From: Candidatus Nitrosopumilus sp.
GTDB taxonomy: Archaea; Thermoproteota; Nitrososphaeria; Nitrososphaerales; Nitrosopumilaceae
Assembly: GCA_013203245.1 (NCBI GenBank)
Contig: JABMOR010000117.1
Coordinates: 1-34,858 of the forward strand
Length of the DNA stretch: 34,858 nucleotides
Direction of reading: 5' to 3'
Numbering within the stretch: the stretch's first letter is position 1; every line of letters starts with the position of its first letter. The translations under genes and the position numbers were made by a program. Below the pieces are notes generated by a model that had not been told where the DNA came from, made no database searches, and worked only from the letters and a program-made list of their open reading frames with translations. Below are positions 1 through 34,858 of the stretch, piece after piece.

Positions 1-1
1 A

Positions 2-850
2 ATAGCAAAAAATGAACATCCTACAATAGAAAAATTTGGTGGTGTTTGTATTGTTACAATTACTTCTGGTTTGGTAATTTTACTACTTTTTGCATTAAAT
101 ATCGGAATAACTTTGATAACTATTGACTATGTTTCATTGATTGTTTCTGTAATTATTGGTGGACTATTACTAAAAACTACAATCGCTATTCATGGAATGG
201 AAAAACATGCAAAATCTGTTTTGGAATCATTGGATGAGGAAAATCTCGATATGGCAAGAAACCATCTATCTATGATTGTTAAACGAAATACCGCGAATTT
301 AGACAAAAATCATGTACTTTCAGGTGTACTTGAAAGCATAAGTGAAAATACAGTTGATGGAATTACTGGACCCTTGTTTTATTATGCTCTTTTTGGATTG
401 CCTGGAGCATTTGTATATCGTGTGATTAATACCGCAGATTCAATGATTGGATACAAGACTGATATTTTCAAAAATGTTGGTTGGTTTGCAGCAACCTGTG
501 ATAGTATTCTAAATTATATTCCATCTAGACTGACAGGATTGATAATGATCATTTCTGCTGCTATTTTACATGACAATTGGAAAGAATCCTACAAAATAAT
601 GATCAGAGATGGCAAAAAAACTGAAAGTCCTAATGCTGGATATCCTATGGCTGCTTTAGCGGGAGCTTTAGAAACAAAATTTGAAAAAATTAATCATTAC
701 AAACTAGGTGACGGTGAAACCATTTTGACAAAAGAACATGTACATTCTGCAATATCTATAATGAAACTTACTTCAGTACTTTTCTTTGGAATAATTATTA
801 TTCCGATAATTTCTATTTTATCTTTTGTAGGATGGTGGATACATGTTTAA
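2..850 (+). CDS. cbiB: Cobalamin biosynthesis protein CbiB/CobD (adenosylcobinamide-phosphate synthase), 5'-truncated by window edge
   Basis: Frame is open from base 2 (IAKNEHPTIEKFGG...) with no ATG start before the TTG at 71; CbiB-like SISENTVDGITGPLFYYALFG...GAFVYRVINTADSMIGYK motif; followed by cobS with 8-nt overlap. Confidence 0.9.
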   Translation: MAKNEHPTIEKFGGVCIVTITSGLVILLLFALNIGITLITIDYVSLIVSVIIGGLLLKTTIAIHGMEKHAKSVLESLDEENLDMARNHLSMIVKRNTANLDKNHVLSGVLESISENTVDGITGPLFYYALFGLPGAFVYRVINTADSMIGYKTDIFKNVGWFAATCDSILNYIPSRLTGLIMIISAAILHDNWKESYKIMIRDGKKTESPNAGYPMAALAGALETKFEKINHYKLGDGETILTKEHVHSAISIMKLTSVLFFGIIIIPIISILSFVGWWIHV

Positions 851-1568
851 AGAAATCGGATCTGTTTTTTCATTTTTAACAATAATTCCATCATCAAATG
901 CTTCGTTAGATAATATTGCAAAATACATGTTCCTGTTCCCTATCGTTGGAATTGCTATTGGGCTTTTAATTGGTTCATTAGGTTTTGGATTATCTTTCTT
1001 TTTAGAACCCTTGTTAGTCAGCTTGTTAGTTGTTGCATCAATTGCAATAGTTACTGGAATACATCATGCAGATGGTTTGGCTGATTTTGCAGATGGATTG
1101 ATGGTAAAAGGTTCAAAAGACAAAAAACTCAAAGCTATGAAAGATCTTTCTACTGGTTCAGCAGGCATTGTTACAATTGTGTTGTACATTATTGGCTTGA
1201 TAATTACCATTTCTCTTACAAGTGGATTTGATTTGTTTAAGGCAATTTTGATTAGTGAAATCTTAGCAAAATTTTCAATGGTTTTGATGGCTAGTTTAGG
1301 TAAATCAGCTTCATTAGGCTCAAATTCCCCGTTTGTTGAATTTATGAAAGACAAGAAAAAGATTTCAGCTGCATTTCTCATCATGCTTATTCCTGTAATC
1401 CTAATTGGTGAAACTACGGGTTTGGTAATGCTTGGTGTGACTATTGTTTTGACTATGTTTCTCTTAGCTTTATCCACTCGTAGTTTTGGTGGAATTACTG
1501 GTGATGTACTAGGAGCCACTAACGAATTCACTCGATTAGCTTCTTTGATGGTGTTTGTTTCAATATGA
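843..1568 (+). CDS. cobS: Adenosylcobinamide-GDP ribazoletransferase (cobalamin synthase)
   Basis: Hydrophobic 241-aa protein with GIHHADGLADFADGLMVKGSKDKKLKAMKDLSTGSAG, characteristic of CobS; gene context. Confidence 0.93.
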   Translation: MFKEIGSVFSFLTIIPSSNASLDNIAKYMFLFPIVGIAIGLLIGSLGFGLSFFLEPLLVSLLVVASIAIVTGIHHADGLADFADGLMVKGSKDKKLKAMKDLSTGSAGIVTIVLYIIGLIITISLTSGFDLFKAILISEILAKFSMVLMASLGKSASLGSNSPFVEFMKDKKKISAAFLIMLIPVILIGETTGLVMLGVTIVLTMFLLALSTRSFGGITGDVLGATNEFTRLASLMVFVSI

Positions 1569-2149
1569 TTGGACTTGTTATGGCTGGTGGTAAAGGCACT
1601 AGAATGAATTTAGATGACGAAAAATTATTACTCCAATATAAAAAACCTGTAATTCTCCATGTGATTGATTCATTAAAAAACTCAAAATCTTTTTCAAAAA
1701 TTCTAGCTGTTACCAGTTGCAATTCTCCTAAAACAAAAAAACTATTAGAAGAAAATGGTGTTGATACATTTGATACTTCAGGAATTGGTTATGTGGAAGA
1801 TCTAAATTCAACACTAAAAACTATTCATGATTATGTTTTAGTTACTTCTGGTGATTTACCATTGCTTGATGAAGACATAATTAAAACAATAATTAATCAA
1901 TTTGATCCTAAAAAAACTTGGACTAGTATTCTTGTGACTAACAAATTTTTAACCACTCTTGGTCTAGAGTCTGATTTCTCTGTTGATTTTAATGGTCAAA
2001 CATGTCATTACACTGGAATTTCTTTGGTTAATTCAGAAAAAATTTCTTCTCTGGAAAATTTGATTGAAAATTATATCATAATTGATGATAAGAGAATTGC
2101 ATTTAATCTAAATTCTAAACAAGATTATGAATTACTCAGCACTGCCTGA
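1565..2149 (+). CDS. cobY: Nucleotidyltransferase, probable GTP:adenosylcobinamide-phosphate guanylyltransferase (CobY-like)
   Basis: N-terminal GLVMAGGKGTRM NTP-transferase signature; 4-nt overlap with cobS. Confidence 0.75.
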   Translation: MIGLVMAGGKGTRMNLDDEKLLLQYKKPVILHVIDSLKNSKSFSKILAVTSCNSPKTKKLLEENGVDTFDTSGIGYVEDLNSTLKTIHDYVLVTSGDLPLLDEDIIKTIINQFDPKKTWTSILVTNKFLTTLGLESDFSVDFNGQTCHYTGISLVNSEKISSLENLIENYIIIDDKRIAFNLNSKQDYELLSTA

Positions 2150-2329
2150 GATCTTACCATTAATTATGGCTTTTGATCCAGTTGGCTCTGAAATAGTATT
2201 TCCACAGGAATTACATGCGACTTTTGTCGATGCATGTGAATACATTATTTGTAGCTCACCACATTCATTACAATTGACTTTTTGAAACTTGCTAGATGGT
2301 TTCGGAATTTCAATATGATCTTTCTTCAT
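2132..2329 (-). CDS. rps27e: 30S ribosomal protein S27e
   Basis: 65 aa with CxxC...CxxC zinc ribbon (CNECGELQIMYSHASTKVACNSCG), typical of S27e; paired with L44e. Confidence 0.92.
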   Translation of the reverse strand: MKKDHIEIPKPSSKFQKVNCNECGELQIMYSHASTKVACNSCGNTISEPTGSKAIINGKISGSAE

Positions 2330-2607
2330 GCTGCTATCAACTCAAATTTCTTAATTCTAACGCCTTTTTTATTGTATTTCTTTTTACAAACAGTACATGT
2401 CATAATAGGAGTAACTTTTTTAGTAACTTTGGCTGGTTTTGCTAATTTTGGGAATTTTTGTCCACCATATCCCTTTTTACGTTCTGCGTGTCTACGCTCA
2501 CCAGCAGCAGAACCGCGTCTTTTTCCAGCCTTGTAAATGGAGATCTTTTGTTCAGTATGTGCATTACATTTTGCACAAAACTTTCTGATCACCTTAGGGA
2601 TGTTCAT
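2326..2607 (-). CDS. rpl44e: 50S ribosomal protein L44e
   Basis: MNIPKVIRKFCAKCNAHTEQKISIYKAGKRRG... and CTVCKKKYNKKGVRIKKFE; 4-nt overlap with rps27e. Confidence 0.95.
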   Translation of the reverse strand: MNIPKVIRKFCAKCNAHTEQKISIYKAGKRRGSAAGERRHAERKKGYGGQKFPKLAKPAKVTKKVTPIMTCTVCKKKYNKKGVRIKKFELIAA

Positions 2608-2616
2608 ATCAACAAA

Positions 2617-2624
2617 ACCTCCCC
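2617..2624 (-). promoter_or_regulatory. Shine-Dalgarno-like GGGGAGGT upstream of rpl44e
   Basis: Minus strand reads GGGGAGGTTTTGTTGATATG; SD-like core about 9 nt before the ATG at 2607. Confidence 0.5.
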
Positions 2625-2645
2625 AACCGTAATTTAAGCATTGAA

Positions 2646-2654
2646 TCTATAATA
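2646..2654 (+). promoter_or_regulatory. TATA box (TCTATAATA) for adenine deaminase; predicted leaderless GTG start
   Basis: TATA-like element about 25-30 nt upstream of the GTG at 2678, typical archaeal leaderless spacing. Confidence 0.45.
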
Positions 2655-2677
2655 GGCGCAAAACCTAATTAAAAGAA

Positions 2678-4441
2678 GTGACTTCGAGCCTAGCAAATTC
2701 GATCTTGTCTCTTAACTCTGTAGCAATGGGTGATAAGAAAGCCGATCTGATTTTAAAAAATTGCAATTTACTGTCTGTCTATACTCGGGAAATAATTCCA
2801 GAAATTCAGATTGCTATTGTCAATGATAGAATTGCGTATGTTGGTCCAGATGCTACACATACTGTTGGTTCAAAAACTATTGTAATTGATGTACATGGAA
2901 AATATGTTAGTCCTGGTTTTGCAGATCCGCATTTACATATTGATCAATTTGTTTTACCATCTGAATTTGCAAAAAAGGCTCTACTTTGTGGTGTAACATC
3001 TCTATTTTCTGATCCTATTGATATTGTAAGTGTAGCAGGATATCGTGGCTTTCAAGAATTTTTAAAACTTGGTGAGAATCTTCCAATCCGAATTTTTCAA
3101 GTAGTTCCAGGGGGTCTACCAGTAGATGCAAAATTTAGTAGTAGCAAATCATTATCATTATCACAAGAAAAATTTGCAGTAAAACATCCACATGTACTGG
3201 GATTAGGTGAAGTTTTTTCTTGGACCAAAGTTACTTCACGTGAACCAAAAACAATGAAATCACTTTCATCCATGTTAGAATGTGATTGTATAATCAATGG
3301 ACATACTGCTGGTGCAAGTGAGAAAAAACTTAATGCATACGTCTCATCTGGAATCCTATCTTGTCATGAACCAATTAATTTTGATCAAGTTTTAGAAAGA
3401 TTACGTCTTGGAATGTGGATAATGATCAGAGAGGGTTCTATTAGACGTGATTTGAAGGAAATAATCCCACATGTTTTGTCTCATGGGACATATCTTAATC
3501 GATTAATGTTTTGTTCTGACGGTCTTGATCCGCTTGATATGACTAAATTTGGTCATATAGATCACTGTATAAGAGAATCAATCAAACTTGGTCTAAAACC
3601 AATAGATGCAGTTACTATGGCGTCAAAGAATAATTTTGATTATTATAACATGGGAAAAGATCTTGGTGGCATTGCTCCTGGAAAATTAGCAGATATTTTA
3701 ATTTTTGATGATTTAAAATCATTCAAACCAAACAAAGTCTTTGTTGGGGGCAAACTTGTAGTATCTAATGGACAAATAGTTACATTAATCAAGAAAAAAA
3801 TAATTTCACCTTGGATTAAAAAAACTGTAAAATTAAAAAAATTCTCTGAAAACGACTTTGTTATAAAATCAAAAAAGAAAGATGTTATTGCAAATACCAT
3901 CTATATGCAAACTGAAATTATTACTAAGATAGGCTCTGCCGAACTTCATTCTAAAGATGGTCATGTTTCTGCTTCATTAGATTCTGATATTTGGAAAGTT
4001 GCAGCGTTTGATAGAATTCATGGAACCCAAAAGCATTCTATAGGATTTCTTGAAAATTTTGGTGCAGACATCGGTGCTTTTGCTTCGACATGGAGTTTCC
4101 ATGAAAATGACATGATCGTAATTGGCTCAAATGATTCTGATATGGCAGTTGCTTCTAATCATCTCATCAAGAATCAAGGAGGTCTTGTTGTAGTCAAATC
4201 TGGGAAAACTATTGCTTCACTACCTTTGCAGTTTGGTGGTATCGTTTCTACAGATTCTTTTGAAAAAGTTTCATCCAATTTTGAAAAAATTAATAATACT
4301 ATTGTTGATTCAGGTTCTAAATTTTCTAGACCACACTTAATTCCATTATTCTTGCCTTTTTTGGCTCTGCCATCTGTTAGAATTCTTTCTGGTGGAATTG
4401 TTGATGTAAAAAAACGCATTTACATTTCACCGATCTACTAA
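2678..4441 (+). CDS. ade: Adenine deaminase family amidohydrolase
   Basis: VSPGFADPHLHID metal motif, GLGEVFSW, INGHTAGASEKKLNAYVSSGILSCHEP and SDG segments characteristic of the adenine deaminase family; 587 aa. Start could be GTG 2678 or ATG 2726. Confidence 0.82.
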   Translation: MTSSLANSILSLNSVAMGDKKADLILKNCNLLSVYTREIIPEIQIAIVNDRIAYVGPDATHTVGSKTIVIDVHGKYVSPGFADPHLHIDQFVLPSEFAKKALLCGVTSLFSDPIDIVSVAGYRGFQEFLKLGENLPIRIFQVVPGGLPVDAKFSSSKSLSLSQEKFAVKHPHVLGLGEVFSWTKVTSREPKTMKSLSSMLECDCIINGHTAGASEKKLNAYVSSGILSCHEPINFDQVLERLRLGMWIMIREGSIRRDLKEIIPHVLSHGTYLNRLMFCSDGLDPLDMTKFGHIDHCIRESIKLGLKPIDAVTMASKNNFDYYNMGKDLGGIAPGKLADILIFDDLKSFKPNKVFVGGKLVVSNGQIVTLIKKKIISPWIKKTVKLKKFSENDFVIKSKKKDVIANTIYMQTEIITKIGSAELHSKDGHVSASLDSDIWKVAAFDRIHGTQKHSIGFLENFGADIGAFASTWSFHENDMIVIGSNDSDMAVASNHLIKNQGGLVVVKSGKTIASLPLQFGGIVSTDSFEKVSSNFEKINNTIVDSGSKFSRPHLIPLFLPFLALPSVRILSGGIVDVKKRIYISPIY

Positions 4442-4459
4442 GTAAATGTTAAAAAGGGG

Positions 4460-4483
4460 GATTCAGTGGATTGAAGCTGAATC
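4460..4483. promoter_or_regulatory. Inverted repeat GATTCAG-N10-CTGAATC immediately upstream of the thermosome start
   Basis: Perfect 7-bp arms (4460-4466, 4477-4483) ending 3 nt before the ATG at 4487. Confidence 0.6.
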
Positions 4484-4486
4484 TAA

Positions 4487-6094
4487 ATGGCATCAATTCA
4501 ACAAGGACCAAATGGACCGGTTTTAGTTCTCAAAGAGAGCGCATTACAACAAAAAGGCAAAGATGCTCAACAAAATAATATTGCTGCAGCAAAACTAGTT
4601 GCACAATTAGTTAGAAGCAGTCTTGGCCCTAGAGGTCTTGATAAAATGTTAGTTGATTCCTTAGGTGATGTAACTATTACAAATGATGGTGCAACAATTC
4701 TTAAAGAAATTGATGTTCAGCATCCAGCAGCAAAAATGATGGTTGAAATTGCTAAAACTGTAGATAATGAAGTAGGAGATGGTACAACATCTTCTGTAAT
4801 TTTCGGAGGTGCATTATTAGCAAGAGCAGAAGATCTTCTCAACAAAGATGTTCATTCTTCAACTATTATTGATGGATACCAGGCTGCAGCCGATAAAACA
4901 CTTGAAATTTACTCAGACTTGGCAAAGAAAATTCAACCTGATGATAGAGCATCTTTAATAAAAATCGCTACAACAAGTATGCAATCAAAATTAATTTCTG
5001 AAGACAGTACATTACTTTCTAAAATTGTAGTTGATGCTATTCTTAGCATTGCAATAAAGAAAGGTGATACTTATTCTGTTGACCTTGAAAATATTAAAGT
5101 AGAAAAGAAATCTGGTGCTTCAATTGATGATACACAAATCATAAAAGGAATTGTTTTAGATAAAGAAGTCGTTCATAGTGGAATGCCTACAAAAATTGAA
5201 CATGCAAAAATAGCATTACTTAATTCAGCATTAGAAATTGAAAAAACTGAATTAAGCGCAGAAATTAGAATTACTGACCCGACACAAATGCAGATGTTCT
5301 TAGAAGAAGAAAATAGAATGTTAAAATCTATGGTTGATAAATTACACGATGTAGGAGTTAATGTCCTAATTTGTCAAAAAGGAATTGATGATATTTCACA
5401 ACACTATCTTGCAAAATATGGTATTATGGCAGTACGTCGTGTCAAAGAAAGTGACATGATTAAACTTTCTAAAGCCACAGGCGGACGTGTGATTAGTAAT
5501 CTTGATGATCTTTCAGAAAATGATCTTGGTATTGCAGATTTGGTTCAGCAAAAGAAAGTCGAATCTGACAAATGGGTTTTCATTGAAGGATGTAAACATC
5601 CACAATCAGTTACAATGTTAATTCGTGGTGGTACACAAAGAGTAATTGACGAAGTTGATCGTTCAATTCATGATTCTTTAATGGTTGTAAAAGATGTAAT
5701 GGAAAAACCAGCAATTGTAGCTGGTGGCGGTGCACCTGAAGCATTTGCAGCCTCAGTACTCAAAGAATGGGCTGATAATTTTGATGGAAGAGAACAACTT
5801 GCAATTAAAAAATACGCTGAAGCATTAGAAACAATCCCACTTACTATTGCTGAAAACGCAGGAATGGATCCAATTGATACTATGGCTAATCTTAGAGCAA
5901 AACAAAATCAAGGTCAAAAATGGACCGGTATTGATGCCAGAAATATGAAGATTGCAGATATGATGGCAATTAATGTTGTAGAACCAATTGTCGTAAAAGA
6001 ACAGATAATCAAATCTGCTACAGAAGCAGCATGCATGATTCTTAGAATTGATGATGTTATTGCTGTGTCTGGTGCTCCTGGCGGCATGGGATAA
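4487..6094 (+). CDS. thsA: Thermosome (group II chaperonin) subunit
   Basis: [58 protein letters not shown] and C-terminal GAPGGMG; classic group II chaperonin. Paralogue letter not certain. Confidence 0.97.
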
Positions 6095-6130
6095 AATTTT
6101 AGTTAAAGCCTAAGTGTTCTAATCTTATAA

Positions 6131-6997
6131 TTGATGTACAAACTTGGTGTTGATTTAGGTGGCACTAAAACTGAAGCAGTTTTACTAGATGAAAATTTTA
6201 GCGTCATTGAAAGAAAAAGAATTCCCACACCTCAAAATAATTATCAAAAAATTATAGATTCCATCTCATCTTTAGTTTTAGACATTTCCAAAAATGTATC
6301 TGATTTTTCATTAGGAGTTTGTACACCTGGGGCGATTTCAAAACAAACTGGATTAATTAAAAATAGTAATACACAATGTCTCATTGACAAATCATTAAAA
6401 GAAGATTTAGAAAATAAACTTGGAAAGAAAATATCTATAGAAAATGATGCAAATTGTTTTGCAATGGCTGAAGCAACATTGGGTGCTGGAATTAATTTTG
6501 ATTTAATTTTTGGTGTCATTCTTGGCACTGGTGTAGGTGGGGGGATTGTGATTAATAAAAAACTTCATTCTGGAAGAACAAACATTGGAGGTGAATGGGG
6601 ACATCATACACTTCATCGTAATGGTAATCCTTGTTATTGTGGCAAATATGGTTGTGTGGAGACTTACATTAGTGGTCCTGCACTTGAAAATCATTGGAAG
6701 GAACTTTCTGGAAAATCTCAATCTCTTAAGGAAATTCTTCCTAATATCGACAATGAATATGGTAAAAAATGGAAAGTCGAATTTCTAGAAAATTTTGGAT
6801 ATGGTCTTGCAAATGTCATTGACATATTGGATCCTGATGCAATTATTTTAGGCGGTGGTTTATCAAACATTGATTTTTTATATACTGAGGGAAAAGAATC
6901 TGTTTACAGTAAAGTGTTTTCTGATTTAGTTGATACGCCTATTTTAAAAAATGAATTGGGTGATTCCGCAGGTGTTTTTGGCGCATGCATGCTTTAA
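6131..6997 (+). CDS. ROK family sugar kinase
   Basis: LGVDLGGTKTEAVL and zinc motif GHHTLHRNGNPCYCGKYGCVETYISGPAL; start TTG 6131 or ATG 6134. Confidence 0.9.
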   Translation: MMYKLGVDLGGTKTEAVLLDENFSVIERKRIPTPQNNYQKIIDSISSLVLDISKNVSDFSLGVCTPGAISKQTGLIKNSNTQCLIDKSLKEDLENKLGKKISIENDANCFAMAEATLGAGINFDLIFGVILGTGVGGGIVINKKLHSGRTNIGGEWGHHTLHRNGNPCYCGKYGCVETYISGPALENHWKELSGKSQSLKEILPNIDNEYGKKWKVEFLENFGYGLANVIDILDPDAIILGGGLSNIDFLYTEGKESVYSKVFSDLVDTPILKNELGDSAGVFGACML

Positions 6998-7254
6998 TTT
7001 GGACATCCTTCCATCTTTGAAATAGAGTACCCGTCAGTCATAATTTCAATCTCAATATCTTCTGGAACTGTTTGTGTATGGCAAAATTTACATTCATTTA
7101 CAGTTACTGTAGATGACTTTTCTCCAATTGATTTCAACCATTCTTTTGCAAACAAAATTGCTTTTTCTATATCGCTTGTATCTGTGACAACATCAAAATG
7201 CATTGTATGTCCATCTTTTGCCTTTACATATGTGTCAAAAACATGAAAATTCAT
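6994..7254 (-). CDS. DUF2024-like small conserved protein
   Basis: 86 aa, MNFHVFDTYVKAKDGHTMHFDVVTDT...CKFCHTQ; resembles the DUF2024 family by memory, no search run. Confidence 0.6.
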   Translation of the reverse strand: MNFHVFDTYVKAKDGHTMHFDVVTDTSDIEKAILFAKEWLKSIGEKSSTVTVNECKFCHTQTVPEDIEIEIMTDGYSISKMEGCPN

Positions 7255-7266
7255 ACTAATTCAAAA

Positions 7267-7632
7267 TTATGAAGAATGTTGATTTTTAACTGTTAAAATT
7301 TTTTCTACAATATTATTTACATCTGAATCTAATTCAATACTAATCAAAATTAATCCTGCTCCTCCGATTGGAACCGTTACTCGATAAATTTTTTCATATT
7401 TTGCTAGTGCATAAACTGGCTTTCCAATTTTATCTGCTGTTTTTTTACGTGTAGACCAACGATAAACTGCTTGAGATAAAGACACCTCTGTTTCTTCTCT
7501 TGATAAATGACTTTTTAATCCTGGTCGCATTTTGTCATAAAGTTCTCCATAATCATAGATGCCAACATATCGAATATTTTTATCACATTCTAAAATCATT
7601 TCACAAATTTTTTCATATTCCATTTTTATCAC
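7267..7632 (-). CDS. Conserved thaumarchaeal small protein (DUF6659-like)
   Basis: 121-aa ORF abutting guaA by 1 nt; YEKICEMILECDKNIRYVGIYDYGELYDKMRPG...; family name from memory. Confidence 0.55.
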   Translation of the reverse strand: MIKMEYEKICEMILECDKNIRYVGIYDYGELYDKMRPGLKSHLSREETEVSLSQAVYRWSTRKKTADKIGKPVYALAKYEKIYRVTVPIGGAGLILISIELDSDVNNIVEKILTVKNQHSS

Positions 7633-9155
7633 TATTGGGGCTCAATGGTTGCAGGTGGTTTACTTGAAATGGTATAGGTAACCCAAGTTACGTCTTCAAT
7701 CTCATTTGTTATTCTGTTACTCATTTTTTCTAACAATCCATGTGGCAATCTTGTCCAATCTGCAGTCATTGCATCAACTGAATCTACAACTCTGATCATG
7801 ACTATATTTCCATATCTGCGTTCATCTCCGACAACTCCTACTGCTCTGTCATCACCTATTGCAGCATATGCTTGCCATACTTTTTCATACAAACCTGCTT
7901 TCATCAACTCTTCTTCTACAATTTTGCTTGCAACTTTACAAATCTCAAGTTTTGTTGGAGTAACTTCTCCAATTATTCTAACTGATAATCCTGGACCTGG
8001 AAATGGATGTCTCATGAAAAGTTTTTCTGGAACTTGAAGAATTTTTGCAATTTTTCTTACTTCGTCTTTATATAATTCTCTTAACGGTTCTAAAATTTCT
8101 AAATCAAGCCAATCAGGTAATCCACCTACATTATGATGAGATTTGATTACTGCTGCAGGTCCTTTTGATACGCCACTTTCAATTACATCTGGATATAGTG
8201 TACCCTGAGCTAACCATTTGAAAGGACCACTACCTTTAGCAAAATCAGTAAAGACATGAACAAATTCCTCCCCCACAATCATTCTTTTCTTTTCAGGGTC
8301 CTCTACTCCTTTGAGTTTTCCAAGAAATTGATCAGCAGCATTAATTGAAGTAAAATCTACTTTGAAATTATCTTTGAACATGTCTTCAATCTCTTTTTCT
8401 TCGTTTAATCGTAACAATCCATTATTTACAAAAATACACTTTAGCCTATCTCCAATTGCTTTATGAATTAGTAATGCAACAACAGTTGAATCTATACCTC
8501 CACTTACTCCGCAAAGCACATTTCCCTCAATCTTTGAAATTTTCTCAACTGCTGTATCGATAAAACTCTCCATAGTCCAATCTTGTTTTGCACCACAAAC
8601 CTTCAAAACAAAATTCTTTAGGATTTCTGTACCTTGTTCTGTATGCATCACTTCAGGATGAAATTGAATTCCATAGATTGATTTTTCTTCTGATGCAATT
8701 GCAGCTGCTTTTGCACCTTCAGTATGTCCTATCACTTTGAAACCTTCAGGAATTTGTTCTGCTTCATCACCATGACTCATCCATGCTCTAACTGATTCTC
8801 CAATCCCACTCAAAAGATCTTTATCACTATCGATTGTTAGTAATGATGAACCATATTCCTTGTTTGCTCTTTTTACTTTTCCTCCATACTTGTTAACAAT
8901 TAATTGATGACCATAACAAATCCCAAGTAAAGGTAAACCCATATCATAAATTTTATTTTCTGGAATTGGAGCGTCTGAATTATAAACACTTGATGGACCA
9001 CCTGAAAAAATTATTCCTGTAGGATTTAGCTTTTGTAATTCATCATAGCTGATATTATATGGAACAAGCTCTGCATACACAGAAAATTCTCTAATTCTTC
9101 TACAAATCAAATGACTGTATTGTGATCCAAAATCTAAAACTACAATTTTATCCAT
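7632..9155 (-). CDS. guaA: GMP synthase (glutamine-hydrolysing)
   Basis: GATase domain (LLGICYGHQLI, GIQFHPEV), PP-loop GVSGGIDSTV, C-terminal RHPFPGPGLSVRIIGE and PPATIEPQ. Confidence 0.97.
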   Translation of the reverse strand: MDKIVVLDFGSQYSHLICRRIREFSVYAELVPYNISYDELQKLNPTGIIFSGGPSSVYNSDAPIPENKIYDMGLPLLGICYGHQLIVNKYGGKVKRANKEYGSSLLTIDSDKDLLSGIGESVRAWMSHGDEAEQIPEGFKVIGHTEGAKAAAIASEEKSIYGIQFHPEVMHTEQGTEILKNFVLKVCGAKQDWTMESFIDTAVEKISKIEGNVLCGVSGGIDSTVVALLIHKAIGDRLKCIFVNNGLLRLNEEKEIEDMFKDNFKVDFTSINAADQFLGKLKGVEDPEKKRMIVGEEFVHVFTDFAKGSGPFKWLAQGTLYPDVIESGVSKGPAAVIKSHHNVGGLPDWLDLEILEPLRELYKDEVRKIAKILQVPEKLFMRHPFPGPGLSVRIIGEVTPTKLEICKVASKIVEEELMKAGLYEKVWQAYAAIGDDRAVGVVGDERRYGNIVMIRVVDSVDAMTADWTRLPHGLLEKMSNRITNEIEDVTWVTYTISSKPPATIEPQ

Positions 9156-9159
9156 GATA

Positions 9160-9744
9160 TCACTTGTTTACATTTTCAAGCATTCTGGTTAATGACCATC
9201 CTGCTGTGCTAATTAACTCGTTTACTCTTTCTTTTTGTCTATAGTTTTTAATTATAATTTCTCTAATGTTTACCCCGTTTTTGTTAATAATATAATCAAT
9301 AACTGACTCTTTTTGGATTTTCCCATTCTCTGCTTCCACTGCATCTTTCTTTTTCATTTCTCCAATTATTCTATCTAAGAAGAATGATTTGAAAGGTGGA
9401 GTATCTGCATTGACTGCAATCTCATTATCTAAAACTATGGAAACTTGATCTGGTGTAACAAATGCTTTGGCAATAATTTTACCATCATTGACTCTTTTGA
9501 TTGGAATTGAATTTTCCACAGGTTTTTCTATGATCTCTGGTTTAACTTCTTCATCTTTTTTTATTTCTAACTGAGAAGCTTTTGTAAAACTAGAGCCTTT
9601 TAAAAACAGGTCCAAAACTGTGATATTTCCCTCTAACATTTCAATCCCTTCCTGATGTTTGTTAATTTGTTCGATCAAACTTTCTTTCAAGGCAACAATT
9701 TCTTTCACTTGCTCCTCTGAGAATTTCATAATTTGATTAATCAT
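9160..9744 (-). CDS. Hypothetical protein with N-terminal coiled coil
   Basis: 194-aa ORF directly upstream of guaA on the same strand (4-nt gap); N-terminal heptad-like helix, C-terminal compact region; no family recognised. Confidence 0.65.
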   Translation of the reverse strand: MINQIMKFSEEQVKEIVALKESLIEQINKHQEGIEMLEGNITVLDLFLKGSSFTKASQLEIKKDEEVKPEIIEKPVENSIPIKRVNDGKIIAKAFVTPDQVSIVLDNEIAVNADTPPFKSFFLDRIIGEMKKKDAVEAENGKIQKESVIDYIINKNGVNIREIIIKNYRQKERVNELISTAGWSLTRMLENVNK

Positions 9745-9764
9745 GAATGGGTATTAAATGCATT

Positions 9765-10511
9765 CTAGGTAATTATAATATCCAGCTCTTTGAATGATAT
9801 TTTTTTAAATCCTTTAATTGATTTTGAAGTGGTAAATAATTCTGATTTTGTAAAGGTTGCTAGCCATTTTAAAAGAGATTCACCTTTTCTTAATTTCTTC
9901 AATTTTATCTTCCTTTCTGATCTCTTGGTTTCTGAAAATTTCCCTATTCTTTTTCCAAAGTCCATTCCAAACAGAATAATTTTTTTTGCTTGAAAATGAT
10001 TTGCTAGAAAAACTCCTCTATCTCCATCTGTAAAACCTCCGAAATTTTCAATTTTACTAAATGAGGTTGATTGTGTTGTTCCAATACAATTTTTAAATTT
10101 TTTAACAAATTCTAGTTTTTCTATGTTATCTCCATGTGCATGTACAACAAAAATTGAATTTGTCTTTCCAATTTTTTCTAATACCTTTTCATCTCCATCT
10201 AAATCCGTGACAATGATATCTGGAATTATTCCATTTTCTACAAGTGGTTTTATTGAACTGTCTGCAGCAATTTTTACAATTTTTTTATAATTTTTTAATT
10301 TTGGAATAGCATATGACAAAGATGGCCCAGAGCCTATGACTAAAACTGTTTTTCCTTTGATTAACTTTGAAATTTTTTTGTTGACGTCAGATTTTTTTAA
10401 AATTGAATTTAAAAGAATAGATGATTCTTTATCTTTTTTTTCACTATACTTGAATTCTTTTAAAATATCCGAATACCTCTTTTTCCAACCTAAGATCATC
10501 ATATCACTCAA
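9765..10511 (-). CDS. mptE: MptE-like 6-hydroxymethylpterin diphosphokinase (COG1634/DUF115 type)
   Basis: GKTVLVIGSGPSLSYAI, PDIIVTDLDGD, VVHAHGDN, GFTDGDRGVFLA motifs of this family; adjacent to dihydropteroate synthase. Start TTG 10511 or ATG 10502. Confidence 0.8.
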   Translation of the reverse strand: MSDMMILGWKKRYSDILKEFKYSEKKDKESSILLNSILKKSDVNKKISKLIKGKTVLVIGSGPSLSYAIPKLKNYKKIVKIAADSSIKPLVENGIIPDIIVTDLDGDEKVLEKIGKTNSIFVVHAHGDNIEKLEFVKKFKNCIGTTQSTSFSKIENFGGFTDGDRGVFLANHFQAKKIILFGMDFGKRIGKFSETKRSERKIKLKKLRKGESLLKWLATFTKSELFTTSKSIKGFKKISFKELDIIIT

Positions 10512-10523
10512 ATTGCATTAGAT

Positions 10524-11387
10524 TTGATAAACCATGTGGCAAAAATTGGTAATGTGAGTGTAGGTGGAAAGAACCCTGTTCGAATTATGGGAATTCTAAA
10601 TACTAGTCCTGAATCATTTCACAAAAAGTCTGTTAATACTAGTAAAACTCTCATAAAAAATACTGCTAAATTAATGGAAGATCAAGGTGCAGATTTTATA
10701 GATGTTGGAGGCATGTCTACGGCACCATACCTTTCTACCTTAATTTCAGAACAAACAGAATCAAAAAGAATTCTAAATGCAATTAAAATAATTCAAAATT
10801 TTACAAATCTACCGATATCCGTTGATACGTGTAGAGCAAAAGTTGCAAAAGATGCTTTAGAATATGGCGTTGAAATAATCAATGATATTTCTGGATTAAA
10901 ATATGATAAAAAAATGCAAAATGTTATTTCAGAATTCACTCCTTCTTTGATTTTATGTGCGTATGATCAAAAAGTTGTCATTGGTAATTCAATAACTCAA
11001 ACTAAAAGACTACTCAAAGATAGCTTAAAGATAGCAAAACAATCCAATATCTCTTTTGAAAAAATTGTATTAGATCCTGCTATTGGATTTTTTAGAAAAA
11101 CTGGTAAGGGGCCATTTTTTACAAAAATCAAATCTGATTGGCTAGAACGAGATCTATCTGTATTAAAAAATCTAAATTCTATAAAACAGAATTTTCCTAT
11201 TTTAATCTCAGTATCAAATAAATCATTCATAGGAAAAATTTTGGGAAAAGAAAATACAAATGATCGGTTATTTGGTTCAATTGCTGCAGAAACTATTTCT
11301 GTCATGAATGGAGCTGATATTATTCGTACTCACAATGTAGAGGCAACTAAAGATGCAGTAACGATCGCTTCTAAATTATCAAAATAA
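10524..11387 (+). CDS. folP: Dihydropteroate synthase family protein
   Basis: MGILNTSPESF, GADFIDVGGMST, SVDT, INDISG, DPAIGFFRKTG motifs; TTG start likely. Confidence 0.88.
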   Translation: MINHVAKIGNVSVGGKNPVRIMGILNTSPESFHKKSVNTSKTLIKNTAKLMEDQGADFIDVGGMSTAPYLSTLISEQTESKRILNAIKIIQNFTNLPISVDTCRAKVAKDALEYGVEIINDISGLKYDKKMQNVISEFTPSLILCAYDQKVVIGNSITQTKRLLKDSLKIAKQSNISFEKIVLDPAIGFFRKTGKGPFFTKIKSDWLERDLSVLKNLNSIKQNFPILISVSNKSFIGKILGKENTNDRLFGSIAAETISVMNGADIIRTHNVEATKDAVTIASKLSK

Positions 11388-11396
11388 CACAAAGGC

Positions 11397-11405
11397 TTAT
11401 AATCA
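11397..11405 (+). promoter_or_regulatory. TATA box for guaB, consistent with a near-leaderless TTG start
   Basis: CTTATAATC about 28 nt upstream of the TTG at 11433. Confidence 0.4.
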
Positions 11406-11432
11406 ATATTTTACTTTCTTAACAAGGTTTCA

Positions 11433-12863
11433 TTGGAATTCAAAGAAGGATTAACATTTGACGACGTTCTTCTTGTACCCAAATATTCAGATATTACTAG
11501 TAGAAGCCAGACAGATCTAACTACAAAATTATCTCGAAATATTTCAATTAACATTCCTTTTGTGAGTGCAAATATGGATACTGTTACTGAATCTTTAATG
11601 GCTGGAACAATGGCTCGTGCAGGAGGAATTGGAATTATTCATAGATTTTTGACAATAAAAGAGCAAGCAAATGAAGTTCTAAAAGTAAAACGTTCTGGTA
11701 GTGTAATGATTGAAAATCCTTATTTCATATCTGCTGACAAGTCCATTGAAAATGCTTTAGATTATGCACACGATAAAGATATTTCAGGCCTCTTAGTTGT
11801 TGATTCTAATTCAAAATTAATAGGAATTCTAACTGAACGAGATTTGTTATTTGCAAATAAATCTAGTAAAATTGAAGATGTAATGACTAAGGATGTGGTT
11901 ACTGCAAAAATGGGAGTTACTTTAGAAGAATCTAAAGAAATTTTACATAAACACAGAATTGAAAAATTACCTATTGTCGATGATTCAGGAATTATCAAAG
12001 GTTTGATTACGAGTAAAGACATCACAAATAATGCAAATTTCCCAAATGCATCTAAAGATAAGAAAGGTAGACCGCTAGTTGGTGCAGCAGTTGGAGTTAA
12101 AGGTGATTTTTTAGAAAGAAGTGAATCTCTTTTAGATGCAGGAGTAGATGTTCTTGTAGTTGATATTGCTCATGGGCATAGTGAAAATGCAATCAGTACA
12201 GTTAGGAATATCAAAAAAGCATTTCCAAATTGTGAATTAATTGCAGGAAATGTTGCAACTGCTCAAGGAGCTGAAGATTTGATTAAAGCAGGTGTAGATG
12301 CTGTAAAGGTAGGTGTTGGTTCTGGTTCAATTTGTATTACTAGAGTAATCACTGGCTCAGGTGTTCCTCAATTAACTGCAGTAATGGATTGTGCTAAAAT
12401 TAGTAAAGATTATGGTATTCCAATAATTTCTGATGGTGGAACAAGAACTTCAGGTGATGCAACCAAAGCTTTGGCTGCTGGTGCCTCAACTGTTATGGTT
12501 GGTAGTATGCTTGGTGGAACTGATGAATCTCCTGGTACAGTTTTAACTAAAAATGGAAAACGATTCAAAGTTTATCGTGGAATGGCATCATTAGCCGCAT
12601 CCATAGGAAGAAAATCCAAAGAAACAGGCTTGATATCCCTTGATGATGATCTTAATGACTATGTTGCAGAAGGAGTTGAAGCAATGGTTCCATACAAAGG
12701 AACTGTGACTGACATTCTAAAACAACTAACTGGCGGTGTACGCTCTGGATTGAGTTACTGTGGAGCTCATACGATACCTCAAATGCAAGAAAATGCAGAA
12801 TTTATCAAAATGTCAAGAGCAGGATTTGCAGAAAGTCAACCTCATGACGTTTCTTTGATGTGA
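11433..12863 (+). CDS. guaB: IMP dehydrogenase with CBS domains
   Basis: [15 protein letters not shown], two CBS motifs, [20 protein letters not shown] catalytic loop, [14 protein letters not shown] start with no ATG alternative near the N terminus. Confidence 0.97.
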
Positions 12864-12898
12864 TGAATCCAAATCAATTGTATTTTGATTGAAATAAT

Positions 12899-13741
12899 AT
12901 GAAAATAAAATTTCTTGTTTCCTTTATCGTGATTATAATATTCATAATTGGAGTTGTATTTTTTTTACAAATCCAATCTGAAAATAATACACAATCTCCA
13001 AATGAAATAAAAAAAACAAAATTGGATATAAATTCACTTTTCAACATATATGGATTTGAAGAAAATTTTGAAATTAAAAATGGAAAAAAGACATGGAATG
13101 ATGTAAAATTTGAATTAAATTCTGCAAATAATGAACTTTATGAAAAATTGAGTTATGTGTATGATGAGAGTACTGTTGTAATCTTTCATATATTTACTGC
13201 AGCAGCTTACAATGAACCTGGATTTTACACCTATTATAGAGGAGAATGTGATAAAGAATGCCTTACAATTGAAATTCAAAAAGAATACCCTCTAGATTTT
13301 GTTTCAAGTGGTAATGGATTTCAAGTGTTAAGTTTGTTAGGATATGAAATGATTTCTGACATCGATGTGGATCAAAATTCTGATATTCTTAAAAAATATG
13401 ATAAAGTAATTTTGTTGCATAATGAATATGTGACTAAAAAAGAATTTGATGCTATTACCAATCACCCAAAAGTGATCTATCTTTATCCAAATGCACTATA
13501 TGCTGAAGTCAAAATAGATTACAGTAGTAATTCCATAACTCTTCTAAGAGGTCATAACTTTCCTGAACTTGAAATAATTAATGGATTTAATTGGAAATTT
13601 GATAATAGTCCTTTAGAATATGATACAAATTGTAAAAATATGGGATTTGATCAAATTAGTAATGGATGGATGCTAAACTGTTATCCTGAAAATGCTATCC
13701 ATCAAAGTAAAGTTTTACTTGAAATGATTAAGGGATTTTAA
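12899..13741 (+). CDS. Hypothetical membrane-anchored/secreted protein
   Basis: N-terminal KIKFLVSFIVIIIFIIGVVFFLQ membrane anchor followed by a polar domain; no family recognised. Confidence 0.6.
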   Translation: MKIKFLVSFIVIIIFIIGVVFFLQIQSENNTQSPNEIKKTKLDINSLFNIYGFEENFEIKNGKKTWNDVKFELNSANNELYEKLSYVYDESTVVIFHIFTAAAYNEPGFYTYYRGECDKECLTIEIQKEYPLDFVSSGNGFQVLSLLGYEMISDIDVDQNSDILKKYDKVILLHNEYVTKKEFDAITNHPKVIYLYPNALYAEVKIDYSSNSITLLRGHNFPELEIINGFNWKFDNSPLEYDTNCKNMGFDQISNGWMLNCYPENAIHQSKVLLEMIKGF

Positions 13742-13833
13742 TAAAACATTGAAAAATTAGTCTTATTCTTATCTTTAGCCTCAAATTGCTGTATGTAGAT
13801 AATTTTTTAAACAGTATCAAGAGTAATTTCATC

Positions 13834-14301
13834 ATGCTTTCTAAAAGAACTATTATTGGATTAGTAGTTGGAAGTGCAATTATTGCAATAGGGGGATATT
13901 CTTTACTTTCACATATTGGAACAATTACTATTCATGAAGATTATGTAGTAGGATTAGGTGATCCAATGTCATACACAATTCCAGCTCCAAATCATACACC
14001 TCAATCCATGAAGATTACAGGTGATGCTTTTGATCTGAAACTTGCAAGTCCTGCAGATGGATTGCAAATTCCAAAAACCTCGTACAAAAAAGAATTAAAT
14101 TTATCTTGGATTCATTTGGCTGACGGAGAATCAAAAATTATGATTCAAAATACTGGCAATACTGAATTATCAATCACTGGAGAGTTAATTCGAAGTTCCG
14201 ATCCAATTTGGTTTACTTTTGATCTTATGGTGATTACCTCTGGAATGGTAATTATTGGATTTAGTATGGGCTTTACATTAAGAAAGCCTAAAGGATTTTA
14301 G
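13834..14301 (+). CDS. Hypothetical membrane protein with two predicted TM segments
   Basis: ORF track starts at TTG 13786, but ATG 13834 (MLSKRTIIGLVVGSAIIAIGGYSLL) is the more plausible start; C-terminal TM MVITSGMVIIGFSMGFTLRK. Confidence 0.65.
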   Translation: MLSKRTIIGLVVGSAIIAIGGYSLLSHIGTITIHEDYVVGLGDPMSYTIPAPNHTPQSMKITGDAFDLKLASPADGLQIPKTSYKKELNLSWIHLADGESKIMIQNTGNTELSITGELIRSSDPIWFTFDLMVITSGMVIIGFSMGFTLRKPKGF

Positions 14302-15113
14302 TTTAATTTTGCAGAAGGATAAGAACCTAAAATTTTCATAAATAATGTTTCTTGTTTTATTTTCTCTAACATTTCTGAAATTTTAGAATTATTTTGATGT
14401 CCTTCAAAATCCACATAGAAATTATATTCCCAAGTATTTGATTTAGTAGGTCTTGATTCAATTTTTGTTAGATTGACATTATTTTTGTTAAAATTCTCTA
14501 TTATTCTATATAGCGAGCCTGGTTCATGTTTTATTGAAAAGATTATTGATGTTTTGTCATTACCTGTTTCAGAATTATTTTCTTTTGATAGAATCAAAAA
14601 CCTTGTGTAATTATTCAGATTATTTGCAATGTTATCTAAAATAATTGGCATTTCATATATTTCTGCAGCATCTTTACTGGCAATACACGCATAATTTCCT
14701 TTGTTTAGTTCTTGAACCATCTTTACACTTCCTGCCGTATCATATGCAGGAATTGTTTTCATGTTATGTTTTTCAATAAATTTTCTACATTGACCTAAAG
14801 CTTGTGGATGTGAATATACTGTATCTATTTCATCAATATTACCAGTTCCAATTAAACAATGTTCAATCCTATGGTAAATTTCACCTGTTACATTTAGAGA
14901 TGTAGAATATAACACATCATAACTTTCACCTACACTTCCTTCCAAAGAATTTTCAACTGGTAAAATTGCATACTGTGATTTGTTGTTGGTAGTGTTATCT
15001 AATACTTCAGCAAATGTTGAAAGGGGGATTGTTTCAATTTGTTTGCTGAAAAATGATTTTGCTGCAGCTTCACTATATGCACCTCGTTCACCCTGGAACG
15101 AAACATGAATCAT
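14298..15113 (-). CDS. pheA: Prephenate dehydratase with C-terminal ACT domain
   Basis: SFQGERGAYSEAAA, LPVENSLEGSV, YSHPQALGQC, GSLYRIIENFNKNNVNLTKIESRP (ACT ESRP motif). Confidence 0.95.
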   Translation of the reverse strand: MIHVSFQGERGAYSEAAAKSFFSKQIETIPLSTFAEVLDNTTNNKSQYAILPVENSLEGSVGESYDVLYSTSLNVTGEIYHRIEHCLIGTGNIDEIDTVYSHPQALGQCRKFIEKHNMKTIPAYDTAGSVKMVQELNKGNYACIASKDAAEIYEMPIILDNIANNLNNYTRFLILSKENNSETGNDKTSIIFSIKHEPGSLYRIIENFNKNNVNLTKIESRPTKSNTWEYNFYVDFEGHQNNSKISEMLEKIKQETLFMKILGSYPSAKLN

Positions 15114-15116
15114 TTC

Positions 15117-15668
15117 TTAAACTCGTAAATTTACGAAGTCACTATTTCCAAAATTTGCAGAAAGTTTTCTCTCATCAATCCATCCACACTCTGTACATTT
15201 TATTGCATCGCGCATTGGAATAACTTTACTACCACATTTTCTACATTTTGTAAACAATATTCCTAAGTTTGGTTCACTAATTCCTGCATGAATAGTGCCA
15301 TTAAGATGATTAAGAATTTTTAGTGTAACTATGTCATTGACTAGTGCAACATTTCTTATTCTTAAATTTCGTGTTCCACAAATACATTCAACTTTAGATG
15401 TGGTGGGTTTTCCATTAATGTAATCAATTGAAACTGCTATCATTGATGACATAACTGCAGCTACTGTTCCAATAATAATATCTCCGACTTTGGGAATGGA
15501 TAAAAGTTTTGGATGTTTTACACTTACAGTTCGTGATGTCTTGTCAATGTCTTTTTCTCCGATTGCTGCTGCTCTAACCATATCTCCATCGTCAAAAGCA
15601 TTATGACCTGCCTCATATTCCTCAATAGATGCTATTTTGTCTCCTGGAAATGTTGCATTTTCAGACAT
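15117..15668 (-). CDS. csl4: Exosome RNA-binding subunit Csl4
   Basis: N-terminal PGDKIASIEEYEAG, S1-like domain, C-terminal zinc ribbon CRKCGSKVIPMRDAIKCTECGW. Confidence 0.92.
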   Translation of the reverse strand: MSENATFPGDKIASIEEYEAGHNAFDDGDMVRAAAIGEKDIDKTSRTVSVKHPKLLSIPKVGDIIIGTVAAVMSSMIAVSIDYINGKPTTSKVECICGTRNLRIRNVALVNDIVTLKILNHLNGTIHAGISEPNLGILFTKCRKCGSKVIPMRDAIKCTECGWIDERKLSANFGNSDFVNLRV

Positions 15669-15727
15669 ATTGAGAATTTTGCTTTTATGATTATAATTGT
15701 TTGTGGTTTAATGGATCTTGATAAATC

Positions 15728-15735
15728 ATATATCT
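15728..15735 (+). promoter_or_regulatory. TATA box (CATATATC) for MDR reductase
   Basis: AT-rich TATA element about 25 nt upstream of ATG 15756 (in-frame with ATG 15747), suggesting that start is used leaderlessly. Confidence 0.4.
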
Positions 15736-15746
15736 TTAAAAATTAG

Positions 15747-16835
15747 ATGAAAATCATGAAAGCCCTAGTTTATGAACAATATACAGATGATGATGATTTT
15801 TCTAAAATTTTAAAAATTAAAGAAATTCCAATACCTGAACCAAAATCTAATGAAGTTATAATTAAAGTGAAAACTGCTGCTCTAAATTATGATGATATTT
15901 GGGGGATGAGGGGTAAACCATTAGCAATTCCATTACCTCATATTTCTGGAACTGATGCTGCTGGTGAAGTAACAGCTATTGGCAGTGATGTTAAAACTAT
16001 CAAAATTGGCGACAGGGTTGTCTCACATGGAAATATGTCTTGTAGAGTTTGTAAGGCATGTACTGGTGGTCGAGAATTTGATTGTAGAAAACGAACCATC
16101 TGGGGTTTTGAAACAGGTCCACTTTGGGGAGGCTATTGTGAATTTACACATCTTCCAGAAGTTAACGTTGTAAAAATCCCAGAAGGAGTTTCATATGATC
16201 AAGCCGCTGCTGCATCGATGACTCTGTTGACATCATGGCATATGTTAGTTGGTAGAGCAAAAATTCAACCTGGACAAGTAGTCTTGATAATGGGCGGTAG
16301 TTCAGGAGTTGGAAATTATGGAATTCAAATTGCAAAACTTTTTGGATGTACTGTAATTACTACTGCTAGTCCAGACAAACTAGACAAATGTTTAGACCTT
16401 GGGGCTGACTATGCTGTAGATCATAGAAAAGAAGATTGGCATAAAGAAGTAAGATCAATTGCTAAAAAAATTCCTAAACCATTAGGTGATGTACCTGGTG
16501 TTGATGTTATCTTTGAACATATTGGTGGTTCTCATTGGAATAAAGAACTCACATTGCTAAACTATGGTGGAACTATTGTAACAACTGGCGCAACAACAGG
16601 GTATGATGCTAAGACTGATTTACGTCATATTTTCTTCAAAGGAATCAATATTTTGGGCTCTACTCAAGGAACTAGAGCTGAATTAGAACAAGGTTTGTAT
16701 TGGATGTCACAAGGTAAAATCAAATCTATAATTGATTCTGTGTATTCTTTAGAAAAAGCTGCAGAGGCCCATACAAAAATGCTCAAAGGTAAAGGACTAT
16801 TTGGAAAAATCCTAATCAAACCAGGATCTTTATGA
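15747..16835 (+). CDS. Medium-chain dehydrogenase/reductase (NAD(P)H-dependent quinone/enoyl-CoA reductase-like)
   Basis: Rossmann GGSSGVGNYGIQIAKLFG, structural-zinc Cys cluster C-x2-C-x2-C-x7-C; lacks canonical catalytic-zinc ligands. Confidence 0.88.
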   Translation: MKIMKALVYEQYTDDDDFSKILKIKEIPIPEPKSNEVIIKVKTAALNYDDIWGMRGKPLAIPLPHISGTDAAGEVTAIGSDVKTIKIGDRVVSHGNMSCRVCKACTGGREFDCRKRTIWGFETGPLWGGYCEFTHLPEVNVVKIPEGVSYDQAAAASMTLLTSWHMLVGRAKIQPGQVVLIMGGSSGVGNYGIQIAKLFGCTVITTASPDKLDKCLDLGADYAVDHRKEDWHKEVRSIAKKIPKPLGDVPGVDVIFEHIGGSHWNKELTLLNYGGTIVTTGATTGYDAKTDLRHIFFKGINILGSTQGTRAELEQGLYWMSQGKIKSIIDSVYSLEKAAEAHTKMLKGKGLFGKILIKPGSL

Positions 16836-16836
16836 C

Positions 16837-17436
16837 ATGGACGATCCAAAAACAAACTCCATTTTAGATGAAGGTAATCGATTATTTTTACAAGGTAAAC
16901 TACATGATGCAATTTCATATTATGATAAAATTCTGGATGAAAATCCTAATCATGTAAGCTCTCTTAACAATAAAGGATATGCTCTCAGCAAACTAAAAGA
17001 TTTTGATGGTGCAATGAAGTGCTATGATACTGCTTTAGAGAGTTCTCCAGACGATCTTTCACTATTAGTTAACAAAATTTCCTCATTCCGAAAACAAGGA
17101 AAATTTGTTGATGCGTTATCTATCTGTAATAGTATACTGGATAATAATTCAAAATATAACATTGCACTATACCATAAAGAGCGAATATTATTTTCAATGG
17201 GGAATTTTGATGAATCCATTACATGTTGCAATCAAATTTTAGATGATTATCCTGATAATGGAGATGTTTTATTTGATAAATCATGTAGTTTTGTAATGTT
17301 GTTCAAAAATGAAGAAGCATTAGATTTACTTGAACATGCTATTTCTCAAGGAATACAATACAAAATTAAAGCTAAAAAATCAAAAATATTTGAAAAATTA
17401 TTAGATGATCCTAAATTTAAAAAATTAGTTTTATAA
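16837..17436 (+). CDS. Tetratricopeptide repeat protein
   Basis: Repeated 34-residue TPR pattern (GNRLFLQGKLHDAISYYDKILDENPNHVSSLNNKGYALSKLKDFDGAMKCYDTALESSPDD). Confidence 0.88.
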   Translation: MDDPKTNSILDEGNRLFLQGKLHDAISYYDKILDENPNHVSSLNNKGYALSKLKDFDGAMKCYDTALESSPDDLSLLVNKISSFRKQGKFVDALSICNSILDNNSKYNIALYHKERILFSMGNFDESITCCNQILDDYPDNGDVLFDKSCSFVMLFKNEEALDLLEHAISQGIQYKIKAKKSKIFEKLLDDPKFKKLVL

Positions 17437-18450
17437 TTACAACCAATGTGGAATTTCTAAATATTCATCAATGCTTTCTTTTCGTAAAACTTTGAGTAGG
17501 GCATTTGCTTGCGGAGTTGATAAAACAGGCTTGTCAAACTGATTATCTGTAGAAATTCTTGGGCATGCAACTTGAATAAAAGCATCAATACCTCTAAGAT
17601 TGTTTAATCGCTCGTTTGTAATATCAGTAAGTGCAAATAACTGAACTGCTTTTCCTTCTTTTTCTAATTCTTTTTTAAATTTCAAACCAAATACTTTTGA
17701 TAGTTGTCCTTCCTTTAATCCGATGATTATTCCAAATGATTTTGCTTCTGCTGCTTTGAATATTGCTAGACTCGCTTTCTTTTTTAATGTGCGTGCAAAT
17801 TCTGTCACTTCTCTTACTTCATTAAAATAAGGATCTAAAACAAATGTTGGTAAATTTGTTGATAATGCAATTCCTGCGGCATGAAAATTACTTTGTCCTA
17901 AAAACACGTAGGCATCTACTTCTTTTTTTAATTCTGTTGCAGGATAAAATTCACAACCAAATACTTGACCATCATTTAACTGTCCTTTTCCCTTTCCAAT
18001 TTTTACTTTAATTCCATTTTTTGTTAAAATTTTTTCAACTCTATCCATTTGATGCAAATGTTGACTATCTGTAACTAGTGAAATTATTTTTCCTTTTAAG
18101 AGATCTGTACATTTTTCTGCAACACTATCGAACCCTACATCATCAAAAGCATCAATTAAAACTAAATTTTTTTCTAATGATTCTGTATTGATCGTATGTC
18201 CAATATTAAATTGAATTTCTGCTCCTAATATTTTTGAACCCGTTGTATTCAAATCACAAGTTCCCCATGTGGTATCTGCTAAAACATATACTGGTATTTC
18301 ATATTTTGTTGAAATTTTAATTGCCATATCTTGAACTTGAGGCAACATGCCATCTGGACCATTTAATGAAACTGATGCTGGTTTCTTTTCATCTATTTCT
18401 TTGAAAATTCTTGCTTCATCTATTATAATCAATTCAGCTTGGAATGACAC
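17437..18450 (-). CDS. dph2: Diphthamide biosynthesis enzyme Dph2 (2-(3-amino-3-carboxypropyl)histidine synthase)
   Basis: LADTTWGTCDLN, three-cysteine radical-SAM-like arrangement (TWGTCD, GCEFYPA, VACPRIS). Confidence 0.93.
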   Translation of the reverse strand: MSFQAELIIIDEARIFKEIDEKKPASVSLNGPDGMLPQVQDMAIKISTKYEIPVYVLADTTWGTCDLNTTGSKILGAEIQFNIGHTINTESLEKNLVLIDAFDDVGFDSVAEKCTDLLKGKIISLVTDSQHLHQMDRVEKILTKNGIKVKIGKGKGQLNDGQVFGCEFYPATELKKEVDAYVFLGQSNFHAAGIALSTNLPTFVLDPYFNEVREVTEFARTLKKKASLAIFKAAEAKSFGIIIGLKEGQLSKVFGLKFKKELEKEGKAVQLFALTDITNERLNNLRGIDAFIQVACPRISTDNQFDKPVLSTPQANALLKVLRKESIDEYLEIPHWL

Positions 18451-18514
18451 GTTATTAATTTAAATCAACTGTATCTTACAACAACTAAAAATGTCTGATT
18501 AGTTAAAGCAAGTC

Positions 18515-19843
18515 ATGGAAAAGGAAACTATACTTAATGTGGGATTTGATGATACTGATTCTCCTAAAGGAATGTGTACAACCTTTCTTGCTTACAAAAT
18601 TGTTGATTCACTCCAAAAACAAAAAATAGAATTTTTGGATTTTCCACGATTAATTCGATTTAATCCTAATATTCCTTGGAAAACAAGGGGAAATGGAGCG
18701 GTTTCTTTTAAAATAAAGACAAAAGCTCCATCTAAAATAAAAAATCAAATAAAAAATCTTGTTTCAAAGTATTCTGATATTAAAAACGGTGCAAATCCTG
18801 GACTAGTATTTTTTGAAAGTGATACAATTCCAATTCAATTTACAAAATTTAGCAAATTAGCTTTATGGCAATTAATTAATCGAAATAATGCAAAAACATT
18901 TGCTAAAAGAAATAATCTTGAAATCTATTATCAGGGAAATGGTCAAGGGTTGGTTGGTGCAATAGGTGCAATAGGTTATGATTTTGATGATCATACATTA
19001 GAACTATTGAGTTATAGAAAAAAATCAAAGTTTGGAACAGAAAGAAAAATTTCTATTAAAAGTGTTAAAGACATGCAGGAGAAAACTTTTCCTAATACGT
19101 TTAATAGTTTTGATACTAAGAAAGGCAGAATTATGATTACTCCTCATGGACCAGATCCTGTTTTCTACGGTGTTAGAGGAGAAAATGTAGATTCTTTAGT
19201 TTATGCTACTAAAATTCTAAAAACAACTGAAAAATTAGATGGTTACATGATATTCAAATCTAATCAAGGAACTGGTGATCATTTAGAAAATGAATTAAAT
19301 TTTGAAAACATGAAACCTTATGCATCTGGAAAAATTTCTGGAGTAGTATCTAACATGCCAAAAATTGTAAAAGGAGGTCACGTGTTTTTTAAAATTATTT
19401 CAAAGAATCATGAATTTTGGTGTGGTGTTTACAAACCTACTGGCATGACTACAATTGCTTCACATTTGTTAAAAGGAGATGAAATTTGTGTGGGCGGAGG
19501 GGTGAGAAAAGCATCCAAAAATTTCCCTAGAATAATTAATTTAGAATTTGTTGATGTCATTTCACTTGTAAAAAATACCACACTATCAAATCCTGAATGC
19601 AAAAAATGTAATAAAAAAATGAAATCTAAGGGTCTGAATCAAGGATTTCAGTGCATTCGTTGTGGAAAAAAATCTTCTAAAAAAATATCTACTGAAATTT
19701 CAAGAGAGATCAAAAAACAACTCTATCTTCCAATAATTTCTGCTCATAGACACCTAACTAGGCCATTACAGAGAATTGGAACAGTTAACAAATCATCAAA
19801 ATTTGATAAATCCATTTCATGGTTTTGTGTTTATGGAAAATAA
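18515..19843 (+). CDS. tiaS: tRNA(Ile2) 2-agmatinylcytidine synthetase TiaS
   Basis: VGFDDTDSPKGMCTTFLAYKIV, ARCH-type YQGNGQGLVGAIGAIG, FKSNQGTGDHLE, C-terminal zinc ribbon. Confidence 0.95.
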   Translation: MEKETILNVGFDDTDSPKGMCTTFLAYKIVDSLQKQKIEFLDFPRLIRFNPNIPWKTRGNGAVSFKIKTKAPSKIKNQIKNLVSKYSDIKNGANPGLVFFESDTIPIQFTKFSKLALWQLINRNNAKTFAKRNNLEIYYQGNGQGLVGAIGAIGYDFDDHTLELLSYRKKSKFGTERKISIKSVKDMQEKTFPNTFNSFDTKKGRIMITPHGPDPVFYGVRGENVDSLVYATKILKTTEKLDGYMIFKSNQGTGDHLENELNFENMKPYASGKISGVVSNMPKIVKGGHVFFKIISKNHEFWCGVYKPTGMTTIASHLLKGDEICVGGGVRKASKNFPRIINLEFVDVISLVKNTTLSNPECKKCNKKMKSKGLNQGFQCIRCGKKSSKKISTEISREIKKQLYLPIISAHRHLTRPLQRIGTVNKSSKFDKSISWFCVYGK

Positions 19844-19844
19844 G

Positions 19845-19919
19845 TAGCGGGGAGTAGATTTGAACTACTGAACTGCGGGTTATGAGCCCGCCGGGATGAC
19901 CTGGCTTCCCCACCCCGCT
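19845..19919 (-). tRNA. Initiator tRNA-Met (CAU)
   Basis: Minus strand folds as a complete intronless cloverleaf AGCGGGG-TG-GGGA AGCCAGGTCA TCCC-G-GCGGG CTCATAA CCCGC-AGTTC-AGTAG TTCAAAT CTACT-CCCCGCT-A; anticodon CAT; GGG/CCC anticodon-stem pairs and A1-U72 acceptor identify it as initiator. 3' CCA not encoded. Confidence 0.95.
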
Positions 19920-19939
19920 GAAAATAAATGAAGTTGAGC

Positions 19940-19949
19940 CGTATATACG
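19940..19949. promoter_or_regulatory. Palindromic TATA box CGTATATACG between tRNA-iMet (-) and sugar dehydrogenase (+)
   Basis: Perfect 10-bp palindrome centred about 25 nt upstream of the tRNA 5' end (19919). Confidence 0.6.
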
Positions 19950-19962
19950 CTTTATCAAATTC

Positions 19963-21093
19963 TTGAAAGTAATTAATAGGATTTCAAGCCCTCATCTTTT
20001 CGTGGATAAAAAAATACAAATTGTTGTAATTGCTGTTGCTGTTGTATTTTCTGTGTTGGTTTTAACGTCTCCAACTGATCCAATTCCATTACCTGTTCCA
20101 AATTCAAATTCTGAAAATGATTTTGTAACTATTTTAGCTGAAAATCTCGATAAACCTCGTGCCATCGCTGTTTCAAATGATAGAGTTTTTGTTACTGAAA
20201 AAGATGGAACAATCAAAGTAATTCAAAACAACACTTTGTTAGAATCACCATTGGCAACATTGCGTAGTGCAGATGTCTTTGATGGTGGATTGTTAGGTAT
20301 TACATTACATCCAAATTTTTCTTCCAATCACTACATGTATGTATTTTTGACATATGATGAGGATGGAAATTTGTGGAATAAGATTTTAAGAATTACTGAA
20401 TCAGAAAATAAACTACAAAATGCAGAAGTTATTTTAGATAAAATTCCTGGTTCTTCATTTACAAATGGTGGTTTTATTAAATTTGGACCTGATGAAAAAT
20501 TGTATATCGGTACAGGTACCGTCTCTGATGCATCTCATCTGCCACAAGATCTTAATTCTTTGTCTGGAAAAATTTTAAGATTAAATGATGATGGTACTTT
20601 TCCTGATGATAATCCATTTCCTAATTCTCCAATCTATTCATTAGGACACAGAAATCCCCAAGGAATGACTTGGGATGATGATGGAAATATGTTTGTCGCA
20701 GAATCAGGACCCGAAAAAAATGATGAAATCAATCTAATTTTATCAGGAAAAAATTATGGTTGGCCTGAACAACAGTGCTCTGGCAATGAGGATTTTGAAG
20801 ATGCTATTCTTTGCTATGATCCAAGTATAGAACCTGGTGGCATCTTGTTTTATTCTGGGGATTCAATAGACTTTGAATCTTCATTCATTATGGCTTCTAT
20901 GAGGGCTGCAAATCTCTACCAATTGGATTTTGAAGAAGGATTGAGTTCACAAAAATCAATTCTTAGTGGTATAGGTCGTGTACGTGATGTAGTGCAAGGT
21001 CCTGATGGCAGTCTTTATGTAATTACTTCAAATACTGATGGAAAAGGATTTCCAGATAGTATGGATGATAAATTATTGAGGATATTGAAATAA
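19963..21093 (+). CDS. Membrane-anchored glucose/sorbosone dehydrogenase-like beta-propeller (PQQ-dependent sugar dehydrogenase family)
   Basis: LAENLDKPRAIAVSNDRVFVTEKDGTIKVI, GGLLGITLHPNFSSNHYMYVFLT, GHRNPQGMTWD, KNYGWP motifs; N-terminal TM. Start TTG 19963 or GTG 20002. Confidence 0.88.
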   Translation: MKVINRISSPHLFVDKKIQIVVIAVAVVFSVLVLTSPTDPIPLPVPNSNSENDFVTILAENLDKPRAIAVSNDRVFVTEKDGTIKVIQNNTLLESPLATLRSADVFDGGLLGITLHPNFSSNHYMYVFLTYDEDGNLWNKILRITESENKLQNAEVILDKIPGSSFTNGGFIKFGPDEKLYIGTGTVSDASHLPQDLNSLSGKILRLNDDGTFPDDNPFPNSPIYSLGHRNPQGMTWDDDGNMFVAESGPEKNDEINLILSGKNYGWPEQQCSGNEDFEDAILCYDPSIEPGGILFYSGDSIDFESSFIMASMRAANLYQLDFEEGLSSQKSILSGIGRVRDVVQGPDGSLYVITSNTDGKGFPDSMDDKLLRILK

Positions 21094-21094
21094 A

Positions 21095-22351
21095 ATGCCT
21101 GACTCATCAATTCCAAAATTCTTTGAAAAATCTAGAAAAGAAAGATTGGATGTTGTTGCCAATTTTGCAAATCTATCAAATGAGGAATTGGAAATTTTAC
21201 AAAATGACAATGGGGGAATTTCTTTTGATAAAGCCGATAAAATGGTTGAAAATGCAATTGGAACTTTTTCACTTCCATTAGGAATTGCTACAAACTTTAA
21301 GATTAACGGTAAAGATTACGTTGTCCCTATGGTAATTGAAGAACCATCAGTAATAGCTGCTGCATCAAAAGGAGCCAAAGTTGCACGAATTAAAGGAGGA
21401 TTCAAAGTTTCTGCTGATGAATCTTTTAGTATTGGTCAAATACAAATGTTAAATGTAGATATTCCATCTGCTATATCACAAATAAAAAATTCTACAAATG
21501 AAATTCTCCAACTAGCAAATTCAAAAAGCAATACTTTGTCTAAAATGGGCAAAGGTGCAAAAGAAATTTCATACAAAGAAGTTAATACACCTTCTGGAAA
21601 AATGCTAATCGTTGAATTACTTATTGATGTAGGTGATGCCATGGGTGCCAATATTACAAATACAATGTGCGAAGCTGTCTCTCCCTTAATTGAAAAAATT
21701 ACTGGCGGTAGAGCATTACTAAGAATACTATCTAATTATTCCACTAGAAGAATGGTTAAAGCCAAAGCAATATTTGAAAAAGAAGCTGTAGGCGGAGAGC
21801 AGATTGTTGATGATATTATTTCTGCATTTGAGTTTGCTGATAATGATGTGTACAGGGCTGTCACTCATAACAAAGGTATCATGAATGGAACTATAGCTGT
21901 TGCAAATGCAGTAGGTCAGGATAGTAGAGCGATAGAGGCTGCAGCAAACGCATATGCTGCACAAACTGGAAAATATCGCTCTTTAAGTAAATGGAGTAAG
22001 GACGATGAGGGAAATCTAGTTGGAACTCTAGAAATGCCGCTTTCTGTAGGAATTGTGGGCGGAATTGCAAATGTTCATCCAGTAGCCAAAGTCTGTACAA
22101 AAATTCTGGGAGCAACATCTGCACAAGAACTTGCATGTGTAATGACTGCCACAGGCTTGGCTCAAAATTATAGTGCAATTCGTGCTCTTACAACTGAAGG
22201 AATTCAAAAAGGACACATGCGTCTTCATGCAAGAAATTTAGCATCTGCTGCAGGTGCTAGACCTGATCAAATCGATGAAATTGTTCAAAAAATGATTGTA
22301 GAAAAGAAAATTTCACTTGATAGAGCTAAAGAATTACTTGAGCAAATTTAA
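21095..22351 (+). CDS. Hydroxymethylglutaryl-CoA reductase, class II type
   Basis: ENAIGTFSLPLGIATNF, VPMVIEEPSVIAAAS, DAMGANITNTMCEAVSPLIEKITGG, GTLEMPLSVGIVGG, GHMRLHARNLA, as in the Pseudomonas mevalonii-type enzyme. Confidence 0.93.
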   Translation: MPDSSIPKFFEKSRKERLDVVANFANLSNEELEILQNDNGGISFDKADKMVENAIGTFSLPLGIATNFKINGKDYVVPMVIEEPSVIAAASKGAKVARIKGGFKVSADESFSIGQIQMLNVDIPSAISQIKNSTNEILQLANSKSNTLSKMGKGAKEISYKEVNTPSGKMLIVELLIDVGDAMGANITNTMCEAVSPLIEKITGGRALLRILSNYSTRRMVKAKAIFEKEAVGGEQIVDDIISAFEFADNDVYRAVTHNKGIMNGTIAVANAVGQDSRAIEAAANAYAAQTGKYRSLSKWSKDDEGNLVGTLEMPLSVGIVGGIANVHPVAKVCTKILGATSAQELACVMTATGLAQNYSAIRALTTEGIQKGHMRLHARNLASAAGARPDQIDEIVQKMIVEKKISLDRAKELLEQI

Positions 22352-22359
22352 ACATGAGA

Positions 22360-22368
22360 TTATATACC
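22360..22368 (+). promoter_or_regulatory. TATA box (TTATATACC) of his operon
   Basis: Centred about 25 nt upstream of ATG 22389; supports leaderless HisG start at 22389 rather than TTG 22317. Confidence 0.6.
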
Positions 22369-22388
22369 TAAAAAGTGAAAAATTAAAA

Positions 22389-23366
22389 ATGTCTGAAGTA
22401 AAATTTGCTATTCCAAAAGGAAGTTTAGAAGAAGCTACTTTCAAACTATTAGAAAGATCATTTACTAAAGTAAATCGAAAAAACAGAACATATCGAGTAT
22501 ATCTAGATGATCCAAGCATTGTTGTCAAAATGCTTCGTCCTCAAGAAATTCCAACCCTAGTTGCAGAAGGACTGTATGATGTAGGAATTACTGGAAAGGA
22601 TTGGGTCCAGGAAACAAATTCTGATGTTGAACCTATCTTGGATTTAGAATATGGAAAAATTAGATTAGTAATTGCATTTCCTGACAAATATCACTACAAA
22701 AATCTTGATGAAATGATTGCAGATTATGCTAAAAAGAAGAAAACACTTAGAATTTCATCTGAATATCTTACAACAGCATCAAAATTTCTAAAACAATCAA
22801 AATCTTATAAAAAATATTATGGTTCTAAAGATCCACTAATTGTTACTCCCTGGGTTAGACTGGGAAATAACAAAAGTGTTCAAATTCATTTATCATTTGG
22901 TGCTACAGAAGCAAAGCCACCTGAGGATGTAGATGCAATTATGGATGTAACAGAAACTGGTACAACTTTAAAACAAAACAAACTCAAAATTGTAGATGAA
23001 GTTCTTACCTCAACTGCACATTTGATTGTGAATAAAAAATCATTAAAAGATCCTAAAAAACGTGAAAAAATATTTGACATTATAACTTTGATGAGAGGTG
23101 CAGTTCAAGGCAAGAAATTCTTACACATTTATCTAAATGTTGAAGAAAAAAATCTAAAAAAACTTTTGACACAGATGCCATCACTCAAAAAACCCACAAT
23201 CAGTCCACTAAGTGAGGAAGGATGGTTTGGTGTGAATACCGTAATTCAAAAAGAAGAATTCCACAAACTCATTCCTAAATTAAGGAAGATTGCTCAAGGC
23301 CTTGTAGTTCATGAACCTAAACAAATACTTGAACTTGAGGAGATAAAACGTGACGAAGAAAATTGA
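22389..23366 (+). CDS. hisG: ATP phosphoribosyltransferase, long form with C-terminal regulatory domain
   Basis: KFAIPKGSLEEATFKLL, VGITGKDWV, DVTETGTTLKQN; C-terminal HIYLNVEE...LPSL-like regulatory domain. ORF track start is TTG 22317. Confidence 0.95.
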   Translation: MSEVKFAIPKGSLEEATFKLLERSFTKVNRKNRTYRVYLDDPSIVVKMLRPQEIPTLVAEGLYDVGITGKDWVQETNSDVEPILDLEYGKIRLVIAFPDKYHYKNLDEMIADYAKKKKTLRISSEYLTTASKFLKQSKSYKKYYGSKDPLIVTPWVRLGNNKSVQIHLSFGATEAKPPEDVDAIMDVTETGTTLKQNKLKIVDEVLTSTAHLIVNKKSLKDPKKREKIFDIITLMRGAVQGKKFLHIYLNVEEKNLKKLLTQMPSLKKPTISPLSEEGWFGVNTVIQKEEFHKLIPKLRKIAQGLVVHEPKQILELEEIKRDEEN

Positions 23367-24637
23367 TGAGAATAATCAAAGTAACTAATGTTGAACAGTT
23401 TGCAGCTAAAATACTTCCAAAACAGCCTCAAAATAACAAAACTATAGTTGAATCGATTCTAAAAGATGTAAAAAAAAATGGCGATGTTGCAATTCGAAAA
23501 TATGAAAAAAAGTTTAGCAAAGCAAACATTTCTTCATTACGTTTAACTCAAAGTGAAATTAAAAATGCATATTCTAAAATATCAAAAAATGAACTTGCTG
23601 CATTACGATTAGCAAAAAATAGACTTGAAAAAACAGAATCTGTTGTTAAATCACTTTTAAAAAATAAAACAATTAATCATGATGGGGTAAAAATTTCAAA
23701 AAAATTCATTCCTATTCAGAGTGTAGGATGCTACATTCCTGGTGGATTAGCAAAATATCCAAGTTCTGCAATTATGTCTATAGTTCCAGCTAAAACTGCG
23801 GGAGTCAAAAGAATTGTAGTTGTATCTCCACCTAATTCTGATGGAAAGATCAATCCATTAACTATCGTTAGTGCTGATATTTGTGGTGCAAGTGAAATTT
23901 ACAAAACAGGGGGTGTGCAATCTATTGCAGCATTATCTTATGGAACAAAATCTATTCTTAAAGTTGATAAAATTGTAGGTCCCGGTGGTGCATTTGTTAC
24001 AACTGCTAAATTTATGATAAGTGATCAGACAGGAATTGATATGCTTGCAGGTCCAACTGAATTGGGAATAATTGCAGATAATTCAGCGAATTCAAAATTC
24101 ATTGCACTGGATTTAATTTCTCAAGCTGAGCACAGTACTGATACTTTTTGCTATTTAATTACAACATCGGAGAATCTTGCAAAGTCAGTGAACAAAATTG
24201 TTTCAGAATTAATTCCAAAGATTCAAAGAGGAAAAATTGCCCAATCTAGTCTAAAAAATAATGGATTTATTGGAATATGTAAAACTAATTCTGATATGAT
24301 AAAACTTGCAAATATTCTAGCTCCTGAACATTTACAAATAATGATGAAAAGTTCTGAATCTATATCCTCAAAAATTACTTCTTCAGGACTTGTTTTGATT
24401 GGAAACAACACTCCATCATCTGCAAGTGACTATATTCTAGGCTCAAATCACATTCTACCCACCAATGGATTTGGAAAAATCAGAGGCTCGTTATCTGTTT
24501 TGGACTTTATCAAAGTAAACACCCAAATTACATCATCAAAAAAATCATTATCAAAAATCTCAAAACATCTTGAAGTTTTGACTAATGCTGAAGGCCTTAC
24601 AAACCACTATGAGGCAGTAAGAGGTAGATTAAATTGA
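23363..24637 (+). CDS. hisD: Histidinol dehydrogenase
   Basis: VGCYIPGGLAKYPSSAIMSIVPAKTAGV, GPGGAFVTTAK, DLISQAEHSTDT, LGSNHILPTNGFGKIRGSLSVLDF. Confidence 0.97.
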   Translation: MMRIIKVTNVEQFAAKILPKQPQNNKTIVESILKDVKKNGDVAIRKYEKKFSKANISSLRLTQSEIKNAYSKISKNELAALRLAKNRLEKTESVVKSLLKNKTINHDGVKISKKFIPIQSVGCYIPGGLAKYPSSAIMSIVPAKTAGVKRIVVVSPPNSDGKINPLTIVSADICGASEIYKTGGVQSIAALSYGTKSILKVDKIVGPGGAFVTTAKFMISDQTGIDMLAGPTELGIIADNSANSKFIALDLISQAEHSTDTFCYLITTSENLAKSVNKIVSELIPKIQRGKIAQSSLKNNGFIGICKTNSDMIKLANILAPEHLQIMMKSSESISSKITSSGLVLIGNNTPSSASDYILGSNHILPTNGFGKIRGSLSVLDFIKVNTQITSSKKSLSKISKHLEVLTNAEGLTNHYEAVRGRLN

Positions 24638-25704
24638 ATAAAAACTGGTTTGAAGAAAAAATTAAAAAATTCAGTTCAATAGGTGGTTATCAAAAACCAG
24701 AACTTGTTGAAGATTCAATAAAACTTGACTCTAATGAAAATTATGTTATTCCAAAACAATTTCAAAATGATATAATTTCTTTTGCAAAAAAAAATTCTGA
24801 TATTAGAGAATATCCTCTAGGTGGAGTTGAAAGATTAATTGATACGATATCAAAATTCATTAAAATGCCTTCACCTATGATTGGTGTAGGTAACGGCTCT
24901 GATCAAATTTTAGATTTGATACTTTCAAATTTTGCATCAAAACAAACCAAAGTTCTCACATCTAATCCAACATTTGGATTTTTTGAAGAACGTTGTAAAC
25001 TATATAATATTCCATTAATTGCAATTCCTTTTTCTGATAATATGAAATTAAATATTAAGGATTTTCTAAAGGAATCTAAAAATGCGGATATTCTATACCT
25101 TGACTCTCCAAATAATCCTACTGGATTTCAATTTACAAAAAGTGAATTACAGAAACTTGTAAAATCTTTTACAGGTCTTGTCATAATTGATGAGGCGTAC
25201 GGGGAGTTTAGTGAATATTCTCTTTCAAGTATGGTCAAGACCCAAAATAATTTGATTGTTGTTCAAACTCTTTCAAAATCATTTGGATTGGCAGGATTAA
25301 GATTAGGTTATTTTATTGCAAGCAAAAAATTCACTGAAACTTTTATGAATGTTTTACAATATCCATACCCTGTTAGCACAATTACTATCGAATCTGGAAT
25401 CCACGCATTGGAAAAATCAAAACTAATGAAAGATACTATTGATAGTATCAAAACTGAAAGAAAAAGAATTATTGAAACTTTACAAACTTTTGATGCCTTT
25501 GAGGTCTTTGATTCCAAGGCTAATTTTGTGCTTTTTGATGCTCATGGTGCCTACAAACGTATCTACTCTGCACTTGCAGAACAAGGAATTTCAATTCGTA
25601 AACTAGGTAAAATTGGAAATCATGATGGATGTCTTAGAGTAACTATTGGAACAAAAGAAATGAACTCAAAATTCTTACTGGCTATTCGTGATTTACTGGG
25701 ATGA
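24634..25704 (+). CDS. hisC: Histidinol-phosphate aminotransferase
   Basis: KLDSNENYVIP, YPLGGVERL, GNGSDQILDLI, SPNNPTG, TLSKSFGLAGLRLGY. Confidence 0.96.
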   Translation: MNKNWFEEKIKKFSSIGGYQKPELVEDSIKLDSNENYVIPKQFQNDIISFAKKNSDIREYPLGGVERLIDTISKFIKMPSPMIGVGNGSDQILDLILSNFASKQTKVLTSNPTFGFFEERCKLYNIPLIAIPFSDNMKLNIKDFLKESKNADILYLDSPNNPTGFQFTKSELQKLVKSFTGLVIIDEAYGEFSEYSLSSMVKTQNNLIVVQTLSKSFGLAGLRLGYFIASKKFTETFMNVLQYPYPVSTITIESGIHALEKSKLMKDTIDSIKTERKRIIETLQTFDAFEVFDSKANFVLFDAHGAYKRIYSALAEQGISIRKLGKIGNHDGCLRVTIGTKEMNSKFLLAIRDLLG

Positions 25705-26675
25705 CTTTATCAAAACAATCTGAAGGAATCTATACAGATGATTCTAAAATTCAAATACTAAATAAAATAGATGCGATAATTTTTGATTGCGACGGGGTAT
25801 TAATTGATATTACAAAATCATATGATCTAGCAATAATAAAAACAACTCAATATGTTTTAGAAAATTTGGCAAAAATTAACTCTTCCATTAATGTTGATTT
25901 TAAAATTATTGATGGATTCAAATCTACTGGGGGATTTAATGATGAAGTTGATTTGACTTATGCTGCAATAATTTCACTTGTTGCAGCTAAAAAACTAGAA
26001 AAAGATCAAACTAGTTTTATTTTTGATGTTATCAAAAACTCTGATTCTAGTGGTATTATTTCTGTAGAAAAATACATTGAAAATCAAATCGATATTTCTG
26101 ATATTAAAAAACAGCTATCATATCCTGGAACTCATCATGATAATCCTCTCTATCAAATATTTGATCAGATTTTTTATGGGCCTGAATTATACAAAAAATT
26201 ATTCAACAATACTTCAAACTTTTCTGCTCCTGGATTGATTGAACAAGACGATGTAATTTTAAATGATATTTTATTTGAAAAATTGCAGAAAAAGTTTGAT
26301 TCAAAAATTGCCATGGTAACTGGAAGAGGAAAAGAATCTGTAAGTTATTCTTTAAAATCACTACTAACAAAATTCAATTTGGATAATTCTATGTTTCTTG
26401 AGGATGAACCACGTGAACTTGCAAAACCTAATCCTCAATCTCTTTTAAATTCAATTAATGGAATGAATTGTACTTCAACTCTTTATGTTGGAGATTCTAT
26501 GGAGGATTTTATTATGGCTAAAAGAACTACTAATTTAGGACATAACACTACATTTTGCGGAATTATAGGTACTAGTAAAAATCCACAAGAAAAATTAGAA
26601 CTATTTGAGAGAAATGATGCTATTTTGGTGTTGGATTCAATTAATCTACTACCAAAGGTATTAAATTTAGAATGA
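25701..26675 (+). CDS. HAD superfamily hydrolase, candidate histidinol-phosphatase
   Basis: HAD motif I IIFDCDGVLID, motif II MVTGR, motif III/IV KPNPQSLL...LYVGDSMEDFIMA; overlaps hisC by 4 nt within the his operon. Confidence 0.85.
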   Translation: MTLSKQSEGIYTDDSKIQILNKIDAIIFDCDGVLIDITKSYDLAIIKTTQYVLENLAKINSSINVDFKIIDGFKSTGGFNDEVDLTYAAIISLVAAKKLEKDQTSFIFDVIKNSDSSGIISVEKYIENQIDISDIKKQLSYPGTHHDNPLYQIFDQIFYGPELYKKLFNNTSNFSAPGLIEQDDVILNDILFEKLQKKFDSKIAMVTGRGKESVSYSLKSLLTKFNLDNSMFLEDEPRELAKPNPQSLLNSINGMNCTSTLYVGDSMEDFIMAKRTTNLGHNTTFCGIIGTSKNPQEKLELFERNDAILVLDSINLLPKVLNLE

Positions 26676-26692
26676 TGCAAATTACATAATCT

Positions 26693-27289
26693 GTGAGAAA
26701 AATGGCACCACGAAAAGCATCAATTAAACGAAATACAAAAGAAACAAGCGTTTCAGCATCTGTAAATCTTGATGGATCAGGAAAAACATCCATCAAAACT
26801 GGAATAAATTTTCTTGATCATTTGATTGTATCATTTGGAACACATGGTATGATGGATCTCAAAGTTGATGCAAAATCAAATGATGGTATAGAACACCATT
26901 TGATTGAAGACACTGCAATTACAATAGGACAAACAATTGACAAGGCACTAAGTTCTAGAAGTGGAATTACTAGATTTAGCTATGCTTCTGTTCCGATGGA
27001 CGAATCTCTTGCAGAGGCTTCAATTGATTTAGTGAAACGTCCGTTTTGGAAATTAACATTGTCTCTTAAACGTAATAAAATTGAAGATGTATCAAAAGAG
27101 GATCTTGAGCATTTCTTCCAGTCGTTACTACAAAATCTCAATAGTTGTATTCACCTCACTGTAAAGTATGGGGATAATGATCACCACAAAGTTGAGGCTG
27201 CCATAAAATCACTTGCTGTTGCGTTAAGATATGCGTCATCATTAGATAAAAAACAAAAAGGAATTCCAAGTACAAAAGGTTTAATGTAA
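26693..27289 (+). CDS. hisB: Imidazoleglycerol-phosphate dehydratase
   Basis: [58 protein letters not shown] 26702 is an alternative start. Confidence 0.96.
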
Positions 27290-27897
27290 TGGTAAGTGTT
27301 GCAATTTTTGATTATGGTGCTGGAAATATTTTCAGTCTAAAAAATTCTCTTGAAAAAGTAGGAGCTACAGTTGATGTAATAACTAATTTTGATAATGAAA
27401 ATACGTATTCTGGTTTGTTACTTCCAGGTGTGGGTAATTTTGATCCTGCTATGAACAGTATTAGAAATTTTTCTAAAATTCAATTTAAAGAATATGTTGA
27501 AAATATGCCTGTTCTAGGAATTTGTCTTGGAATGGAAATGTTTTTTGAAAAAAGTGAAGAAGGAAAAGAGAAAGGTCTGAATGTTATTGAGGGTGAAGTA
27601 ATTGTACTTCCTTCTTCTTCGATGAAAGTACCTCACATGGGATGGAACAATCTTGAAATAAAAAAACCTGGAAAAATTCTTGAAGGAGTAGAAAACGATT
27701 CATGGGTATACTTTGTTCATTCGTATAGGGTAAAACCTGAATCAAATGATATTATAACTGCTGAATCCGATTATGGAATTAAAGTTCCTGCTGTAGTGGA
27801 ACATGATAATTTCTATGGTACACAGTTTCATCCTGAAAAATCAAGTACTGTAGGAAAAATAATGTTAAAGAATTTTCTCAAAGAGTGTAAAAAATGA
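27289..27897 (+). CDS. hisH: Imidazole glycerol phosphate synthase subunit HisH
   Basis: FDYGAGNIFSLKNSLEKVGA, LLPGVGNFDPAM, GICLGMEMF, GTQFHPEKS. Confidence 0.97.
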   Translation: MVSVAIFDYGAGNIFSLKNSLEKVGATVDVITNFDNENTYSGLLLPGVGNFDPAMNSIRNFSKIQFKEYVENMPVLGICLGMEMFFEKSEEGKEKGLNVIEGEVIVLPSSSMKVPHMGWNNLEIKKPGKILEGVENDSWVYFVHSYRVKPESNDIITAESDYGIKVPAVVEHDNFYGTQFHPEKSSTVGKIMLKNFLKECKK

Positions 27898-28601
27898 AAA
27901 TAATTCCTGCAATTGATCTTATGGATGCTAAAGTTGTTAGATTGTACAAAGGGAATCCTAAACAAAAAACCGTGTACAGTGATGATCCTGTAAAAATTGC
28001 AAAGAAATGGGAATCTGCAGGCGCAGATATTCTTCATTTAGTTGATTTAGATGCAACCCTTGGGATTGGCTCTAATCTTGATATGATTAAAAAAATTCTT
28101 GAATCAGTTTCAATTCCAGTTGAAGTTGCTGGCGGTTTGCGAGATAAATCTCTAGTTTTAGAAGTAGCAAAATTATCCGAACGAATAGTTTTGGGAACTT
28201 TGGCATTCAAAGACAAATCCCTATTGAAATCATTACTGTCTGAACTAGGAACAGAAAAAATTGTAATTTCAGTTGATCATAAAGACGGTGAAATTGTAAT
28301 TAACGGTTGGCAAAAAGATACTGGAATTAAGTTAATTCCTGCAATTAATGAATTTTTAAAAATGGGCTTTACTGAATTTTTACTAACAAATGTTAGTCGT
28401 GATGGCACTATGGAGGGACCAGATTTAGAATTTTTAGAACAAGCATGTAACTTGCCTAATGCAAATATCATTGCCAGTGGGGGAATTTCAAATATCCGTG
28501 ATGTTGCAGACGTAAAAGAAAAAAATGCATTTGGAGTAATTCTTGGAAAAGCACTATATGAGAATAAAGTTTCAATTGAAGAGGCAAAAAAACTATCATG
28601 A
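27894..28601 (+). CDS. hisA: Phosphoribosylformimino-5-aminoimidazole carboxamide ribotide isomerase
   Basis: IIPAIDLMDAKVVRLYKG, LHLVDLDATLG, VEVAGGLRD, TNVSRDGTMEGPD, IASGGISN. Confidence 0.97.
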   Translation: MKIIPAIDLMDAKVVRLYKGNPKQKTVYSDDPVKIAKKWESAGADILHLVDLDATLGIGSNLDMIKKILESVSIPVEVAGGLRDKSLVLEVAKLSERIVLGTLAFKDKSLLKSLLSELGTEKIVISVDHKDGEIVINGWQKDTGIKLIPAINEFLKMGFTEFLLTNVSRDGTMEGPDLEFLEQACNLPNANIIASGGISNIRDVADVKEKNAFGVILGKALYENKVSIEEAKKLS

Positions 28602-29401
28602 CATTAACTAAAAGAATTATTCCGTGTCTGGATGTAAAAAATGGCAGAGTCGTTAAAGGGTTAAACTTTGAATCAATTAAAGACGCAGGTGATCCTGTGG
28701 AATTGGCAGAAAAATACAGCAATGAGGGTGCAGATGAACTGGTCTTTTTAGACATTACTGCATCTGATGAACAACGAAAAACAATCAAAGATTTGGTTAG
28801 AAAAGTAGCGTCTGTAATTGATATTCCATTTACCGTCGGTGGCGGAGTCAAATCATTAGAGGATGCAAGAAATATTTTACTTAATGGTGCTGATAAAGTT
28901 GGAATTAACACTGGTGCCATAAAAAACCCTAAAATTATTACAGAATTAATGGAATTATTTGGACGGCAATGTGTTGTGGTAGCAGTTGATGTAAAAAGAA
29001 ATTACAACATTGATGATTCAAAAAATATTTTCACTGAAAATGATAAATCATTTTGGTTTGAAGTTTTTATTTATGGTGGAAAAGAAGGGACTGGATTAGA
29101 TGTAATTGATTGGGTTAAAGATGCTGAAAAATTAGGTGCAGGCGAGATTCTTCTTACAAGTATTGATAAGGATGGAACTAAAGATGGATATGATATTTTA
29201 CTGACTAAAAATGTCGTTGATTCTGTAACTATTCCTGTTATTGCTTCAGGGGGTTGTGGAAAACCTGATGATATGATTGATGTTTTTAAGGAATCAAACG
29301 TAGATGCTGCTCTTGCTGCTTCAATATTCCACTATCAAACACATGGAGTAAATGGTGTAAAATCATACTTGAAAAACAGAGGCATTCCTGTAAGATTATA
29401 A
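28598..29401 (+). CDS. hisF: Imidazole glycerol phosphate synthase subunit HisF
   Basis: RIIPCLDVKNGRVVKGLNFE, FTVGGGVKS, GADKVGINTGAI, ILLTSIDKDGTKDGYD, VIASGGCGKPDDM. Confidence 0.97.
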   Translation: MTLTKRIIPCLDVKNGRVVKGLNFESIKDAGDPVELAEKYSNEGADELVFLDITASDEQRKTIKDLVRKVASVIDIPFTVGGGVKSLEDARNILLNGADKVGINTGAIKNPKIITELMELFGRQCVVVAVDVKRNYNIDDSKNIFTENDKSFWFEVFIYGGKEGTGLDVIDWVKDAEKLGAGEILLTSIDKDGTKDGYDILLTKNVVDSVTIPVIASGGCGKPDDMIDVFKESNVDAALAASIFHYQTHGVNGVKSYLKNRGIPVRL

Positions 29402-29424
29402 TACTGATTTTCATATTATTCAAC

Positions 29425-29754
29425 ATGGAAAAATCCATTGATGAAATAGATTTTGAGAAAAGCGGTGGCCTAGTTCCTGTAATTGTTCAGGATGCAAATA
29501 CAAAAGATATTTTGACATTAGCCTATACAAATAAAAAATCATTAGAACTTACAAAAAAGACTGGAAATTCTTGGTTCTGGAGCCGTTCTAGAAATAAACT
29601 CTGGATGAAAGGAGAAGAATCAGGTAATACTCAGAAAATTAAAGAAATTTTAGTTGATTGTGATTTTGATGCAATTATTTATCTAGTTGAACCTTCAGGA
29701 CCTGCCTGTCATTTGGGTGATAAAGTTTGTTTTCACAATAATTTAGAAAAATAA
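29425..29754 (+). CDS. hisI: Phosphoribosyl-AMP cyclohydrolase (monofunctional HisI)
   Basis: VQDANTKDILTLAYTNKKSLELTKKTGNSWFWSRSRNKLWMKGEESGNTQ, DCDFDAIIY, GPACHLGDKVCF; no HisE domain. Confidence 0.96.
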   Translation: MEKSIDEIDFEKSGGLVPVIVQDANTKDILTLAYTNKKSLELTKKTGNSWFWSRSRNKLWMKGEESGNTQKIKEILVDCDFDAIIYLVEPSGPACHLGDKVCFHNNLEK

Positions 29755-29755
29755 T

Positions 29756-30370
29756 TTAACAAACTGGCTCGAAATCTTCTTCATCTCCTGGAAGAATATC
29801 TTTAGTTATTTTAAATTCTAAATTAGGATAATCAGTTCCTCTAAAAACAACTCGCCAATCTCCTACAAAATCATCTGCAGAACAAAATCCTCTTAATTTT
29901 GTAAGTTGTGGTTGTAAATAATAATTAAATGCAGATCTATCAGAGCCATCAAATGGTATTGTTAGATAAACTTCATAGTGAGTACTGTTTAATGGTCTGA
30001 GAAATGCTGCTTGACCCTTCTCATCAAATCCCAATCCCCCAGTTCTGAGAAAAATTTTCTCCCCTAATACATATTCACTTCGATCAATTTGAAATGGTCC
30101 TGAAGTTATCCATTCTCTTTCTTTTGGTGAATATTCATTTTCTAAATTTATTTTCTCAATACTATCTAATTTTTCTTGAATTTCTGGACTAATTTCTTTT
30201 TCTGGTTGTAATTCTTTATTCAGAGTATCTTCAACCTCCATCAGATTTGATTCCTGATTTGTTATTGCAATGATTCCTACTACTATTATGATAACTCCTA
30301 TGATAATTGGAATTACAATTTTATCATTCACAATAATACTCTTACAAAAATATCTAAAAACCTTCCTCAT
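29756..30370 (-). CDS. Hypothetical membrane-anchored extracytoplasmic protein
   Basis: 204 aa; N-terminal TM KIVIPIIIGVIIIVVGIIAIT then polar beta-rich domain with two Cys (FCSADDF, EPVC). Confidence 0.65.
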   Translation of the reverse strand: MRKVFRYFCKSIIVNDKIVIPIIIGVIIIVVGIIAITNQESNLMEVEDTLNKELQPEKEISPEIQEKLDSIEKINLENEYSPKEREWITSGPFQIDRSEYVLGEKIFLRTGGLGFDEKGQAAFLRPLNSTHYEVYLTIPFDGSDRSAFNYYLQPQLTKLRGFCSADDFVGDWRVVFRGTDYPNLEFKITKDILPGDEEDFEPVC

Positions 30371-30462
30371 AACTGATAATTCCGAAAAATTTGATTTTTT
30401 ACTGTCTTACCTATCATTCCCCTTATGATGATTAGTATTCACTATATTTTTAACCATTAAAA

Positions 30463-30477
30463 TTAAGTACTACTTAA
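30463..30477. promoter_or_regulatory. Perfect odd palindrome TTAAGTA-C-TACTTAA upstream of thrC
   Basis: 7-bp arms with 1-nt centre, about 24 nt upstream of ATG 30501 and about 20 nt downstream of a TATA-like CTATATTTTT (30442-30451). Confidence 0.6.
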
Positions 30478-30500
30478 CTTGATAATAGGGTTTTTTATTT

Positions 30501-31739
30501 ATGTTTTCAAAGGATATACTGATCTTGACTAGAACCTCACTACAATGCAGAGAATGTAAAAAAGAGTATGACACTGCTTTCAAGTATATTTGTGATGAGT
30601 GTTTTGGCCCACTAGATGTAAAATATAATTTTCCTAAATTAACAAAAGACACATTTTCTAACCGTGGACATACCTATTGGAGATATTTTGAATTACTTCC
30701 AATAGAAAATAAATCAAACATTGTAAGTATTGGTGCTGGCATGACTCCTCTCATAAAGGCTGACAACCTTGGAAAAAAACTAGGATTAAACAATCTTTAC
30801 ATTAAAAATGATTCTGTAAATCCAACATTTTCATTCAAAGATAGACCAGCTGGGGTTGCAATATCTAAAGCTAAAGAATTTGGATTGTCCGCAGTCGGAT
30901 GTGCATCTACTGGTAATTTAGCTTCAGCAACTGCAGCACATGCAGCAAAAGCTGGATTGCCATGCCATGTGTTTGCACCAAGCAATCTTGAGATGGCAAA
31001 GATTACACAAGCATTATCGTACGGTGCAAACTATATCGCAGTTGATGGGACATATGATGATGCAAACAGAATTGCAGCACAAATTGGTGACAGTAAAGGA
31101 ATCGGTATAGTGAACATTAACATGCGTTCTCATTACGTGGAAGGCTCTAAAACATTTTCATTTGAAGTTGCAGAGCAACTTGATTGGCAAGTCCCTGATC
31201 AATTAATAATACCAGTTGGAAGTGGTGCAATGCTTAATGCAATTTGTAAAGGATTTGAAGAACTACAGACTGTTTCACTGCTTGATGATATTTCTAACAT
31301 GCATATGATTGCAGCACAACCACATGGTTGTGCACCCATAGTTGATGCATTTAAGAAAAATAGCAAAGAAGTGATTCCAGTTGAGCATCCTGATACAATT
31401 GCAAAAAGTTTGGCAATCGGTGATCCTGGAGATGGTAGATACGTTTTGAAACGTTTAGCACAATACAACGGATTTGCCGAAGAATGTAACAATAAAGAAA
31501 TTTTAGACGCTATACTACTTTTGGCTAGAACTGAAGGAATATTCACCGAGCCTGCAGGTGGTGTATCAATATCTGTTCTTCAAAAAATGGTTGAGCAGGG
31601 AAAAATTGACAAAAATGATCGAGTAGTGTGTTATGTTACTGGCAATGGTCTTAAAGCAACTGAATCAATCATGGAAGTTTTACAAAAGCCTAAAGTAATG
31701 AAGGCAAACATTGAAGAAATTTCGGCGGTAGTGAACTGA
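30501..31739 (+). CDS. thrC: Threonine synthase / fold-type II PLP enzyme with N-terminal zinc ribbon
   Basis: CRECKKEYDTAFKYICDECFGPLDVKY zinc ribbon; GMTPLIKADNLGKKLGLNNLYIKNDSVNPTFSFKDRPAGVAISKA PLP-lysine motif; STGNLASATAAHAAKAG. Confidence 0.88.
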   Translation: MFSKDILILTRTSLQCRECKKEYDTAFKYICDECFGPLDVKYNFPKLTKDTFSNRGHTYWRYFELLPIENKSNIVSIGAGMTPLIKADNLGKKLGLNNLYIKNDSVNPTFSFKDRPAGVAISKAKEFGLSAVGCASTGNLASATAAHAAKAGLPCHVFAPSNLEMAKITQALSYGANYIAVDGTYDDANRIAAQIGDSKGIGIVNINMRSHYVEGSKTFSFEVAEQLDWQVPDQLIIPVGSGAMLNAICKGFEELQTVSLLDDISNMHMIAAQPHGCAPIVDAFKKNSKEVIPVEHPDTIAKSLAIGDPGDGRYVLKRLAQYNGFAEECNNKEILDAILLLARTEGIFTEPAGGVSISVLQKMVEQGKIDKNDRVVCYVTGNGLKATESIMEVLQKPKVMKANIEEISAVVN

Positions 31740-33070
31740 TGGCTGATATCACATTTACAATTCCTTCCGTGCTTAATCAAAGCGGCGGAGAAAAAAAAAC
31801 AGAGATTTCAGCTGATTCCTTAACTGATGCATTTGCAAAATTATCTGAAATCATGGGTGATGACTTTAAGCGTCGTGTATTAGAAGGAGATGGAACTCCA
31901 CGTTCATTGATAAATATCTACATCAATGGAAAAAATGCAAAATTCTCCAGCGGCATGGAAACTCCTCTAAAAGATGGCGATGAAGTTTACATATTGCCTG
32001 CAGTAGCTGGTGGTTCAGAAGAACTTTCTCCAAAAGAATTGGATAAATTTTCAAGACAAGTGATGCTTGAAGAAATTGGCTATGGTGGGCAATTAAAATT
32101 AAAAAATGCCAAAGTTTGTGTTGTCGGAACTGGTGGTTTAGGACATCCGATTATCTCTAGACTAGCTACAATGGGTGTTGGAACCTTACGTATTGTTGAT
32201 AGAGATGTAATAGAACTCTCAAATCTACATAGACAAATGATGTTTGATGAAGATGATGTTGGTCAAGTTAAAGTTGAAGTTGCTGCAAAAAAATTACATA
32301 AACTAAATTCTGATTGTAAAATTGAAGCATTGGCTATATCTGTAAATGATTACACTGCATTAGAAGTTGTTGAAGGTTGTGATGTTGTAATTGATGCACT
32401 TGATAGTGTCAATGCAAGATATGCATTAAACAAAGCATGTGTAAAATTTGAAATTCCATTTGTCACAGGAGCTGCAGTTGGAACATCTGGACAAGTATTT
32501 ACTGTTTTACCAAAAAAATCTGCATGTTACTATTGCATGTTTCCATCACTTGATGAGGACTCAATGCCTACCTGTAGTATTGAGGGTGTTCATCCACCAA
32601 TACTTTCCATAGTTGGTGCAATTGAAGTTGCAGAAGCTGTTAAAATAATTCTTGGAAAAACTCCAAATCTTTCTCAAAGAATTTTACATATTGATTTAGA
32701 AAACTTGGATTTTAATTTCACCAAAACTTTCAGAGTTGAGGAATGTCCAATTTGTGGAACAGGACAACTTGAAGAGATACCACAAGAAGAATTGATTTTG
32801 GAAGAATTATGCGGACGTAATCGCGGTAAGAGAACTTATTCTATTACTCCTACAGAAACATTTGATATTGATGTAGATGTTGTAACTAATATTGCAAAGG
32901 AAAAAGGTTTCATTGTAGAAAATCAGGGAAATCTGGGTTTGTCAATGAGAACTAATGAATTATCTGTAAGTTTTATGAAGAAAGGATCTGCTGTTATCGT
33001 GGGTTCAAAAGATGAACATGATGCTATGTTGCTATACAAGATCTTACTAGGCCAAGAGATCAAGGCATAA
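31739..33070 (+). CDS. MoaD/ThiS-type beta-grasp (ubiquitin-like) domain fused to an E1-like ThiF/MoeB adenylyltransferase
   Basis: Residues 1-92: MoaD/SAMP-like ending INIYINGKN...TPLKDGDEVYILPAVAGG; from about 98: LDKFSRQVMLEEIGYGGQLKLKNAKVCVVGTGGLGHPIISRLATMGVGTLRIVDRD, RQMMF, CYYC/CPIC zinc pairs and PTCSIEGVHPP E1 features. Confidence 0.93.
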   Translation: MADITFTIPSVLNQSGGEKKTEISADSLTDAFAKLSEIMGDDFKRRVLEGDGTPRSLINIYINGKNAKFSSGMETPLKDGDEVYILPAVAGGSEELSPKELDKFSRQVMLEEIGYGGQLKLKNAKVCVVGTGGLGHPIISRLATMGVGTLRIVDRDVIELSNLHRQMMFDEDDVGQVKVEVAAKKLHKLNSDCKIEALAISVNDYTALEVVEGCDVVIDALDSVNARYALNKACVKFEIPFVTGAAVGTSGQVFTVLPKKSACYYCMFPSLDEDSMPTCSIEGVHPPILSIVGAIEVAEAVKIILGKTPNLSQRILHIDLENLDFNFTKTFRVEECPICGTGQLEEIPQEELILEELCGRNRGKRTYSITPTETFDIDVDVVTNIAKEKGFIVENQGNLGLSMRTNELSVSFMKKGSAVIVGSKDEHDAMLLYKILLGQEIKA

Positions 33071-33251
33071 AATAGTCTGTAAAAATTACATAAATTATGA
33101 CTAAAATGTAAAAATTATATGGATCAATCACTATTTCATGATGTAAAATATGATTATTATGTTGTAATAATCTATAATATTCATCAATTCCATCAATTCT
33201 ATAAAAAAATTACAAAAAATAACCCAATTGTGGACAATTCGTCCATTAGTC

Positions 33252-33259
33252 TTTTATAC
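33252..33259 (+). promoter_or_regulatory. TATA box (TTTTATAC) of S-layer gene
   Basis: About 27-34 nt upstream of ATG 33286, downstream of a 180-nt AT-rich intergenic region. Confidence 0.5.
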
Positions 33260-33285
33260 TAATTTTACTGAAAAAAACTAATAAC

Positions 33286-34858
33286 ATGAATAACGAAATA
33301 GGACGTAAAATAACTAGTCTTACATTAATGACAATTATGTTAGCAGGCGGTATGGTCATTGCTTCACCAGGAATGGTGCCAATGGCTCATGCAGCTAACG
33401 CTAACCTATTTGTTTCCGCAGAGAACTCACAGTTCAATAACTACATGTCAGGACCTCAGGTCATTGAAGTAGTTGTAATTGATAGTGACATTAACGATAC
33501 AGATCAAGCAAAAGGTGAACCAGACGTTACAATAAACGGCAAGAACCTGAGAATGGTTCAAGCCGTAGATGGTAACTGGTATGGTTACTTTGCAGACAGA
33601 ACACAAGCATCTATTGCAGATTATACCGCAAAAACCAAAGGCCAAGGATTAAACTTTGGTACTTTATGTGCAACTGGAACAACAACTGAAACATTCCTTG
33701 GCATAAGTGTCAGTGATACAGTTGGTGTTGCAATTCCACTAGGCAACCTTACAACAGCTGCCGGTGCAAACGGTACATCTACAGGTAGTCCACTTACAAT
33801 TCAATGTTCAGATGTATTTAATGCAGCAATTGCATTTACAAATAATACTGGACACATGAATGTTGTAAGAGAAGCAAAACAAATGAATACACAATTAACT
33901 GGTGATAGAATCGGTCAAATTGGTGTTTCAGATGTTGATGTCTGGCCTTTCGTTCAACTATACTCTCTAAACCCAACTGGTAACGTTGTCGTACAGTATA
34001 ACAAAGGTGGTGGTGCTCAATCAGTATCACTTACTTTTGATACTGTTGATCAATTTGCTAGTGCAAGTTTAGATAGTTCTGTATATACTCGTAATGCACA
34101 AGTACACGTTACTGTAACAGATCCATGGTTAAACATAGATCCAACCGATGAAGATTCATGGACATTTGGAACTTTGGCAACAAACCTTAGTACCAACTAC
34201 CAAGTCTTCAATGAAAACGGTGCAGCCGCAGGAGCTAGTGTCGCAAATGGTATCATAAACATTAAAGGAAATCTTACATCTATGATGATTGAAGATAACG
34301 GTATTTTGATACTAAATGCAGATACACAAAACAGTGGAACCGCAGTTTTGACATTACAAGACACAGATGATTCTATCATCACTTGTAGTTCACCACAACT
34401 TGCATCCACATGTAGAGTAGCAACTGATGCTAATGGTAACGCAGTAACTGATGCATTAGGATTACCAGCAGGAAGTCAACCAATTACAATTACAGAACAG
34501 GGACCCAATAGCGGAGTCTTTGGAACATATGATGAATCAGATGTTTCTACAATCAAAGTTACAAATACTGCCAAAAGAGGCACATCTGCAACTATTGATT
34601 ACAATGAGACTCCTGTTACAGTTCTAGTAGGCTTTGGATTTGCAACAATTGATATTCAAGCAACTGATGATGAATGGAACTCTGGTGAAGAGATTCCAAT
34701 AGTCTTAGTTGATCGTGATGCAAACAAGAACAGCAGAGTAGATGAAGATCTAGATTTGAATGATCCATCAGTTACATTGATTCCATCATTAGTAACTGGT
34801 GATCCATTTACAATCGGTGAAACATCAAACTCTACTGGACCTGTTGCCATCTACATCG
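33286..34858 (+). CDS. S-layer protein (Nitrosopumilus-type), 3'-truncated by window edge
   Basis: Manual translation from ATG 33286: MNNEIGRKITSLTLMTIMLAGGMVIASPGMVPMAHAANANLFVSAENSQFNNYMSGPQVIEVVVIDSDINDTDQAKGEPDVTINGK..., signal peptide with AHA-like cleavage site, Asp/Asn/Thr-rich beta domains; I found no in-frame stop to the window end. Confidence 0.88.
   Translation, partial: MNNEIGRKITSLTLMTIMLAGGMVIASPGMVPMAHAANANLFVSAENSQFNNYMSGPQVIEVVVIDSDINDTDQAKGEPDVTINGKNLRMVQAVDGNWYGYFADRTQASIADYTAKTKGQGLNFGTLCATGTTTETFLGISVSDTVGVAIPLGNLTTAAGANGTSTGSPLTIQCSDVFNAAIAFTNNTGHMNVVREAKQMNTQLTGDRIGQIGVSDVDVWPFVQLYSLNPTGNVVVQYNKGGGAQSVSLTFDTVDQFASASLDSSVYTRNAQVHVTVTDPWLNIDPTDEDSWTFGTLATNLSTNYQVFNENGAAAGASVANGIINIKGNLTSMMIEDNGILILNADTQNSGTAVLTLQDTDDSIITCSSPQLASTCRVATDANGNAVTDALGLPAGSQPITITEQGPNSGVFGTYDESDVSTIKVTNTAKRGTSATIDYNETPVTVLVGFGFATIDIQATDDEWNSGEEIPIVLVDRDANKNSRVDEDLDLNDPSVTLIPSLVTGDPFTIGETSNSTGPVAIYI

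Follow-up and report, generated by a model that had tools for sequence, protein, structure and literature searches.

A sulfur carrier-E1 fusion beside a MetM-type enzyme in ammonia-oxidising archaea: a probable cleaved precursor in homocysteine synthesis

INTRODUCTION

Proteins in which a ubiquitin-like domain precedes an E1 enzyme have been reported before: Iyer et al. described N-terminal ubiquitin-like domains on some bacterial ThiF proteins in 2006 (PMC1779556), and Makarova and Koonin listed "Ubl-E1-TBP in Thaumarchaeota" in 2010 (PMC2948915). The latter has the same architecture as the protein analyzed here, from the same archaeal group and with the C-terminal domain included; neither the fusion architecture nor its C-terminal domain is new, as an earlier note on this DNA had suspected of such fusions. 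Unlike the present analysis, the accessible part of the 2010 account proposes no function, processing at the GG, or PLP partner for the fusion, and the term "threonine synthase" is absent from the paper.

In the CysO-CysM-Mec+ system of Mycobacterium, the GG thiocarboxylate of a carrier feeds a PLP enzyme, a logic shared with the locus proposed here; that system differs in making cysteine rather than homocysteine, in being encoded by separate genes, and in using a PLP enzyme of another subfamily. Thiocarboxylate-dependent methionine synthesis in Wolinella succinogenes, for which PMC5764234 cites Krishnamoorthy and Begley (2011), reportedly employs a carrier, an E1, a JAMM protein, and a homocysteine synthase. 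MetO, the carrier of the Streptomyces MetM-MetO system, is also said to act as a thiocarboxylate. On the account of Hasebe et al. (2024) given in PMC12172450, its partner MetM synthesizes homocysteine from O-phosphohomoserine; PMC12172450 itself reports weak homocysteine activity for a cyanobacterial homologue. In the MoaD-MoaE protein of Deinococcus, as in our locus, a carrier is fused through its GG to an enzyme, and the JAMM protein DR0402 releases the GG-linked carrier (PMC8832034); here, however, the partner is MoaE and the pathway is that of molybdopterin. At least one homocysteine pathway was yet to be discovered, according to Price et al. (PMC5764234), and in the literature searched, we found no paper on homocysteine synthesis in ammonia-oxidising archaea and no function proposed for the carrier-E1 fusion.

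We analyzed a window of 34,858 nucleotides from Candidatus Nitrosopumilus sp. (assembly GCA_013203245.1, contig JABMOR010000117.1, forward strand) alongside a survey of 151 genomes of the order, whose families are labelled f1 (that of the window), f2, and so on; the window's own genome is G000.

RESULTS

A sulfur carrier, an E1, and a C-terminal domain in one reading frame

The open reading frame at 31739-33070 (+ strand, ATG start, 443 aa) encodes a beta-grasp sulfur carrier ending in ILPAVAGG, followed by an intact E1 of MoeB/ThiF type and then a C-terminal domain. The carrier (MetO/CysO/MoaD-like) takes up codons 1-92 (31739-32014, +). Residues 46-92 match the sulfur-carrier family ThiS (Pfam PF02597; E 6.5e-9, 36.6 bits against a cut-off of 22.5), and the domain searched alone gives a ThiS match with E 5e-10. 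Residues 1-92 align, GG included, with Mycobacterium tuberculosis CysO (3dwg; E 1.5e-12), an A. orientalis ThiS/MoaD-family protein (4n6e; E 7e-12), and an M. acetivorans SAMP1 homologue (2l52; E 2e-7). The predicted full-length structure recovers a beta-grasp-like domain at residues 1-88. These results agree with the MoaD/SAMP-like beta-grasp domain ending in AVAGG that the earlier note had read from the sequence, and Gly91-Gly92 is indeed encoded at 32009-32014 (+). The GG lies inside a stretch, residues 89-111, that is disordered in the model (pLDDT <50) and contains the junction SEELSPKELD (codons 93-102; 32015-32044, +).

The E1 core, codons 104-330 (32048-32728, +), matches ThiF (Pfam PF00899) with E 8e-72, and its top Foldseek matches are ThiF and MoeB (1zud, 1zfn, and 1jw9). 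The alignment of fused orthologues shows no variation at R165, K178, D222, C263, C266, C279, C336, or C339; C279 and the zinc cysteines also line up with their counterparts in E. coli ThiF. The adenylation fold, the catalytic Arg, Lys, and Asp, the four zinc cysteines, and the conserved Cys of MoeB/ThiF/UbaA-type enzymes are all present, which bears out the view that the E1 following the carrier is complete. The second zinc cysteine pair forms the CPIC motif (codons 336-339; 32744-32755, +), the first being C263 and C266. An extension of about 90 aa after CPIC had been taken as foreign to a minimal MoeB; it exists, at about 104 aa, but is not unusual. The model places an alpha/beta domain at about residues 350-436 (32786-33046, +), NCBIfam PRK12475 aligns across residues 102-438, and Makarova and Koonin describe this part as the TBP-like domain that most such archaeal E1s have (PMC2948915).

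With domains of MoaD and MoeB type, the protein could also be assigned to molybdopterin synthesis, the carrier acting as MoaD and the E1 as MoeB. MoaE was found in no f1 genome, however; we rejected a molybdenum cofactor role for the family and regard this reading as scarcely credible.

Two other proteins of this genome may be recorded here. The KEOPS subunit Cgi121 (L002:1357-2130, G000:C98) begins with a ubiquitin-like domain whose end is an internal HGG; Makarova and Koonin had already recorded this fusion (PMC2948915). Farther along the window, a large protein encoded at 33286-34857 starts with what resembles a signal peptide and is cut off by the window's end; it is putatively a surface protein of the S-layer type of marine ammonia-oxidising archaea.

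The upstream "threonine synthase" is akin to MetM

The gene at 30501-31739 (+), whose stop codon shares one base with the start codon of the fusion gene, encodes a PLP enzyme (PF00291, E 3.8e-73) which, from synteny, tree, and motif, is predicted to be a MetM-type, O-phosphohomoserine-dependent homocysteine synthase. Curated models call it threonine synthase, with a score above the cut-off of TIGR00260 (thrC), and it might be a plain threonine synthase with no part in the function of its neighbour. It carries the motif RSHYVEGSKT, however, lacks NP[FY]R[IL]EGQKT, and falls outside the group of ThrC proteins linked to thrB, whereas a second such protein in the same genome (L057) has NPFRIEGQKT, as in thrB-linked ThrC. 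The operon motif is common to 26/26 archaeal and 81/81 actinobacterial proteins.

The top relative of the PLP protein in a plasmid collection is from Nonomuraea (45% identity), where a SAM riboswitch lies upstream and a free 91-aa carrier ending in AVAGG is encoded downstream. A genome scan yielded 80 further actinobacterial loci, with a carrier in 78 of them, a SAM riboswitch in each of the 20 loci checked for one, and no E1 within the 3-kb flanks of any of the 80. In the tree, a single clade (support 100/100), apart from the ThrC group, unites the archaeal operon proteins with the protein of Nonomuraea, on which their placement in the MetM clade is anchored. The archaeal locus thus resembles MetM-MetO, as far as the available account of that system goes, in having a ThrC-like PLP enzyme followed directly by a gene for a GG-ending carrier, and the two are kin by tree and motif. 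They differ in that the actinobacterial carrier is free and its locus is preceded by a SAM riboswitch, whereas the archaeal carrier and E1 form one protein and no SAM riboswitch was found in the window. We do not regard this absence as disqualifying, because the riboswitch is a regulatory trait and, in the accessible part of the published description, was noted upstream in S. albulus and is missing in cyanobacterial homologues (PMC12172450). The annotated "threonine synthase" is therefore probably a homocysteine synthase, as judged from its sequence relationships.

Given that the closest solved relatives of the carrier are CysO proteins, the pair might instead make cysteine, as a CysO/CysM-like system acting on O-phosphoserine. 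Against this, the PLP protein is of the threonine-synthase kind, with weak likeness to cysteine synthases, and its actinobacterial kin stand under SAM riboswitches, a methionine signal; we consider a cysteine system quite improbable.

Presence and loss of the pair across the order

A carrier-E1 match was found in 133 of the 151 genomes. The PLP gene lies immediately upstream of the carrier in 50/50 loci first examined, whether fused or split; f6, f12, and f13, a few lineages that branch deeper, have an E1 at another site. Among f1, f2, f3, and f8, both genes occur in 67 genomes and neither in eight (G076, G141, G147, G055, G104, G140, G019, and G119); one more genome, G134, has an E1 fragment alone, at a contig edge. 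Five of the genomes without either gene (G076, G141, G147, G055, and G104) are candidates for needing external homocysteine or methionine.

Searches for other known homocysteine synthases (genuine PF01053 enzymes and the methanogen-type HcyBio) found none where the operon is fused: strong PF01053 matches occur only in f9, f10, G003, G005, and G016, and HcyBio only in f7, f12, and f13. Genomes of f1 and f8 encode a PF02574 methyltransferase, also where the operon is missing, and the operon-less genomes may therefore still have the methyl cycle; joint loss of operon and methionine synthase was tested for and not seen. PF01717 is missing throughout f1 and from almost all of f8.

The carrier-E1 might alternatively serve mainly in tRNA thiolation of the Urm1/Ncs6 kind or in sampylation, its PLP neighbour being a coincidence or the plain threonine synthase discussed above. 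Nearly all f1 genomes, with or without the operon, do have an Ncs6-like gene (TIGR00269), but the gene is kept in G076, G141, and G147, where the fusion is lost, which weakens tRNA thiolation as the main role. The strict linkage and joint loss of the two genes likewise argue against coincidence, and we think this alternative improbable, even though one JAMM type of these archaea resembles a desampylase (see below).

Fused and split relatives

Carrier and E1 form one protein in f1, f8, f3, and part of f2, and every f1 and f8 member with the fusion has a full-length reading frame with no stop. In f4, f7, f11, f14, f16, and f17, a separate carrier gene stops directly after the GG (AVSGG-stop, AVGGG-stop, or AVAGG-stop), and the E1 gene begins a few bases on. 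In several split relatives, a single stop codon is all that interrupts the match within one frame, so the loss of one stop would fuse the genes, and the shortest fused junction, nine residues, is about as long as the stretch before the same motif in free E1s. From these comparisons, we infer that the fusion arose through stop-codon loss.

A different carrier-E1-rhodanese fusion, also with an internal GG, occurs in f5, f9, and f10, where it adjoins a JAMM gene and either a PF01053 enzyme or a cysteine synthase. These loci (L096 and L131 in f10, L097 in f5) are likely a second, independent thiocarboxylate-dependent cluster for sulfur amino acids. The Wolinella system differs from the f1 locus in using a PF01053-type enzyme, and a layout similar to it is seen in f9 and f10 and not in f1.

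Evidence for cleavage after the GG

LPAVAGG (residues 86-92) is unchanging in the 28 aligned fused orthologues, whereas the residues after it drift and the length of the junction spans 9 to 47 residues. An invariant GG in 28/28 sequences is not chance. Three genomes of one f2 genus encode a split carrier with a tail after the GG, of 9 (G062), 8 (G001), and 15 (G039) residues; since the carrier and E1 genes of G062 do not overlap, its tail calls for more than a simple frame error. The split carriers of this genus (L132:1676-1981, L095, and L094) look like a fusion come apart, or, where the genes overlap, like a programmed frameshift. Among the actinobacterial relatives, the carrier ends at GG in 50/78 and at GG-Cys in 22/78, and a few have longer tails; the GG-Cys and longer-tailed carriers (in L133-L212) would need trimming ahead of activation.

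The known E1 chemistry requires a free C-terminal carboxylate and would not adenylate a carrier with residues beyond the GG. A trimming step is hence the simplest reading, and the invariant GG, the junction predicted to be disordered, and the split relatives with tails of 8 to 15 residues together make cleavage after Gly92 likely. Alternatively, the fusion may stay intact, the carrier domain docking the E1 on the PLP enzyme while sulfur travels, with no carrier thiocarboxylate, either as free sulfide or bound to the E1 as a persulfide. The stop-free frame in all f1 and f8 fusions is in keeping with this, as is a junction long enough in some orthologues to serve as a tether; an intact protein would nonetheless have no need of an invariant GG and would run against the E1 chemistry just described, and split relatives exist. 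We judge it unlikely.

The earlier note had weighed cleavage, by a JAMM/MPN-type protease, against a tethered pseudo-substrate. The first is favored by the free carriers that stop at GG, the invariant GG, the tails of the split forms, and the JAMM genes that the family's complete genomes carry; nothing supported the second. A dead regulatory domain would fit an internal GG and a fusion fixed in whole families, but not the absolute conservation of LPAVAGG beside drifting residues. The free SAMP/MoaD homologues that the note had thought worth seeking were also not seen in f1: each genome has at most two ThiS-family matches, and both carrier-type domains appear to be fused, so no other substrate for the E1 is in sight. 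A pseudo-substrate role is accordingly very unlikely.

JAMM proteases as candidates for the cut

Prok-JAB (JAMM) proteins, usually two, are encoded in all f8 genomes and in all f1 genomes except G000; the search for a JAMM gene that the note had called for thus succeeded in the family's other members, but found none in the window's own genome by six-frame searches of its incomplete assembly. One type, JAMM-A, matches the haloarchaeal desampylase model with a score below the cut-off. Judged by match strength, and in counts uncorrected for kinship, JAMM occurs in 48/49 genomes with a fused or tailed carrier versus 7/15 with a verified GG-stop. JAMM genes are also retained in operon-less genomes and do not adjoin the operon elsewhere, so they have other work, and their tree is poorly resolved, with no single type assignable to the fusion. 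We are somewhat less sure of a JAMM protein as the cutting protease than of the pathway and of cleavage.

DISCUSSION

We propose that the fusion is a precursor joining a MetO-type sulfur carrier to its activating E1. Once made, the protein would be cut after Gly92, most likely by the archaea's own desampylase-like JAMM; the E1 part would adenylate the freed GG end, which would then be converted to a thiocarboxylate and pass its sulfur to the MetM-type PLP enzyme encoded upstream. This enzyme would make homocysteine from O-phosphohomoserine, and the PF02574-type methyltransferase would convert homocysteine to methionine. A role in the homocysteine pathway seems to us as likely as cleavage itself, and because the two support each other, the joint reading, of a precursor cut after its GG, thiocarboxylated, and feeding sulfur into homocysteine synthesis, is still probable, if held with less confidence than either part; it draws on comparisons among genomes. 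More tentatively, and with somewhat less than an even chance in our estimate, all homocysteine of ammonia-oxidising archaea may come from a MetM-type enzyme and an E1-fused carrier that becomes active only after a desampylase-type JAMM cut; proteolysis would then be indispensable for making methionine in organisms that rank among the ocean's most abundant microbes.

Standard enzymes do not account for homocysteine synthesis in these archaea, and our searches found none of them in the fusion-bearing families; the operon looks like the archaea's missing route for sulfur into methionine. If this is true, the "threonine synthase" gene is misnamed across the order, and the methionine prototrophy of these archaea would be readable from their genomes. 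The locus would also offer a simple test system for whether ubiquitin-like domains fused through their GG must be cut to function.
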